From NCBI RefSeq assembly GCF_003952505.1, contig NZ_CP034450.1:3224001-3288000 (forward strand): a DNA stretch of 64,000 nt, in the 5' to 3' direction. Source of the stretch: Mesorhizobium sp. M4B.F.Ca.ET.058.02.1.1. Lineage in GTDB: Bacteria; Pseudomonadota; Alphaproteobacteria; Rhizobiales; Rhizobiaceae. The position numbers and the translations under genes are program-made. The notes beneath the pieces were generated by a model. It did not search any database, was not told where the DNA came from, and was given only the letters and a program-made list of their open reading frames with translations. Positions 1 to 64,000 of the stretch are shown in pieces; the first letter of the stretch is position 1; each line of letters opens with the position of its first letter.

Positions 1-829
1 AGCCCTTCACTGGATAGACCGGCAGGTCGATGCCGTAGCGGCGGCCGAGCAGGCCGCTTTCCGGTCCCAAGGAGATGACCACCGCGTCACCGGCGACCGG
101 GCCGGCCGAGGTCATCACCGAGCGCACATGATCACCTTCGATGTCGAGGCCTTCGACGGTCGTGCCGAAGAGGAATTTGACGCCGAGCTTTGCGGCCGCA
201 TAAGCGGCGAGCTTTTCCACGAACTGCCGGGAATCGCCCGTCTGGTCGATCGGCGAATAGACGCCGCCGGCGATCTTGTCCCTGGCGCCGGCGAGGCCGG
301 GCTCCAGCTCGATCAGCCGGTCACGGCCGACGATCTCGATCGGCAGGCCGTGCTCGGCAAGGTAGCGGTAATTGTCGGTGCCGGTGTCGAGGCTGTGCTG
401 CGAGCGGAAGAAATAGAGAATGCCCTTCTTACGCTCGTCGTAGTGAATGCCGGTCGCTTCCGAGAGCGCGTTGATGCAGTCGCGGGAATAGAGCGCCAGG
501 CGCAGCTTGACCTGGCTGTTGGCGCGCAGGCGCGCCACCGTGCACTGGCGCAGGAAGCGCAGGCTCCAGGCGAGGAAATAGGGATCGAAGCGCAGCCTGA
601 CCTTGATGCCGAGATCGTGGTTCCAGAGCGCGCGCATGAAGGTCTTCAGCGCGGCGGGCGAAGCCCAGGCGGTGGCGTCCCCGGGCGAGACAAGGCCGGC
701 ATTCGACTGGCTGGTGCCACGCGCGGCGGCCTGGTGGCGCTCGATCACCGTCACCTCATGGCCATCGCTCGCCAGGTAATAGGCGGCCGCCGTGCCAACG
801 ACGCCGGCCCCAAGCACCAAGACCTTCAT
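1..829 (-). CDS. dadA: D-amino acid dehydrogenase small subunit (DadA), 3' end outside window
   Basis: This is an FAD-dependent oxidoreductase of the DAO/DadA family, which oxidatively deaminates D-amino acids (typically D-alanine) at the inner membrane. The ATG at 829 opens with a Rossmann-type FAD motif, MKVLVLGAGVVGTAAAYYLA, followed by an acidic VIER segment and the NAGLVSPG and SPAALKTFMRAL blocks typical of DadA. The frame stays open to base 1, so about 276 N-terminal residues of an expected 415-435 are visible and the C-terminus lies outside the window. A G-rich run just before the ATG could serve as ribosome binding site. Its partners (racemase, Lrp-type regulator) are not in view. 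The family is clear; the exact substrate is inferred. Confidence 0.9.
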   Translation of the reverse strand, partial: MKVLVLGAGVVGTAAAYYLASDGHEVTVIERHQAAARGTSQSNAGLVSPGDATAWASPAALKTFMRALWNHDLGIKVRLRFDPYFLAWSLRFLRQCTVARLRANSQVKLRLALYSRDCINALSEATGIHYDERKKGILYFFRSQHSLDTGTDNYRYLAEHGLPIEIVGRDRLIELEPGLAGARDKIAGGVYSPIDQTGDSRQFVEKLAAYAAAKLGVKFLFGTTVEGLDIEGDHVRSVMTSAGPVAGDAVVISLGPESGLLGRRYGIDLPVYPVKG

Positions 830-840
830 GCCGCCCCCTC

Positions 841-905
841 GAGCGGTTCACCGTTTCACGGAAACGCAGAACCGCTCTATTTCCTTGTTTTGACGCAATT
901 CCGGA
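841..905. repeat. Rhizobial intergenic palindromic repeat
   Basis: An inverted repeat with 9-bp arms (GAGCGGTTC at 841-849 and GAACCGCTC at 869-877) is followed by a T-rich stretch and an AATTCCGG block. The same word set recurs in other Rhizobiales intergenic palindromes, and related elements sit at 26640 and 42824 in this window. It lies just upstream of dadA, between it and galE. No coding potential is seen in 830-997. Confidence 0.6.
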
Positions 906-997
906 ACAGGGCGGCGCGCCTCCACGCGCCGCCGTGAGACCCTCAATAGCGCGTCTCGGCGCGCAGGACGAGCCCTTGGGCTCGCAAGCTGATTGGG

Positions 998-1993
998 TCA
1001 GCCGCGTGCCGAGTTCTTGCCGCTGAGGATGCGTTCCCAGGCCAGCGCGTCGGCAACGATCTGATCGAGATCGTCGCGCTGCGGCGTCCAACCAAGCTCA
1101 GCGCGGGCAAGCTCGGAGTTGGCGACAATGGCGGCGGCGTCGCCGGGGCGGCGGTCGCCCATCTTGACCTCGAAATCACGGCCGAAGGCGCGGCGCACGC
1201 TGTCGATTACTTGCAGCACCGAGTAACCGTGGCTGTAGCCGCAATTGGCGACCAGGCTGGTGCCGCCTTCGCGTAGCCGCTGCAGCGCCAGCCGGTGCGC
1301 CGCCGCCAGATCGCTGACATGGATGTAATCGCGGATACAGGTGCCATCCGGGGTGGGATAGTCAGTGCCGAACACCTGCATGAAGGGGCGCTTGCCGAGC
1401 GCGGTCTCGCAGGCGACCTTGATCAGATGCGTGGCGCCCGGCGTCGACTGGCCGGTGCGGCCCTTGGGATCGGCGCCGGCGACGTTGAAATAGCGCAGCG
1501 CCGTATAGCGGATATCGTGCGCCTTCGCCGCGTCGCGCAACATCCACTCACTCATCAGCTTGGAAAGGCCGTAGGGCGATACCGGCGAAAGCCCGGCATC
1601 CTCGCGCACCGGTTCCAATCCGGCGCCACCATAGACCGCGGCGGTGGAGGAGAAGATGAAATGCGGCACGCCCTCGCGCACGGCCGTTTCGATCAGGGTG
1701 CGCGTCTTGGAAGTGTTGTTCTCGTAGTAGCCGAGCGGATCGGCGACCGACTCTGGCACCACGATCGAGCCGGCGAAATGGATGATGGCATCGACCTTGT
1801 TGTCCCTGATGATCTGGCCGACCAGTTCGCGGTCGGCGACATCGCCGACGACGAGCCTGGCCTCCGGCGCCACCGCCCATTCGAAGCCGGTCGAAAGCCG
1901 GTCGAGAACGACAACGCTCTCGCCCGCGTCCAGAAGCTCCCAGACCATATGGCTGCCGATATAACCGGCACCGCCCGTCACCAAAACCGTCAT
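998..1993 (-). CDS. galE: UDP-glucose 4-epimerase (GalE)
   Basis: GalE interconverts UDP-glucose and UDP-galactose, supplying galactose units for exopolysaccharide and LPS. The 331-residue protein begins MTVLVTGGAGYIGSHMVWEL, with the GxxGxxG NAD-binding motif of extended short-chain dehydrogenases. The catalytic Ser-Ser-Thr block (FSSTAAVYG) and the YxxxK motif (YGLSKLMSE) are present, as is the substrate-site segment LRYFNVAGAD. Length matches the family (325-340). It is transcribed away from hemA; the roughly 270-bp gap holds the hemA promoter region. Related epimerases (UDP-arabinose, UDP-GlcNAc) cannot be fully excluded. Confidence 0.93.
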   Translation of the reverse strand: MTVLVTGGAGYIGSHMVWELLDAGESVVVLDRLSTGFEWAVAPEARLVVGDVADRELVGQIIRDNKVDAIIHFAGSIVVPESVADPLGYYENNTSKTRTLIETAVREGVPHFIFSSTAAVYGGAGLEPVREDAGLSPVSPYGLSKLMSEWMLRDAAKAHDIRYTALRYFNVAGADPKGRTGQSTPGATHLIKVACETALGKRPFMQVFGTDYPTPDGTCIRDYIHVSDLAAAHRLALQRLREGGTSLVANCGYSHGYSVLQVIDSVRRAFGRDFEVKMGDRRPGDAAAIVANSELARAELGWTPQRDDLDQIVADALAWERILSGKNSARG

Positions 1994-2130
1994 ACGCGTC
2001 CTCGCTGATCAAGATTTGTTGGAAACTGTCTCAAGGCCGCCTTACTGGAAAGCGCGCCGCAAGGCGAATAAAACTCCAGTGTCAAATGCGTAACAGTCGC
2101 CGGGGCCCAAGGCATCGTACTGAAACAAAG

Positions 2131-2144
2131 TTGATCCACATCAA
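2131..2144. promoter_or_regulatory. FixK/FNR-type box (anaerobox) upstream of hemA
   Basis: TTGATCCACATCAA is a perfect match to the FNR/FixK consensus TTGAT-N4-ATCAA. It lies 123 bp before the hemA ATG, a usual place for activation of a promoter with a short leader. Rhizobial hemA genes are known targets of oxygen-responsive FixK-type activators, because haem demand rises in microaerobic and symbiotic cells. It could also act on galE, which is transcribed in the other direction. Confidence 0.75.
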
Positions 2145-2267
2145 GGGAATAGGCCACGATCCGTGGTCGTTAGGAACACGCTTGGGGCGTGGCATTTTGA
2201 CCAAAGGGCCCCGGTGGACGCCTGATGGGGCAATGACTATGATCCGGCACAAAATCGGGAAGGCGAC

Positions 2268-3545
2268 ATGAACTACCAGCGGTTCTTCGAGGAAGCGATC
2301 GACCAGCTCCATGCGGAGCGGCGCTACCGCGTTTTCGCCGACCTCGAACGCATTGTCGGCAAGTTCCCGCGAGCCATCTGGCGTTCCAACGGCCGCGCCC
2401 AGGAAATCACCGTCTGGTGCTCCAACGACTATCTCGGCATGGGCCAGCATCCCGACGTCATCGACGCTTTCCAGAAGGCTGCCGGCAAGATGGGGTCGGG
2501 CGCCGGCGGCACCCGCAACATCTCCGGCACCAGCAACCCGCTGGTGGAGCTTGAACTGGAACTGGCCGACCTGCACGACAAGGAAGCAGCGCTCGTCTTC
2601 ACCTCCGGCTTCGTCTCCAACGAGGCCTCGATCTCGACCATCGCACGGCTTCTGCCGAACTGCCTGATCATCTCGGACGAGCTCAACCACGCTTCGATGA
2701 TCGAGGGCGTGCGCCGTTCGGGCGCCGAAAAGAAGATCTTCCGCCACAATGACGTCGCGCATCTGGAGAGCCTGCTGCAGGCTGCGGGACGCGAGCGCGC
2801 CAAGCTGATCGTCTTCGAGAGCGTCTATTCGATGGATGGCGACATCGCCCCGATCAAGCAGATCGTCGACCTCGCCGAGCGCTACAACGCTATGACCTAT
2901 ATCGACGAGGTCCATGCGGTGGGCATGTACGGTCCGCGCGGCGGCGGCATTACCGAGCGCGAGGGGCTGGCCGACCGCATCGACATCATCGAAGGCACGC
3001 TCGCCAAGGCCTTCGGCACGCTCGGCGGCTACATCACCGGCACCAGCGCGGTGATCGATGCCGTGCGCTCCTATGCGCCGGGCTTCATATTCACCACGGC
3101 GCTGCCGCCGGCTGTTGCCGCCGCCGCCACCACCTCGATCCGGCATCTGAAGCGCTCGCAGGCCGAGCGCGACGCGCAGCAGCGCCAGGCGTCGCGGACC
3201 AAGGAGGTGCTTGCCGCCGCCGGCCTCCCGGTGATGGAATCGTCCACCCACATCGTGCCGGTGCTGGTCGGCGATCCCGAACTTTGCAAGATGGCCAGCG
3301 ACCGCCTGCTCGGCGTCCACGGCATCTACATCCAGCCGATCAACTATCCGACGGTGCCGCGCGGCACCGAGCGGCTGCGCATCACGCCGACGCCGTTCCA
3401 TTCGGACGCGCTGATCGCCGAACTTCAGGACGCCCTGGTCGAGACCTGGGACGCGCTCGGCATCCCCTATGCCTCGAGCGGCCGGCCGTCCGTCGCCAAG
3501 AGCGACCGGATCATTCCCCTGCTGGTGCCGAAGTCGGGCGGGTGA
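2268..3545 (+). CDS. hemA: 5-aminolevulinate synthase (HemA)
   Basis: This PLP enzyme condenses glycine and succinyl-CoA to 5-aminolevulinate, the first step of haem synthesis by the Shemin route of alphaproteobacteria. The 425-residue protein starts [20 protein letters not shown] and carries [13 protein letters not shown], the glycine-rich [13 protein letters not shown], the cofactor segment [12 protein letters not shown], and the PLP-lysine motif [13 protein letters not shown] with Lys at about residue 247. Length fits bacterial ALAS (400-430). A FixK/FNR box lies upstream, suggesting induction at low oxygen. Glycine C-acetyltransferase and 8-amino-7-oxononanoate synthase are relatives, but the ALAS-specific motifs make this call firm. 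Confidence 0.97.
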
Positions 3546-3609
3546 CCTGCTGGTGGTTCGTGGGCGGTGATGCGTAACAGGTCCTGCCAAATCATAGAAC
3601 GCTGGCGCT

Positions 3610-3777
3610 GCCCCTCATTGTCCTGCCGGACATTTCTCCCCGTGAAGAACGGGGAGAAATGCGCTGGCGTTGATGGTTTCGCCACCTGGCGCGTCGCAGA
3701 AAGAGCGGCGAGGTTGCGGCCCTCCCTTCTCCCCGTCCTTCACGGGGAGAAGGTGCCGGCAGGCGGATGAGGGGGGG
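3610..3777. repeat. Paired two-hairpin repeat element, copy E1 (solo)
   Basis: Two inverted arms face each other: 3610-3661 (read on the minus strand) and 3726-3777 (read on the plus strand). Each arm has a hairpin built on TTCTCCCCGT/ACGGGGAGAA (12-bp stems at 3631-3661 and 3726-3754), then a small hairpin with a GGCA loop whose stem differs between arms (TGTCC/GGACA against GCC/GGC), then ATGAGGGG. About 64 bp separate the arms. It fills most of the gap between hemA and the aminotransferase; no gene is seen there. Copies with the same architecture are at 27936 and 55433. Confidence 0.7.
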
Positions 3778-3800
3778 CACCGCCCTTGAAAGTAAGCCGT

Positions 3801-3820
3801 TCAGGCAAGAACTTGCCTGA
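3801..3820. repeat. 20-bp palindrome near aminotransferase 3' end
   Basis: TCAGGCAAGAACTTGCCTGA has 9-bp perfect arms with only two central bases, so it is a dyad and not a good hairpin. It lies 19 bp past the aminotransferase stop. Function unknown; it may be a protein site or a repeat end. Confidence 0.4.
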
Positions 3821-3838
3821 CGCACAATCCAGCCTTGC

Positions 3839-5005
3839 TCAAATCGTTGTCATCCATTTCGCCAGGCGGTGCGCCGCCTCCTCGAGCTGGTCGAGGCGGC
3901 GGTGGAAGCATAGCCTGAGGAAGGTCTCGCCGCCGGGTCCGAATGCGGTGCCTGGCGCCAGGCCGACATTGGCATGGTCGACGATGTCGAAGGCGGCGGT
4001 GCGGGAATCGGTGATGCCGTCGACCGTGAAGAACAGGTAGAAGGCGCCCTGCGGCACGGTGAAGCGTGCCTTGCCGGTCGCGCCCAGAATGCCGCAGACC
4101 AGGTCGCGCGCGGCGTGCGCACGCTCGACCTGTTCGACGATGAAGGCATCCCCCTCGTCGAGGGCGGCGACGGCGCCGCGCTGCATGAACTGGGCGACAC
4201 CCGAGGTCGAATACTGGATCAGGTTCTCGAACACCTGCTGCAAGGCGGGGTGGGTCCTGATCCAGCAGACGCGCCAGCCCGTCATCGCCCAGTTCTTGGA
4301 GAAGCTGTTGACGAACAGGATACGGTCTTCCGCCGTCGACACATCGAGGAAGGACGGCGCGCGGCCGCTTCCATAGTGGAAATGCGAGTAGATCTCGTCG
4401 GCAATGATCCAGACGCCGCTTTGGCGGGCAAGATCGAGGATCGCCTGCAGCGTCTCCCTGTCAGCGGTCCAGCCGGTCGGGTTGGACGGCGTGTTGACGA
4501 ACAGCGCCTTGGTGCGCGGCGTGATCGCGGCCGCGATCTTGTCGACGTCGCAGGACCAGCCATTGCCGGACGGATCGAGTGTGACCGCAACCGGAACGGC
4601 GCCCGCAACCCCTGCCGCGGCGGCGAAATTCGGCCAGGCCGGCGACAGATAGATCACCTCGTCGCCCTGGCCGGCGAGTGCGTCGATCGCAAGCTGGATG
4701 GCATGCATGCCCGACGCGGTGACGATGAATTCCTCCTCGGCGAAGCTCTTGGTGAAATGCCGTCCATAGTAGCGGGCAAGCGCCTGCCGGAGCTCCGGAA
4801 TGCCCTTCTGCCAGGTGTAGAAGGTCTCGCCGGCGGCCAGCCCGCGGGCGGCGGCATCGCTGATGAAGGAAGGCGTCGGCAGGTCACCCTCGCCGGCCCA
4901 GAGCGGGATCATGCCGTCGCGCAGCCGGCCGTGGTTGATCACGGCCACGATGCCGCTTTCGGGCGCGGCGCGCGCCTCGGCGCGCAAGGTCTGAATGAGC
5001 GTCAT
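3839..5005 (-). CDS. PLP-dependent aminotransferase (class I/II, aspartate-type)
   Basis: A fold-type I aminotransferase of 388 residues (family length 380-410). Visible motifs are the N-terminal GEGDLPTPSFI block, YLSPAWPNFAAAAG, the substrate/PLP segment VNTPSNPTGW, the cofactor-binding DEIYSHFHY, and the PLP-lysine segment NSFSKNWAMTGWRVCW. Members transfer amino groups between aspartate, aromatic amino acids or alanine and 2-oxoacids; the specific substrate cannot be read from the sequence. Start chosen at the ATG giving MTLIQTLRAEARAAPESG. It is convergent with hemA across the E1 repeat. mscL lies upstream on the same strand and has its own terminator. Confidence 0.88.
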   Translation of the reverse strand: MTLIQTLRAEARAAPESGIVAVINHGRLRDGMIPLWAGEGDLPTPSFISDAAARGLAAGETFYTWQKGIPELRQALARYYGRHFTKSFAEEEFIVTASGMHAIQLAIDALAGQGDEVIYLSPAWPNFAAAAGVAGAVPVAVTLDPSGNGWSCDVDKIAAAITPRTKALFVNTPSNPTGWTADRETLQAILDLARQSGVWIIADEIYSHFHYGSGRAPSFLDVSTAEDRILFVNSFSKNWAMTGWRVCWIRTHPALQQVFENLIQYSTSGVAQFMQRGAVAALDEGDAFIVEQVERAHAARDLVCGILGATGKARFTVPQGAFYLFFTVDGITDSRTAAFDIVDHANVGLAPGTAFGPGGETFLRLCFHRRLDQLEEAAHRLAKWMTTI

Positions 5006-5057
5006 GCAAAAATCCGTTCCGTTTCGCGACTGCTAGCGCCTTTTACGACGGCCGAAA

Positions 5058-5091
5058 ACAGAAAACCCCGGCCGCGAGCGACCGGGGTTTT
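5058..5091 (-). terminator. Intrinsic terminator downstream of mscL
   Basis: On the minus strand a 10-bp stem (AAAACCCCGG at 5082-5091 paired with CCGGGGTTTT at 5062-5071) encloses a 10-nt loop and ends in a T-rich tail. It sits 22 bp past the mscL stop and separates mscL from the aminotransferase gene. Confidence 0.75.
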
Positions 5092-5112
5092 GGTCCAGAA
5101 ATCCGCTTCGCG

Positions 5113-5535
5113 CTATTTCCTGGCCAGCAGATCGCGAATTTCGGTAAGCAGTGCGATATCGGCCGGCGGCGGAGCAGCTGGTGCTGCAGGCTTCTCGCGC
5201 TCGAGCCGCTTGCGCATGCCGTTCACGGCCTTGACCATCAGGAAGATGATGAAGGCAAGGATGAGGAAGTTCAGCACCGCGGTGATGAAGCTGCCATAAG
5301 CAAAAACGGCGCCCTCTTTCTTGGCGTCGACCAACGCCGCCGAATGAACGTTCGAGGACAGTCCAAAGAAGTAGTTGTTGAAGTCCAGCCCGCCGAAGAT
5401 CGCACCGACGATCGGCATGATGACGTCGTCGACCAGCGAAGTAACGATCTTGCCGAAGGCGGCGCCGATGATGACGCCGACGGCCAGGTCCATGACATTG
5501 CCCTTGGAAATGAATTCCTGGAATTCTTTCAGCAT
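5113..5535 (-). CDS. mscL: Large-conductance mechanosensitive channel MscL
   Basis: MscL is a homopentameric inner-membrane channel that opens under membrane tension and releases solutes on hypo-osmotic shock. The 140-residue protein starts [20 protein letters not shown], the conserved amphipathic N-helix, followed by TM1 ([20 protein letters not shown] with the AxGxxxG-type packing face), a periplasmic loop, TM2 ([16 protein letters not shown]) and the C-terminal charged helix RDLLARK. The open frame extends 36 codons upstream, but the start at 5535 has a GGAGGG ribosome binding site and matches the family N-terminus. Confidence 0.95.
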
Positions 5536-5779
5536 TCGACCCTCCTTGCCGTGGCCATGTTGCCGTCCCCAGCTTCCGCTCGGCGCTAGCCCACGCCCAC
5601 CATAACAAAAACCCCCGGTTGCAAAACGGGAAAATGGGGCCAAGGCGCCGCTTTCTGCCGGTCAGGGGCGGCCACTGCCGTCCGCCTATGCGCCGAAAGC
5701 CGTGATGGACTCGCCCCCAAAGCTGTGGTTGCGTCGGGCATCGGCCGGCGGGAGACCGGCCAGGGAGGAAGTTCGAACC

Positions 5780-8700
5780 GTGCAAGGCTGGTTCATCGTC
5801 ATCATCGCGATCGCCTATGTGACGCTGCTGTTCGCCATCGCCAGCCTTGGCGACCGGCGCTCCGCGTCCACGCCAGGCCGGGCGCGACCTTTCATCTATG
5901 CGCTCAGCCTCGCCATCTACTGCACCTCCTGGACCTTCTTCGGCTCGGTCGGCCTCTCCTCGGAGCGCGGCCTGGAATTCCTCGGCATCTATGCCGGACC
6001 GGTGCTGGTGTTCGTGTTCGGCTTTCCGCTGCTCAACCGCATCGTCAGGCTGGCCAAGACCGAGAAGATCACATCGGTCGCCGACTTCCTCGGCGCGCGC
6101 TACGGCAAGAGCTTCGCCGTCTCGGCGATCGCCACGCTGATCGCGACCATCGGCGCGGTGCCCTATATTGCGCTGCAGCTGAAGGCGATCTCCGGCTCGG
6201 TCAGCCTGATGGTCGAGCACTACACCGGCTCGCCGCCCTCCTTCGACCCGTTCGTCAGCGACATCTCACTGGTGGTGGCGATGCTGCTCGCGCTGTTCGC
6301 GGTGCTGTTCGGCACCCGCCATGCCGACGCCACGGAGCACCAGGACGGGCTGGTGCTGGCGGTGGCGGTGGAAACCGTGGTCAAGCTCGCCGCCTTCCTC
6401 GCCATCGGCCTGATGGTGACGTTCCTGATCTTCGGCGGTCCGGGCGACATGTTCGACAAGCTGGCCAACAACGCGCAGGCGCGGCAGGCCATGGGCTACG
6501 GCACGTCGCTCGCCACCTGGCTGGTGCTGACCTGCCTCAGCGGATTTGCAATTCTGATGCTGCCGCGCCAGTTCTACGTCACCATCGTCGAGAATCGCAG
6601 CGAGGCGGAACTGCGCACCGCGACCTGGGTGTTCCCGCTCTATCTGGTGGCGATCAACCTGTTCGTCCTGCCGATCGCCTTCGCCGGCCTGGCGCTGGTC
6701 GGCGACAGGACCAGCAGCGACCTCTACGTCTTGTCGCTGCCCCTGTTCAGCGGCCATGATCTGCTGGCCATGGCCGCCTTCATCGGCGGCCTGTCGGCGG
6801 CGACTGCGATGGTCATCGTCGAAAGCGTGGCGCTGTCGATCATGATCTCCAACGACCTCGTCATCCCGCTGTTCGTGCGCCGCCTGGTCAGAACCTCTAG
6901 CTCGGAAAACGAGGACTGGTCGACGCTGATCCTCAATGTGCGGCGCGGGGCGATCTTCATCATGCTGTTCATCGCCTTCCTCTATTATCGCGAGAGCACC
7001 AACAGCGCGCGGCTGTCCTCGATCGGCCTGATGTCGTTCGCGGCCATCGCGCAGTTTGCGCCGGCGCTGATCGGCGGGCTGATCTGGCGCGGCGCCAACG
7101 GCAGGGGGGCCGCGCTCGGTATGGTCGCCGGCATTCTGGTGTGGGCTTACACGCTGCTCCTGCCTTCGCTGGTGGGTCCCGACGCCGACATCATCGTCCA
7201 CGGCCTGTTCGGTTTCGAGGCGCTTCGGCCGCAGGCGCTGTTCGGCACCGTCGCCGAGCCGCTGAACCATGGCGTGCTGTGGAGCCTGTCGATCAACGCA
7301 CTGTTCTTTGTGCTCGGCTCGCTCTCCCGCGCGTCGGTGCCGCTGGAGCGCATCCAGGCGGCGATCTTCGTGCCGCGCGAAGCCGGCCCGATGCCCAGCC
7401 TGCGCCGCTTCCGCACCGCCGTCACCGTCAACGACCTCAAGGACACGATTTCCCGCTATCTCGGCGTGGAGCGCACGGAGCGCTCCTTCCAGTCGTTCGA
7501 GAAGAGCAATGGTGTGACGCTGCATGGCAATGAGCAGGCCAACATGGATGTCACCCGCTTCTCGGAACAGCTTTTGGCGAGCGCCGTCGGCTCGTCCTCG
7601 GCGCGGCTGATCCTGTCGCTGCTGTTCCGCCGCAACGATCGCGATTCCAGGGACGCCTTCCGCCTGCTCGACGACGCCACCGAGGCGCTGCAGCACAATC
7701 GCGACCTGCTGCAGATCGCGCTCGACCAGATGGAGCAAGGCATCACCGTCTTCGACCGGGATTTCCGCCTCATCTGCTGGAACCGCCAGTACCGGGCGCT
7801 GTTCGGCCTGCCCGACGAAATGGGCCAGGTCGGCGTCTCGCTCGACCGGATCCTGCGCCACCTCGCCGAACGCGGCGATATTGCGGCCGACCAGCGGGTG
7901 GCCATGCTCAACCGGCTGACCAGCTTCGACGGTCCCTGGCAGATGGAGCTGAAGACCAGCGGCCGCATCCTGGAGCTGCGCTCCAACCCGATGCCGGACG
8001 GCGGCATCGTCGCCACCTATGCCGACATTTCCGGCCGCGTCGAGCAGGACCTGGCGCTGAAGAGGGCCAATGAATCGCTGGAGCAGCGGGTGAAGACCCG
8101 CACCATCGAACTGACCCGCGTCAACGAAGAGCTGGCGCAGGCGCAGATGCTGGCCGAGGAGGCCAATCTCGGCAAAACGCGCTTCCTCGCCGCCGCCGGC
8201 CACGACATCCTGCAGCCGCTCAACGCCGCCCGGCTCTACTGCTCGTCGCTGATCGAGAAGCACGGCAAGGGTCCCGCCGGCAAGGCCGCGGTCAACATCG
8301 AATCCTCGCTGGAGTCGGTCGAGACCATTTTGGGCGCCGTGCTCGACATTTCCCGGCTCGACGCAGGCGCCATGAAGCCCGACGACACCGCCTTCAGCCT
8401 CGATGGGCTGCTCCGCCAGATCGGCACCGACTTCCGGCCGATGGCAGCCGAAAAGAAGCTCGAACTCACCATCATGCCGTCGTCGCTCACCGTGGTGACG
8501 GATCGCAACCTCTTGCGCCGCCTGATCCAGAACCTGGTATCGAACGCGATCAAATACACCCGCCATGGCCGCATCCTGGTTGGCGTAAGGCGGCGGGGGT
8601 CGCTGGCCGAGATCCAGGTGATCGACACCGGCATCGGCATTGCTGGCGACGAGCTGAACACGGTGTTCCACGAATTCACCCGGCTGGACGAAGGCGCGCG

Positions 8701-9262
8701 CGAGGCCGAGGGGCTTGGCCTTGGCCTTTCGATCGTCGACCGTATCGCCAGGGTGCTGAGGCTGGAGATCCGCATCTTCTCCAATCCCGGCAAAGGCACG
8801 CGCTTCTCCGTCATCCTGCCGGTGGCCGCGGTCGCGGCTCCCCGGCGCGAGATCGAGAAGGCGCCGGCGCGCGTGGCCTCCTCGCTTGCCGGCCTCAAGG
8901 TGCTGTGCATCGACAACGATGCCCGCATTCTCGACGGCATGCGGCTGTTGCTCGAAGGCTGGGGCTGCCATGTCGAAACGCTCACCGGCGCCTGGCAGGT
9001 GGCGGGATCGGCGGAGAGCCGGCCAGACATCGTGCTGGCGGACTATCATCTCGACAGCGGCACCGGGCTCGACGCGATCGCGACGCTGCGAGCGCTTCAC
9101 GGCCAGGATTTGCCGGCCGTGCTGGTCACGGCCGACCGATCGAGCGAAGTGCGCGCATCGGCAGGCCGGCTCGACGTGCCGGTGATCAACAAGCCGCTGA
9201 AGCCGGCCGTGCTGCGCTCGATGATAGCGCGGATTAGGCCGCTGGCTTCGGCGGCGGAATAG
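5780..9262 (+). CDS. Transporter-fused hybrid sensor histidine kinase (SSF-PAS-HK-REC)
   Basis: A protein of about 1160 residues joins a sodium:solute symporter-like membrane domain to a hybrid kinase. Residues about 1-560 hold some 12-13 hydrophobic helices of the SSF (PutP-like) fold. A PAS segment follows (about 625-755, ALDQMEQGITVFDRDFRLI), then a coiled linker, HisKA with His808 in AGHDILQPLNAARLY, HATPase motifs NLVSNAIKYT, DTGIGI and GLGLGLSIV, and a C-terminal receiver with Asp1088 in LADYHLDSG. CbrA- and NahK-type proteins share this plan and sense or transport nutrients. The GTG at 5780 is preferred because GGAGGA lies 10 nt before it and the first transmembrane helix starts at once; an upstream ATG at 5702 adds 26 unlikely residues. 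Output partner unknown, possibly the response regulator at 10725. Confidence 0.88.
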   Translation: MQGWFIVIIAIAYVTLLFAIASLGDRRSASTPGRARPFIYALSLAIYCTSWTFFGSVGLSSERGLEFLGIYAGPVLVFVFGFPLLNRIVRLAKTEKITSVADFLGARYGKSFAVSAIATLIATIGAVPYIALQLKAISGSVSLMVEHYTGSPPSFDPFVSDISLVVAMLLALFAVLFGTRHADATEHQDGLVLAVAVETVVKLAAFLAIGLMVTFLIFGGPGDMFDKLANNAQARQAMGYGTSLATWLVLTCLSGFAILMLPRQFYVTIVENRSEAELRTATWVFPLYLVAINLFVLPIAFAGLALVGDRTSSDLYVLSLPLFSGHDLLAMAAFIGGLSAATAMVIVESVALSIMISNDLVIPLFVRRLVRTSSSENEDWSTLILNVRRGAIFIMLFIAFLYYRESTNSARLSSIGLMSFAAIAQFAPALIGGLIWRGANGRGAALGMVAGILVWAYTLLLPSLVGPDADIIVHGLFGFEALRPQALFGTVAEPLNHGVLWSLSINALFFVLGSLSRASVPLERIQAAIFVPREAGPMPSLRRFRTAVTVNDLKDTISRYLGVERTERSFQSFEKSNGVTLHGNEQANMDVTRFSEQLLASAVGSSSARLILSLLFRRNDRDSRDAFRLLDDATEALQHNRDLLQIALDQMEQGITVFDRDFRLICWNRQYRALFGLPDEMGQVGVSLDRILRHLAERGDIAADQRVAMLNRLTSFDGPWQMELKTSGRILELRSNPMPDGGIVATYADISGRVEQDLALKRANESLEQRVKTRTIELTRVNEELAQAQMLAEEANLGKTRFLAAAGHDILQPLNAARLYCSSLIEKHGKGPAGKAAVNIESSLESVETILGAVLDISRLDAGAMKPDDTAFSLDGLLRQIGTDFRPMAAEKKLELTIMPSSLTVVTDRNLLRRLIQNLVSNAIKYTRHGRILVGVRRRGSLAEIQVIDTGIGIAGDELNTVFHEFTRLDEGAREAEGLGLGLSIVDRIARVLRLEIRIFSNPGKGTRFSVILPVAAVAAPRREIEKAPARVASSLAGLKVLCIDNDARILDGMRLLLEGWGCHVETLTGAWQVAGSAESRPDIVLADYHLDSGTGLDAIATLRALHGQDLPAVLVTADRSSEVRASAGRLDVPVINKPLKPAVLRSMIARIRPLASAAE

Positions 9263-9296
9263 CCGCGCCTGCTTACAACACAGGCCCAGCCCTGTC

Positions 9297-9929
9297 TCAG
9301 CGGTGTCCAAGGCTTGCGATGTAGGCGCAGAACATGTCGGCCATGGCATCGGCGTAGGCTTCGATCTCCGCGTCGGTGCGCGGGCTTGCCGAAAAATCCT
9401 TTCCCGCCGCGCTCAACGTCATCGTGATCAGATCGCCGGCCAGGTCCTGGGTTGCTTGCGGGGTCCCGGGCAGAACTTCGCGGAGGAAGGCCTGGACGGT
9501 GCGCTCACCCGAGGCCCTTGCCTCGTGCGCCTCGGGCGCGTCGCGGTAGAGTGGGGCGGCGTCATTGAGTGCCACGCGCACGGCAGCTTCCTCGCACTCC
9601 GAGCGGATAAAGGCATGGACCAGCGTGCGCATCCGCTCCAGCGGCGGCCGCTTGTCGTCCTCCAATATGGTGCGCAGCAAACCGCCCGTCTGCCGCCATT
9701 CATCGCTCTGCAGCCTGAACAGCAGCGCTGCCTTGTTGGGGAAATATTGGTAAAGCGAGCCGACGCTCACGCCGGCCCTTTCTGCCACGCGCGTGGTGGT
9801 GAAGCGCTGGGCGCCCTCACTCGCCAGAACCTGAACAGCAGCCTCCAGGATCGCCGAAACAAGTTCCGTCGCGCGAGCCTGCTTGGGCTGCTTTCGCGAG
9901 GAAATAGAAAGGCTTAAGCGTTCGGTCAT
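9297..9929 (-). CDS. TetR/AcrR family transcriptional regulator
   Basis: A 210-residue TetR-type repressor. Residues about 20-70 form the HTH: ILEAAVQVLASEGAQRFTTT, RVAERAGVSVGSLYQYFPNK. The C-terminal half is a variable helical ligand domain. The start MTERLSLSISSRK at 9929 is preferred over an extension of 64 codons that would run through the divergent promoter. It is transcribed away from an O-methyltransferase 93 bp off, which it probably controls along with itself through the inverted repeat between them. Confidence 0.88.
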   Translation of the reverse strand: MTERLSLSISSRKQPKQARATELVSAILEAAVQVLASEGAQRFTTTRVAERAGVSVGSLYQYFPNKAALLFRLQSDEWRQTGGLLRTILEDDKRPPLERMRTLVHAFIRSECEEAAVRVALNDAAPLYRDAPEAHEARASGERTVQAFLREVLPGTPQATQDLAGDLITMTLSAAGKDFSASPRTDAEIEAYADAMADMFCAYIASLGHR

Positions 9930-9943
9930 GGCGCGGCCGGGTA

Positions 9944-9976
9944 ATGCGAATTGGAAACCTGAAGGATTATTCGTAT
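9944..9976. promoter_or_regulatory. Candidate TetR operator between regulator and methyltransferase
   Basis: ATGCGAAT (9944-9951) and ATTCGTAT (9969-9976) form an 8-bp inverted repeat with one mismatch and a 17-bp spacer, centred in the divergent gap. Position and symmetry suit a TetR-family operator; the assignment is inference. Confidence 0.35.
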
Positions 9977-10022
9977 TTTCAGCACAACACAAGAACACAG
10001 CCATTTTCGATTGGAGACTTCG

Positions 10023-10679
10023 ATGATCACGCTCACAAACGCCCCGCTTGCACCCCTGCTCGCCCGCCTGTTCAAGGAAGCCGAGACCGCAACCAGCCCG
10101 GCAATGGCCGGCATCTCGCACGACGAGCGGGAACGCCTGCTGCGCAGCAAGACCGAGTATATCGATCTCTACGGGCGGCTGAGGGATTTGTGGCTCGCTG
10201 TTTCGCCGGAAACCGGCACGCTGCTTTATATGCTGGCACGCAGCAGCGGCGCGCGCGTCATCATCGAGTTCGGCACCTCGTTCGGCATCTCGACGCTCTA
10301 TCTTGCCGCGGCGCTCAGGGACAATGGCGGCGGCCGCCTGATCACCACCGAGTTCGAGCCGTCCAAGGTGGTCCGCGCCAAGGCAAATCTGACGGAGGGC
10401 GGCCTCATCGACCTGGTGGAAATCCGCGAGGGCGATGCGTTGCAGACGCTGAGGGCCGACCTGCCCGACGCGATAGACCTTCTATTGCTGGATGGCGCCA
10501 AGGCGCTCTATCCGGAAATCTTGAGCCTGGTCGAGAGCCGGTTGAAACCGGGCGCGCTGGTCATCGCCGACAATGCCGACCTCTCTCCCGAATATCTGGA
10601 GCGCGTGCGCTCGCCGGCATCGGGCTACATCTCCACCCCCTTCGGCGACGATGTCGAGCTGTCCGTGCGGCTCAGATGA
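10023..10679 (+). CDS. Class I SAM-dependent O-methyltransferase family protein
   Basis: A 218-residue methyltransferase of the O-methyltransferase (COMT-like) family. The SAM-binding glycine-rich strand is IIEFGTSFGISTLYLAAAL, followed by ITTEFEPSKVVRAKANL (acidic motif II) and DLLLLDGAKALYPEIL (motif IV-like, with the metal/substrate Asp), then ALVIADNADLS. Start ATG at 10023 has GGAG 6 nt before it; the frame could also begin at a TTG 12 bp upstream. Divergent from the TetR gene, so probably induced by a small molecule that relieves repression. The methyl acceptor is not identifiable. Confidence 0.85.
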   Translation: MITLTNAPLAPLLARLFKEAETATSPAMAGISHDERERLLRSKTEYIDLYGRLRDLWLAVSPETGTLLYMLARSSGARVIIEFGTSFGISTLYLAAALRDNGGGRLITTEFEPSKVVRAKANLTEGGLIDLVEIREGDALQTLRADLPDAIDLLLLDGAKALYPEILSLVESRLKPGALVIADNADLSPEYLERVRSPASGYISTPFGDDVELSVRLR

Positions 10680-10724
10680 ACAAGCCTCGGTACAAGCAGC
10701 TGATGCTGCTTCGACGGCCGCCAA

Positions 10725-11384
10725 TCAGCTCGCAGGTTGCAGCGGGTCGCCGCCAATCCGGGAGAGCTGGATCACCGCCTGGGTGCGGCTGTCGACGCCG
10801 AGCTTCTGCAGGATGGCCGAGACATGCGCCTTGATCGTCGCCTCGGAGACGCCAAGCTCATAGGCGATCTGCTTGTTGAGCAGGCCTTCGGCCAGCATGC
10901 CGAGCACACGCGTCTGCTGCGGCGTCAACGCCTGCAGGCGCTTGATCAGGTCGGAGATCTCGGGATCGCGCTCGACGCCGAGATCGATACCGACGGGCGC
11001 GGCGATATCGCCGGCCAGCACCGCCTGCACGGCACGGCGGATTTCCTCCATGCTGGCCGATTTGGAGATGAACCCGGAGGCGCCGAGGTCGAGCGCGCGG
11101 CGGATCGTCACCGGGTCATCATGCGCCGAGACCACGATCAGCGGCACGGCCGGATGAACGCCACGCAGCGAGATCAGGCCGGACAGGCCGCTGGCGCCCG
11201 GCATCGACAGGTCGAGCAGCACCAGATCGATATCCTCATTGGCCACGACCAGCGCCTTTGCGCTTTCGAAATCGCCGGCCTCGTGGATGGCGGCGACGTC
11301 GCCGATGCCGGCAAGCGCCTCCTTCAGCGCACCGCGAAAAAGCGGATGATCGTCGGCGATGACGAAAGTGTAACCCGACGGCAA
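10725..11384 (-). CDS. LuxR/FixJ-type response regulator (REC-HTH)
   Basis: A two-domain NarL-type regulator of about 219 residues. The receiver has FVIADDHPLFRGAL with the acidic pair, phospho-acceptor Asp in DLVLLDLSMPGASG, and Lys in GFISKSAS. The C-terminal LuxR HTH reads LTPQQTRVLGMLAEGLLNKQ then ELGVSEATIKAHVSAILQKL. The TTG at 11384 (LPSGYTFVIADDHP) is preferred because GGAGG lies 5 nt before it; an ATG at 11408 would add eight residues and put that site inside the gene. No kinase adjoins it; the hybrid kinase at 5780 is the nearest candidate. Confidence 0.87.
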   Translation of the reverse strand: MPSGYTFVIADDHPLFRGALKEALAGIGDVAAIHEAGDFESAKALVVANEDIDLVLLDLSMPGASGLSGLISLRGVHPAVPLIVVSAHDDPVTIRRALDLGASGFISKSASMEEIRRAVQAVLAGDIAAPVGIDLGVERDPEISDLIKRLQALTPQQTRVLGMLAEGLLNKQIAYELGVSEATIKAHVSAILQKLGVDSRTQAVIQLSRIGGDPLQPAS

Positions 11385-11484
11385 ACAGTCCTCCCCGAAT
11401 CCCGGCATTGCTGTTGTGCTTTTTACGGGATCGGATCGATTATGCGGCGATATCGGCCGTTTTCAAGCGGCAAAGGCCGGGCGC

Positions 11485-11922
11485 TCAGGTCTTTTGCTGG
11501 TTGAGCCTGGCGCCGTCGTCGCCATTCTCCTTGTCCATATCCTTGACGATGTCCTTGAACGTCCGGAAGAACTGCTCCATGTAGCCCAACGTCTTGTTGA
11601 AATCCTCTTCGCTCGGCAGCTGTGATTCCAACCGGGCGGAAAGCGAGTTCTCAAGCTTGGCGACACGCTCGTCCAACGCCTTGACCGAGGTCTGCAACTT
11701 GTCGACCTCGTCCTGGAAGGCGGCGCGTTCGTCGGCCGCCATCTTGCAGACGAGCTGGCCGGAGCGCTCTTCGCAGATCGACATGGCGCCGGTCTGGGTG
11801 TCCATGCGGACATAACCGTTGGCCGACTTTTCCAGCCGGTAGCGATCGGTTTCCTCGGAAAAGGCCGACACGGCGACCAGCGAGAAAAGTGCCGCTGGGA
11901 TCAGTATGTACTGCGGACGCAT
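11485..11922 (-). CDS. Hypothetical exported protein with coiled-coil segment
   Basis: A 145-residue protein with a signal peptide (MRPQYILIPAALFSLVAVSA, cleavage likely near SAFSE), a small domain with two cysteines (SICEERSGQLVCKMAADE), a heptad-like coiled coil (EVDKLQTSVKALDERVAKLE), and a charged tail ending DGARLNQQKT. The start at 11922 has GGAGG 5 nt before it; an earlier ATG would overlap that site. Function unknown. The two cysteines may form a disulfide in the periplasm. It stands alone between the response regulator and the DUF952-pyrD pair. Confidence 0.75.
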   Translation of the reverse strand: MRPQYILIPAALFSLVAVSAFSEETDRYRLEKSANGYVRMDTQTGAMSICEERSGQLVCKMAADERAAFQDEVDKLQTSVKALDERVAKLENSLSARLESQLPSEEDFNKTLGYMEQFFRTFKDIVKDMDKENGDDGARLNQQKT

Positions 11923-12090
11923 GTTGTCCTCCATGAGCCAGTCTATGCAACCTATCACAGCTTTGCGCCGGAAGTGGGGAAGAGTCGTTCCTTGACTCGA
12001 CGCAGGCTACCGCCGAAAAAGCCGTGCAACACTTTTCCAGACCTTGCCTGCACCCTTTCCCGCGCGGTTCGTTCGGACTATAGCGCAGCC

Positions 12091-12441
12091 ATGTCTCAGT
12101 TTATCTACAAGATCGCGCCAGAAGCGCTCTGGCGCGAGGCAGAGCGAAGCGGCCGCTTCACCGGCGCACCGATCGACGTCGCCGATGGCTTCATCCATTT
12201 CTCGACCGCCGATCAGCTGCGGGAGACGGCGGCCAGGCATTTTGCCGGCCAGACCGGCCTGCTGCTGATCGCCATCGATGGCGACCGCCTCGGTGGTGCC
12301 CTGAAGTACGAGGTCTCACGCGGCGGCGCGCTGTTCCCGCATCTCTACGCGCCGCTCGATCTCTCAGCAGTCCTTTGGATCCGTCCCCTGCCGCTCGGCG
12401 CCGACGGTCGGCATGAGTTTCCCGACCTGGAGACGGAATGA
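12091..12441 (+). CDS. DUF952 family protein
   Basis: A 116-residue cytosolic protein of the DUF952 family. It begins MSQFIYKIAPEALWREAERS and contains the family block DGFIHFSTADQLRETAARHF and a conserved FPHLYAPLDLSAV. The His and Thr residues resemble those of small ADP-ribosyltransferase-like folds, but no activity is known to me. Its stop codon overlaps the pyrD start (ATGA), so the two are translationally coupled. Confidence 0.85.
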   Translation: MSQFIYKIAPEALWREAERSGRFTGAPIDVADGFIHFSTADQLRETAARHFAGQTGLLLIAIDGDRLGGALKYEVSRGGALFPHLYAPLDLSAVLWIRPLPLGADGRHEFPDLETE

Positions 12442-13514
12442 GCATGCTCGACCGTATCGGCCAGAAACTGCTGTTCACGCTCGATCCGGAAACGGCACAT
12501 GGCCTGTCCATCGCCGCGCTCCGATGCGGCTTGCCGGTCGCCCCGCGCGCGCCGCGCGACGATCGGCTGAAGCTGCGCGTCGCAGGCCTCGATTTCCCGA
12601 ACCCGCTCGGCATGGCGGCGGGCTACGACAAGAATGCCGAGGTGCCGGACGCACTGCTCGGCCTCGGCTTCGGCTTCGCCGAGGTCGGCACCGTCACGCC
12701 GCTGGCGCAGACGGGCAATCCGAAGCCGCGCATCTTCCGGCTGACGGCCGACGAAGCGGTGATCAACCGGCTGGGCTTCAACAATGAGGGCCACGAGGCG
12801 GCCGAGAAGCGCCTTGCAGCCCGAAAGGGTCGCCTTGGCATCGTCGGCGTCAACATCGGCGCCAACAAGGACAGCGCCGACCGCATCGGTGACTATGAGC
12901 GCGGGGTCGCCCGCTTCGCGCCCCATGCCACATATCTCACGGTCAACATCTCCTCGCCGAACACGCCGGGCCTGCGCAACATGCAGGCGCGCGAGCAACT
13001 CGGCGAGCTGCTGTCGCGCGTCATGGCTGCGCGGGCGTCGGCTTCGGCGCAGCCGCCGGTCTTCCTCAAGATCGCGCCGGACCTGGTCGAGGCCGAACTG
13101 GAAGACATCGCCGCCGAGGTCGCCGAGAAAAGGGTCGACGGCGTCATCGTCTCCAACACAACTCTCGCGCGGACGGGACTACGGAGCGCAAGCCTCGCCG
13201 GCGAGGCCGGCGGCCTTTCAGGCAAGCCGCTGTTCGAACGCTCGACCGCTGTCCTTGCACGCATGCGCAAGCTCGTCGGTCCCGAGATGGCGATCATCGG
13301 CGTCGGGGGCGTCAATTCCACGGAGACAGCGCTGGAAAAGATCCGCGCCGGCGCCGATCTGGTGCAGCTCTATACCGGCATGATCTATGCCGGGCCGGCG
13401 CTGCCGGGGCGAATCGTTGCCGGCATGGCGCGGTTTGTGGAGCGCGAAGGACTGACTTCGCTGCGCGAGTTGCGCGACAGCCGCCTGGATCATTGGGCCG
13501 TCAAGGCTCATTAG
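12438..13514 (+). CDS. pyrD: Dihydroorotate dehydrogenase (quinone), PyrD
   Basis: PyrD class 2 oxidises dihydroorotate to orotate in pyrimidine synthesis, passing electrons to membrane quinone. The 358-residue protein has the N-terminal membrane-associating helix region, FPNPLGMAAGYDKNAEVPDA (FMN/substrate), the catalytic-Ser segment TVNISSPNTPGLRN, the Lys in VFLKIAPDL, VSNTTLARTGLRS, and IIGVGGVNS near the FMN phosphate. Length is typical of the quinone-dependent class (335-365). It overlaps the DUF952 gene by 4 bp. Confidence 0.96.
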   Translation: MSMLDRIGQKLLFTLDPETAHGLSIAALRCGLPVAPRAPRDDRLKLRVAGLDFPNPLGMAAGYDKNAEVPDALLGLGFGFAEVGTVTPLAQTGNPKPRIFRLTADEAVINRLGFNNEGHEAAEKRLAARKGRLGIVGVNIGANKDSADRIGDYERGVARFAPHATYLTVNISSPNTPGLRNMQAREQLGELLSRVMAARASASAQPPVFLKIAPDLVEAELEDIAAEVAEKRVDGVIVSNTTLARTGLRSASLAGEAGGLSGKPLFERSTAVLARMRKLVGPEMAIIGVGGVNSTETALEKIRAGADLVQLYTGMIYAGPALPGRIVAGMARFVEREGLTSLRELRDSRLDHWAVKAH

Positions 13515-13577
13515 AAGGCCATGGCGCCCGTGCGCCCACACCTTTATGTCATCTCTCATCGCGTAGCCCTTCCGCGT

Positions 13578-13976
13578 TCAGGCTGCCGGATTCATCCATA
13601 CGATCTCCCAAACATAGCCATCTGGGTCTTCAATGTGGCGGTTATACATGAAGCCAAGATCCTGTGCCGGGTTGGGATCGGCGCGACCGCCCGCCGCAAC
13701 CGCGCTGGTCAGCGTTGCATCGACGGCGGCGCGGTCGTCGACCGTGAGGGCGATCATTGCCTGACTGTCACGCCGCGCGTCGCCGATAGGGCGCTTGGTG
13801 AATTCGCGGTAGTGGTCATGGCTCAGCAGCATCACCCCGATCGCGTCCGAGAACATGAGCGAGGTAGATTTCTCGCCCGAAAACTGCGGGTTTACGGTGC
13901 CACCTAGAGCCACGTAGAACGCCGTCGACGCCGCCAGGTCGCGCACAGGCAGGTTCACGAAAATCATTCTGGACAT
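13578..13976 (-). CDS. VOC (glyoxalase/bleomycin-resistance) superfamily protein
   Basis: A 132-residue single-unit vicinal oxygen chelate protein. It opens MSRMIFVNLPVRDLAASTAF and ends HIEDPDGYVWEIVWMNP, the usual beta-alpha-beta-beta-beta edges with potential metal ligands His and Glu. Members include glyoxalases, dioxygenases and antibiotic-binding proteins; the substrate is unknown. It diverges from a MarR regulator across a strong palindrome, so it is probably the regulator's target. Confidence 0.85.
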   Translation of the reverse strand: MSRMIFVNLPVRDLAASTAFYVALGGTVNPQFSGEKSTSLMFSDAIGVMLLSHDHYREFTKRPIGDARRDSQAMIALTVDDRAAVDATLTSAVAAGGRADPNPAQDLGFMYNRHIEDPDGYVWEIVWMNPAA

Positions 13977-14038
13977 CGCTTTCTCCTTCTCTATCGCCGC
14001 GCCCTGCGCTATTGTCTTGATGCAATGTTAGTAGATGC

Positions 14039-14064
14039 AATGTATCTCGATGTCAAGATACATT
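14039..14064. promoter_or_regulatory. MarR-type operator palindrome
   Basis: The core TATCTCGATGTCAAGATA (14043-14060) differs from a perfect palindrome at two pairs, and the symmetry extends to 26 bp. It closely resembles the ATCTTGATATCAAGAT words bound by MarR proteins. It lies 20 bp before the MarR start and 63 bp from the VOC start, so it can repress both. Confidence 0.7.
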
Positions 14065-14083
14065 TTGTTGAGAGAATATTCGA

Positions 14084-14566
14084 ATGGATCGTGCCGAGGC
14101 CGCGGCTAAGCAATGGGCTCGCGAGCGCCCCGACCTTCCAGTGTTGCCTATTGAAACGGTAGGTCGTCTGCTCGATGCCGCCGCGCGCGTGATCCGCGAT
14201 CACATGAACCCGCTGCTTTCGGGAGCAGGCCTGAATGTAGGTGAGTTTGATGTGCTGACGCCGCTCAGGCGCTCCGGCGAACCCTATATGCTTTCGCCAA
14301 CGCAGCTTTACGAATCGGCAATGATCTCGTCGGCCGGCATGACCAACCGCCTGGATCGACTGGAGCGCGCCGGGCTGGTTGAACGACGCCCCGATCCCAA
14401 GGACCGGCGCGGCAAGAAAATTGCGCTAACGACTGGTGGCAAGCGGGCGATAGACGATTTGATCGGTCCAATGGTGGCGCTAGAAGAGCAATTGATCTCC
14501 GTGCTGACGCCGTCGGAGCAGGAGACTCTCAACGCCCTGCTCAAGAAATTGCTCACCGGCCTCTAG
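14084..14566 (+). CDS. MarR family transcriptional regulator
   Basis: A 160-residue winged-helix repressor. The HTH is in LSPTQLYESAMISSAGMTNR followed by LDRLERAGLVERRPDPKDRR, whose RRPDPKDRRGKKIALT wing is diagnostic for MarR. N- and C-terminal helices form the dimer interface. It diverges from the VOC gene with an operator between them, implying ligand-responsive control of that gene and itself. Confidence 0.9.
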   Translation: MDRAEAAAKQWARERPDLPVLPIETVGRLLDAAARVIRDHMNPLLSGAGLNVGEFDVLTPLRRSGEPYMLSPTQLYESAMISSAGMTNRLDRLERAGLVERRPDPKDRRGKKIALTTGGKRAIDDLIGPMVALEEQLISVLTPSEQETLNALLKKLLTGL

Positions 14567-14634
14567 GTCGTTGTCGTCGCCAGCAGCCACCTCTCCCGGC
14601 GTCAACGGATCCTGATCCCGAGCGGAGGCACCAC

Positions 14635-16077
14635 CTAAAACGCAGTCCGCGCCCGCACCCGCAGAACCATAAGCAGGCTCACGCCTCGCACTAGCAGGAA
14701 GACGTGCAGCGACGCCCAGAGCCCGCTGTTGCCGAAGGCCGGCGCCAAAGTCAGCAGCGCGGCGCTGAAGGCGAGGAACGACAACAGCATCATGTTGCGC
14801 ATGTCGCGCGACCAGGTGGCGCCGATGAAGACGCCGTCCATCTGGAACGCCAGCACGCCGCTGAGGGCGGTGAACGCCGCCCAGGGCAGATAGGTGTCGG
14901 CAACCTCGCGGACCTCGGGCGATGTCGTGATCAGGCCGACCAGATCGACACCGGCCAGCAGCAGCACGAGGGTGGCGACGCCCGACAGGCCGAAACCCCA
15001 AAACAGGGTCAGCCGCACTGCTTGCCGGAAGGGCGTTTCGGCGCCCGCGCCGATGGCGCGGCCGGCGAGCTGCTCGGCGGCGGTGGCGAAGCCGTCGAGG
15101 AAGTAGCCGGCGATGAGGAAGAAGTTCATCAGCACCGCGTTGGCAGCCAGCGTCACCGTGCCGAACTGCGCGCCCTGGCGGGTGAACAGCGCGAAGGCGG
15201 CGAGCAGCGAGAAGGAGCGGATCATGATGTCGCGGTTGAGCGACAGCATGCGCCGGTAGGCCGGCAGGTCGAGGATGCGCTGGCGCGAGGGGCGCTCCAA
15301 CCTCCGGAAACGACGCAGGACGATGGCGAGGCCGAGCAGCATGGCAAGGAACTCGCCGGTGACGGTCGCCCAGGCAACGCCGGCGACGCCCCAGCCGAGC
15401 TTCAGGCCGAGCAGGAAGCAAAGCGCGATGTTGATGCCGTTCAGCACCGCCTGCAGCATCAGGCCAAGCCCGCCCTCGCCGCGCCCGAGCACGTAGCCGA
15501 GGATGGCGTAGTTGATCAGTGAGAAGGGCGCGGCGAGCAGCCTGATATGGACATAAACAGCCATCGCTTCGCTGACGCGCGGTTCGGCGCCCATGAACTT
15601 TTGCCCGCCAATGGCGATCACCGGCGCAAGGGCGGCGAGCACGATGCCGGCGACGACGGCGATCAGCACGGCGCGCCAGAGCACCGCCTGCTCTTCCAGT
15701 GCGTCGCCGCGCCCGAACGCCTGGGCGACGAGGCCGGTGGTGCCGGAGCGCAGGAAATTGAAGGTGGTGAAGACGACGTCGAAGGCAAGCGCGCCCGCCG
15801 CCAGGCCGCCGAGCAGGGCGGCGTCGCCGAACTGGCCGACCACCGCCGTATCGACGATGCCGAGCAGCGGCGTCGTCAGATAGGCGAGCGTCATCGGCAC
15901 GGCGATGGCAAGCACCGAGCGGTTGGTTACGGCGAAAGACCGGCTGGCGGCCGATGTCGATAGCTGATCCAGGGCCTGGTCCTCGGGACGGCTTGATCGG
16001 ACGACCGATGTGCCCCAGTTTGCCGGTGCCGCGCAATCACGATCCGGCGTCGGCCAACCGAATCCCGGAGCTGGCAT
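14635..16077 (-). CDS. MATE family efflux transporter (DinF-like)
   Basis: A 12-helix multidrug/toxin exporter. The conserved start of the fold is VPMTLAYLTTPLLGIVDTAV with VGQFGDAALLGG; later blocks include FLRSGTTGLVAQAFGRGD and NGINIALCFLLGLKLGWG. The frame to the ATG at 16077 gives 480 residues, but the first 40 or so look non-native and overlap the start of the divergent deacetylase gene. No ATG, GTG or TTG lies between 16077 and the first helix, so the true start may be a CTG near 15972 (GAGG upstream). The substrate is unknown. Confidence 0.85.
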   Translation of the reverse strand: MPAPGFGWPTPDRDCAAPANWGTSVVRSSRPEDQALDQLSTSAASRSFAVTNRSVLAIAVPMTLAYLTTPLLGIVDTAVVGQFGDAALLGGLAAGALAFDVVFTTFNFLRSGTTGLVAQAFGRGDALEEQAVLWRAVLIAVVAGIVLAALAPVIAIGGQKFMGAEPRVSEAMAVYVHIRLLAAPFSLINYAILGYVLGRGEGGLGLMLQAVLNGINIALCFLLGLKLGWGVAGVAWATVTGEFLAMLLGLAIVLRRFRRLERPSRQRILDLPAYRRMLSLNRDIMIRSFSLLAAFALFTRQGAQFGTVTLAANAVLMNFFLIAGYFLDGFATAAEQLAGRAIGAGAETPFRQAVRLTLFWGFGLSGVATLVLLLAGVDLVGLITTSPEVREVADTYLPWAAFTALSGVLAFQMDGVFIGATWSRDMRNMMLLSFLAFSAALLTLAPAFGNSGLWASLHVFLLVRGVSLLMVLRVRARTAF

Positions 16078-16978
16078 GCCGCTGCAGATCGTCCACCACC
16101 CCGGCTATGACGCCGGTTTCGCCGTCAACCACCGCTTCCCGATGAGCAAGTATCCGCTGCTGATGCAGGCGCTTGAGGCGCGCGGACTGGCGAGCCGCGA
16201 CACGCTCGCCATGCCCGAGCCGGCGCCGGCATCGTGGCTGAAGCTGGCGCACGCGGCCGACTATGTCGACCAGGTCCTGGCCTGCCAGGTGCCGGAAAGG
16301 ATCGAACGCGAGATCGGCTTTCCGGTCGGTCCGCGGGTTTCGCTCAGGGCACAGCTTGCCGCCGGTGGCACGGTGCTGGCGGCGCGGCTGGCGCTGAGGC
16401 ACGGCATCGCCTGCAACGCCGCCGGCGGCAGCCACCATGCGCGGCGCGCGCAGGGCGCCGGCTTCTGCACCTTCAACGACGTCGCCGTCGCCTCGCTGGT
16501 GCTGCTTGCCGAGGGTGCCGTGGGCAGCATCCTGATCGTCGACCTCGACGTGCATCAGGGCGACGGCACGGCGGATATCCTGAAGGACGAACCACGCGCG
16601 TTCACCTTTTCCATGCATGGCGAGCGCAACTATCCGGTGCGCAAGATCGCCTCTGACCTAGACGTCGCGCTGCCTGACGGCACCGGCGACACGGCCTATC
16701 TCGAGAGGCTCGGCGGCATCCTGCCGGAACTGTCGGCCAGAACGCGCTGGGACATCGTCTTCTACAATGCCGGCGTCGACGTCCACGCCGGGGACAGGCT
16801 GGGCCGGCTGTCACTCAGCGATGACGGCCTGCGCGCCCGCGATGCGATGGTTCTCCGCCATTTTCGCGGGCTCGGCATGCCGGTCTGCGGCGTCGTCGGC
16901 GGCGGCTATTCGACGGACGTGGTAACACTTGCCGCGCGTCACGCCATCCTGTTCGAGGTGGCGTCAGGCTTCGTCTGA
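16076..16978 (+). CDS. Histone deacetylase family protein (acetylpolyamine/acetoin-type)
   Basis: A 300-residue member of the arginase/deacetylase fold. Catalytic features are the double His in AAGGSHHARRAQGAGFC, zinc ligands in ILIVDLDVHQGDGTADI, and NAGVDVHAGDRLGRLSLS. Bacterial relatives deacetylate acetylpolyamines or other small amides. The ATG at 16076 (MPLQIVHHPGYDAGF) has CGGAG 5 nt before it and matches family N-termini; a GTG at 16010 would add 22 residues. It diverges from the MATE gene with overlapping starts and converges on the DUF6460 gene 3 bp away. Confidence 0.9.
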   Translation: MPLQIVHHPGYDAGFAVNHRFPMSKYPLLMQALEARGLASRDTLAMPEPAPASWLKLAHAADYVDQVLACQVPERIEREIGFPVGPRVSLRAQLAAGGTVLAARLALRHGIACNAAGGSHHARRAQGAGFCTFNDVAVASLVLLAEGAVGSILIVDLDVHQGDGTADILKDEPRAFTFSMHGERNYPVRKIASDLDVALPDGTGDTAYLERLGGILPELSARTRWDIVFYNAGVDVHAGDRLGRLSLSDDGLRARDAMVLRHFRGLGMPVCGVVGGGYSTDVVTLAARHAILFEVASGFV

Positions 16979-16981
16979 GGG

Positions 16982-17245
16982 TCACTTCCTGTAGCTGGCG
17001 ATCCTGAGCAGGATGAAGACCGGCACGACAATCGCCGCGCCCAAAACGATATAGCCGAGGAAACGGTCGATGGCATGGAAGCCAAGATTCCACAGGTCGA
17101 GGAAGAACTGGCGGATGCCGTGGTAGACGTCCATCGGCGACCAGCCGAAGGCGTGCATCACAAGGCCGACGAGGAACGAGACCACAAGCAGCTTGATCAG
17201 CACCCGGAGCGGTGAGTCACCGAGAAAGCGCGTCAGTGCGGACAA
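16982..17245 (-). CDS. Small integral membrane protein (DUF6460-like)
   Basis: An 87-residue protein with two hydrophobic helices, VLIKLLVVSFLVGLVMHAFG and YIVLGAAIVVPVFILLRIA, separated by an amphipathic segment (DVYHGIRQFFLDLWNLGFHA). It matches the Rhizobiales DUF6460 pattern as I recall it. Function unknown. It ends 3 bp from the deacetylase stop on the other strand. Confidence 0.75.
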   Translation of the reverse strand: MSALTRFLGDSPLRVLIKLLVVSFLVGLVMHAFGWSPMDVYHGIRQFFLDLWNLGFHAIDRFLGYIVLGAAIVVPVFILLRIASYRK

Positions 17246-17349
17246 GTTCCGTCTCCACGTTTCGGCTGCCCCGATTCGGGGGTTCGATCCCAGAAATACG
17301 CACTTGCCCGCCCGGCATCAAGCCAGCTGGATGTCGGCAAAGGCCACGC

Positions 17350-18108
17350 TCACCAAAACCGCCAACGCAAGATGCGGGCCCATGGCGGCCGTTCGCGATA
17401 GACTTCCCGGTAGCGCCAGAGCCTATTGTAGCGGTTGCCGCCGCCGATGCCGAGTTCCGACACTGGGCCGCCTCCCCGCTTGCGCTTGATCGCCACCAGT
17501 TCCTTGGCGTGCTGAAGGCAATGGCTCGGCTTCTGCGCAGGTTCGCCCTCGCCTGTCGGCAGCGTCAACCTGACCGCCTCTCCGACGATTAGGTCTTCCG
17601 GATCGCAGGTCATGGCGATGGCCTTACCGAACAGCGTCGGTCCGGTCGGGCACAAGGCGGTCGGCCCGTAATATTCGCGTTTGACGTTGGCGCAGACCAA
17701 CTCGATGGCCTTGGCCATGGCCCTGTGGCGCATGGGGGCGGCGACCACGCCGAGGCTGGTGTCCCATGGCGTCGAGCTCAGCAAGTCACGAAATACCGAC
17801 AGGCGGCCCTTTTCGCGCGGAACGCCGCGCAGGAATTCATAGGAAAGGTCGGCGTAGACGCCGCCCCGTTCGTAGAGCAGGCAGTATTTGGCGAGGTCTG
17901 CCTTGTAGGTGTAGGGGCGCAAGGTGCGGAAAGCCGATAACACCTCGGTGTCGAAATGCGCCGCGATGAACTCGCTCAATTCGGCTTCCCCGAACAGGAC
18001 ATGCTCCTCGCCCGGATGCGCGGCCTTGAACGAGCGGATGTTCTCGCTGACCCGTTCGGGAAGGTCAGCGCTCTGATCGTCCGTTATGAGAATGCTGAAT
18101 AGCGGCAT
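17350..18108 (-). CDS. Glycosyltransferase, GT32-like (DXD sugar-binding)
   Basis: A 252-residue protein with the sugar-binding region of GT32-type transferases: RPYTYKADLAKYCLLYERGG then VYADLSYE in place of the usual DXD. The N-terminus PLFSILITDDQSADLPERVS resembles the family's IPK-type opening. It probably adds a sugar to a lipid or surface polysaccharide. The acyltransferase gene upstream ends 13 bp before its start, so the two form an operon and may act on the same cell-surface molecule. The weak DXD motif lowers certainty about activity. Confidence 0.75.
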   Translation of the reverse strand: MPLFSILITDDQSADLPERVSENIRSFKAAHPGEEHVLFGEAELSEFIAAHFDTEVLSAFRTLRPYTYKADLAKYCLLYERGGVYADLSYEFLRGVPREKGRLSVFRDLLSSTPWDTSLGVVAAPMRHRAMAKAIELVCANVKREYYGPTALCPTGPTLFGKAIAMTCDPEDLIVGEAVRLTLPTGEGEPAQKPSHCLQHAKELVAIKRKRGGGPVSELGIGGGNRYNRLWRYREVYRERPPWARILRWRFW

Positions 18109-18121
18109 GAGCTCTCGACCG

Positions 18122-19195
18122 TCAGCGCGAGGTGAACGCGGTCAGTTTCTCCCAGTCGCGCCATTGATGCGGCCAGCTTTGCAAATAGGGCAGATGCCGG
18201 TCGGCAAACTCCTGCGCGGCGCTTTGGATCATCTCGGCCTTGTCCCGATAGCGGGAGAGATCGATCGGGCGCTCGACGACCACGTGCAGTTGGCCGGTGC
18301 TGTCGTCGCGCCCGACAAAGACCGGCAACAGCGGAGCGCCGGCGATCCTGGCCAGCCGGGGCGCGCCGCTGGCCACTTCCATGCCCGATTCGCCTATTCG
18401 CGCCGTGACCAGCACTTCGCCCTCCCAGGCTCCGGCGGTTATTGAAACGAACTTGTTGGCGCGAAGCAACCGACGGGCCTCGTTCATGCTGGCAGCAGGA
18501 TCGGCGCGGTCGATCACGACGCGGCCGGCCGCGTATCTCAGTTCCGCGCCAATCCTGATCGGGTTCAGGAAGCGGATGCCGAAACGCGACTTGGTGAAGC
18601 CATGCACTGGCCGGCTGACGTGAAACACCTCGAACCCGGCCCTGGCGAAGGCCATCTTCGCCGCCAGCGCATTGAAGCTGAAATGCGCGATCCACAGCAC
18701 CGCGCCATGGCCTGCATCTTGCGCGGCTTCGAGATGCTCGATGCCTTGCAGCGCTATGGCCGGGTTCCACCCACCGAGCCGTTCGCGCAGGATCTGTATG
18801 TGATGCTCGTGACGCGTCGCGCGGACGCCGCGCAGATCGTCATTGCCGGCCAGTCCGAACGAGCGAAAGGTCTGCAGGACCCGGCTGTCCCGGTTGGCGA
18901 AAGACGCGCCGCCCAGCCGCGCCATGGACAGGCAGATCGCTCGCCATTCGCGCTCGGGAACGAGCCGGGAGACAATCGCCAAAGCAGGGAGTTGCAGCAG
19001 GAATTTGAGGTCTTCCAGCGCAAATATCTTCCTGGCCCCGGAGGCCCGTTTTCTCTTGCGTATGTTGAATTCCAAGCCGGGTCCCCACCCACGCACCTTG
19101 CTTACGGGGGGTCGGCGGGCAAATAAACTGCCGATTCCCAAAGCGCAGGCGCTACTAGCATGACCGATCGCCGGCATCAAAGGCTCTCTTGTCAT
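18122..19195 (-). CDS. LpxL/HtrB-like lysophospholipid acyltransferase family protein
   Basis: A protein of about 357 residues with the LPLAT signature: GAVLWIAHFSFNALAAKMAF (HX4-type motif), FHVSRPVHGFTKSRFG, a KFVSITAGAWEG segment and the late GAPLLPVFVGRDD block. Such enzymes acylate lipid A precursors, ornithine lipids or glycolipids at the inner membrane. The open frame runs on to 19348 through the antisense strand of tRNA-Gly, which is not real coding. Candidate starts are ATG 19195 and ATG 19177. It heads an operon with the glycosyltransferase. Confidence 0.75.
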   Translation of the reverse strand: MTREPLMPAIGHASSACALGIGSLFARRPPVSKVRGWGPGLEFNIRKRKRASGARKIFALEDLKFLLQLPALAIVSRLVPEREWRAICLSMARLGGASFANRDSRVLQTFRSFGLAGNDDLRGVRATRHEHHIQILRERLGGWNPAIALQGIEHLEAAQDAGHGAVLWIAHFSFNALAAKMAFARAGFEVFHVSRPVHGFTKSRFGIRFLNPIRIGAELRYAAGRVVIDRADPAASMNEARRLLRANKFVSITAGAWEGEVLVTARIGESGMEVASGAPRLARIAGAPLLPVFVGRDDSTGQLHVVVERPIDLSRYRDKAEMIQSAAQEFADRHLPYLQSWPHQWRDWEKLTAFTSR

Positions 19196-19252
19196 CCGGG
19201 CACGGCTTTGGCGATTGCCCGAAGCCCGGCCATCATGGTAACGAGGGCGCGC

Positions 19253-19326
19253 GCGGGTATGATGTAATGGTAGCCTGTCAGCTTCCCAAGCTGAACGCGC
19301 GGGTTCGATTCCCGCTACCCGCTCCA
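19253..19326 (+). tRNA. tRNA-Gly (anticodon CCC)
   Basis: A complete cloverleaf is visible: acceptor arms GCGGGTA/TACCCGC, D-arm with AATGGTA, anticodon stem TCAGC/GCTGA around loop TTCCCAA (anticodon CCC), T-arm GCGGG-TTCGATT-CCCGC, discriminator T and an encoded CCA. It reads GGG glycine codons. Confidence 0.97.
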
Positions 19327-19466
19327 GCTTGTGCCGCGCCGTATTCACTCATCAGTGGCTCGATGAACTCGAACCGGCCAACGCCGGCAGGCTTGCGCAT
19401 GGAACGCCCCGCAACTCGAATTTGATTCAATATCGCAGGACGGTTTCCGTTCCGTTAGCCGTTGCT

Positions 19467-19492
19467 AAAAGACCGCCGGCCGAAGCCGGCGG
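19467..19492 (-). terminator. Strong intrinsic terminator, minus strand
   Basis: On the minus strand an 8-bp stem CCGCCGGC/GCCGGCGG encloses a TTCG tetraloop and is followed by TCTTTT. A transcript from higher coordinates must end here, yet no annotated gene feeds it; only a 21-30 codon frame (19499-19591) lies just before it. Confidence 0.7.
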
Positions 19493-19498
19493 CAGGGT

Positions 19499-19591
19499 CT
19501 ACTGTGTCACCAGAGGTACGATCTGGTAATAATCAACGGCTCCAGCCGGCTTTTGTTTCAGCATTCGATAAAATGTGAAACCCGCCGCCAA
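19499..19591 (-). CDS. Possible very small ORF before terminator
   Basis: A frame of 30 codons from TTG 19591 (or 21 from ATG 19564, reading MLKQKPAGAVDYYQIVPLVTQ in part) ends 6 bp before the minus-strand terminator at 19467-19492. It may be a small peptide gene or chance coding inside a small RNA. No ribosome binding site is clear and no homologue is recognised. Confidence 0.25.
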   Translation of the reverse strand: MAAGFTFYRMLKQKPAGAVDYYQIVPLVTQ

Positions 19592-19612
19592 TCACATGGC
19601 AGCGGGCCTTTT
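19581..19612 (+). terminator. Possible intrinsic terminator, plus strand
   Basis: CCCGCCGCC (19581-19589) pairs with GGCAGCGGG (19598-19606) with one mismatch, followed by CCTTTTCCC. It could end a read-through transcript from tRNA-Gly, 255 bp upstream, or an unrecognised small RNA. Confidence 0.45.
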
Positions 19613-19704
19613 CCCAAGGGACCGGAAGGATGGAGGGGACATGCAATCCGGCCGGCATTTCCAACGAGACGTGCAAGTTTTTGTTCCGACGCAATTTAGC
19701 AAAA

Positions 19705-19732
19705 TTGAATATTCCAATGATCGGCCTATAAT
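19705..19732 (+). promoter_or_regulatory. Sigma70-like promoter candidate
   Basis: TTGAAT (19705-19710) and TATAAT (19727-19732) are separated by 16 bp. Transcription would start near 19739 and run through two hairpins into the small gene at 19868. The surrounding 60 bp are unusually A+T-rich for this genome. Confidence 0.5.
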
Positions 19733-19739
19733 TTGCCAG

Positions 19740-19811
19740 CCGGCAACCTACCCCGTTTGCCGGTTAGGCCCGGCGGTCAAACCCCGAGCCCCCGCCCTTG
19801 GCCGCCGGGCC
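19740..19811 (+). ncRNA. Structured leader or small RNA candidate
   Basis: Two hairpins follow the promoter: CCGGCAA/TTGCCGG (19740-19746 with 19757-19763) and a 10-bp stem GGCCCGGCGG/CCGCCGGGCC (19767-19776 with 19802-19811). It may be a 5' leader of the 19868 gene or an independent small RNA. No known family is recognised. Confidence 0.35.
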
Positions 19812-19867
19812 GCTGGAAATCGGCTTGGCAACGCTGCGGCGGAAGTACTGGGAGGGAGGCCTTTCCC

Positions 19868-20071
19868 ATGCGCACGGCGGCACTGCGGCTTCGCTCGATC
19901 CGACAAGTCCTGTTGCCGCTGATGGGGTTTACCGACTGGCACGAAGGAACCGGCGTGGACGGCAGGCCCATTTGGAAGCACTACATAGCCAGAACGGACT
20001 CATGGGAGTCACGTCCGATGACACCCAAAGAGGAAGCCGAGGCCTTCTGGTGGTGTCACCCACCGTATTGA
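19868..20071 (+). CDS. Hypothetical small protein, 67 residues
   Basis: It begins MRTAALRLRSIRQVLLPLMG and continues with FTDWHEGTGVDGRPIWKHYI, then a charged MTPKEEAEAFWW and the C-terminus CHPPY. Composition is protein-like, with Trp and aromatic clusters and no low complexity. A GGGAGGGAGG run lies 8-18 nt before the ATG, and a promoter-like pair lies at 19705. I do not recognise a family. The 235 bp after it (20072-20306) show no gene. Confidence 0.5.
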   Translation: MRTAALRLRSIRQVLLPLMGFTDWHEGTGVDGRPIWKHYIARTDSWESRPMTPKEEAEAFWWCHPPY

Positions 20072-20306
20072 GCGCAAAGTGGCTTCTAGCGCTTCTTCGG
20101 CTGCCGTCCCGGTCAGTTCCCTCACCCTGCGAATTACCAGGGCGATAGAGACTCTCTTGTGAATGGCGGTTTCGAGAGCGGGCATGCAGGACCGGCCGGC
20201 AACAAACCTGCTACCCGCTTCAGCCGGAATCAATCGATCAGATGGCGCCTTCCTGCACCTGCCGGGACCGCGCAGTCCGGTCAGGTGCGGATGGATGCCG
20301 CACCTT

Positions 20307-20759
20307 TCATGCCAGCACGCCGCACAGCGGAAGGTGCTTTGCCGCCTCGTCGGCTTCCATCCGCACTATGGTGTGCGTCAGGCCGCCATGCTCATCGATC
20401 CATTGCCGCACCCAGTCAGGATATTGCGATATAAGGTAATTGGCGGCGACCGCGTTCTGCCGAGCGCCGACGCCGTAGGGCAGATGGAAGCCGAAGGATG
20501 CCTGAGGGGTCACGCAAAGCTGCTCGACGGGCAGCGACAGATAGAGCGTGCAGGCGCTGTCACACGCCCCCTCGAGGCTCACCGGCTCGTCGGCGGCGCG
20601 CAATTGGGCAATGTGCAGGGCGAAGCTCACGATCTGGCCACCGTGATTGTCGCCGACCGTCTCGGCCTTCGCGGGCAGCGCCGCCAGAATGGCGGCGAAC
20701 CCAATCGCCGTGGTCTTCAACGCCCATCCAAGCTTTGCAGGCAGCAGATCGATTTTCAT
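20307..20759 (-). CDS. Exported ClpP/crotonase-like fold protein (COG3904-like), hypothetical
   Basis: A 150-residue protein with a signal peptide (KTTAIGFAAILAALPAKA, cleavage after AKA). The segment SLEGACDSACTLYLSLP has the Ser-Ala-Cys-Thr pattern near the oxyanion strand of periplasmic ClpP-fold proteins, and VTPQASFGFHLPY follows as in that group. Function unknown; a proteolytic triad cannot be confirmed. It is monocistronic, with A+T-rich DNA on its 5' side. Confidence 0.7.
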   Translation of the reverse strand: MKIDLLPAKLGWALKTTAIGFAAILAALPAKAETVGDNHGGQIVSFALHIAQLRAADEPVSLEGACDSACTLYLSLPVEQLCVTPQASFGFHLPYGVGARQNAVAANYLISQYPDWVRQWIDEHGGLTHTIVRMEADEAAKHLPLCGVLA

Positions 20760-20894
20760 CCTGTGTTCTCGTTCTCGCGTTTGTCTCGCGGGCGGCTACG
20801 CTAGCATCAAGATGGTTAACATTAGGCAGCGCTCATCAATCTTCCGATCGGCCTGTTACACTCGCGCGAGCACGGTACCCCTAGAGGGGGCGCT

Positions 20895-21065
20895 CTACGG
20901 CGAAGGAGACGCCAGGAAGCGCGCCACGACCGGCGACTGTTCTGTGCAATTGAAGAACGAGCGCCCGTCCAGGCTCTTGGAGTATCGGCCGATCCTGGCA
21001 TGGGCCGGAATTTTGTCTGGGTCGGCCTTCAAGCCGAGCAGAATACGCAGTTTCTTGAAAGCCAT
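20895..21065 (-). CDS. Hypothetical small protein, 56 residues
   Basis: A short frame reads MAFKKLRILLGLKADPDKIP then AHARIGRYSKSLDGRSFFNC and ends FLASPSP. It has a basic, hydrophobic N-terminus and a single Cys. Only a poor G-rich site precedes the ATG. No family recognised; protein-like composition in an otherwise empty stretch (20760-21270) supports it moderately. Confidence 0.45.
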   Translation of the reverse strand: MAFKKLRILLGLKADPDKIPAHARIGRYSKSLDGRSFFNCTEQSPVVARFLASPSP

Positions 21066-21270
21066 CTATGGAGAGCCCCACCCCGACACTCACGTTGGAA
21101 TCCGGGCTCCCGATTTGTAAAGGGTGGATTTTGGGTTTTGAACATGCGCGAGCATGAAATCGCTGGCCGCCAGCGCGCGGCTGTCACGACCGAAACTGAC
21201 GTCGAGACTGGTTGCGCTTCCGTTTGGTCCGGCGCCCTACCGCCTTCGCTAGCGGCGGCCGAGCCAACCG

Positions 21271-22260
21271 TCACCCAACTTCGCGCAGGATGAAATCGTG
21301 CAGCATCTTGGCGGCCGGAGAGAGCACGCGGTTCTTCACCGTGATCAGGCTGTAGGGCCGGACCTCGATGTCGAACTCGGTCTGGACGACATCGATGGCG
21401 CCGGCCAGCCCGTCGGGATTCTGGATGAATTTCGCCACCTGCACCGACACCGGCGCAATAGCATCGGACTGCGCCACCATGACCAGGGTGAGCAGCAGCG
21501 AGCTGGTGTTGAGGATGCGATCCGGGAGCGCGATGTTGCGGTTGAGGAAATTGCTCTCCATCGCCTGGCGCAGCGGCGAGCCGCCGGACTGGAAGACCCA
21601 GTCATAGGCGGCGGTCTCCTCCAGCCGCACCGCCTTGCCGTTGCTCAGCGGGTGGCCTCGGCGCACGATCAGGCAGGCCTTCTCGACGCCGATGACGCGC
21701 GATTCGAACAGACGCGGATTGAGATCGTCGGGAATGCGCGCGATGATGAAATCGTGGCGCGACGCAATCAGCTCGCGTGCCAGCACGTTCGAGGTCTCGA
21801 CCTGCATGGTGATCTCGATGCGCGGATAGAGGCGGCGGATCTCGCGGATCGCCGGCACCGCCAGTTCGATCGCCGGCGCCGTCACTGCGCCCAGGAATAC
21901 CGAGCCACCCTTGCCCGCCTTGAGCTCAGAGATCTCGCGGTCGGCCTCGCGCATCTCGAGCAGGATCGAGCGCGCGCGCCTGGCCAGCGCCTTGCCGTAG
22001 GGCGTCAGCGTGATGCCGCGCGGCAGCCGCTCGCAGAGCTTCACGTCGAGCACCGCCTCCATTTCCGAAATCATGCGCGAGGCGGCGGGCTGCGATATGT
22101 TCATCACCTGGGCCGCGGCGCTTACCCGGCCGTGATCGTCAAGGGCTGCGATCATGCGCATATGGCGCAGGCTGAGCCCGCTGCGCAGAAGCGTTTCGCC
22201 ATCTCCCGGCAGCTCGTCGTATCCACCTGAAATACCAACAGGATTGCCCAATGCCGCCAT
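21271..22260 (-). CDS. gbpR: LysR-type regulator, GbpR-like (galactose-binding protein regulator)
   Basis: A 329-residue LysR regulator. The winged HTH reads SLRHMRMIAALDDHGRVSAA then MNISQPAASRMISEME; the C-terminal half is the periplasmic-binding-like sensor domain. It diverges from chvE exactly as gbpR does in Agrobacterium, where it controls chvE in response to sugars. The ATG at 22260 has GGGAG about 11 nt before it; a TTG at 22281 would place that site inside the gene. Identity rests on family plus synteny. Confidence 0.85.
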   Translation of the reverse strand: MAALGNPVGISGGYDELPGDGETLLRSGLSLRHMRMIAALDDHGRVSAAAQVMNISQPAASRMISEMEAVLDVKLCERLPRGITLTPYGKALARRARSILLEMREADREISELKAGKGGSVFLGAVTAPAIELAVPAIREIRRLYPRIEITMQVETSNVLARELIASRHDFIIARIPDDLNPRLFESRVIGVEKACLIVRRGHPLSNGKAVRLEETAAYDWVFQSGGSPLRQAMESNFLNRNIALPDRILNTSSLLLTLVMVAQSDAIAPVSVQVAKFIQNPDGLAGAIDVVQTEFDIEVRPYSLITVKNRVLSPAAKMLHDFILREVG

Positions 22261-22302
22261 GCTTTGTCTTCGCTCCCGCAACGCATTCGTCGGCTTTTGA
22301 TA

Positions 22303-22320
22303 TATACCAGTTTCGGTATA
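22303..22320. promoter_or_regulatory. Inverted repeat in gbpR-chvE promoter, candidate LysR site
   Basis: TATACC-AGTTTC-GGTATA is a perfect 6-bp inverted repeat with a 6-bp spacer, 43 bp from the gbpR start. Size and symmetry suit a LysR recognition site. Assignment to GbpR is inference. Confidence 0.5.
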
Positions 22321-22339
22321 GCAACCATCAGAGATCGCA

Positions 22340-22357
22340 TTTGACAGTTATGTCAAA
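22340..22357. promoter_or_regulatory. Second palindrome in gbpR-chvE promoter
   Basis: TTTGACAGTTATGTCAAA has 7-bp perfect arms around GTTA. It lies 20 bp past the first palindrome and about 200 bp before chvE. It may bind a second regulator or overlap a -35 element (TTGACA). The roughly 195 bp between it and chvE hold no other gene. Confidence 0.45.
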
Positions 22358-22553
22358 GGGACACACCCTTCGCGCGTCCCGTGGCATGACGGTCGATGAC
22401 GAGGGAGATCGTGTCGACTGAAATCAGCGCCGCGGGGCCGATTGGGAGGATACCGGAGATCGATAGACGACAGCGGCGCATCTCGCGCTTCTGCTCGCCT
22501 GCGCGGCCCGCGAAGCCCCGAGGTGTCGCGTCCATCAACCAGGGAGAGTTACT

Positions 22554-23621
22554 GTGAAAATCATCAAGACACTGGCCGCCGTGGCGGCCCTTGGCATCGC
22601 GGCCATGACGCTGCCGGCGCATGCAGGCGAAGGCCTTGTCGGCGTGCTGATGCCGACAAAGACCTCGCAGCGCTGGATCAATGACGGCGACGCCGTCAAG
22701 TCGCAGCTCGAGGCTCTCGGCTACACCGTCGACCTGCAGTACGCGCAGGACGACATCCCGAACCAGCTCAGCCAGCTGGAAAACGAAATCACCAAGGGCC
22801 CGAAGGCGCTGATCATCGCCTCGATCGACGGCACCACGATGGCCGACGCGCTGCAGAAGGCCAACGACGCGGGCGTCGTCGTCGTCGCCTATGACCGCCT
22901 GATCAAGAAGACCCCGAACGTCGACTACTACACCACCTTCGACAATTTCGGCGTCGGCGTGATCCAGGCGAACTCCCTGGTCAAGGGCCTCAAGGAGCGC
23001 TTCCCGAACACCAAGCCGTGGAACGTCGAACTGTTCGGCGGCTCGCCGGACGACAACAACGCCTTCTTCTTCTACAATGGCGCGATCTCCGTCCTGCAGC
23101 CGCTGATCGACGACGGCTCGATCAAGATCAAGTCCGGCCAGACCGGCATGGACAAGGTCGGCACGCTGCGCTGGCTCGCCGCCACCGCCCAGGCGCGCAT
23201 GGACAACCTGCTCTCGGCCAACTACTCGGACGGCAGCCGCGTCGATGGCGTTCTGTCGCCCTATGACGGCCTGTCGCGCGGCATCACCGCCTCGCTGCGC
23301 GCCGTCGGTTACGGTACCGACGCACAGCCCTGGCCGATCGTGACCGGTCAGGACGCCGAGACCGCCTCGGTGAAGCTGATCATCTCGGGCGAGCAGTACT
23401 CGACGGTGTTCAAGGACACCCGCGAACTGGCCAAGGCCACCGTGCAGCTGGTCGACAAGGTGCTCTCCGGCGGCAAGCCCGACGGCCTCGACGAAAAGAC
23501 CTACAACAACGACGTCAAGGTCGTCCCCTCGATCCTGTTGACGCCGCATGAGGTCGACAAGTCGAACTACCAGGCGCAGGTAGTCGACTCCGGCTACATC
23601 AAGGCCGACGAGCTGAAGTAA
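22554..23621 (+). CDS. chvE: ChvE-type multiple monosaccharide ABC transporter binding protein
   Basis: ChvE binds aldose sugars in the periplasm, delivers them to GguAB and, in Agrobacterium, also acts in chemotaxis and VirA signalling. The 355-residue precursor has a signal peptide ([24 protein letters not shown] in two blocks) and the periplasmic-binding type I fold: [60 protein letters not shown] and [14 protein letters not shown]. Start is GTG at 22554 with GGGAGAG 6-12 nt upstream. A terminator-like hairpin follows, which would keep chvE transcripts more abundant than gguAB. Confidence 0.94.
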
Positions 23622-23637
23622 TCCGGCTTCAAAGGGA

Positions 23638-23666
23638 GGGGTCCTGCGCGACGCAGGGCCCCTTTT
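23638..23666 (+). terminator. Hairpin with T-run between chvE and gguA
   Basis: An 11-bp stem (GGGGTCCTGCG at 23638-23648 with CGCAGGGCCCC at 23652-23662, one G-T pair) is followed by TTTT. It lies 17 bp past chvE and probably acts as a partial terminator that limits gguAB expression. Confidence 0.7.
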
Positions 23667-23810
23667 CGTTCAGAAGCGACCCCGGTATTGTTTTTTGCCG
23701 GCTTCTGCAGCGCCATGCACCGTCGCGGCGCGGACCAGACTGCAGTATGTTGATTTCGCGCATGACGCTTTCCGAAACCGGAAGGCATGCGCCAGGGAGC
23801 GGAATTCCTA

Positions 23811-25341
<1,531 letters not shown>

Positions 25342-25345
<4 letters not shown>

Positions 25346-26634
25346 GCACAGAAAGCGCTCCCGCGCCGCAAAGCGGCGCAGCCGAAGACGTCAAGCAGGG
25401 TCCGCGCGTCGCCGTCTCGGCGCTGACGACGAACCTGCGCGAATACGGCCTGATCATCGCGCTGATCGTCATCATGCTGTTCTTCCAGTACACGACATCA
25501 GGAACGCTGTTCAAACCGGTCAATCTCAGCAACCTGGTGCAGCAGAACTCGTTCATTATCGTGATGGCGCTGGGCATGCTGCTGGTGATCGTATCCGGCC
25601 ATATCGACCTCAGTGTCGGTTCAGTGGCGGGCTTCATCGGGGCGCTGGCGGCGATGATGATGGTCATCTGGCCGCTCGGGATAATAAGCAATCCGCTGGT
25701 GGTCTCGATCGTGTGCCTGATCGTGGGCGCCCTCATTGGCGCGGCGCAAGGCTACTGGATCGCCTATCACCGGATACCGAGCTTCATCGTGACGCTGGCG
25801 GGCATGCTGATCTTTCGAGGCATCTGCCAGGCCCTGCTGGGCGGCGGCTCCTCGGTCGGCCCGCTTCCAGACAGTTTCAAGGCGCTAAGCTCGGGCTTCA
25901 TTCCGGACGTGATCGGGCCGCTGACGCTGATCCCGCCGACGGTGAATGCCGCCGGCAAGACCATCCTCGGCAGCGGGCTTACGCTGCACATGACGACGAT
26001 CGTGCTCGGACTGATCGCGGTGCTGGCCTATGCCTATTTCGGGCTGCGGGCCCGCCGCAAGCGTGAGCGTCATGGCTATGAGGCCGAGCCTTTCCCGCTG
26101 TTCGTCATCAAGACGCTGGTCGGCAGCGCGTTGGCGCTGTTCCTGGTCTTCCAGTTCGCGAGCTACAGGGGCCTGCCGGTTGTGCTGCTGGTGATGGGCG
26201 TGCTGATCTCGCTGTTCGTCTTCGTCACCAAGCGCATGACCATCGGCCGCCGCATCTATGCCATGGGCGGCAACGCCAAGGCGGCGCAACTGTCGGGCAT
26301 CAACACCGAACGGCTGACGCTGATGGTGTTCATCAACATGGGCGTGCTGTCGGCGCTCGGCGGCCTGATCATCGCGGCGCGCCTCGGCCAGGCGGTGCCC
26401 GCGGCCGGCCTCGGCAGCGAGCTCGACGTCATCGCGGCCGTGTTCATCGGCGGCGCCTCGGCGATGGGCGGCGTCGGGCAGGTCATCGGTGCGGTGGTCG
26501 GCGGCTTCATCATGGGTGTGATGAACAACGGCATGTCGATCATGGGCGTCAACGTCGACTGGCAGCAGGTGGTCAAGGGCCTGGTGCTGCTCGGCGCGGT
26601 GATCTTCGACGTCTACAACAAGAACAAGGCCTGA
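25342..26634 (+). CDS. gguB: GguB sugar ABC transporter permease
   Basis: The 430-residue permease of the monosaccharide importer, BPD_transp_2 family. About ten hydrophobic helices are seen, including [40 protein letters not shown] (with the conserved [10 protein letters not shown] after it), and the late EAA-like loop [20 protein letters not shown] followed by [19 protein letters not shown]. It is longer than ribose permeases because of a loop near residues 235-250, as is normal for this family. Its ATG overlaps the -1 frame stop of gguA, so the two are translationally coupled. Confidence 0.94.
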
Positions 26635-26639
26635 CGGCA

Positions 26640-26683
26640 GCAATTCCAGGAAAGCTGCATAGCGGTTTTCCGTCCGGAATTGC
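26640..26683. repeat. Rhizobial intergenic palindromic repeat
   Basis: GCAATTCC (26640-26647) and GGAATTGC (26676-26683) flank a core with GGTTTTCCGTCC. This is the common rhizobial palindrome whose halves also appear at 841-905. It follows the gguB stop by a few bases. The rest of the gap to gguC (to 26935) shows no gene. Confidence 0.6.
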
Positions 26684-26935
26684 GCAGAGACAATATATTG
26701 GAAGCGGTCGGCTGCTCGAAGCTGAACCGCACCAGCCGAGGAAAGCAGGAGGCATACGGGTCCAGATCGCGAAGCTGCCGGCAACCCGCCGGCGCCAAGA
26801 AGTCCCCGGAGGGACCAGGCTCGCGAGCGCAATCCGGACGAAGAGTTTCAACCGTGGCACGGAACTGTTCCGGGCCGCGACGGTCAGGGTTTGCCCATCG
26901 GCGGCCGGGCCAAGGCAAAAGAGAGAGGGTTCATC

Positions 26936-27928
26936 ATGCTGATCTCCCAGATCCTCGACGACGCCGAGACGATCCGCGTCGTCGCCCGCAACGGCGGCAA
27001 GACGCGGATCATCAACGGCGCCCGCAGCGTCTATTCGCTGGCGATGGAGGCGGCGCGCACCGGCACCGGCCTCGTGGCGCTGATCGAGCGCAAGGGTTTC
27101 GGCGAAACCATCGATCTCGATGCCGTTTACAAGAAAGGACGGCTGGTCTCGCCGATCAACCATCCGGATCCGGCGCACCTGCATCTCACAGGCACCGGCC
27201 TGACGCATTTGGGCTCCGCCGCGACGCGCGATTCCATGCACAGGAAGCTCAGCGCCGACGGTGAGGAGCAACTCACCGATTCCATGAAGATGTTCCGCAT
27301 GGGGCTGGAAGGGGGCAAGCCTCCAAAGGGCCAGGTCGGCGTGCAGCCGGAGTGGTTCTACAAGGGCAACGGCACGATGGCAGTGGCGCCGGGCGCGGCG
27401 CTAATGTCGCCCGCTTTCGCGCAGGACGCCGGCGAGGAGCCGGAGATAGCCGGCATCTACGTCATCGGCGACGACGGCGCGCCGTTCCGTGTCGGCTTCA
27501 CCCTGTCGAACGAGTTCTCAGACCATGTGACGGAGCGGGTGAACTACCTGTTCCTCGCCCACTCCAAGCTGCGCAACGCCTCGTTCGGGCCAGAGATCCT
27601 GATCGGCGACCTGCCGGCCGACATCAGGGGCTCCTCGCGCATCTGGCGCGACGGCAAGCTGCTTTGGGAAAAGCCGTTCCTGTCGGGCGAGGCGAACATG
27701 TCGCATACCATCGCCAATCTCGAGCATCACCACTTCAAATACTCGGCCTTCCGCCAGCCGGGCGACGTGCATGTCCACATGTTCGGCACGGCGACGCTCT
27801 CCTTCGCCGACGGCGTCAAGACCGAGGCGGGCGACACTTTCGAGATCGAGGCGAAGGATTTCGGCCTGCCGCTGCGCAACCCGCTCGAGATCGAGAAGCC
27901 GGTGAAGGTGGCGGTCAAGGCGCTTTGA
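26936..27928 (+). CDS. gguC: GguC family protein (AraD1-like)
   Basis: A 330-residue protein of the GguC/AraD1 family, encoded after gguAB in rhizobia and linked to sugar-acid metabolism; in Agrobacterium GguC is not needed for transport. It begins MLISQILDDAETIRVVARNG and contains FYKGNGTMAVAPGAALMSPA, VIGDDGAPFRVGFTLSNEFS and FGPEILIGDLPADIRGSSRI, resembling FAH-fold enzymes with acidic metal ligands. The ATG at 26936 follows GAGAGGG by 6 nt; an upstream start at 26891 adds 15 unlikely residues. The reaction is inferred, not shown. Confidence 0.85.
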   Translation: MLISQILDDAETIRVVARNGGKTRIINGARSVYSLAMEAARTGTGLVALIERKGFGETIDLDAVYKKGRLVSPINHPDPAHLHLTGTGLTHLGSAATRDSMHRKLSADGEEQLTDSMKMFRMGLEGGKPPKGQVGVQPEWFYKGNGTMAVAPGAALMSPAFAQDAGEEPEIAGIYVIGDDGAPFRVGFTLSNEFSDHVTERVNYLFLAHSKLRNASFGPEILIGDLPADIRGSSRIWRDGKLLWEKPFLSGEANMSHTIANLEHHHFKYSAFRQPGDVHVHMFGTATLSFADGVKTEAGDTFEIEAKDFGLPLRNPLEIEKPVKVAVKAL

Positions 27929-27935
27929 GCGCATT

Positions 27936-28087
27936 CTCCTTCTCCCCTTGTGGGAGAAGGTGGCCTCGCGAAGCGAGGTCGGATGAGGGGTGCTCCAGCT
28001 TGGCAAAGACGGGTGATCCGTCACCTACCCCTCATCCGTCTCGGCGCTGCGCACCGATCCACCTTCTCCCACAAGGGGAGAAGGCGG
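27936..28087. repeat. Paired two-hairpin repeat element, copy E2 (solo)
   Basis: Two inverted arms, about 27938-27991 (plus) and 28027-28085 (minus), share CCTTCTCCCCTTGTGGGAGA, then AGGTGG, and GGATGAGGGGT. Between these constant blocks the left arm has CCTCGCGAAGCGAGG and the right arm TCGGTGCGCAGCGCCGA: different sequences, each a hairpin. The element fills the gap between gguC and the binding-protein gene, where the two genes converge. Confidence 0.75.
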
Positions 28088-28100
28088 AGGGCGCACAACC

Positions 28101-28874
28101 TCAATAGATATCGAAGTCGAAATACTTCGCCTGGATCTTCTTGTAGGTGCCGTCGGCGACGATGGCGTCTATTGCCGCGTTGAGCTTGTCGCGAAGTGCA
28201 GTGTCGTCCAGGCGCACGGCGATGCCGGCTTCGGTCTCGGTGCCCTTGACGTCACCGACCAGCTTGCAGCAGCCGTCGCTCGCCTTCTTCAGCCAGTCCA
28301 CCAGCACGAACTTGTCCGAAATGACGGCGTCGAGCCGGCCGTTCTGGAGATCGGTAATCGCCTCCTCCTGGGTCGGATAGAGCTTGGCCTCGGCGCCGGC
28401 CTTACCATAAACGTCCTGGGCGAAGTCGGCCTGAGTGGTCGAGGCCTGGGCGCCCACCGTCTTGCCGGCGAGCGCGGCCGGTTCGGTCGAGGTGAGTTCG
28501 CTGTCCTTCGGCGCGACCAGCGCAAGCGGCGTCGTATAGTATTTGTGGGTGAAGGCGACCTGCTTCTTGCGCTCCTCGGTGATGCTCATCGAAGCGATAA
28601 TGGCGTCGAATTTCTTGGCCTGGAGGGCCGGAATGATGCCGTCCCAGTCCTGGGTGACGATCTCGCATTCGACCTTCATCTGCGCGCACAGCGCGTTGGC
28701 GATGTCGATGTCGAAGCCCTCGACCTTGCCGTCCGGCGTGATGGTGTTGAACGGCGGATAGGCGCCCTCGGTGCCGATCTTGATCTTTTCCGCGGCCTGC
28801 GCCGACAGGGCGCCGGCGCCGAGCGCCAGCATGGCGGCAGCGGCCGCCGACAGGATCCATCTCGAAATCCGCAT
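28101..28874 (-). CDS. Amino-acid ABC transporter substrate-binding protein (polar amino acid type)
   Basis: A 257-residue periplasmic binding protein of the lysine/arginine/ornithine/histidine class. It has a signal peptide (ILSAAAAAMLALGAGALSAQ, cleavage near AQAAE), then IKIGTEGAYPPFNTITPDGK, VEGFDIDIANALCAQM, DWDGIIPALQAKKFDAIIAS and the conserved EERKKQVAFTHKYY. An unusual DGCCKLVGDV loop carries two adjacent cysteines. No permease or ATPase gene lies beside it, so it is an orphan receptor here. Start at 28874 chosen from the signal peptide; two upstream ATGs exist. Confidence 0.88.
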   Translation of the reverse strand: MRISRWILSAAAAAMLALGAGALSAQAAEKIKIGTEGAYPPFNTITPDGKVEGFDIDIANALCAQMKVECEIVTQDWDGIIPALQAKKFDAIIASMSITEERKKQVAFTHKYYTTPLALVAPKDSELTSTEPAALAGKTVGAQASTTQADFAQDVYGKAGAEAKLYPTQEEAITDLQNGRLDAVISDKFVLVDWLKKASDGCCKLVGDVKGTETEAGIAVRLDDTALRDKLNAAIDAIVADGTYKKIQAKYFDFDIY

Positions 28875-28971
28875 TGTCTTCTTCCCCTTCATTTCCGTCA
28901 CCTTGACGGGCTGGGCACAGCCAAGCATGCCGCGTGGGGCCGGGCAAGCGGAGTCTAACGATGACGATGGA

Positions 28972-30066
28972 TCAGCGCGCGGCGCGGAAATGCTTGGAGA
29001 GCTTCAGGCCCTGCGCCTGGTAGTTCGAGCCGAGATCGGTGCCGTAAAGCGCCTGTGGCCGCTTCAGCATGTGTTCGTAAACCAGACGGCCGACGATCTG
29101 GCCGTGGTCGAGGATGAACGGCACCTCGTGGCTGCGCACTTCGAGCACCGCCCGGCTGCCGGTGCCGCCGGCCGCCGAATGGCCGAAGCCCGGATCGAAG
29201 AAGCCGGCATAGTGGACGCGGAATTCGCCGACCAGCGGATCGAAGGGCGTCATCTCGGCGGCGTAGAGCGGCGGCACATGCACCGCCTCGCGGCTGACCA
29301 GGATGTAGAATTCGTCTGGATCGAGCACCAATTCTCCGGCGCCGCTCTTGTAGAGCGGCTCCCAGAAATCGACGACGTCCTGCGCGGCCCGCTTGTCGAC
29401 ATCGACGAGGCCGGTATGGTGCTTGCCGCGATAGCCGACCAGCCCGTCCTTGTCGCCGTCGAGATCGATCGAGAGCGCGATGCCACCGCCGGAAATGTTG
29501 GGCGGCTCGGTGGCGACCAGCATCTCGCCATGGTGGAGCTCGCGCAACTCGCTCTCCGACAGCAGCGCATTGCCGGTGCGGAAACGGATTTGCGACAGCC
29601 GGGATCCGGCACGCACCACGATCGGGAAGGTGCGCGGGCTGACCTCGAGGTAGAGCGGCCCGGCATAGCCGGCAGCGATCTTGTCGAACTCGTGACCGCG
29701 GTCGGTCATCACCCGGGTGAAGATGTCGAGCCGCCCGGTCGAGCTTTTCGGATTGGCCGAGGCAGAGACATTCGCCGGCAATGCCAGGCTCTCCAGCAGC
29801 GGCACGATGTAGACGCAGCCCGTCTCCAGCACAGCGCCGTCAGCGAGATTGATCTCGTGCAGCTTCAGCCGGTCGAGCTTGTCGGCCACCAGATGATCGG
29901 GGCCGGGCAGGAAGGAGGCGCGCACGCGGAAAGCCTTGTCGCCCAGCCTGAGGTCGAGGCTGGCCGGCTGGACCTGGTCGGCATCGAGGGCGCGCGGCGA
30001 CTTCAGCGCGCCGGACTGGAACAGCGCGGAAATGTCCTGATCGGGAAGAATGCCTGTCTGCCGCAA
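28972..30066 (-). CDS. dcd: dCTP deaminase, double-length alphaproteobacterial form
   Basis: Dcd deaminates dCTP to dUTP, feeding thymidylate synthesis. At 364 residues it is about twice the usual 190, because the dUTPase-type fold is duplicated, as is usual in Rhizobiales. The first half has QPASLDLRLGDKAFRVRAS and SANPKSSTGRLDIFTRVMTD, with the catalytic-region PKSSTGR; the second half has AEMTPFDPLVGEFRVHYAGF and GSRAVLEVRSHEVPFILDHG. Start ATG at 30066. It diverges from metZ; the gap holds the SAM-II riboswitch. Confidence 0.92.
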   Translation of the reverse strand: MRQTGILPDQDISALFQSGALKSPRALDADQVQPASLDLRLGDKAFRVRASFLPGPDHLVADKLDRLKLHEINLADGAVLETGCVYIVPLLESLALPANVSASANPKSSTGRLDIFTRVMTDRGHEFDKIAAGYAGPLYLEVSPRTFPIVVRAGSRLSQIRFRTGNALLSESELRELHHGEMLVATEPPNISGGGIALSIDLDGDKDGLVGYRGKHHTGLVDVDKRAAQDVVDFWEPLYKSGAGELVLDPDEFYILVSREAVHVPPLYAAEMTPFDPLVGEFRVHYAGFFDPGFGHSAAGGTGSRAVLEVRSHEVPFILDHGQIVGRLVYEHMLKRPQALYGTDLGSNYQAQGLKLSKHFRAAR

Positions 30067-30156
30067 AGCTGGCTCCGCTCCAAGGCCGCTGGTACAAACC
30101 TCTTAATGAAGCCGGCAATTGACGCAAGCGCGGTGCGGGTCTAAAGGGTCGTTATC

Positions 30157-30209
30157 CCGTGGTGATTTGGCCGGTCGGCTTGCAGCCACGTTAAACAAGT
30201 CGCTAAAGG
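30157..30209 (+). promoter_or_regulatory. SAM-II riboswitch
   Basis: The SAM-II consensus is clear: P1 arms CGTGG (30158-30162) and CCACG (30186-30190), the GTGATTTGG loop, GGCTTGCAGCCACG, TTAAACAA, and the 3' pseudoknot block GTCGCTAAAGG. SAM-II aptamers bind S-adenosylmethionine and repress met genes in alphaproteobacteria. Here it precedes metZ by about 75 nt, with an intrinsic terminator between. Confidence 0.95.
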
Positions 30210-30234
30210 ACCGTCGGGCCGCAAGGCCGTATGG

Positions 30235-30266
30235 ACCGGTTGCGACTTTTCGCGGCCGGTTTTTTT
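30235..30266 (+). terminator. Riboswitch-linked intrinsic terminator upstream of metZ
   Basis: An 11-bp stem (ACCGGTTGCGA at 30235-30245 with TCGCGGCCGGT at 30250-30260, two G-T pairs), loop CTTT, then a T7 tract. GCGACTT (30242-30248) can instead pair with AAGTCGC (30197-30203) in the aptamer 3' side, which would break the terminator. Confidence 0.8.
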
Positions 30267-30284
30267 GTATCTGGAAGTAGAGCG

Positions 30285-31472
30285 ATGACCAAGAAGCGTG
30301 ACTGGAAGCCTCAGACGGCACTCGTGCATGGCGGAACGCTGCGTTCCGGCTTCGGCGAGACAGCCGAGGCGATGTACCTCACCCAAGGCTATGTCTATGA
30401 GACGGCGCAGGCGGCGGAGGCCCGCTTCAAGGGCGAGGAACCAGGCTTCATCTATTCGCGCTACGCCAACCCGACGGTCGACATGTTCGAAAAACGCATG
30501 TGCGCGCTGGAAGGTGCGGAGGACGCGCGCGCGACCTCCTCCGGCATGGCCGCGGTGACGGCGGCACTACTGTGCAGCGCCAGGGCCGGCGACCATATCG
30601 TGGCGGCGCGCGCGCTGTTCGGCTCCTGCCGCTGGGTGGTCGAGACGCTGGCGCCGAAATACGGCATCGAGGCGACGCTGGTCGACGGCACCGACATCGC
30701 CAACTGGGAAAAGGCGGTGAAGCCCAACACCAAGCTGTTCTTCCTGGAAAGCCCGACCAACCCGACGCTGGAAGTGGTCGATATCGCCGCCGTCGCGGCA
30801 CTCGCCAATTCGATCGGCGCCAGACTGATCGTCGACAATGTCTTCGCCACGCCCCTGCAGCAGAAGCCCTTGCAGCTCGGTGCCCATATTGTGGTCTATT
30901 CGGCGACCAAGCACATCGACGGCCAGGGGCGCTGCCTCGGTGGCGTCATCCTGTCGGACAAGAAGTGGATCGACGAGAACCTGCACGACTATTTCCGCCA
31001 TACCGGCCCCAGCCTGTCGCCGTTCAACGCCTGGACGCTGCTGAAGGGCCTGGAGACGCTGCCGCTGCGGGTGCGCCAGCAGACCGAAAGCGCCGGCAAG
31101 ATCGCCGACTTCCTCGCCGAACGGCCGGAGATCGCCCGCGTCATCTATCCGGGCCGGGCCGACCACCCGCAGGCCGAGATCGTCAGGAAGCAGATGTCGG
31201 GCGGCTCGACGCTGATCTGCCTCGACGTCAAGGGCGGCAAGCAGGCGGCCTTCGCCTTCCAGAACGCCCTCGACATCGTGCTGATCTCCAATAATCTCGG
31301 CGACGCCAAGAGCCTGATCACCCACCCGGCGACGACCACGCACAAGAACCTCAGCGACGAAGCGCGCGCCGAGCTCGGCATCGGCCCGGGCACGCTCCGG
31401 CTCTCGGTCGGCCTGGAGGACACGGACGACCTGCTCGCCGATGTCGAGCAGGCACTGAAGGCGGCGAAATAG
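30285..31472 (+). CDS. metZ: O-succinylhomoserine sulfhydrylase (MetZ)
   Basis: MetZ makes homocysteine from O-succinylhomoserine and sulfide in methionine synthesis. The 395-residue Cys/Met-metabolism PLP enzyme has TQGYVYETAQAAEARFKGEE, the YSRYANPTV block, LIVDNVFATPLQQKPL, the PLP-lysine in VYSATKHIDGQGRCLGGVIL, and C-terminal SLITHPATTTHKNLSDEARA. Start ATG 30285 gives MTKKRDWKPQTALVHGG; an ATG at 30231 lies inside the terminator region and is not credible. The SAM-II riboswitch and terminator upstream imply repression by S-adenosylmethionine. Confidence 0.95.
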   Translation: MTKKRDWKPQTALVHGGTLRSGFGETAEAMYLTQGYVYETAQAAEARFKGEEPGFIYSRYANPTVDMFEKRMCALEGAEDARATSSGMAAVTAALLCSARAGDHIVAARALFGSCRWVVETLAPKYGIEATLVDGTDIANWEKAVKPNTKLFFLESPTNPTLEVVDIAAVAALANSIGARLIVDNVFATPLQQKPLQLGAHIVVYSATKHIDGQGRCLGGVILSDKKWIDENLHDYFRHTGPSLSPFNAWTLLKGLETLPLRVRQQTESAGKIADFLAERPEIARVIYPGRADHPQAEIVRKQMSGGSTLICLDVKGGKQAAFAFQNALDIVLISNNLGDAKSLITHPATTTHKNLSDEARAELGIGPGTLRLSVGLEDTDDLLADVEQALKAAK

Positions 31473-31494
31473 GGGACCTGGGCGAAGGCCCCGG

Positions 31495-32644
31495 TCAGGC
31501 ACTCGAGGGCGTCTCTTCCAGTTCGGCCACCTTGGTGCCGATGGTCATGGCGTTGCCGCGCCAGTCGACGGCGCCGCCCAGCCAACCGCGCGCCCATATC
31601 GCCGGCAGCATCGCGTCGCGCGCGATCATGGCGGCGACGATGCGCGGCGACAGGTACCAGCCCTTGGCCGAGGCGAGCGCGCATTCCGGCAGATAGGCGA
31701 GCGCCAGCACGCAAAGCGCCGTGGCCGGCAGGCTGATGCCCGCGTGAGCCGCCGCAAACAGCGCCAGCAGCAGCGGCAGCGCCGCGCCGGTCATGATCTC
31801 CGGCGCGAAGAACAGCGGGAAGGTGACGCGGCGCAGCCGCGCCCAGCGCGCCTGGCGCGACCAGATCTCGCCGAGCCGGCGCTCGCCCAGCGGCTGTTCG
31901 AAGGGCGAGGCAACGAGATGGACGCGAAGGCCGAGCCCGTTGACCAGCTTGGTCGCCGCGGCGTCCTCGGCGATCTCGGCGGCAAGCGCGCGGATGCCGC
32001 CATTGGCGTCGAGCATGGGCTTGTTCCACAGCATGCTCTTGCCCTGGGCAAAGCCGAGGCCAAGCGCCTCGCCGGCATATTGCCAGCGCGCCTGCAGCGT
32101 GTTGAGGAAGGCGCATTCGACCTCCGCCCAGAAGCCGTCCGGCCGCGAGCCGATCGGCGTCGAGCAGACGAGGCCACTGTCCGACCGCCAGGCTGCCATC
32201 AGATGCTGAATATAGTCGTGCCGCATCAGCACGTTGGAATCGGCGAGGATCACCCAGTGATGGCGCGCCGCCTCCCAGCCCTTGACGCAATTGTTGAGCT
32301 TCGGATTGGCGCTGACGCGGTCGTCGCCGACCAGCAGCCGGCACCTTGGGAAACCGGGCAATCGCCCGGTTTATCAGCTTGGCCACCGGATCGTCGGCAT
32401 GGGCGACGCAGAAGATCAGTTCGTAACGCGGCCAGTCGAGCGTGAAAGCGCGCTGGAGCGTCTCCTCGGTGAACGGCTCGACGCCGCGCGCGGGAATGAC
32501 GATCGAGACCGGCGCCGTCCTGCCGGCGGGCGGCGCCGCGCCGCGCGGGGGTTTCAGCCTCAAAGCCGCGAGCAGGATGCTGGTGAGATTGGCGAGGAGC
32601 AAGGCTATCGAAAGCAGGGCGGCGGCTATGGCGATCAGTTCCAT
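31495..32644 (-). pseudogene. Glycosyltransferase family 2/21 (ceramide glucosyltransferase-like), frameshifted
   Basis: Two overlapping frames together encode one protein of about 382 residues. The N-terminal part (from ATG 32644) has a transmembrane helix MELIAIAAALLSIALLLANL and the GT-A opening PVSIVIPARGVEPFTEE; the C-terminal part has NPKLNNCVKGWEAARHHWVI, LADSNVLM (DXD), SRQARWARLRR (the Q/RxxRW motif of GT21) and several membrane helices. The frames meet at about 32341-32352, where one extra base (likely in the CCC of TTTCCCAAGG) breaks the gene. Without it the join reads FPRCRLLVGDD. Either a real mutation or a sequence error; if real, the enzyme is inactive. Confidence 0.8.
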
Positions 32645-32869
32645 CGAGGTCTGGTCACTCCGGAAAAGCCGGCTGGGAATGGCCGTCTTGAACAGGTCGA
32701 CAGAGCGATGAGTCGCCCGGCACGGTCTGCGCACACCATCATTGTCGTGTGTCACTTAAATGACATTGTTTGCCGGCACGTGCGCATAAGGACGGAAGGG
32801 ATGGGCATCACGCATCGTTGACCTGATCGCGGAGCGAGCCGAAAGTTCCCGAACTGTTTGGAGCAGCTC

Positions 32870-33262
32870 ATGTATCGCGCCGTCACGCGCAAGATCGAAG
32901 TGCAGGTCAGGCCGTTCTATCTGGAGGATCGCTCCGATCCGTCGGAGAATCGCTATGTCTGGGGCTATCACGTGACCATCGACAACCAGTCGGACGAGTT
33001 CGTGCAGTTGCTGTCGCGCTATTGGCATATCACCGACGGCAGCGGCCGTGTCGAGGAGGTGCGCGGCGCCGGCGTCGTTGGCGACCAGCCCGAGCTCAAT
33101 CCCGGCGACAGTTACCAGTACACCTCCGGCTGCCCGCTTTCGACGCCGTCGGGCATCATGGTCGGCCACTACACGATGCGCAACAAGCAGGGCGAGACGT
33201 TCGACGTCGCTATACCTGCTTTCTCGCTCGACCTGCCGGGCACGCGACGGACGGTGAACTAG
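32870..33262 (+). CDS. apaG: ApaG (Co2+/Mg2+ efflux-associated, DUF525) protein
   Basis: A 130-residue ApaG protein with an Ig-like/FN3 beta sandwich. Family blocks are [60 protein letters not shown] and [11 protein letters not shown]. The start ATG 32870 has GGAG 6 nt before it; a TTG at 32858 is in frame but would place that site inside. Known links are to Co2+ resistance and phosphatase partners, but the molecular role is unsettled. Confidence 0.95.
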
Positions 33263-33365
33263 TGGCCGCCTACCCCCTTGGCGCCGGCACACCGGCGTGC
33301 GAGCGTCAAAGCAACTTTGCTTCCCATTGATCAAGGGAGGCTGCCATGCGCCAGGCAGCGACTTG

Positions 33366-34176
33366 ATGCACAAAATTGAAACAGGGCTGTTTCTGGGCCG
33401 GCTGCCGTTCGCCAGCGTTGGACAAGGACCGGAAAGGCTTCTCATCATCAACGGCGGTCAGGGGTTCATGATGAAACCCTGTCCATCCAGACTGGAAAAG
33501 GACGCCAGACAGCTCATCCATATCCTTCCACCCGGCACGAGCTTTGTGCTGATTGGCTACGATCCCGCTCCCAAAGCCGATCTATCGCTCGAGGGCATGG
33601 CCAGAGACATCGCGGAGATCATCGACGCTGACTTCAAGAAGCCAGCGAAGTTGATGGGTATTTCCTATGGCGGCGTTGTCGCAACGCAGGTGACCGCACG
33701 CTATCCAGACCTGGTAGGCAGGCTGGTCCTCGCTGGCGAGTGCGCATGGCTTTTCGGCCGATGGAAAAGAGCGGCTCAAGAGACAGATCCAATTCGCAAA
33801 AGCCGAACAATTTCACGCGCTTTTGGAGGAATTCACAACGGCGTTTCGGCGGCCGTGGCTGAACCTTCTTTTGCGTTTTCGACTGAGGTTCGAAGGACGC
33901 AGCCTGATTGCCCGGATGGGAGCGCCAAGGACGATTGGGCGCTATCTCGAGGCAATGCTCGACAACGATGTGGCCTACGAAGGCCTCCGCGATATCTCGG
34001 CGAGGACCTTGATCCTCGGCGGTGAAAGGGACCAGTTTTTCGGCGGGATGATGGAAGCCACCGCGAGTGCAATCAGCGGAGCGAAGCTCACACTGCTCGC
34101 GGGAGAAACCCATATGGCTCCAGTCGAACGAGCGTCAGAGGTCCGCAGGCACCTCGAAGAATTTATTAGAAGCTGA
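33366..34176 (+). pseudogene. Alpha/beta hydrolase, frameshifted
   Basis: The N-terminal frame from ATG 33366 (MHKIETGLFLGRLPFASVGQ) contains the nucleophile elbow LMGISYGGVVATQV and GRLVLAG. From about 33737 the protein continues in the +1 frame: SAHGFSADGKERLKRQIQFA, then LLEEFTTAFRRPWLNLL, the acid-strand TLILGGERDQFFGG, and the catalytic-His region AGETHMAPVERASEV. One extra base near GGCGAGTGCG explains the break. No homopolymer lies there, so a true mutation is plausible. The restored protein would be about 269 residues, typical of the family. Confidence 0.78.
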
Positions 34177-34290
34177 AATCGGTGCGGCGGCCAAGCGCAG
34201 TCAAAAAGGACGCCCGACAATGCAGGCTATGTATCCTCTCCCCCGGTGGGAGAGAGGATAGATTGCGGTGCGGCTTGTCAGAAGGCGAGC

Positions 34291-35298
34291 CTACTGCGCG
34301 GCGAACTCCGTCGGATCGAAGTCGTACTGCGTCGAGCAGAACTCGCAGGCGACGTGGATGCCGCCATCCTCGGTGCTGTCCTTGATCTCCTCGGCGGAGA
34401 AGCCCGCGAGGATGCCGCGGATCTTCTCGCGCGAGCACGAGCACTGGTCGGCAACCGGCACGCCGCCGAACACGCGTACGCCGTGCTCGTGAAACAGCCG
34501 GTAGAGCAGCCGCTCGGCGCCGACCGTCGGATCGATCAGCTCGGTCGGCTCGATGGTGCCGAGCAGCGCCAGCAACTCCTGCCAGGAGTTGTCGGCCGGA
34601 TCATGCACCGCCTCGCGCGGATCGCCATCGCCGCCGGAAATGTCCGGCACGCGCATGCGTTCCGGCGCCTTCGGCAGGAATTGCGCCAGAAGACCGCCGG
34701 CGCGCCACTGCTCACGGGCGCCTCGGGGACCGGGCGTCACCAGCTTGGCCACCGACAGCCTGATGTCGGTGGGGATCTGCTCCGACTGGCGGAAATAGGT
34801 GCGCGCGGCCTCTTCCAGCGAGGAGCCGTCGAGCTGGACGATGCCCTGATAGCGCTGCGTGTGGACGCCTTGGTCGATGGTCAGCGCCAGCACGCCGTTG
34901 CCGAGCAGCGTCTGCTGCGAGACCTCGCCGGCGGCGGTCAGCACCTGCAGCCGATCGGCATCGAAGCGCGCATAGCCGCGCAGCGCATGCGGGGTGGAGA
35001 AATCCGCCACCAGCATATCGACCGGCCCGTCGGTTCGGGTCTGCAGGATGAACTTGCCTTCGAACTTGAGCGAAGTGCCGAGCAGCACCGTCAGCACGCA
35101 GGCTTCCGCCAGCAGGCGGGCGACCGGTTCCGGATAATCGTGGCGGGCAAGAATGGCGTCGAGCATCGGCCCGAGCTGCACGGTGCGGCCACGCACGTCG
35201 AGCGGGGCGACCTCGAACGGCACGACATGGTCGTCGCCGGCATAGCCGAATTCGCCGAGTTGCGGGTGATGTTTAGTCACTTGACGGGTTTCCAACAT
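34291..35298 (-). CDS. hslO: Hsp33 redox-regulated chaperone (HslO)
   Basis: Hsp33 is a holdase switched on when oxidation releases zinc from four cysteines. The 335-residue protein has HDYPEPVARLLAEACVLTVL, QTRTDGPVDMLVADFSTPHA, QGIVQLDGSSLEEAARTYF, and the C-terminal redox switch DQCSCSREK with HVACEFCSTQYDFD (CxC plus CxxC). ATG 35298 has GGAG 7 nt upstream. It follows argF by about 100 bp on the same strand and may be cotranscribed with argDF, a common arrangement in rhizobia. Confidence 0.95.
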   Translation of the reverse strand: MLETRQVTKHHPQLGEFGYAGDDHVVPFEVAPLDVRGRTVQLGPMLDAILARHDYPEPVARLLAEACVLTVLLGTSLKFEGKFILQTRTDGPVDMLVADFSTPHALRGYARFDADRLQVLTAAGEVSQQTLLGNGVLALTIDQGVHTQRYQGIVQLDGSSLEEAARTYFRQSEQIPTDIRLSVAKLVTPGPRGAREQWRAGGLLAQFLPKAPERMRVPDISGGDGDPREAVHDPADNSWQELLALLGTIEPTELIDPTVGAERLLYRLFHEHGVRVFGGVPVADQCSCSREKIRGILAGFSAEEIKDSTEDGGIHVACEFCSTQYDFDPTEFAAQ

Positions 35299-35400
35299 GA
35301 CAAAGCTCCGGGGCGCGGCCATACCGCCCATCTGGGGGCATGCGTCCAAACGCGCTCGATTTGCGTGATGCGCCGCAGATAGGCATCACACCTCCGGAGA

Positions 35401-36312
35401 TCAAGCTCCCAGACACCAGGCCAAAACCGCCTTCTGGGCGTGCAGCCGGTTCTCGGCCTCGTCGAACACCACCGAATGCGGTCCGTCGATGACCTCGTCG
35501 GTCACCTCCTCGCCGCGATGCGCCGGCAGGCAGTGCATGAACAGCGCGTCCGGCTTCGCCTTCGCCATCAGCGCCGCATTGACCTGGTAAGGCAGGAAAA
35601 CGTTGTGGCCGCGCGCGCGATGCTCCTGGCCCATCGACACCCAGCAGTCGGTGACGATGCAGTCTGCCTGGTGGACAGCTTCCTCGGCCGAGCGGGTGAA
35701 ATTCAGCTTGCCGCCATTGGCCTTCGACCAGTCGATGTGCTTCTCATCCGGCTCGCTGCCTTCCGGCACAGCGACGTTGAGGTTGAAACGAAACCGCGCC
35801 GAGGCCTCGAGCAGCGAATGCAGCACATTGTTGCCGTCGCCGGTCCAGGCGAAGGTCTTGCCGGCCACCGGACCGCGATGCTCCTCGAAGGTCATGATGT
35901 CGGCCATCAGCTGGCAGGGATGGGTGTCGTCGGTCAGCCCGTTGATAACCGGAACGGTGGCGTTCTCGGTCAGCTCCAGCAGCCGCTCATGCGAGGTGGT
36001 GCGGATCATGATAGCGTCGACATAGCGCGACAGCACCTTGGCCGTGTCGGCGATGGTCTCGGAACGGCCGAGCTGCATCTCGGTGCCGGTCAGCATGATG
36101 GTCTCGCCGCCAAGCTGGCGCATGCCGACGTCGAAGGACACGCGCGTGCGGGTCGAGGGCTTGTCGAAGATCATCGCCAGCACCTTGCCCTCGAGCGGCT
36201 TGGTGCGCTCGCCGGCCTTGAGCCTGGCCTTTCGCACCACCGCGTCGTCAAGCATGAAGCGCAGATCGCCTTCGGAAACGGCGGAGAGGTCGGTGAAATG
36301 GCGAACGGACAT
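35401..36312 (-). CDS. argF: Ornithine carbamoyltransferase (ArgF)
   Basis: ArgF makes citrulline from ornithine and carbamoyl phosphate in arginine synthesis. The 303-residue protein has the carbamoyl-phosphate motif [49 protein letters not shown], and the ornithine-loop [17 protein letters not shown]. The start ATG 36312 ([10 protein letters not shown]) matches family N-termini; a longer frame upstream overlaps argD and is not credible. argD ends 17 bp before the start. Confidence 0.96.
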
Positions 36313-36329
36313 CGGCAATGGTTCCGGAA

Positions 36330-37529
36330 TTACTTCGCGGCGGCCGCGGCGATGGCGTCCGCCAGGCCCCGGGCGCCGGCGCGGATGCGGTCGAGCGCCT
36401 CGCCGATCTCGGCGTCGGTGACGGTGAGCGGCGGCAGCAGGCGAATGACGTTGTCGCCGGCCAGGACCGCGAGCAGATGCTGGTCGCGCAGCGCCATGTT
36501 GACCTTGGTGTTGGGCATCACGCATTTGAGGCCGAGCATCAGGCCGGTTCCCCTGATACCTTCAAGGACCTCGGGAAACTCGTCGGCCACGCCGGCCAGT
36601 CCCTGCTTCAGGAGCAGTGCCTTGCGCTGGACATCCTCGAGGAAACCTTCCTCCAGCACCACGTCGAGCACGGCGTTGCCAACCGCCATCGCCAGCGGAT
36701 TGCCGCCGAAGGTGGTGCCGTGCACGCCGGCGGTCATGCCGACCGCAGCCTCGTCGGTGGCGAGGCACGCACCCAGCGGGAAGCCGGCGCCGATGCCCTT
36801 GGCAATCGCCATCAGATCCGGGGTGACGGCGGACCATTCATGCGCAAACAGCTTGCCGGTGCGGCCAATGCCGCACTGGACCTCGTCGAAGATCAGAAGC
36901 AGGCCATGCTGGTCGCAAAGCTGCCGCAACCGCTTCAGCGACTGCGTCGGCACCGGGCGGATGCCGCCCTCGCCCTGGACCGGCTCGATCAAGATGGCGG
37001 CCGTCTCCGGCGTGATCGCCTTCTCAGCCGCGTCGATGTCGTCGAAACCGACCTGGTCGAAGCCTTCGACCTTTGGGCCGAAGCCTTCCAGATATTTATA
37101 CTGGCCGCCGGCGGCGATCGTCGCCAGCGTGCGGCCGTGGAAGGCGCCTTCGAAGGTGACGATGCGGAAACGCTCGGGATGTCCCTTGACGAAATGGTAG
37201 CGCCGCGCCGTCTTGATGGCACATTCCAGCGCCTCGGCGCCCGAATTGGTGAAGAACACCTTGTCGGCAAAGGTCGCCTCGACGAGCCGTTCGCCGAGCC
37301 GGCGCTGCTCCGGAATCTCGTAGAGGTTGGAGACATGCCAGAGCTTCGCCGCCTGCTCGGTGAGCGCTGCAACCAGATGCGGATGGCTGTGGCCAAGTGA
37401 ATTGACGGCGATGCCGCCGGCGAAATCGAGATATCGCTCGCCCTTGTCGGTGACCAGCCAGGTCCCCTCCCCGTGGTCGAAGGCCAGGGGTGCGCGAGCA
37501 AAGGTCTCGTAAAGCGCCGAACCGCTCAT
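36330..37529 (-). CDS. argD: Acetylornithine aminotransferase (ArgD)
   Basis: ArgD transaminates N-acetylglutamate semialdehyde to N-acetylornithine and may also serve in lysine synthesis. The 399-residue class III aminotransferase starts [20 protein letters not shown] and has [59 protein letters not shown] and the PLP region [18 protein letters not shown]. Upstream lies a leader with an intrinsic terminator, suggesting attenuation. It heads an argD-argF(-hslO) transcript. Confidence 0.95.
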
Positions 37530-37552
37530 TATATGCGTCTCCGGAACCGGAA

Positions 37553-37579
37553 AATCAAAAAAGCCGCCAAAGCGGCGGC
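37553..37579 (-). terminator. Terminator hairpin in the argD leader
   Basis: On the minus strand GCCGCC-GCTTT-GGCGGC is followed by TTTTTTG. It sits 24-50 bp upstream of the argD start. No minus-strand gene lies between it and the divergent gcrA gene, so it cannot serve an upstream gene and is probably an attenuator. Confidence 0.6.
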
Positions 37580-37608
37580 CTTTGCGGCTTATCGTGTTTT
37601 TCGGCCAT
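37555..37608 (-). CDS. Possible argD leader peptide, 17 residues
   Basis: The frame [17 protein letters not shown] overlaps the terminator hairpin exactly and ends within its T-run. It has two arginine codons (AGG, CGG). A translation-linked attenuator would look like this, but no good ribosome binding site is seen and two Arg codons are few. Confidence 0.25.
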
Positions 37609-37704
37609 GAAGTCAACGAAAACGTCGCGCATAGGCGCGCGGCATGCCCCTGACGAGACGCCGGTTCATAAGCGGCCGGCAAGTTGGGGAAAACCGGAAA
37701 AACC

Positions 37705-37740
37705 GATTCGTGTTGCCCCGGGGACTCTTGTCACCGAGTC
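37705..37740. promoter_or_regulatory. Cluster of three GANTC (CcrM) sites upstream of gcrA
   Basis: GATTC (37705-37709), GACTC (37723-37727) and GAGTC (37736-37740) fall within 36 bp, about 145-180 bp before gcrA. GANTC is the CcrM methylation target, and GcrA acts at promoters with methylated GANTC. The cluster suggests that gcrA transcription is tied to replication-dependent methylation. Confidence 0.65.
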
Positions 37741-37885
37741 AGCGCATGAGGTATTTGTAGTTGAGAAATAACTAGATTTCGTGCGGCGGACCTAATCACC
37801 CGATATATGTGGTGTTGTCTGCCCGGCGGGAGCCGGGACGGGAAGGGATTCCGATCGCCGCACGCCTCAGCAGGAGCGCGGTCTC

Positions 37886-38404
37886 ATGAACTGGACTGAC
37901 GAGCGGGTAGAACTTCTCAGGAAACTGTGGTCGGAAGGGCTGAGCGCCAGCCAGATTGCGGCACAGCTGGGAGGCGTCAGCCGCAACGCGGTCATCGGCA
38001 AGGTGCATCGCCTGAAGCTGTCGGGCCGCGGCCGCGCGACGGCCAGCCCGGCTCGCCAGAAGAAAACCGTGCAGGGATCGTCCATCCAGAAATCGGTATC
38101 GCGCGCCGCGACCGCCACGCGCCATGTCACCACCTCGATCGGCGCGACCGCGCTCCAGGCTCAGTTCGACGCCGAGCCTGTGGCGCGCCACTATATCCGC
38201 CCGGTGGAAAACGTCGTCGTACCGATCTCGCGGCATCTGCAGCTGGTCGAGCTGACCGAGCGCACCTGCAAATGGCCGAATGGCGACCCGCTGTCGGAAG
38301 ACTTCAACTTCTGCGGCAACGACGCCGCCGAGACCGGCCCGTACTGCAAATACCACTCTCGCGTCGCGTTCCAGCCGGCGGCGGAGCGGCGCAGAAGCCG
38401 CTGA
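37886..38404 (+). CDS. gcrA: GcrA cell-cycle regulator
   Basis: GcrA is the alphaproteobacterial sigma70-binding factor that activates promoters with methylated GANTC. The 172-residue protein begins MNWTDERVELLRKLWSEGLS, the DNA-binding helical domain, with the conserved QIAAQLGGVSRNAVIGKVHR followed by LKLSGRGR. A basic linker follows, then the C-terminal sigma-interacting domain with RTCKWPNGDP, FCGN and YCKYHSRVAFQP (a Cys-rich block). Start ATG has a CAGGAG site about 15 nt upstream. Three GANTC sites lie in its promoter. Confidence 0.96.
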   Translation: MNWTDERVELLRKLWSEGLSASQIAAQLGGVSRNAVIGKVHRLKLSGRGRATASPARQKKTVQGSSIQKSVSRAATATRHVTTSIGATALQAQFDAEPVARHYIRPVENVVVPISRHLQLVELTERTCKWPNGDPLSEDFNFCGNDAAETGPYCKYHSRVAFQPAAERRRSR

Positions 38405-38520
38405 GCAATAGCGAATAGCGAATAGCGAATAGCGAATAGGAACGGCTTGGCTTCTTGTGACAGGGAGCAAGCCATTTTTGGTGTTCTCTATTCGCTACTT
38501 TCTATTCGCTGTTCGCTCTC
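38405..38520. repeat. 7-bp tandem repeat with distant inverted copies
   Basis: The unit GCGAATA is repeated about four and a half times at 38405-38439. Inverted copies (TATTCGCT, CTGTTCGCTC) recur at 38485-38520. The tract fills the gap between the convergent gcrA and corA genes and could form a long hairpin acting as a two-way terminator. Slippage could change the copy number. Confidence 0.7.
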
Positions 38521-38523
38521 CCT

Positions 38524-39534
38524 TCACAGCCATCCATTCTTCCTGAACCGCCAGTACAGGAACGAGCAGATCAGCGCGATCGCAACCAGCACGGTCGGGT
38601 AGCCATACTCCATGTGCAGTTCCGGCATGTCGTTGAAATTCATGCCGTAGATGCCGGCGAAGGCCGTCGGCACCGCCAGGATGGCGGCCCAGGAGGCGAG
38701 TTTTTTCGAGATCGCGGTTTCCTGACTCTGGCCGACCAGAAGACTGGCTTCGAACGCGAAAGCCAGCACCTCGCGCAGGCTGTCGATCTTTTCCTGGACC
38801 GTGCGGATATGGTCGGTCACGTCGCGGAACAGCGGGTGCATCGAAGCATTGATCTGCGGCAGGTCGGCGCTGGTCAGCCGGCGGCAGACCTCGACCAGCG
38901 GCAGAGCCGCGTTGCGCAGCCGCAGGAGATCGCGGCGCAGCATATAGAGCCGCTCGATGTCGGAGCCGGTCATCGGCCTGAGCAGGACCTTGTCCTCGAT
39001 CGCCTCGACCTCGTCCTCGATCTGCTCCAGAACCGGCATGTAGTTGTCGACGATGAAGTCGAGAATGGCATAGAGGACGAAGTCCTCGCCCTTGGCGAGC
39101 GAATGCGGGCAGGTTTCCCAATGCTGACGGACCGCGGCATAGGATGTCGACGGTCCATGCCTGACGCTGACGATGTAGCCGGCGCCGACGAACAAATGCG
39201 TCTCGCCGAAGGTGACGCGGCCGTCGATCAGCTGGGCGGTGCGCGCGACGATGAACAGGGCATCGCCATATTGCTCGATCTTCGGCCGCTGGTGCGGATG
39301 CTCGGCATCCTCGATCGCCAGATCGTGCAGATGGAATTGCGCCTGTACGCGCAGCAAAAGATTGCGGTCCGGCTCCAGAAGTCCGATCCAGACGACATGG
39401 TCAGGCTTCTTGGCCCAGTCACCGGCCTCCTCGATCGGAATGTCGGCGATGCGGCGGCCGGCCGTATAGACGCTTGACGCGATGATGCCGGACGTCGGCG
39501 GCGGGGCCGGAGTGAGGTTCCGAACGTTTTCCAT
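38524..39534 (-). CDS. corA: CorA family magnesium/cobalt transporter
   Basis: CorA is a homopentameric Mg2+ channel. The 336-residue protein has a long soluble N-domain with the willow helices (EQIEDEVEAIEDKVLLRPMT) and two C-terminal helices, TM1 ending in the signature YGMNF (AFAGIYGMNFNDMPEL) and TM2 TVLVAIALICSFLYWRF, ending basic (RFRKNGWL). The ATG at 39534 has CAGGAG 7 nt before it; a GTG 24 bp upstream would overlap that site. Substrate could be Mg2+, Co2+ or Ni2+. Confidence 0.93.
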   Translation of the reverse strand: MENVRNLTPAPPPTSGIIASSVYTAGRRIADIPIEEAGDWAKKPDHVVWIGLLEPDRNLLLRVQAQFHLHDLAIEDAEHPHQRPKIEQYGDALFIVARTAQLIDGRVTFGETHLFVGAGYIVSVRHGPSTSYAAVRQHWETCPHSLAKGEDFVLYAILDFIVDNYMPVLEQIEDEVEAIEDKVLLRPMTGSDIERLYMLRRDLLRLRNAALPLVEVCRRLTSADLPQINASMHPLFRDVTDHIRTVQEKIDSLREVLAFAFEASLLVGQSQETAISKKLASWAAILAVPTAFAGIYGMNFNDMPELHMEYGYPTVLVAIALICSFLYWRFRKNGWL

Positions 39535-39625
39535 AACAAACTCCTGAGGCACGGCCACTGATCAGGATTCAGGAACGTTCGCGGGAGCTTAGCCTAAATT
39601 AGCACGGCGTTCGAGAGGCCATCGT

Positions 39626-40351
39626 TCACTTCACCGGCAGCGTGCCGGGAACAGCGATCTTGTCCGTCTTGTCACCCTTCGGCCGCTCGGCCGGCATCTG
39701 GTCGCCGGTGACGATGTAGTAGATGGTCTCGGCGATGTTGGTGGCGTGGTCACCGATGCGCTCGATGTTCTTGGCGCAGAACAAAAGATGCGTGCAGGGC
39801 GTGATGTTGCGCGGATCTTCCATCATGTAGGTCAAAAGCTCGCGAAACAGCGAGGTATACATGGCGTCGATCTGGTCGTCGCGATCGCGCACGAAGCCGA
39901 TCTTTTCCACCGAGCGCGAGGCGTAGACGTCGAGCACTTCCTTCAGCTGCGTCAGCGCCAGGTCGGCCAGGGCCTCGAGGCCCCGGTACAGGCTGGTCGG
40001 CTGGCGTCCGTCGATGACGGCCGCCACCCGCTTGGCGACGTTCTTGCCGAGGTCGCCGACGCGCTCGATGTCGGCGGAGATGCGGATCGCGCCGACGATC
40101 TCGCGCAGGTCCGTCGCCATTGGCTGGCGTCTGGCGATGATGACGATCGCCTTGTCGTCGATCTCGCGCTGCCCTTCGTCGAGGGCCTGATCGTCCCGGA
40201 TGACCTTCTGGGCGAGGCCGGGATCGGCATTGACCAAGGCGGTGATCGCCTGCTCGACCATGCGCTCGGCATGGCCGCCCATCGCAGCGATGCGCTTCGA
40301 CAGGTATTTCAGCTCTTCGTCATAGGCACTGATGATATGCACGGACTGCAT
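39626..40351 (-). CDS. phoU: Phosphate signalling protein PhoU
   Basis: PhoU links the Pst phosphate transporter to the PhoR kinase and lowers PHO signalling when phosphate is plentiful. The 241-residue all-helical protein shows the duplicated PhoU repeats: ERVGDLGKNVAKRVAAVI and ERIGDHATNIAETIYYIV, each with the metal-binding E/DxxxD pattern. It starts 111 bp after phoR on the same strand. The pstSCAB genes, which usually lie between phoR and phoU in rhizobia, are missing here. Confidence 0.95.
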   Translation of the reverse strand: MQSVHIISAYDEELKYLSKRIAAMGGHAERMVEQAITALVNADPGLAQKVIRDDQALDEGQREIDDKAIVIIARRQPMATDLREIVGAIRISADIERVGDLGKNVAKRVAAVIDGRQPTSLYRGLEALADLALTQLKEVLDVYASRSVEKIGFVRDRDDQIDAMYTSLFRELLTYMMEDPRNITPCTHLLFCAKNIERIGDHATNIAETIYYIVTGDQMPAERPKGDKTDKIAVPGTLPVK

Positions 40352-40462
40352 GAACGAATGCCTTCCCGGGGTCTTTTTGACCGAGTCGCTTCCTCAATCT
40401 CCCGCTGATACGCCAGCCGGATGACAGAAAGAAGAAACAGCCAGTTAGCAAATAGTACTGAC

Positions 40463-41728
40463 TCAGCGCGCTGGCAAATGGACCGAGAACGCCGCGCCTT
40501 TGCCGACTTCCGACTTGATCGACAGCCTGGCATTGTGGCGCGTCAGTATGTGCTTGACGATCGACAGGCCAAGGCCGGTGCCCTTCTGGGTGCGGCTGCT
40601 TTCGACGTCGACGCGGTAGAAGCGCTCGGTGATGCGCGGAATGTGTTCTTCGGGGATGCCCGGGCCGTAGTCCCTGATGGTGACGTCGATGCCCGGCTCG
40701 GGGCCGGTCCCGTCGCGGGCGATCGACACCGTGACACGCCCGCCCGACTGGCCGTACTTGCAGGCGTTTTCCAGGAGGTTCTCGAAGACCTGGAAAAGCT
40801 CGTCACGGTCGCCCGGCACGTCTAGCGGCCCGTCGACGAAGTCGCGCTCGATGACGACGCTGTTCTCACGCGCAAGAGGCGCCAGCGAGTCGATGACGCT
40901 GTCGATGGTCTGGCGAAGATCGACCTCGGTTCCCGGCTTCAGGTAGGGCTTCATCTCCAGCCGCGACAGCGACAGGAGATCGTCGATCAGGCGGGCCATG
41001 CGGCCGGTCTGGTTCTGCATGATCTGCAGGAACTGGTCGCGCGCCGCCGGATCGCCGCGGGCCGGCCCGCGCAGCGTCTCGATGAAGCCCGAGATCGAGG
41101 CAAGCGGCGTGCGCAACTCATGGCTGGCATTGGCGATGAAATCGGCGCGCATCCTGTCGATCCGGCGCGCCTCGCTCTGGTCCTTGAACACCAGCACATA
41201 GAGGTCGGTGGCATGGCCGACAGAGGATGCGCTGACACGATAGGCCCGTTCGACCGGCAGCTTCTCGGTGTAGTCGACCATGTCGGATGCGACGGTCCCC
41301 GACAGGACGCTGTCCAGCAAGGCCTGCATTTCGGGGGCGCGGAATTTCAGCGACAGCGACATGCCCGGCGCAAGGCCGCCAAAGGCGGCGAAAGCGGCGG
41401 CGTTGGCGTGGACGATGGTGGCGGTGCGGTCGAAGATGATCAGCGGATCGGCGACAGCGGCCGCAAGGTATTCGCCAGAAAGCCGCTGCAAGCCGCCTGC
41501 TTCCATTGCCGCTGCGTCCTCAGTTGACCGGCGCGGGGCGCCCGACGGCAACAGCGCCGCCGCCACCAGCAGGGCAATCGCCGCCACGAGCACATAGGCC
41601 GAAATGCCGGCAAGGCCATAGACGGCGAAAACCGCGACGATGCCGGCGGCAAGCAGCCAGCGACTCCCCCACAGCCGGACGGCCACCGGTTGCGCCGTGC
41701 CCTTCTGCTCCGCGTTCAGCTCAGCCAT
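40463..41728 (-). CDS. phoR: Phosphate regulon sensor kinase PhoR
   Basis: A 421-residue histidine kinase. Two N-terminal membrane helices (LLAAGIVAVFAVYGLAGISA and YVLVAAIALLVAAALLP) precede a PAS segment (PLIIFDRTATIVHANAAAFA), HisKA with the phospho-His in FIANASHELRTPLASISGFI, the N-box FENLLENACKYG, and ATP-lid motifs DYGPGIPEEHI and GTGLGLSIVKHI. The PAS-HK architecture plus phoU downstream identify it as PhoR. The start ATG 41728 (MAELNAEQKG) is chosen because a longer frame would overlap the divergent ppk2 gene. The response regulator phoB is not in view. Confidence 0.9.
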   Translation of the reverse strand: MAELNAEQKGTAQPVAVRLWGSRWLLAAGIVAVFAVYGLAGISAYVLVAAIALLVAAALLPSGAPRRSTEDAAAMEAGGLQRLSGEYLAAAVADPLIIFDRTATIVHANAAAFAAFGGLAPGMSLSLKFRAPEMQALLDSVLSGTVASDMVDYTEKLPVERAYRVSASSVGHATDLYVLVFKDQSEARRIDRMRADFIANASHELRTPLASISGFIETLRGPARGDPAARDQFLQIMQNQTGRMARLIDDLLSLSRLEMKPYLKPGTEVDLRQTIDSVIDSLAPLARENSVVIERDFVDGPLDVPGDRDELFQVFENLLENACKYGQSGGRVTVSIARDGTGPEPGIDVTIRDYGPGIPEEHIPRITERFYRVDVESSRTQKGTGLGLSIVKHILTRHNARLSIKSEVGKGAAFSVHLPAR

Positions 41729-41888
41729 TCGCGCGCTCGCGCCCCATGCCTCTTCCCCGTCGCCGGTCGCGAAAACTTCCGCTGGACCGGCCTGGAGTGC
41801 TACAGCGTCATTTGCGCATCCAAACCGGGGCGCGGCGCCGTTGAGGCTCCCAATAGCATGAGTCCGCAAGCTGGAAAGGTTCGTCTCG

Positions 41889-42788
41889 ATGAAAAAAGCC
41901 AAGGCAAGTCCCGCCCCGGCACCGGGTCCGCTGAAAATCACGGTCGACGGCAAGGAGCGGGAGTTCGACATCGAGAATCCGGTGCTTCCCGACTGGATCG
42001 AGGACAACAAGCTGACCGCCGGCGGCTATCCCTACGACAAGAAGATGAAGAGCGAGGAATATGACGCGACGCTCGAGCAGCTGCAGATCGAGCTGGTCAA
42101 GGCGCAGGCCTGGCTGCAGGCGACCGGCAAGCGGGTGATGGCGCTGTTCGAGGGCCGTGACGCCGCCGGCAAGGGCGGCACGATCTTCGTGCTGCGCCAG
42201 TACATGAACCCGCGCACCGCGCGCAATGTGGCGCTGACAAAGCCGACGCCGACCGAGCTCGGACAGTGGTATTACCAGCGCTATGTCGCCCATTTCCCGA
42301 CATCGGGTGAATTCGTGACCTTCGACCGTTCTTGGTACAACCGCGGCGGGGTCGAGCCGGTGATGGGCTTCTGCACGCCCGAGCAGCACGAGAAATTCCT
42401 CGGCGAGACGCCGCATTTCGAGCGGATGATCTGCAACGAAGGCATCCACTTCTTCAAATTCTGGCTGAACATCGGCCGTGAAACCCAGCTCGAACGTTTC
42501 CACGACCGCCGCTGGAGCCCGCTGAAGAACTGGAAGTTCTCGCCGATCGACGTCGCAGGCATCAACAAATGGGACGACTACACGAAGGCGCGCGACCTCA
42601 TGGTCGAACGCACGCACAAGGAGTTCGCGCCCTGGATCGTCGTGCGGGCCAACGACAAGCGACGGGCGCGGCTGGCTGTGATCAGGCGCATCCTGTCGTC
42701 GCTGCCCTATGACGGGCGCGACCTCGAAATCGTCGGCAAGGAAGACAAGAAGATCATCGGCGAAGGGCCATCATTCCTGGAGAAGTAG
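41889..42788 (+). CDS. ppk2: Polyphosphate kinase 2
   Basis: PPK2 transfers phosphate between polyphosphate and nucleoside diphosphates, usually making ATP or GTP from polyphosphate. The 299-residue protein has Walker A in [19 protein letters not shown], lid residues [10 protein letters not shown], Walker B in [20 protein letters not shown], and [20 protein letters not shown]. It diverges from phoR, consistent with phosphate metabolism. A lysine- and proline-rich N-terminus of about 20 residues precedes the domain. Confidence 0.95.
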
Positions 42789-42823
42789 GTCCCATTTCGC
42801 CGACGATACGGGGCTGGCGGTCC

Positions 42824-42875
42824 TAGAGCCGGATGATTTCAGGTCGAATCGACCTGAAATCTGAATCCGGCTCTA
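42824..42875. repeat. Rhizobial palindromic repeat, hairpin 1
   Basis: TAGAGCCGGAT at one end pairs with the complementary end near 42864-42875, and the centre TTTCAGGTCGAATCGACCTG continues the stem. The whole forms one long imperfect hairpin, typical of Rhizobiales intergenic palindromes. It follows ppk2. Confidence 0.7.
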
Positions 42876-42886
42876 AATCAAAGAGA

Positions 42887-42939
42887 TAGAGCATGATGTC
42901 GTCCGAAAACCGCGTCACACTTTTCGGCATCATGCTCTA
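42887..42939. repeat. Rhizobial palindromic repeat, hairpin 2
   Basis: TAGAGCATGATG (42887-42898) and CATCATGCTCTA (42928-42939) are perfect 12-bp inverted arms with inner CGAAAA/TTTTCG. This is the widespread rhizobial AGAGCATGAT palindrome. Its last three bases are the stop codon of the crotonase gene, so the repeat has become part of that gene's end. Confidence 0.75.
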
Positions 42940-43686
42940 GGCCGCCAGCCGGGCGATGCGCTGCAGCCGCTTCAGGGTGGTGTCGTCCTGCAGCGCCTGC
43001 TGGAACAGCGATATCTCCTGGTCGATGCGGTCGCAGAGCGCGTTGGTGTCGCCCTTGAGCAGGCCGCGCGTCTGCAGGAGGGCTGCGACCGGCTTCTTGG
43101 CAAGCTGCCTTGCCCTGAGAAGGGCCGCGTCCTCGGCGCTGCCGTCGGCGACGATCTCGCCGACCAGCCCGAGCGCCTTGGCATCCTCGGCATGAAGGGT
43201 GTCGCCCAGGCAGAAGAAGCGGAAGGCGCCGGCATAGCCGAGCTTCTGCGGCGCCAGGATGCTGGTTGCCGCGTCCGGCACCAGGCCGAAATCGACAAAC
43301 GGCACCCGGAACGTGCTTGCGCTCGAGGCGATGACCATGTCGCAGTGGAACAGGATGGTGCAGCCGACACCGACGGCATCGCCGTCGACGCAGGCGAGCA
43401 CCGGTTTCGGAAAGGTGGCCAGCGTGCGGAACATGTCGGTGACGGCAGCGATCAGCTCTCGATGCTTGGTGGCGTCGAGGAACTCGGAGAAATCGCCGCC
43501 AAGGCAGAAGCAGCCTGCCAGGCCGCGCAGCACGACGACGCGCACGTCATCGTTGACGGCGGCTTCGTGGAAGGTCCTGGCCAGGCTGGCATAGGCGCGC
43601 CTGTCCAGGACCGGCCGGCCATCATGCGAGGAAACGGTGACGACCAGCGTGTGGCCGCGTAATTCTGGTTGCGGGTGGATACTCAT
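42937..43686 (-). CDS. Enoyl-CoA hydratase/isomerase (crotonase) family, quorum-sensing linked
   Basis: A 249-residue crotonase-fold protein: VRVVVLRGLAGCFCLGGDFS carries the oxyanion-hole segment, followed by GDAVGVGCTILFHCDMVIAS and FVDFGLVPDAATSILAPQKL. It starts 12 bp after the luxI-type gene, so the two are cotranscribed. In Mesorhizobium, a crotonase encoded beside a LuxI synthase has, to my knowledge, been tied to production of an unusual unsaturated acyl-homoserine lactone (MqsI/MqsC); that role is likely here by synteny. ATG 43686 has GGAG 7 nt upstream. Confidence 0.85.
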   Translation of the reverse strand: MSIHPQPELRGHTLVVTVSSHDGRPVLDRRAYASLARTFHEAAVNDDVRVVVLRGLAGCFCLGGDFSEFLDATKHRELIAAVTDMFRTLATFPKPVLACVDGDAVGVGCTILFHCDMVIASSASTFRVPFVDFGLVPDAATSILAPQKLGYAGAFRFFCLGDTLHAEDAKALGLVGEIVADGSAEDAALLRARQLAKKPVAALLQTRGLLKGDTNALCDRIDQEISLFQQALQDDTTLKRLQRIARLAA

Positions 43687-43698
43687 AACAAACTCCAA

Positions 43699-44337
43699 TC
43701 ACGATGCCTGCCGCAGGCCGAGCCTGTCGGGATAGCCCCTTGCCAGCACAGGGGCGAAATGATTGCGGCGCGCGCGCACCACGTCCAATGTGTGTTCGGT
43801 GAAGGTGAGCAGCGTGGCCACGACTTGTTGATTGCCGTAGGTACGCTGGTAGCCAAGCGGGGTCGCCAGGAAATGCAGTTGCAGCGCGCGCAGGACCCAC
43901 ATCGGCTCAAACTCGATGATGACCTGGTTGACGTTGCGCTTGAGTCCCCATTCGACGAAGCCGGCGATCAGCTCGGTGCCGACCGTCGACACGCCGCGCT
44001 TGCCATCACGGAAGCCCGGCGCCACGGCATAGCGCGTCAGCTCCCAGATGCGAGGCCCCGAGGGCGGCGTGCCTTCATAGAGATCCTGCAGCACCTCGGT
44101 CAGGAGATGGGCCCGGGTCGTCGGCAACATCCGCTGATAGCCGGCAAGCTCGCCGTTGCGGATGACGAGCTGGTGCACCGCCTCGTCATGGTCGAACTGG
44201 TCGATCTCGAGGCCGTCGGGGCGTTCGAGATCGGTCCAGCCCATCTCCTCGACGAAGATCTTGTAGCGCAACCGGTGGACGGCTTCCCAAAGGTCGGGGC
44301 GCTCCATCAATTCCTGGGTTGTTAGGGAAAAAAGCAT
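43699..44337 (-). CDS. Acyl-homoserine-lactone synthase (LuxI family)
   Basis: A 212-residue autoinducer synthase that makes acyl-homoserine lactones from SAM and acyl-ACP. Conserved LuxI residues are present: VHRLRYKIFVEEMGW (Arg, Phe, Trp), EIDQFDHDEAVHQLVI (Asp pair), GYQRMLPTT, and IWELTRYAVAP (Glu, Arg). ATG 44337 has AGGAG 7 nt upstream. luxR-type gene upstream and crotonase downstream complete the circuit. A near-perfect palindrome lies about 55 bp before the start and is a likely lux box. Confidence 0.93.
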   Translation of the reverse strand: MLFSLTTQELMERPDLWEAVHRLRYKIFVEEMGWTDLERPDGLEIDQFDHDEAVHQLVIRNGELAGYQRMLPTTRAHLLTEVLQDLYEGTPPSGPRIWELTRYAVAPGFRDGKRGVSTVGTELIAGFVEWGLKRNVNQVIIEFEPMWVLRALQLHFLATPLGYQRTYGNQQVVATLLTFTEHTLDVVRARRNHFAPVLARGYPDRLGLRQAS

Positions 44338-44391
44338 TAGCCGTCTCCTGTGTCCAAAAAGGAAGATACGGCCGGGCATTCCCGAAAAAAT

Positions 44392-44405
44392 TACGCGATC
44401 GCGTA
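44392..44405. promoter_or_regulatory. Candidate lux box in front of luxI
   Basis: TACGCGATCGCGTA is a perfect 14-bp palindrome between luxR and luxI. It lies 55 bp upstream of the luxI start, where a -42-centred activator site is expected. Binding by the LuxR protein encoded next door is inference. Confidence 0.6.
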
Positions 44406-44435
44406 GGCAAGAATTTCTAGGCCGGCACGGCCGAC

Positions 44436-45167
44436 CTAGCTAATATAGCCGCGCCTAATCGCTTCCGCGACGGCTTGCACCCTGTTGACGGCACCGAGTT
44501 TGCTTTTGGCGTTAAGAAGGTGTTTCTCGGAAGTGTGTTCCGAGATGCCTAGAATTTGAGATATTTCCCATTCGGACTTGCCGACGGCGGCCCATTGCAG
44601 GCATTCGCGTTCGCGCGGAGTCAATTCAATATGATCGATGGTCTTGGCGGCCATGGTGTGAATTTGCATGGCGCGGCCGATCGCATAGGTCGCCACCAGC
44701 GACACGATTCCGAACTCCGACTCGGACAATTCAACGGCCTCGCCGCCCAGCGACACCATGACGATCTGGCCGTCGAGCGTGATCAGCGGAAAAGCCAGGC
44801 CGTCGCGCAGCTTGAATTCCCTGGCGTCGCCCATCACCTCGCCGCTGCTCTTGTCGATGCGGATGCCTTCCGAAGCCTCCCGCCACTGGAACGGCGCCTG
44901 AAGCTGCTTCATGTGACTGACGACGGGATCGTGATCGACGTAGTTGCGCGCCACATAGCGCTCCAGCCACTCGCCCGGCCAGTCGCAGAGCAGGACGTGG
45001 TCTTTCTGCTGGCCGCGCGGCGTGCCCGGATGCGGAACCGTTCCAGCCATCAACGCCGTCAGGCCGAAGTTCGACGTGACGCCAAGCAGCCTTTCACAAA
45101 CCGCGGCCGCCGTGTTGGCGTGCTGCAGCTGATCGATGTATTCCAGTGTGCGATCAAAATGACCCAT
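44436..45167 (-). CDS. LuxR-type quorum-sensing regulator
   Basis: A 243-residue protein with an N-terminal autoinducer-binding domain (LCDWPGEWLERYVARNYVDH with the conserved Trp, Tyr, Asp; FQWREASEG) and a C-terminal LuxR HTH (LTPRERECLQWAAVGKSEWE then ILGISEHTSEKHLLNAKSKL). It lacks a receiver domain. It lies upstream of the luxI gene on the same strand, the normal arrangement for an autoinducing pair. Ligand probably the product of the neighbouring LuxI/crotonase pair. Confidence 0.93.
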   Translation of the reverse strand: MGHFDRTLEYIDQLQHANTAAAVCERLLGVTSNFGLTALMAGTVPHPGTPRGQQKDHVLLCDWPGEWLERYVARNYVDHDPVVSHMKQLQAPFQWREASEGIRIDKSSGEVMGDAREFKLRDGLAFPLITLDGQIVMVSLGGEAVELSESEFGIVSLVATYAIGRAMQIHTMAAKTIDHIELTPRERECLQWAAVGKSEWEISQILGISEHTSEKHLLNAKSKLGAVNRVQAVAEAIRRGYIS

Positions 45168-45403
45168 CGCAACATCTACCCCATGTTGCCTTCCGCATCA
45201 GAGATCGATGGTAGATGCCTGACCCGCGCTTCGCCATCAACCCCGGATTGCAAAGCTGCGCCGCTTTCGTGACCGGCTGATTGCCCCCTTTCAGCCGGCA
45301 CCGCGGAGCTATTTGCAAACTCCCTAAACCATACGCTTAAATTCACAGGTTGAAATCAAAAACCATTGTGCCGGCGTGATTTTCGTACGAAAAGCCCAAA
45401 GAC

Positions 45404-46273
45404 ATGACTGGGCGGAGTCTTCTTGTGACATTGCGGCGGATAGTTATCGCCCTGTCGATGCTGGTGGCGGCGCAGTCTTTTGCCGGCATGACATTTGCCG
45501 CCGAGCCGCAGGTGCCGGTGCTCTGGGACGCCAAGGAGCGGCTGCCGAAGCCGGACCTCTCGGCGCTGCCGCGCCTCAGATTCCTCACCACCACCGATTT
45601 CCCGCCGTTCAACTTCCTGGATGGCGGCGGCAGGCTGTCCGGTTTCCATGTCGACCTGGCACGGGCGATCTGCGCCGAGCTCGGCATCGCCGAGAAGTGC
45701 CAGATCCAGGCGCTGCCCTGGGGCGAGCTCGACGAGGCGCTGCAGAAGGGCGAAGGCGAGGCGATCATCGCCGGCATCGCCGCGACAGCTGAAACGCGGT
45801 CCAAATACGCCTTCTCGCGATCGTACCTGCAGTTTCCGGCGCGCTTCATCATGCCGAAGGCGAAGGCCTTTACCGAACCGATCCTCGACAAGCTACGCAG
45901 CAAGCGCGTCGGCGTCGTTGCCGGCTCGGCGCATGAAAAGATGCTGCGCGACTATTTCGGCACCGTCCAGGTCGTCCCCTTCGACACGCCGGAAACGCTC
46001 TACGGGGACCTCAAGGCCGGCAAGATCGATGCCGCCTTCGGCGACGGCATGCGCTTTGCCTTTTGGCTAGGCGGCACCGACGCGGCCGGCTGCTGCCGCT
46101 TCGCCGGCGGGCCGTACCTGGCGCCCGAATATCTGGGCTCGGGCATGGCGATCGCCACGAGGGCCGGCGATCCGGCGCTGGCGGCGGCCATGGACTATGC
46201 ACTGCAGGAGATTTCGGTGAAGGGCACCTTCGCCGAATTCTATCTGCGCTATTTTCCGGTCAGCTTCTTCTGA
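45404..46273 (+). CDS. Extracellular solute-binding protein family 3 (amino-acid type)
   Basis: A 289-residue exported protein with a signal peptide (IALSMLVAAQSFAGMTFAAE) and SBP_bac_3 blocks: LRFLTTTDFPPFNFLDGGGR, SGFHVDLARAICAELGIA, AIIAGIAATAETRSKYAFSR and GVVAGSAHEKMLRDYFG. A GGTDAAGCCRFAGG loop again has adjacent Cys. No permease genes adjoin it, so it may serve a distant transporter or a receptor. A 236-bp gap separates it from luxR and shows no other gene. Confidence 0.87.
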   Translation: MTGRSLLVTLRRIVIALSMLVAAQSFAGMTFAAEPQVPVLWDAKERLPKPDLSALPRLRFLTTTDFPPFNFLDGGGRLSGFHVDLARAICAELGIAEKCQIQALPWGELDEALQKGEGEAIIAGIAATAETRSKYAFSRSYLQFPARFIMPKAKAFTEPILDKLRSKRVGVVAGSAHEKMLRDYFGTVQVVPFDTPETLYGDLKAGKIDAAFGDGMRFAFWLGGTDAAGCCRFAGGPYLAPEYLGSGMAIATRAGDPALAAAMDYALQEISVKGTFAEFYLRYFPVSFF

Positions 46274-46425
46274 GGACTGCAGCACGGCCAGGGTTTGCTG
46301 AGATTCAGGTCAGGACGAGCCGAAGTGGTGGGTTCCGAGAATCGGAGCGGACTAAAAGTACGTGAGCACCGGAAGCGCAGGAAACCGCCATTTGCAGGCC
46401 GGCCTCACCTGAATATCAACAAAGC

Positions 46426-46836
46426 CTAGGTGAGTGTGCGCAGGCGCGCCTTGGCCGCGCGGGCGATGGCCGCGACAGTCAGCGTGTCGAGATCGAGCTT
46501 GAGGCGGATGAGCTGCAGCACTCGCACCTCCTCCATGCGCATTTCGAGATCAACGGCGGCGACCTCGAAAGCGGCGGCATAGGCGGTGTCGCGCAGCCGC
46601 TCCGGCAGCGCCCCTGCAACGAGTTCGAGCACGCCTTCCAGCCCGTCCTCGTCGTGCAAAGCCTTCTGGCAGGCCTGGGCAACCGCCACCAGCCTGTCCT
46701 GGTTGAAATCCACAAACACCGGCCATGAACGGACGACGTCGCCGATGCGTGCAAGCTCGACATCGGTCATGTCGCGGTCGGAAGCCGAAGTGATGACCAT
46801 GAGGTAGATCAGGGCTTCGTGTGGCGTCAAAGGCAT
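46426..46836 (-). CDS. TerB-like tellurite-resistance family protein
   Basis: A 136-residue all-helical protein of the TerB/DjlA superfamily: PHEALIYLMVITSASDRDMT begins the domain, with conserved acidic D/E positions (DRDMTDVELARIGDVV) and EVAAVDLEMRMEEVRVLQLI. TerB-type domains bind metal and occur in stress and membrane complexes; the function of this stand-alone form is unknown. It diverges from the lysyl-tRNA synthetase gene. Confidence 0.8.
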   Translation of the reverse strand: MPLTPHEALIYLMVITSASDRDMTDVELARIGDVVRSWPVFVDFNQDRLVAVAQACQKALHDEDGLEGVLELVAGALPERLRDTAYAAAFEVAAVDLEMRMEEVRVLQLIRLKLDLDTLTVAAIARAAKARLRTLT

Positions 46837-46992
46837 TCAAAACTCCATGATGATAGGCCCGAAGGTAGGGTCGCCACGTGGGCGCCGCAAGGAAAACCAC
46901 CGCAAATCGTTGACGCTCCGGCTAGTGACGCCTAGAGACCGGTTGAAAACCTACTTGCCGCGAAGGCCGGCACATGACGTGGAAGCAGTGAT

Positions 46993-48642
46993 ATGACGGG
47001 ATCAAACACCATCGATCTCAATCCCGAGATGCTGGCGGCGGCTGCCGAAAGCAAGGCCTGGCCGTTCGAGGAAGCCAAAAAGATCATCGCGCGCTACAAG
47101 GACGCCGACTTTCCCGAGACGGTGCTGTTCGAAACCGGCTACGGCCCGTCCGGCCTGCCGCATATCGGCACGTTCGGCGAGGTGGCGCGCACGACCATGG
47201 TGCGGCATGCCTTCCGGGTGCTGACCGAAGACAAGGTCAAGACCAAGCTGCTCTGCTTCTCCGACGACATGGACGGCATGCGCAAGATCCCCGACAACGT
47301 GCCGGATCGCGACGCGCTGGGGCCATACCTGCACATGCCGCTTACGTCGGTGCCCAACCCGTTCGGGGGCGACTATGCCAGCTTCGCCGACCACAACAAC
47401 GCAATGCTGTGCCGCTTCCTCGACACGTTCGGCTTCGACTACGAGTTCGCCAGCGCGACGCAGTACTACAAGTCAGGCCGCTTCGACGAGGTGCTGCTGC
47501 GCGCCGCCGAGCGCTATGACGAGATCATGGCGGTGATGCTGCCGACGCTGGGCGAAGAGCGCCAGGCGACCTATAGCCCGTTCCTGCCGATCTCGCCGAA
47601 GAGCGGCCGCGTGCTCTATGTGCCGATGAAGCATGTCGACGCAAAAGCCGGCACCGTCACCTTCGATGACGAAGGCACCGAGACCACGCTCTCGATCAGG
47701 GGCGGCAAGGTCAAGCTGCAGTGGAAGCCGGATTTCGGCATGCGCTGGGCCGCGCTCGGCGTCGATTTCGAGATGTTCGGCAAGGATCACCAGACCAATG
47801 CGGTGATCTACGACCGCATCTGCAACATCCTCGGCGGACGCGCGCCGGAGCATTTCGTCTACGAGTTGTTCCTCGACGAGAACGGCCAGAAGATCTCGAA
47901 GTCGAAGGGCAACGGACTGACCATCGACGAATGGCTGACTTATGCTCCGACCGAGAGCCTCGGGCTATACATGTACCAGCGGCCGCGGCAGGCCAAGAAG
48001 CTCTATTTCGACGTCATCCCGAAGGCAGTCGACGAATATTACAGCTTCCTCGGCGCCTACTCCCGGCAGGACTGGAAGGAGCGGCTCGGTAATCCGGTCT
48101 GGCACATGCATGACGGCAACCCGCCGGCCATCGACCTGCCGGTGCCGTTCGCGCTGCTGCTCAACCTGGTCAGCGCCTCGAACGCGCATGACAAGGCAGT
48201 GCTGTGGGGCTTCATCTCTCGACACGCGCCGGGCGTGACGCCGGCGACGCATCCTGAGCTTGATCGGTTGACGGGCTACGCGATCCGCTACTTCGACGAT
48301 TTCGTGAAACCGACCAAGGTTTTCCGCGCCGCCGACGAGGTAGAGCGCGATGCACTGGCGAAGCTTTCCGACGCGCTCGGCGCGCTGCCGCAGGGCGCCG
48401 ACGGCGAGGCGATCCAGAACGCGGCGCTCAACGTGGCGCGCCGGATCGAGCGCTATCAGGATCATTCCAAGCAGAGTCCCGAAGGCGGGCCGGGTGTTTC
48501 CGTCGCCTTCTTCCAGATGATCTACCAGGTGCTGATCGGGCAGGAGCGCGGACCGCGTTTCGGCTCCTTCGCCGCGCTCTACGGCATCGCCGAGACGCGG
48601 GCGCTCATTGAGCGGGCGCTGGCTGGTCAGCTAGCGGCGTAA
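46993..48642 (+). CDS. lysK: Lysyl-tRNA synthetase, class I
   Basis: Charges tRNA-Lys. The 549-residue protein is the class I type found in archaea and alphaproteobacteria. The HIGH motif is in [20 protein letters not shown] and the KMSKS motif in [39 protein letters not shown] is the lysine-pocket region. Length 510-550 is usual. Its last 38 bases overlap the 3' end of the convergent SNase-like gene. Confidence 0.96.
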
Positions 48643-49471
48643 GGACGCCATCTTCCGCCGGCAAGATCGAATCTGGCGCGGCGGGCGCGGGAGCCGTCGC
48701 TTCCGGCAGCGACGGCAGGCCGCCAAGGTTCGGGGCGTGCCCGAAAATGCCTTTCTTCTCCGAGCGTGCCTTGTCGCCGGCCTCGACAAAGGGGCCACCC
48801 GTGGCGGCGCGCGCCCAGCCGCTCTCGACCAGCCACTGGCCAATATCCTGATTACCGACACGGCATTCGGCGGAGATGAGGTCGCGGCCGCCGCCTTCCG
48901 GCGGCACGATGCAGGCTATCGCCCGGCCGCGCAGGAAGGCGCGGAATGCCGTCCTGGCGCGCGCGCCGCAGGCCCAGGATTTGCCGTCGACGCTGCAGGT
49001 CTCGTCCTGCCTCACGATGTCGACGCCGGAAATCGCGACCGAATAGCCCTTCGCCTCGATCAGCCCGGCGGCGGCGGCCACCGGCTGGAACAGCTTGGTC
49101 CCGTTCCAGTCGCCGGGCATTTTCCACCTGGGCGGCTTGGGCGGGCCTGCCAGCGCCAGGTCGCTCAGCGGCGCGCGCGGCTCGACACGCTCAAGCTCCC
49201 CGGAAGGGAGTTGAGGTGGCGCCACGACCTCGGGATCGATCGTCCTGGAATGGGCGGGAGGTTTCACCGGCTGCGGTGGCGGAAGGGCTGCCGTGGCCGG
49301 CGCTTCGGGCGGCATGTCGGCGCCCTGCTCGGCGGTGGTTTCGGCCACCGGATCAATGCGGTCCAGCGTGACGATGCTTTCACCGCCGTTCAGCGCGCGG
49401 CCTCCGGTGACGACGAGCGACGCCATCGCTGGTACAGCCGCAACAGCCACGGCAAGACGGAGCAGCCGCAC
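48605..49471 (-). CDS. Exported thermonuclease (SNase)-like protein
   Basis: A 288-residue protein with an N-terminal signal ([19 protein letters not shown]), a long proline/alanine-rich linker (to about residue 105), and a divergent SNase domain: [20 protein letters not shown] then [24 protein letters not shown]. The typical catalytic Arg/Glu set is only partly kept, so nuclease activity is uncertain. The tail is again Pro/Ala-rich. It begins with GTG directly after the S24 regulator stop, with no gap, and overlaps lysK by 38 bp. Confidence 0.8.
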
Positions 49472-50116
49472 TTACTGGCTTGCCCAGACGATACGCGCCA
49501 CCCATTCGATGTCGCGCATCGGGATGTCCCGATCAGGATGATCAGGATTGAGGGAGACCAGCACGATCGACTTCACGGTCTGGCGAGCCAGCACCTTGGC
49601 CATCACCTCACCGGCAACGGTCTTGACGACGACGCGGTCGCCCTTGCGGGTGGCAGCGCCCGGCTCGACGATCAGCACGTCGCCGTTGCGGTAGAGCGGC
49701 AGCATGGAATCGCCCTGCACCTGCAGCGCATAGGAGCTTGCTGTCGCCCTGGCCGGCAATTCAACCAGATCCCAGCCCTGCCCCGCCGGATAGCCGGCAT
49801 CGTCGAAGAAACCTCCGGCGCCGGCCTGGGCAAAGCCGAGCAGCGGCACGGCTGACCTGCGTGCCTGCGACGCCGGGATCGAGCCATCACCTTCCACCAG
49901 CCCGGTGAACTCCTCCAGCGAGGCGCCGGTGGCCTCGATGATCTTGGCCAGCGATTCGGTCGACGGCCAGCGTGGCCGCCCGTCCGAGGACAGGCGCTTC
50001 GACTTGTTGAAGGCGGTGGAGTCGAGACCGGCGCGCCTTGCCAGACCTGACGCCGACAGCGAATAACGCTCGGCGAGTGCGTCGATGGCGGCCCAGACAC
50101 GGTCGTGCGAGAGCAA
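49472..50116 (-). CDS. HTH-S24 peptidase-like (LexA/CI-type) regulator
   Basis: A 214-residue regulator with an N-terminal HTH ([24 protein letters not shown]) and a C-terminal S24 domain: [20 protein letters not shown] carries the Ser nucleophile and [17 protein letters not shown] the Lys of the dyad. Such proteins are stress- or SOS-linked repressors that self-cleave. The SNase-like gene starts at its stop codon, so the two are coexpressed. Regulatory target unknown. Confidence 0.88.
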
Positions 50117-50211
50117 TCGAGCTCTCCTTCAAAACAGGAAAAAATGCCTCTTCCTGTCTACCGCGCAACCGCCCCAATGTCCACCGAGGAAGTGCGCGGG
50201 ATCGCCAACGA

Positions 50212-50754
50212 TCACGCCTTCTTGGCAAGTTCCCGCAAATTCCGGTGCGACGCCATGAATGCCTGCTCGGCCTCGGTCGGGGGGCGCGGCTGAGCAGAAC
50301 GGCCAAGTGCGATGACCACCTCGCCAATGTCGAGAAAGCGGCGGCCGCGGCGGTCGTAGACACCGCCGGTGGTCATGATTTGCGCGGCCGTTTCGCCACT
50401 ATCGAGGACGAAGCGGTGCCTGCCGATGACCGAGGTGCCTTCCCAGGTCTCGATCGAGGACACCACCTCGAAGCGCCGCCACAGCCGGATCTCGCGCACA
50501 TAGGCCACCTGCAGCCCGCCGATCATCGGCGCCCAGCCGTTCCTGCGCGCCAGCGCGATGAGGCCGGCGCGCAGGAAGATGTCGATGCGGCCGAGATCGG
50601 CCAGCATCATGTAGCGGGCGTTGTTGAGATGGTTGTTGAAATCGATGTCGGTCGGCAGGCATCGAAAGACCAGCCGGCTTTCACCGCCGACGAGGTACGG
50701 GCCACGGCTTCGCGCCGTGGCCATCATGCGCGCCATGCGCGCCCAGACATACAT
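50212..50754 (-). CDS. Hot-dog fold acyl-CoA thioesterase
   Basis: A 180-residue thioesterase of the 4-hydroxybenzoyl-CoA type. The N-terminal helix region gives way to [20 protein letters not shown] (active-site Asp in [13 protein letters not shown]), the five-stranded sheet [20 protein letters not shown], and [14 protein letters not shown]. It follows the FadJ-like gene by 12 bp in the beta-oxidation cluster and may release acyl groups or prune CoA esters. Start ATG at 50754. Confidence 0.87.
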
Positions 50755-50766
50755 CGGCGTCGGCCG

Positions 50767-52986
50767 TCAGGCTGCCTGCTTGATCTCGCCCTTCTGGTAA
50801 GGGTCGAAACGCTGGTAGAAGGTCTCGCCCTTCTCCGCCATGTCGAGCAGCAGCTTCGGCGCCTTGAACTCGGCGCCGTACTTCTTCTGCAGGGCCTTGG
50901 CGATCTTGACGAACTGCTTGGCGCCAATACCGTCGATGTAGGACAGCGCGCCGCCGGTGAAGGGGGCGAAGCCGAAGGCGAGGATCGAGCCGACATCGGC
51001 CTCGCGCGGATCGGTGACGATGCCTTCCTCCATCACGCGAACCGCCTCGAGGGCGATGGTGACCAGCAGGCGCTGCTTCAGTTCCTCATAGTCGACCTTC
51101 TCCGGCTTGAGCTGTGGATAGAGGTCCTTGAGGCCAGGCCACAGCTTCTTCTTCGCCGGCTTGGCCGGATAGTCGTAAAAGCCCTTGCCGTTCTTGCGGC
51201 CGAAGCGGCCATGCGTGTCGACCATGGTGTTGATCAGCGCCATCTGCTTCGGATCGACGGCCTTCTCGCCGAGATCCCTGATCGTCTGCTTCATGATCTT
51301 CTGGGCAAGGTCGATCGCCGTCTCGTCGGTCAGCGCCAGCGGACCGACCGGCATGCCGGCCGCCTTGGCGGCGTTCTCGATCATCGGTGCCGGGACACCC
51401 TCGATCAGCATCTTGTAGGCTTCCGACATGTAGCGCAGGACGCAGCGGTTGACGTAGAAGCCGCGCGTGTCGTTGACGACGATCGGCGTCTTCTTGATGG
51501 CGCGGACGAAATCGATGGCGGTCGCCAGCGCCTTGTCGCCGGTCTTCTTGCCGAGGATGATCTCGACCAGCATCATTTTGTCGACCGGCGAGAAGAAGTG
51601 GATGCCGACAAAATTCTTCGGTCGCGCCGAATTCTTCGCCAGCGAGGTGATCGGGATGGTCGAGGTGTTGGAGGCGAAGATCGCCGACGACTTCAGCACC
51701 GCTTCCGCCTTTTCGGTGGCGCTCTTCTTGACGGCGGAATCCTCGAACACGGCCTCGACCACCAGATCGCAGCCGGCGAGGTCGGCATAGTCGGCCGTCG
51801 GCGTGATCAGCGACAAGAGCCTGTCCTTGTCCTCGGGCTTGGCGCGGCCCTTCTTGACCTGATCAGAGATCAGGCTGTCGGAATGCGCCTTGCCCTTTTC
51901 GGCCGACTCCATGTCGCGGTCGAGCAGCACGACGGGAATGCCGGCCTTGGCCGTGACATAGGCGATGCCGGCGCCCATGAAGCCGGCGCCGAGGATGCCA
52001 ATTTTCTTGAACTTGGTGTCCGGCACGCCGGCCGGGCGACGCGCGCCCTTGTTCAGTTCCTGCAGCGAGACGAACAGCGAGCGGATCATCGCTGCCGCTT
52101 CCCTGGTCTGCATGATCTCGGTGAAGTAGCGCTGCTCGATCTTGAGCGCCGTGTCGAAGGGTACCAGGAGTCCCTCATAGACGCATTTCAGGATCGCCCC
52201 CGCGGCCGGATAGTTGCCGTAGGTCTCACGACGCAGGATGGCGATGGCCGGCGGCCAGAGGTTGGCGCCCGCCGCCGAATAGACCGGGCCACCGGGCAGC
52301 TTGAAGCCCTTCTCGTCCCAAGGCGCCACCGGCTTCAGGCCATTCTTGATCATCGCCTTGGCGGTCTCGACCAGCTTCGAAGGCTCGGCGATCTCGTGGA
52401 TCAGGCCCATTGCCTTGGCCTTCTGCGGCGTGAGAGTCTGGCCGGTGGTCAGCATCTGCAGCGCCTGCTGCGGGTCGGTCAGCCGCGGCACGCGCTGGGT
52501 GCCGCCGGCACCCGGGAAGATGCCGATCTTCACTTCCGGAAGCGCCATCTTCACCTTGTCGGAATCGGCAGCGACGCGGCCGTGGCAGGCGAGCGACATC
52601 TCGAAGGCGCCGCCCATGCAGGTGCCGTTGATCGCCGACACCCACGGCTTGCCGGAAGTCTCGATCTTGCGGAACAGGCCGGTCATGACGCCCGCATTGT
52701 CGAACAGGGCTTTGGTCGCCTTGCCCAAATCCTTCGCCTTGTCGGCGGCGAAGGCGCCCAGCATCTTCTGCAGCAAGGTGATGTCGGCACCGCCGGAGAA
52801 AGTATCCTTGCCGGAGGTGATGACCGCGCCCTTGATGGCCGCGTCGCCGGCGACATGGTCGACGATGGCGTTAAGCTCCCGCATCACCTCTTCGGTGAAG
52901 ACGTTCATCGATCGATCCGGCATGTTCCAGGTGACCAGCGCAATGCCGTCGGCGTCGACGTCGAGGGTGAAATTGGTGTAGCTCAT
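50767..52986 (-). CDS. fadJ: Multifunctional 3-hydroxyacyl-CoA dehydrogenase/enoyl-CoA hydratase (FadJ-like)
   Basis: This 739-residue enzyme carries out the hydration and NAD-dependent oxidation steps of beta-oxidation. The N-terminal crotonase domain has [20 protein letters not shown] and the conserved Glu segment [40 protein letters not shown]. The dehydrogenase part has the Rossmann motif [20 protein letters not shown], the His-containing [19 protein letters not shown] and two 3HCDH C-terminal domains. It starts 14 bp after the thiolase stop. fadJ is used as the nearest symbol; in rhizobia it is often unnamed. Confidence 0.93.
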
Positions 52987-53000
52987 CTTCTCTCTCCCCG

Positions 53001-54209
53001 TCAGACGCGTTCGATGATGGTGGCGGTGCCCATGCCGGCGCCGATGCAGAGCGTGACCAGGGCGGTGTTCAGGTCACGGCGCTCGAGCTCGTCGAGCACG
53101 GTGCCGAAGATCATGGCGCCGGTGGCACCGAGCGGATGGCCCATGGCGATCGCGCCGCCGTTGACATTGATCTTGTCGTGCGGGATCTCGAAGGCCTGCA
53201 TGTAGCGCAGCACCACCGAGGCGAAGGCCTCGTTGAGCTCGAACAGGTCGATGTCCGACAGCTTCATCTTGGCACGCTGCAAGAGCTTTTCGGTGACGTC
53301 GACCGGGCCGGTCAGCATCAGCACCGGCTCGGAGCCGATGTTGGCGAAGGCGCGGATGCGGGCGCGCGGCTTGATGCCCATCGCCTTGCCGGCCTTCTTG
53401 GAGCCGAGCAGGACGGCAGCGGCGCCATCGACGATGCCGGACGAGTTGCCGGCATGGTGGACGTGGTTGACCTCTTCGACTTCAGGGTGCTTTTGCACGG
53501 CAACCGCATCGAAGCCGCCCATTTCGCCGGGCATGACGAAGGACGGGTTGAGCGAGGCCAGCGATTGCATGTCGGTCGCCGGTCGCATGTGCTCGTCATG
53601 GTCGAGGATGGTCAGCCCATTCTGGTCCTTGATCGGGATCACCGAATTCTTGAAGCGGCCCTCGGACCAGGACTTGGCGGCGCGCTTCTGGCTCTCGACG
53701 GCATAGGCGTCGACATCGTCGCGGCTGAAGCCATACTTGGTGGCGATCAGGTCGGCCGAAATGCCTTGCGGCACGAACCAGCCGGGCAGGCCGACGGATG
53801 GGTCCATGAACCAGGCGCCGCCCGACATGCCCATGCCGACGCGCGACATCGATTCGACGCCGCCGGCGATGACGATGTCGTCGGCACCCTGCGCGATCTT
53901 GGCGGCGCCGAAATTGATGGCGTCGAGACCGGAAGCGCAAAAGCGCGAGATCTGCATGCCGGGCGCCTTGGTGTCGTAGCCGGCCTCGAAGGCGGCGGCG
54001 CGCGGAATTACCGAGCCCGCCTCGCCGACCGGGTCGACGCAGCCGAAGATGATGTCGTCGACAGTGCCGGTGTCGAGGCCGTTGCGGTCGCGCAGCGCCT
54101 CGAGCGTTTTGGCGGCGAGCCGCACCGCCGGCACCTCGTGCAGCGAGCCATCCTTCTTGCCTCTGCCGCGCGGCGTGCGCACGGCGTCATAGACGTAAGC
54201 TTCGGCCAT
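53001..54209 (-). CDS. fadA: Acetyl-CoA C-acyltransferase (thiolase)
   Basis: The 402-residue thiolase cleaves 3-ketoacyl-CoA in the last step of beta-oxidation. Visible are the nucleophilic Cys in [35 protein letters not shown], the [16 protein letters not shown] block, [12 protein letters not shown], and the C-terminal Cys/His region [20 protein letters not shown] and [20 protein letters not shown]. Both catalytic cysteines and His are present. It lies 33 bp after acyl-CoA dehydrogenase 1. The fadA symbol is by role and operon position. Confidence 0.93.
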
Positions 54210-54242
54210 TTTCCTGCTCCTTGGGTTTGCCGGTCGCCGCGC

Positions 54243-55412
54243 TCAGAGAGAGCGCCCGATCAGCAATTTCATGATCTCGTTGGTGCCGCCGTAGATGCGC
54301 TGGACGCGAGCGTCGCGGTACATGCGGGCGATCGGGTATTCATTCATGTAGCCATAGCCGCCGTGCAATTGAAGGCATTCGTCGACCACCTTGCCCTGCA
54401 GGTCGCTAAGCCAGTATTTGGCCATCGAGGCGGTGACCGGATCGAGGCCGCCATCGATGTGGCGGGCGACGCAGTCATTGTAGAAGACGCGGCCGATCGT
54501 GGCCTCGGTCTTCAGCTCGGCCAGCTTGAACTGGGTGTTCTGGAAATCGATGACCGCCTTGCCGAAGGCCTTGCGCTCCTTGACGTAGTCGATGGTCAAG
54601 GCCAGCGCGCGCTCGATCATGGCGATCGCGCCGGTACCGATCTGCAGCCGCTCCTGCGGCAGTTGCTGCATCAGCTGGACGAAGCCCTTGCCTTCCTCAT
54701 GGCCGAGCAGGTTCGAGGTCGGCACGCGCACGTCGTTGAAAAACAGTTCGGAGGTATCGTTGGCCTTCAGGCCGATCTTGTCGAGGTTGCGGCCGCGCTG
54801 AAAACCTTCGACCTCGTCGGTCTCGACGACGATCAGCGAAGTGCCCTTGGCGCCCTTTTCCGGGTCGGTCTTGGTGACGACGATGATCAGGCTGGCGAGC
54901 TGGCCATTGGTGATGAAGGTCTTGGAGCCGCTGATCTTGTAGTGGTTGCCGTCCTTCTCGGCGCGCGTCTTGACGCCTTGCAGGTCGGAGCCGGCGCCGG
55001 GCTCGGTCATGGCGATGGCGCCGATCAGCTCGCCGGTCGCGAGCTTGGGCAGCCACCTCTTCTTCTGCTCCTCGGAGCCGTAATGGAGGATGTAGGGGGC
55101 GACGATCGAATTGTGCAGACCGATGCCGAAGCCGTCGACGCCGACATGGCCGATCGCCTCGATGATGGCGCTCTCATGCGCGAAGGTGCCGCCCGAGCCG
55201 CCATATTCCTCCGGCATCGAGGCGCAGAGCAGGCCGGCCGCGCCTGCCTTCAGCCAGCTCTCGCGGTCGACCATCTCGTTCTTCTCGAACTCGTCATAGC
55301 GCGGCGCGATCTCTTCAGACATGAAGCGCGACGCCATGTCGTAGAGCATTGCGACCTCGTCCGCCGCCCAGGCGGGTTTTGGCAAGCCAAGAATTTCGGC
55401 TGGATTTGTCAT
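54243..55412 (-). CDS. Acyl-CoA dehydrogenase (short form)
   Basis: A 389-residue FAD enzyme for the first step of beta-oxidation. Motifs are AIAMTEPGAGSDLQGVKTRA, SKTFITNGQLASLIIVVT, LQIGTGAIAMIERALALTID and the C-terminal DECLQLHGGYGYMNEYPIAR, then MYRDARVQRIYGGTNEIMK, the standard catalytic-base/FAD-tail region. The ATG overlaps the DUF559 stop (ATGA), and its GGAGG site lies inside that gene. Substrate chain length unknown. Confidence 0.93.
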   Translation of the reverse strand: MTNPAEILGLPKPAWAADEVAMLYDMASRFMSEEIAPRYDEFEKNEMVDRESWLKAGAAGLLCASMPEEYGGSGGTFAHESAIIEAIGHVGVDGFGIGLHNSIVAPYILHYGSEEQKKRWLPKLATGELIGAIAMTEPGAGSDLQGVKTRAEKDGNHYKISGSKTFITNGQLASLIIVVTKTDPEKGAKGTSLIVVETDEVEGFQRGRNLDKIGLKANDTSELFFNDVRVPTSNLLGHEEGKGFVQLMQQLPQERLQIGTGAIAMIERALALTIDYVKERKAFGKAVIDFQNTQFKLAELKTEATIGRVFYNDCVARHIDGGLDPVTASMAKYWLSDLQGKVVDECLQLHGGYGYMNEYPIARMYRDARVQRIYGGTNEIMKLLIGRSL

Positions 55413-55852
55413 GCCATTTCCTCCGTGGCGCTGGCGTCCCCCTCCCCCTTGAGGGGAGGGTGGCCGCGAAGCGGTCGGGAGGGGTCGCCGGCGACACGCT
55501 CGGCCTCACCTTTGACAAACTGCGCAACATGCCAGGCGCTATTGATAACATCCGGCTCGTCGATCCTAAGCACGACGTAGCCAAGCGACTGCAAATAAGC
55601 GTCGCGGTTCAAATCATGACGCTTGCCAGCCTCGGTTTCATGCAGGTCGCCGTCGACCTCCACAATGAGTTTGACCGACGGGCAGACGAAATCGACAATG
55701 TACGGGCCGATCGGCGATTGCCGCCTGAACTTCAAACCGTCAGCCGTCAGCTCCCGCAATTCGTACCATAGCAAAGACTCCGCCTTCGTCGCATGGAGAC
55801 GAAGCGAGCGTGCCTTCTGCCGCATTTCGAAACTCACCCGCGTCCGCGGCAT
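55409..55852 (-). CDS. DUF559 (endonuclease/VSR-like) protein, repeat-flanked
   Basis: A 147-residue DUF559 protein from the PD-(D/E)XK fold. It starts MPRTRVSFEMRQKARSLRLH and has LRELTADGLKFRRQSPIGPY and the catalytic region YIVDFVCPSVKLIVEVDGDL followed by HET, RNDAYLQSLGYVVLRID-like residues. Its tail (RPLRGHPPLKGEGDASATEE) is encoded by the left repeat arm and by the ribosome binding site of the next gene, so the natural stop has been replaced by repeat sequence. It stands between two acyl-CoA dehydrogenase genes with which it has no obvious functional link. Inserted as a unit with the repeat pair (E3). Confidence 0.85.
   Translation of the reverse strand: MPRTRVSFEMRQKARSLRLHATKAESLLWYELRELTADGLKFRRQSPIGPYIVDFVCPSVKLIVEVDGDLHETEAGKRHDLNRDAYLQSLGYVVLRIDEPDVINSAWHVAQFVKGEAERVAGDPSRPLRGHPPLKGEGDASATEEMA
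55433..55495. repeat. Left arm of repeat pair E3 (DUF559 side)
   Basis: The arm reads GGCGTCCCCCTCCCCCTTGA, then GGGGAGGG, TGGCCGCGAAGCGGTCGGGA, then GGGGTCG. A fixed hairpin (CCCTCCCC/GGGGAGGG) is followed by a second hairpin GGCCGC-GAA-GCGGTC. It lies inside the 3' end of the DUF559 gene. Confidence 0.75.
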
Positions 55853-55902
55853 TGCGATAGTCCTCCTCCCAGTGCGCATCCGTCAGAATTGGCGTCGAGC
55901 TC

Positions 55903-55963
55903 GTCGCGGGCGACCCCTCCCGACCCTTAGGGCCACCCTCCCCTCAAGGGGGAGGGGGACGCC
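55903..55963. repeat. Right arm of repeat pair E3
   Basis: The inverted copy of the left arm, identical in the constant blocks but with GGCCC-TAA-GGGTC in place of the second hairpin: its stem is changed, yet still pairs. It lies 51 bp upstream of the DUF559 start, between it and the large acyl-CoA dehydrogenase. Confidence 0.75.
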
Positions 55964-55971
55964 GAGCATTT

Positions 55972-57768
55972 CTAGAACGCTTCCGCCGGCAGCGCCATTA
56001 GCGCGTCCGCGCCACTGGAAATGCGGGCAAGCCGCGTCGCCGTCTCCGGCATGATCCGCTCCATGAAGAAGCGCGCCGTCACCAGCTTGTTGTCATAGAA
56101 GGCCGAGGAGCCGTTGGCGCCATCGGCGAGCTTCGCGCCGGCGGCCTTCGCCATCTGCGCCCACATGTAGCCCAACGCCACCAGGCCGAAGAGGTGCATG
56201 TAGTCGGTCGAGGCGGCGCCCGCATTGTCGGGCTTGGCCATGGCGTTCTGCAGCAGCCACATGGTCGCCGCCTGCAGGTCGTTGAGGCCCTTCTTCAGCG
56301 CCTTGGTGAAGGGCGCCAACTTCTCGTCGGCACGGTTCTCCTCGCAGAACTCGCCGACCTCCTTGAAGAAAGCCTGTACGCCGCGGCCACCGTTCTGCGC
56401 CAGCTTGCGGCCGACCAGGTCGAGCGCCTGGATGCCGTTGGCGCCCTCATAGATCATGGCGATGCGGGCATCGCGCACGAACTGGCTCATGCCGTGCTCT
56501 TCGATATAGCCATGGCCGCCGAACACCTGCTGCGCCATCACCGCGTGGTCGAAGCCCTTGTCGGTGAGCACGCCCTTGACCACGGGCGTCAGCAGGCCGG
56601 TGTAGTCGTCGGCCGCCCGGCGATCGTTGTCGTCACCGGCGCGGTGCGCGACGTCCGACTTGATCGCGGTCCACAGCGCCAGCGCGCGGCCGGCCTCGTT
56701 ATACGCCTTCATGGTCATCAGCGAGCGGCGGATGTCGGGATGGACGATGATTGGATCGGCCTTCTTGTCCGGCGCCTTGGCACCCGACAGCGACCGGCCC
56801 TGCAAGCGGTCCTTGGCGTAGGAGACGGCGTTCTGGTAGGCGATCTCCGACAGCGACAGCCCCTGCAGGCCGACGCCGAGGCGGGCCTCGTTCATCATCG
56901 TGAACATTGCCTTCAGGCCGCCATTGGCCTCGCCGAGCAGCGTGCCTTCGGCCTCGTCATAATTCATGACGCAGGTCGAATTGCCGTGGATGCCCATCTT
57001 CTCCTCGATCGAGCCGCAAGAGACGGCGTTTCTTTCACCTGGCTTGCCCGAGGCGTCGAGCTTGAGCTTCGGCACAATGAACAGCGAGATGCCCTTGACG
57101 CCTTCCGGCGCACCCTCGATGCGGGCCAGCACCAGGTGGACGATGTTGTCCGCCATGTCGTGCTCGCCGGCGGAGATGAATATCTTCTGACCGGAAATCT
57201 TGTAGGTGCCATTGCCGTTCGACACGGCCTTGGTGCGCAGCAGGCCAAGATCCGTGCCGCAATGCGGCTCGGTGAGGTTCATGGTGCCGGTCCATGCGCC
57301 CTCGACCAGCTTCGGCAGCCAGGTCGCCTTCTGCTCGTCGGTGCCGTGGGTGATGATGGCGGCGATCGCGCCTTGCGTCAGGCCCGGATACATCATCAGC
57401 GACATGTTGGCCGAGACCATATATTCGGAAACCGCCGTGTGGACCGTGTAGGGCAGGCCCTGGCCGCCGAACTCGGCAGGCGCGGCGAGCCCCATCCAAC
57501 CGCCCTCGCGATACTGGTCGAAAGCCTCCTTGAAGCCCTTGGGCGTCGTCACCGAGCCGTCATCATGGCGCACGCAGCCTTCCATGTCGCCGACACGGTT
57601 GAGCGGATGCATGACGTTCTCAGCGAGCTTGGCGCCCTCGGCGAGGATCGCCTCGAGGACGTCGGGCGTCGCGTCGGAGAAGCCGGGAAGATTGGAATAG
57701 CGCTGATAGCCCAACACGTCGTTGAGCACGAACAGCGTGTCCTGGATCGGCGCCCTGTAGATCGTCAT
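55972..57768 (-). CDS. Acyl-CoA dehydrogenase (large form, ~600 residues)
   Basis: A 598-residue acyl-CoA dehydrogenase with the extended C-terminal domain of the FadE5/DmdC group. It starts [20 protein letters not shown] and has [80 protein letters not shown] and the catalytic [43 protein letters not shown] 57768 has GGAGGA just upstream. It is the first gene after merR on the strand, with a MerR-type operator in its promoter. Confidence 0.93.
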
Positions 57769-57864
57769 GCCTTCCTCCACCCTTGCGGTCTGGCCCTGCC
57801 AGCAAGTTCTCGATCAAAGCGCAGATCGGAGGCTGAGCCAATGTCGACGCCCCGATAGCAAAAA

Positions 57865-57886
57865 TTGACGTTTGCGTAAACGTCAA
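57865..57886. promoter_or_regulatory. MerR/LiuR-type operator upstream of acyl-CoA dehydrogenase operon
   Basis: TTGACGTTTGCGTAAACGTCAA has perfect 9-bp arms around GCGT and matches the LiuR-like consensus of ACGT-spaced half sites. It lies about 97 bp before the large acyl-CoA dehydrogenase start. A related word is at 58596 upstream of merR, so the encoded regulator probably binds both. Confidence 0.75.
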
Positions 57887-57931
57887 TCTTGTCGCAGACG
57901 CAAAATTTTCGTGAGCTGACGCATGGCCGCC

Positions 57932-57968
57932 AAAAGAAAAGAGCCGCGCGGCACAGGCCGCGCGGCTC
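57932..57968 (-). terminator. Intrinsic terminator downstream of merR
   Basis: On the minus strand a perfect 12-bp stem (GAGCCGCGCGGC with GCCGCGCGGCTC, loop of four) is followed by TTTTCTTTTG. It lies 38 bp past the merR stop and separates it from the fatty-acid genes. Confidence 0.85.
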
Positions 57969-58006
57969 CTCGTCCGAGACTTTCCGCCGGAAGCCGGCGC
58001 ACAGGA

Positions 58007-58471
58007 TCAGCCGGCTGCGCTGGCCTGTGGCGGCGCGGCGCGTTGGGCAAGCATCTGGCGCACCGCCGTCATCGAGGCGCTCAACTCGTTGATGGCGTCG
58101 TCGATCAGCGCCCGCTGCTTCTGCAGGCGAGCGAGCTGCTTCTCGGACTTGTCGAGCGCCAGCCGCAGCTGCTTGGTGTTGGAGCCGGTCGGATCGTAGA
58201 GATCCATCATCTGCTTGACGTCGCGCAGCGAGAACCCGACCTTGCGGCCCAGCAGGATCAGCTTCAGCCGGGCCTTGTCGCGGCGCGTGTAGAGACGGGT
58301 CGAACCGTCGCGCTTCGGGTTGAGCAGGCCCTTGTCCTCATAGAAACGTAGCGTGCGCAACGTCACGCCATATTTCTTGGCCATTTCGCCGATGCGGACA
58401 AGTTCCTCGCCGGTTTCAGTCGATATGTCATTGGTGTTGGCCGCGGCTTCGCCGGCCGAAACAAGCTTCAT
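58007..58471 (-). CDS. MerR family regulator (LiuR-like, acyl-CoA/branched-chain catabolism)
   Basis: A 154-residue MerR protein: VRIGEMAKKYGVTLRTLRFY EDKGLL is the winged HTH, GSTRLYTRRDKARLKLILLG the second part, GFSLRDVKQMMDLYDPTGSN the dimer helix start. No cysteine metal-binding motif is present, which fits the LiuR branch controlling leucine/fatty-acid degradation. The start ATG 58471 (MKLVSAGEAA) is favoured; a 40-codon extension is basic and atypical. Palindromes ahead of its own gene and the acyl-CoA dehydrogenase support autoregulation. Confidence 0.87.
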   Translation of the reverse strand: MKLVSAGEAAANTNDISTETGEELVRIGEMAKKYGVTLRTLRFYEDKGLLNPKRDGSTRLYTRRDKARLKLILLGRKVGFSLRDVKQMMDLYDPTGSNTKQLRLALDKSEKQLARLQKQRALIDDAINELSASMTAVRQMLAQRAAPPQASAAG

Positions 58472-58595
58472 GGTCACTGGCTTTCCCCGTCTGGTGGCGC
58501 CGCGGTCCCGGACCTTGCGTCGCCTGAGTGGAAGCGGGGGCGTGCTTCCAGTCGTGGTTTCAACGAAAAATCGCAAAAGGGGGATCTGCACACCT

Positions 58596-58611
58596 CTTAC
58601 GTTTACGTCAA
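58596..58611. promoter_or_regulatory. MerR/LiuR-type operator upstream of merR
   Basis: CTTACGTTTACGTCAA is one strand of an imperfect palindrome built on ACGT-TT-ACGT, like the core of the site at 57865. It lies about 125 bp upstream of merR and suggests autoregulation. Confidence 0.55.
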
Positions 58612-58750
58612 TTCTATACCGAGTGCCGGCTCATGACGCAAGGGTGTTCTAGGCTAAGAAACGTTATGCCGCACCCGTTGGCGCACGAGCGGGATGCCCG
58701 GAACGATTTTTGCGGCGGCGACCGCAGTGGAAAGGATCATGCGCAAGTTC

Positions 58751-58775
58751 TTAAGCTTGGTTAACGCGTTGTTTA
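58751..58775. promoter_or_regulatory. CtrA-like site upstream of podJ
   Basis: TTAA-CGCGTTG-TTTA (58761-58775) matches the CtrA consensus TTAA-N7-TTAA at all but one base, with another TTAA six bases upstream (58751). A GANTC site (GAATC, 58929-58933) lies 37 bp before podJ. In Caulobacter podJ is cell-cycle controlled by CtrA, GcrA and methylation. Confidence 0.5.
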
Positions 58776-58969
58776 CCACGTTGGGTGAAATGTGCGCATG
58801 TCGGTCACCCGTGTTTATCCTGTAGCGAATTTTTCACGGTTTTCGAAGCGCGGGCGAAAAGCCCGGGAGGCTAGCCCTCCGCCGCGGCAGAACCGCACGG
58901 TCGCCTTCGTCCCGGCGAGACTTTGGGGAATCCGGTCACGAGCCGGCAATTCTGAACACGGGCGCATCG

Positions 58970-61900
58970 ATGAACAGCAAGCGGTCCTATCTCGATACAC
59001 TCAATGCCGGCAGGCAGCGCAGGCCGCACACCACGCTCGAGCAGTTGAACCGCTCCCTGGAAACGCTGGAGCAGCGGCTGGAGCGGACGCGCGAGGATAC
59101 GGCCGAGCGCCTCGACCCTCGCCGCCAGCCGGAACCGCGCTACGCCAGCGCCCAGCCTTACAGCCAGCCGCCGCGCTGGTACGAGGATCCGCAGCCGACG
59201 CCGCGACCAAAGACGCCGGCGCCGGCCGCGCCCGCGTTCGAGCAGAACTATCAGGCGATCGCCCGCGACATCGACCGCGTGCGCGGCCAGGAGGACAGCG
59301 TCGCCGTGGTCGGCAAGATCGCCGGCGAGCTGCGCGGCCTGCGCGAGGAATTGCGCCACCAGATGACCGCCGGCCTCAAGCGCGAGTTCGACGCGCTGCG
59401 CAACGACATCGAGCGCGCCTTCCAGGCGAATGGCCAGGCGGACAAGGGCAGCGCCGAGCTCGGCCTCGAATTCGAGCGGCTGTCCGGCGCCATCCAGACG
59501 CTGGCTGAGAAGAGCGACGACAGGAGCGTCAACCTGCTCAGGCTCGAGATGGAGCAGGTCAAGGGCGCGCTGGACACGCTGGCGCGCGAGGAAAGCGTGC
59601 GGGCGGTCGATCGCCGATGGGACGACTTCGACCGCCGCTGGAGCGCCTTCGAGGACCGTGTCGACGCCGACCAGCGCAAGCGCTCCGACAATCCAGGCCT
59701 TTCGGCGTTGACCGACCGCCTCGAGCAGATCAGCAATGCCGTCAACAACCTGCCGGAATCGCTGTCGCTGCGCTCACTGGAGGAAAAGGTCCGCACGCTT
59801 GCCGGTGCCGTCGACCAGTTCGCCAGCCAGCAGAGCAATCGAGGCAGCGACACGTTCGGCATGATCGACGAGCGGCTGGACGAGATCTCCCGCGCCATCG
59901 TCGCCTCGACCGTTGCCGCGCAGGCCAATGCCTTCGACCCGGAACCCTTCGAGCGCATCGAGAAGCGGATCGCCTCGCTGGCGCAGCAGATCGAGGAAGT
60001 GACCCAGGCCCAGCCCGGTCGAGAGGTTATGGACCGGCTCAACCTTCTGTCGAGCCGCGTCGACGAGCTGGCCGGCCGCGCCAACCTGCCGGAGCAGGCC
60101 ATGGAACGGCTCGGCAGGCAGATCGCGCTGATCGCCGACAAAATCGACCACGCGCCAGCCATGCCCGATGCCGATTATATCTTCCAGGGACTTGAACAGC
60201 GCTTCGACGCGCTGTCGGGGATGATGGAACGCCGGCAGGGTGATGCGATCGAACAGGGCAACATGCTGTTTCGCGATCTCGAGCGGCGGCTGGACGAGGT
60301 TGCCGACAGGCTCGACCAGCGCATGCCGCAGGCCGACAGCGCCGGCATCATGGATGCCATCGACGCCCGCTTCACCGCGCTCGCCAAGCGCCTGGAGACG
60401 CGGGTCCCCGATCCCGCCAACGAAGCGGCGATCCGCGGCCTGGAAAGCCGGCTGGAAGACATATCAAGCCGGCTTGAAACATCGGCCGCTCAGGTCGCCG
60501 GCATCGACCCGGCGCTGATCCGCAGCCTGGAGGCGCAGGTCGCCGGGCTTTCGGCGCATCTCACCAGGCCCGGCACGCCGCTGCCGGAATTCGAGGACAT
60601 CAGCCCGCGCCTCAACGAGATCGAGAAGTCGCTGGCCGGAACACGCGATACCATCCTCAGCGCGGCGCGCGAGGCGGCCGAGAGCGCGGTGCGTTCGATG
60701 GCCGATACGAGCGCCAATACAGCGGCGGTCAGCGGCCTTGCGCAGGACCTGAAGACGCTCGAAGCCCTGACGCGCCGTTCCGACGAACGCAATTCGCGCA
60801 CCTTCGAGGCCATCCACGACACGCTGCTCAAGATCGTCGACCGGCTGGGTTCGCTGGAAACCAGCGAGCCTGTGGAAGCCGTCAGCGAACTCATCGACCC
60901 GCAGCCGGCGAGTAAGCGCGGGAGCCGCGGCTCCAAGATAGCGGTGCAGGATGCGCCGTCGATGGATATCGACCAGCCGCTGCCGCTGGCCGGGGACATC
61001 GCCGATCTCGACACCCGTGCCGCCGCCATCCTGCGCAACGAACCGGTTGCGCGCGACGAGCCGGCGCCACGTTCGCCGGCTGAAGCGGCGGCGGCCGCCG
61101 CCATGGCGGCGCTCGGTTCGGACACGATCGCCGAAAAGGGCGAGAAGGCCGGCAAGAAATCGATGTTCGGCGGACTGGCGCGCGCCTTCAGGGGCAAGAA
61201 GCAGGCGGATACGCCGCCGCTCGCCGGTTCGGCGCCTGAGGTCGACGCCCCAAGCGTCGACATCGACCAGCCGCTCGACCCGAAACTTGCCAACCGGCCG
61301 CTGGAGCCAGGCTCGGGCGCACCAGACCTCAGCGCCATCATGAAGCGCGTGCGCGACGAGCGTAGCCCGCCCGTCAAGCGCAGCGAGAGCGACGCGGCCA
61401 AGTCCGACTTCATCGCCGCCGCAAGGCGCGCAGCGCAAGCCGCCGCCGCCGAGGCCGACGCGCTGAAGCGCCAGTCGACGATGGGCGGGCCGGTCAAGGC
61501 GCTCAGGATCGGCGATCTGCTCAAGGCGCGGCGCAAGCCGATCCTGATGGCGGCGGCCGCGATCATGCTAGCGCTTGCCGGCCTGCAGCTTGGCAAGGCC
61601 TTCTTCTCCGATCCGGCCCCGGTTGCCAGCAACGACGCCGCGCCGATCATCGCCGCCCAGCCGGTGGAGACGGCCTCGCTCAACGCCACGGCCGAACCGA
61701 AGACCATTGCCGAGCCAAAGGCGGCTTCCGCGGCGCAGGAGACGCCGACCCGTGCCGTGCGGCAAGCGGAACCGGTCAGGGACGCGGCGCCCGCGCAGAC
61801 CGCGGCCGTGCCGCCGACGGACGCCGATATGGTGAAGCAGGCGGCGCCCGCCGCCACTGAGCCGGCACCAACGCCCATGGCTTCGGCCGCGCCTGCTGCG

Positions 61901-62917
61901 ACGGCGCCGGATGTCACCGCTGCAGCGCCCGCGGCGCCAGCAACGGACGCGGATGCCGACGCCGAGCCGATGGCCACGGCGCCGACCGCCGCGCCGACGG
62001 TGCCCGCCACCACCGGCGCGGTTCCGCCCGCCGGCGCCGCGCCTGAGGCAGCGGCGGCGACATACAACATCCCGGCTGACGCAGGTCCGCAGGCCCTGCG
62101 CGACGCGGCGGCCGGCGGTGACGCCAAGGCGCTGTTCGAGGTCGGCTCGCGCTATGCAGAATCGCGCGGCGTCAAGGAGGACATGAAGGCGGCGGCCAAG
62201 TGGTACGAGAAGGCCGCCGAGCTCGGCCTCGCGCCGGCCGAATACCGCATCGGCAATTTCTACGAGAAGGGGATCGGCGTCGCCCGCGACATCAAGAAGG
62301 CCAAGACCTACTACCAGCTCGCCGCCGAGCAGGGCAACGCCAGCGCCATGCACAATCTCGCCGTGCTGTTCGCCATGGCGGCGGACGGCGTGACCGACAA
62401 TGAGTCGGCGGCACACTGGTTCCAGGCCGCGGCCGACCGCGGCGTCAAGGACAGCCAGTTCAATCTCGGCATCCTGGCGGCCAAGGGCGTCGGCATGAAG
62501 CAGAACCTGGAGGAATCCTACAAATGGTTCGCGCTCGTCGCCAAGACCGGCGACAAGGACGCTGCGTCCAAGCGCGACGAGATCGCCAATGCGTTGCGTC
62601 CGGAGCAGCTGGAGCGGGCGCGCGCCGCTACCGAGCTGTGGAAGGCAAAGCCGATCGAACAGGCAGCCAACTCCGTCGACATCCCCGAATCCTGGCAGGA
62701 GGGGACGCCGCAGACGACCGCCAGCATCGACATGAAGAAGGCGGTCAAGAACATCCAGCTGATCCTCAACAAGAACGGCTATGAAGCCGGCGGCGCCGAC
62801 GGTGTGATGGGCGACAAGACCAAGACCGCGATCATTGCCTTCCAGACCGACAACAAGATGAAACCGACCGGCGAGGTCGATGAACAACTGGTCAAGGCGC
62901 TGCTGGCGCGCAAATAA
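58970..62917 (+). CDS. podJ: PodJ-like polarity factor with SEL1 repeats and peptidoglycan-binding domain
   Basis: PodJ localises polar development factors. This 1315-residue protein has a long N-terminal cytoplasmic part (about 1-855) rich in charged coiled-coil heptads (for example LEQLNRSLETLEQRLERTRE and repeated DRL..LE..I units), a single transmembrane helix ILMAAAAIMLALAGLQLGKAF (about 857-880), a Pro/Ala/Thr-rich periplasmic linker, three to four SEL1 repeats (about 1040-1190, e.g. AAAKWYEKAAELGLAPAEYR), and a C-terminal PG_binding_1 domain (about 1255-1315, IQLILNKNGYEAGGADGVMG). This order matches rhizobial PodJ. Start MNSKRSYLDTLNAGRQRR. Confidence 0.9.
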   Translation: MNSKRSYLDTLNAGRQRRPHTTLEQLNRSLETLEQRLERTREDTAERLDPRRQPEPRYASAQPYSQPPRWYEDPQPTPRPKTPAPAAPAFEQNYQAIARDIDRVRGQEDSVAVVGKIAGELRGLREELRHQMTAGLKREFDALRNDIERAFQANGQADKGSAELGLEFERLSGAIQTLAEKSDDRSVNLLRLEMEQVKGALDTLAREESVRAVDRRWDDFDRRWSAFEDRVDADQRKRSDNPGLSALTDRLEQISNAVNNLPESLSLRSLEEKVRTLAGAVDQFASQQSNRGSDTFGMIDERLDEISRAIVASTVAAQANAFDPEPFERIEKRIASLAQQIEEVTQAQPGREVMDRLNLLSSRVDELAGRANLPEQAMERLGRQIALIADKIDHAPAMPDADYIFQGLEQRFDALSGMMERRQGDAIEQGNMLFRDLERRLDEVADRLDQRMPQADSAGIMDAIDARFTALAKRLETRVPDPANEAAIRGLESRLEDISSRLETSAAQVAGIDPALIRSLEAQVAGLSAHLTRPGTPLPEFEDISPRLNEIEKSLAGTRDTILSAAREAAESAVRSMADTSANTAAVSGLAQDLKTLEALTRRSDERNSRTFEAIHDTLLKIVDRLGSLETSEPVEAVSELIDPQPASKRGSRGSKIAVQDAPSMDIDQPLPLAGDIADLDTRAAAILRNEPVARDEPAPRSPAEAAAAAAMAALGSDTIAEKGEKAGKKSMFGGLARAFRGKKQADTPPLAGSAPEVDAPSVDIDQPLDPKLANRPLEPGSGAPDLSAIMKRVRDERSPPVKRSESDAAKSDFIAAARRAAQAAAAEADALKRQSTMGGPVKALRIGDLLKARRKPILMAAAAIMLALAGLQLGKAFFSDPAPVASNDAAPIIAAQPVETASLNATAEPKTIAEPKAASAAQETPTRAVRQAEPVRDAAPAQTAAVPPTDADMVKQAAPAATEPAPTPMASAAPAATAPDVTAAAPAAPATDADADAEPMATAPTAAPTVPATTGAVPPAGAAPEAAAATYNIPADAGPQALRDAAAGGDAKALFEVGSRYAESRGVKEDMKAAAKWYEKAAELGLAPAEYRIGNFYEKGIGVARDIKKAKTYYQLAAEQGNASAMHNLAVLFAMAADGVTDNESAAHWFQAAADRGVKDSQFNLGILAAKGVGMKQNLEESYKWFALVAKTGDKDAASKRDEIANALRPEQLERARAATELWKAKPIEQAANSVDIPESWQEGTPQTTASIDMKKAVKNIQLILNKNGYEAGGADGVMGDKTKTAIIAFQTDNKMKPTGEVDEQLVKALLARK

Positions 62918-62990
62918 CGGCAGAGGCGTCGCTTCCGCGATGTCCTTGCCACACATTTGCCTGTTAACTGATTGAGATGTTTTTTGTTTC

Positions 62991-63026
62991 GACGCGGCGG
63001 CGGGGTTTGGTCCCCGCCGCCGCGTC
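62991..63026. repeat. Perfect 15-bp inverted repeat between podJ and permease
   Basis: GACGCGGCGGCGGGG (62991-63005) pairs with CCCCGCCGCCGCGTC (63012-63026) across a 6-nt loop. It is strong but lacks a T-run on either strand, so it is not a standard intrinsic terminator. It may be a Rho-assisted 3' end or a structural element. Confidence 0.6.
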
Positions 63027-63109
63027 GGCGCAAGAAAAAATTGGCTTTTCGGTGCGAGACTGCACGCTGCGGCTGCATCGCCGACAGGCAAACTGATCGA
63101 GACTGACGG

Positions 63110-64000
63110 GTGGGCATCTATCTCCCGATCGCGGAAATTTCCGTCAACGTCTTCGTGCTGCTGGCCATGGGGGCGGCGGTTGGTTTCCTGTCGGGCATGT
63201 TCGGGGTAGGCGGCGGCTTCCTCATCACGCCGCTGCTGATCTTCTACAACATTCCGCCGGCCATCGCGGTCGCCACCGGCGCCAACCAGGTCATCGCCTC
63301 TTCCTTTTCCGGCGCGCTGTCGCACATGAAGCGCGGCACGCTCGACTTCAAGCTCGGCGGCGTGCTGCTCGCGGGCGGCATCGTCGGCTCGACCGGCGGT
63401 GTCTATGTGTTTGCCGTGCTGCGCCGGCTCGGCCAGTTGGATCTCTTCATTTCGCTGCTCTACGTCGCGCTGCTCGGCACCGTCGGCGGGCTGATGCTGG
63501 TCGAGAGCGTCAATGCGCTGCGCGCCACCCGCAGCGGCGCCGCACCCGTGCTGAAGAAATCCGGCCAGCACAACTGGATCCATCGGCTGCCGTTGAAGAT
63601 GCGCTTCCGCGCCTCGAAGCTGTTCGTCAGCGTCATCCCGGTGCTCGGGCTCGGCGCCGGCATCGGCTTCCTGTCGTCGATCATGGGTGTCGGCGGCGGC
63701 TTCATCATGGTGCCGGCGCTGATCTATCTCCTGAAAGTGCCGACCAACGTCGTCATCGGCACCTCGCTGTTCCAGATCATCTTCACCTCGGCCTACACCA
63801 CGCTGGTGCACGCCACCACCAACCAGACGGTCGATGTGATGCTCGCCTTCCTGTTGATGGCGGGCGGTGTCGCCGGCGCGCAATATGGCGCCAAGGCCGG
63901 CCAGAAGCTGCGCGGCGAGCAGCTCAGGGCATTGCTGGCGCTGCTGGTTCTGGCCGTCGCCATCCGCCTGGCGATCGATCTCTTCGTCACCCCGCCCAAT
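63110..64000 (+). CDS. TauE/SafE family sulfite exporter/permease, 3' end outside window
   Basis: A membrane protein of the TSUP family for sulfonates, sulfite or related organic anions. The visible 297 residues have the repeated signature VGFLSGMFGVGGGFLITPLL and, in the second half, IGFLSSIMGVGGGFIMVPAL, each at the start of a bundle of helices. GTG at 63110 is the only plausible start near the first helix. Substrate unknown. The frame is open at the window edge. Confidence 0.88.
   Translation, partial: MGIYLPIAEISVNVFVLLAMGAAVGFLSGMFGVGGGFLITPLLIFYNIPPAIAVATGANQVIASSFSGALSHMKRGTLDFKLGGVLLAGGIVGSTGGVYVFAVLRRLGQLDLFISLLYVALLGTVGGLMLVESVNALRATRSGAAPVLKKSGQHNWIHRLPLKMRFRASKLFVSVIPVLGLGAGIGFLSSIMGVGGGFIMVPALIYLLKVPTNVVIGTSLFQIIFTSAYTTLVHATTNQTVDVMLAFLLMAGGVAGAQYGAKAGQKLRGEQLRALLALLVLAVAIRLAIDLFVTPPN

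Follow-up and report, generated by a model that had tools for sequence, protein, structure and literature searches.

DUF559 nuclease genes as probable partners of REP-like hairpin repeats in Mesorhizobium and other bacteria

The window considered here, that is, the whole stretch of 64,000 nucleotides of the Mesorhizobium genome that was analysed, contains on its minus strand a gene for a DUF559 nuclease (55409..55879, 156 aa; PF04480 match at 55526-55825, E 3.9e-30), which is flanked by two acyl-CoA dehydrogenase genes, one at 54243..55412 (minus strand, 389 aa) and the other, on the opposite side of the insertion, at 55972..57780 (minus strand, 602 aa). The start codon of the former overlaps the stop codon of the DUF559 gene, and the wider setting is a run of fatty-acid oxidation genes that includes thiolase and 3-hydroxyacyl-CoA dehydrogenase genes. 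The similarity of the DUF559 protein to its relatives starts at about the second Met (near 55852), and the comparison with eight close homologues gives a dN/dS of 0.03-0.08 (with dS larger than 1.3 in three of them), indicating purifying selection. The left arm (55433..55486, plus strand), belonging to what we call arm family C, is composed of stem 1 (CCCTCCCCCTTGAGGGGAGGG, at 55440-55461), stem 2 (GGCCGCGAAGCGGTC) and the tail GGGAGGGGTC, and the right arm (55912..55963, minus strand, also family C), with its stem 1 at 55935-55956, is the inverted copy of the left one, both arms having stem 1, stem 2 and the GGGAGGGG tail. The arms are 100% complementary over 33 nt (55433-55465 and 55931-55963), and the similarity extends inwards to a second block (55473-55516 and 55882-55925) with 80% complementarity. 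Modelled as single-stranded DNA, the left arm adopts a structure made up of an outer stem and, within it, two inner hairpins (z -2.60, with 1 of 200 shuffles equally stable), while for the right arm the folding gives z -2.07, with 6 of 200 shuffles equally stable. The initial annotation, which described a DUF559 gene lying between inverted arms inside beta-oxidation genes, flanked by two acyl-CoA dehydrogenase genes and having C-terminal codons made of the repeat, is confirmed on all these points: enclosure by such arms occurs far above chance, the neighbour genes are as described, and residues 132-149 of the 156-residue protein are encoded by the left arm.

Besides this gene-bearing element (E3), the window contains two solo arm pairs, E2 (27938..28084) and E1 (3604..3781). 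The three have a common scaffold, in which stem 1 is C-rich/G-rich, stem 2 is variable and the tail is GAGGGG-like. They had been regarded as having the same arms, but E3 is of family C, E2 of family B and E1 of a third kind, as assigned by reading. The two solo pairs are geneless as described. As to their spacing, given initially as 35-65 bp, E1 has a spacer of 68 nt and E2 one of 95 nt if measured from one detected arm to the other, or of about 25-40 nt when its tails are counted as arm.

In the whole assembly, a single contig of 6.46 Mb, DUF559 occurs at four loci, all of which are at inverted arm pairs. At L002 the gene lies within 54-nt arms that are 98% complementary; at L004 74-nt arms (99%) contain a broken DUF559 gene together with a nested second insert; and at L001 a 52-nt arm pair (92%) abuts one side of the DUF559 gene. 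The stem-1 pattern is present at 195 places in this genome, as compared with 1 place for the reversed control pattern, and stem 1 of family C, the window's own, is present at 6 places, two of which are the window arms. It is noted that the gene split at L004 (C1:1629546-1630549) is of type F and that the insert splitting it, with 24-nt perfect inverted ends (GGTAGTGTCTCAGTTTGAAATTTG), is a mobile element distinct from the enclosing DUF559 element.

Note also that family-C solo pairs can lie inside coding sequences. One (L006, C1:93316 of the same genome) lies in frame in the gene of a UvrD helicase, where it separates the N-terminal domain from the C-terminal one. Another lies in cobN (L007 / L175, C1:184946-185896 of the same genome; L176-L224), the identity of this gene being given by the PF02514 match in L176, and is present in the same variable loop in the 28 lineages that are readable of 30. 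The insert length is a multiple of three in 27 of the 28 lineages read; in the window's own genome (L175) it is not, and thus the reading frame breaks in the insert. Moreover, 20 comparison loci are shorter, all by multiples of three, and by eye three of them retain one hairpin and two have a family-A remnant in that loop.

The association between DUF559 genes and arms was quantified by an enclosure score, defined as the inverted similarity between the 400 nt on either side of a gene, with a score of at least 15 taken as enclosure. For the genus, 120 rows in 30 genomes gave 90 tested loci, those left out being mostly fragments, second halves of split genes and marginal matches in very long frames. 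It is seen that 61 of the 90 loci are enclosed, compared with 6 of 780 offset control positions (drawn from 60 of the 90 loci), and with the threshold raised to at least 20 the numbers become 52 of 90 and 1 of 780. Small ORFs outside long genes, used as another control, are enclosed in 3 of 237 cases, and in a second such set in 0 of 121. Outside the genus (the set being without L261 and L270, which belong to the same genus, without L299, L312 and L321, and without weak matches), 44 of 62 loci are enclosed versus 4 of 464 controls, with 1/2 in the family, 11/15 in the order, 21/30 in the class and 11/15 in the rest of the phylum. Relatives collected by protein similarity were the best 80 of 218, of which 79 had enough flank, and equal margins were applied to genes and controls: among the distant ones, 42 of 52 are enclosed with a 60-nt inner margin (controls, 0/521) and 34 of 51 with a 20-nt inner margin (controls, 0/518). 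The close relatives among the 79 are enclosed in 27 of 27 cases at the 60-nt margin and in 2 of 27 at the 20-nt margin, because their match runs into the arm. The enclosed distant loci include those of Pseudomonas, Devosia, Hoeflea, Afipia, Betaproteobacteria and metagenome-assembled genomes (MAGs) filed under other phyla, some of the distant loci being MAGs where contamination is possible. For single annotated loci, the score is 102 in Sinorhizobium meliloti, 47 in Deinococcus proteolyticus, 21 in Sphingomonas parapaucimobilis (where the locus sits in a transhydrogenase operon), 13 in Picosynechococcus and 10 in one Escherichia coli locus, which is not enclosed. The enrichment of arms near DUF559 genes that the initial annotation proposed to look for is therefore strong at each of these distances, and the association is real and general.

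Enclosure is not found at 29 of the 90 genus loci and at 18 of the 62 loci outside the genus. Sorting 123 loci by their flanking DNA gives 24 rough sites, with one cluster mixing families A and B and another D and E, and most of the unenclosed genus loci fall at two of these sites, site 0 and site 6. Site 0 accounts for 27 of the 123 loci, and where a family-A pair was seen at these loci it was restricted to one side. It had been argued that genes present without any arm would speak against a link with the repeats, and such a situation is found in part: the 8 loci of site 6 are without enclosing arms, 5 of them having one stem-1 hairpin on one side.

The arms fall into nine families, A to I, these labels being our own and the families being separated according to their patterns and by reading. 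When 41 chosen proteins are placed on a tree, the nine arm families correspond to nine DUF559 clades, each family occupying one side of a branch, where the proteins were hand-picked, their families were labelled by pattern and reading (for some from one side only) and the armless site 6 was left out. The number of family changes on the tree is 8, the minimum possible, compared with a mean of 26.5 after shuffling (0 of 200 shuffles as low), the grouping of family B being weakly supported (57). Since families A, B and F are distributed over several sites and family C over two, shared position fails to explain the match between family and clade. Moreover, at the L002 site the relatives have D arms in some lineages and E arms in others, each with its own protein sub-clade. 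These data suggest that each DUF559 clade has its own arm family and that the nuclease is the enzyme partner of the repeats.

By a Foldseek search the window protein appears to have the fold of Vsr and of an EDxHD homing endonuclease, with conserved acidic and His residues; among the solved folds the homing endonuclease I-Bth0305I ranks next after a DUF559 structure, the VIA-align comparison being a re-examination of the matches that Foldseek had given. DUF559 matches are present in 115 of 119 genomes of the genus and, among 150 Pseudomonadota genomes sampled, in 49 (at E 0.001), some 13 of which match only weakly. With one protein query each, few plasmid records (43 of 72,556) and very few phage records (2 of 50,697) contain it, and with these numbers the idea of a phage or plasmid gene was set aside. 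No methyltransferase is present among the scanned neighbours of the window locus. In the accessible part of PMC12907096, the Caulobacter DUF559 protein VsrA, a Vsr, is discussed as a mismatch-repair nuclease whose gene is unlinked to its methyltransferase. Elsewhere, as far as the accessible texts go, repeated segments with a transposase and DUF559 are described as recombination hotspots in another bacterium (PMC12308824), and a DUF559 gene appears in an expression table (PMC6712171). A link between DUF559 and palindromic repeats was not found in the accessible open-access literature, most subscription journals being outside the scope, and the accessible part of the RepRanger paper (PMC12306157) has no mention of endonuclease, rhizobia, RAYT, transposase or GGGGAG.

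The history of the elements can be followed at the window site, where the 30 loci read comprise 8 with arms and gene, 13 with both arms and no gene (among them L063, which has an assembly gap in its middle, and L059, whose right arm is shortened), 7 with one arm (L068 having in addition a scrap of the other) and 2 with neither. By eye, the 13 gene-less pairs contain bits of the gene's two ends, and from these apparent remnants the pairs look like deletion products that have lost the gene. The decay of gene-bearing elements thus apparently leaves gene-less arm pairs behind. By coordinates, at least 16 more genomes have at the same site an empty gap of 40-42 nt, and for the type-F element L004 the site is cleanly empty in G102, between flanks of 93-94% identity; the comparison of genomes with and without the insert, as suggested initially, hence does reveal empty sites. 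No target-site duplication is readable at three sites (the window site, cobN and L004), all of which are old or in variable DNA. For plasmids, no near-identical site without the element is present among the best 40 of 161 records (S. meliloti query) and 10 records (Sphingomonas query). Stem 2 varies among lineages and can even be different in the two arms of a single element, but it remains palindromic, which looks like arm conversion or exchange. In addition, the L002 DUF559 gene adjoins an AAA ATPase gene, and the DUF559 gene of S. meliloti adjoins a 75% identical ATPase, the counterpart of that of L002, and thus the site is old. Some DUF559 genes have been long fixed in one place while their arms changed. 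Note also that on S. meliloti pSymB (L434) and at L134 a whole inverted arm pair is present on each side of DUF559.

The numbers of repeats were compared with the presence of the nuclease for type F, by counting the type-F tail in 119 genomes with the arms of the DUF559-F elements themselves excluded, where the presence of DUF559-F was determined from DNA similarity to L004 (among the matches listed) together with the genus DUF559 loci and the site sorting. Extra type-F arms are present in 6 of 8 genomes with DUF559-F (0, 1, 6, 8, 3, 0, 3 and 13 arms) versus 16 of 111 others, which are those with type-F arms and no DUF559-F among the matches listed (Fisher p 4.6e-4; rank test p 1.6e-6; both statistics ignore relatedness). 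It is also observed that type-F arms are clustered within some hundred kb in G115:C23, G055:C31 and G005:C1:1373376-1514408, with the clusters of G115 and G055 surrounding DUF559-F genes; such clusters may arise from local spreading or from a tolerant genomic island. The idea of an autonomous element with non-autonomous relatives, put forward in the initial annotation, stands insofar as the loss series at the window site and the type-F counts agree with it, while the three different arm families of the window, the lack of target-site duplications at the sites read and the long-fixed genes do not.

Based on the above data, we consider it probable that DUF559 serves as partner nuclease to REP-like hairpin repeats, which make up a large superfamily, forming with them a REPtron-like system with a Vsr-like enzyme. 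In such a system, each clade would have its own arms, in which a C-rich/G-rich stem 1 and a variable stem 2 are combined with a tail of the GAGGGG type, with short-spacer inverted arm pairs (REPIN-like) scattered in the genome and the nuclease gene lying between two arms or beside a pair. The nuclease would bind its own arms in the form of an extruded hairpin or three-way junction, formed when the DNA is single-stranded, and would then nick or cut at this hairpin or junction. After the cutting, repair or replication restart would copy the arm pair to new places or convert one arm by another. The gene would be mostly vertically inherited, the arm pairs being its non-autonomous population.

By contrast, it can be proposed that DUF559 is a genome guard, i.e., a hairpin or mismatch repair nuclease kept by the host, which limits or edits its substrates and does not spread them. 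This proposal, which we regard as unlikely but as deserving serious consideration, agrees with the dN/dS of 0.03-0.08, with the long-conserved sites (site 0 with its 27 loci; the same ATPase neighbour in Mesorhizobium and S. meliloti), with the Vsr-like fold and the mismatch-repair role discussed for VsrA in the accessible part of PMC12907096, and with the rarity on plasmids and phages. On the other hand, for a guard neither the enclosure in its own substrate nor such close tracking of the substrate family would serve an evident need, and type-F arms are more, not fewer, where the matching nuclease occurs.

A rather improbable alternative is that the arm pairs came first and that those of its own family are the homing sites of the DUF559 ORF, with the arms being both the target and the homology for repair. 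While such homing would be in line with the high rank of I-Bth0305I among the solved folds and with the numerous stem-1 sites having no DUF559, the gene-less pairs at the window site, with by eye the apparent remnants of the gene's two ends, argue against it. We find it very unlikely that another enzyme, such as a RAYT or an IS transposase, moves the arms and that DUF559 is a captured cargo: the arm family matches the DUF559 clade, enclosure is present in many distant taxa, and Y1_Tnp (PF01797), which alone was surveyed among transposases, has no match in this genome, for which reason RAYT was set aside as the arm mover, nor in 26 of the 31 genomes examined, even if the arm pairs do resemble MITEs or REPINs and 16 of 111 genomes have type-F arms with no DUF559-F among the matches listed. 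Finally, that the arms are plain terminator or mRNA-stability hairpins lying around short genes by chance is hardly credible, since, although they are hairpins in intergenic DNA, they are inverted, enclosing and clade-specific, and chance hairpins were set aside with the small-ORF controls (3/237 and 0/121).

Returning to DUF559 as the partner nuclease of the repeats, the long-lived sites and the purifying selection would make its genes resemble RAYT genes, which are said to be vertically inherited, staying put while REPINs spread. A host function would be just as compatible with single genes that are under purifying selection and occupy long-conserved places. As DUF559 is a widespread family of unknown function, a partner in cis would provide it with a testable substrate.

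A separate observation concerns standalone GIY-YIG genes, which served as a family for comparison. In 31 genomes (L444-L460, L463, L474-L499), 30 of 44 lie between inverted REPs with the CGTC tag, versus 1 of 182 controls, where the survey gave 84 rows, the 44 in small frames were tested, and UvrC-type and fragment rows were left out. The arm, TTCGTCATCCTAGGGCG...GACCCTAGGATCCATG, is different from the DUF559 arms, and the CGTCAT head and ATCCA-type tail are both present in 28 of the 30 enclosed loci. These arms fit the description of CGTC REPs in the accessible part of PMC3733652. Among nine named plasmid GIY-YIG loci, picked from 39 records, 8 score at least 22; by eye, seven (L503, L504, L506-L510) show an arm of the CGTC type or the stem of one, the AT-first stem being missing in two, while L502 has a composite repeat and L505 has none. 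Two of the species named in the accessible part of PMC3733652, Azospirillum lipoferum and Novosphingobium aromaticivorans, are among the seven. A link of GIY-YIG to repetitive extragenic palindromic sequences was not found in the open-access literature, most subscription journals being outside the scope. HUH transposases for GTAG REPs are already known. We tentatively propose, with a confidence falling a little short of even, that no fewer than three unrelated classes of enzyme serve the REP-like repeats of bacteria, namely HUH enzymes (GTAG), DUF559 enzymes of the Vsr/EDxHD type (bipartite GGGGAG/GAGGGG arms) and standalone GIY-YIG enzymes (CGTC), the two nucleases being homing-type enzymes turned into partners of hairpin repeats, which would spread or edit the pairs via the cutting of extruded hairpins and repair copying. 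If this is true, very many DUF559 genes and small GIY-YIG genes would acquire a function, and the CGTC REPs would be supplied with the enzyme that they were said to lack, a question left open in 2013, going by the accessible part of PMC3733652.

Compared with known systems, the elements resemble MITE / IS pairs in having gene-bearing and gene-less forms with common ends, and differ from them in that the enclosed gene is not a transposase and that no target-site duplication was readable at the three sites mentioned. Unlike the EDxHD enzyme I-Bth0305I, the window protein is one short domain, is not intronic and lies between hairpin arms, and, as a difference from Vsr and VsrA, palindromes and hairpins are not mentioned in the accessible part of the VsrA study (PMC12907096). 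In the available text of PMC3733652 (2013), REPs are divided into the GTAG and CGTC superfamilies, the CGTC repeats being unassociated with transposase genes. Like the DUF559 arms, these CGTC REPs are paired, frequent in Alphaproteobacteria and untied to RAYT, whereas the window arm (GGCGTCCCCCTCCCC...), which contains the letters CGTC, has no AT-first stem and no CCA tail, and the genes enclosed by the CGTC type in this genus are those of GIY-YIG proteins. TnpA-REP and REP recognition are treated in the accessible part of PMC8266576. As an observation apart, the few Y1_Tnp loci of the genus (L438-L443) have their own short repeat, GAATTACGGTGACAGTGCACT or parts of it, with inverted copies around, unlike the DUF559 arms. 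The closest likeness is to RAYT/REP (REPtron, REPIN) systems, where also the gene is flanked by short palindromic repeats that are dispersed as inverted pairs as well, and where also the enzyme clades each have their own repeats. The differences are that the window enzyme is a PF04480 nuclease, apparently of the Vsr/EDxHD type, while RAYT is an HUH tyrosine transposase (PF01797), that the window arms are longer and bipartite, and that the GTAG tag is absent from them (55433-55486 and 55912-55963). With no HUH transposase and no GTAG tag, the DUF559-arm system falls outside REPtrons proper, but by analogy it would work like one, and the REP idea would then extend beyond HUH transposases, with repeat-and-enzyme systems no longer tied to one enzyme class.
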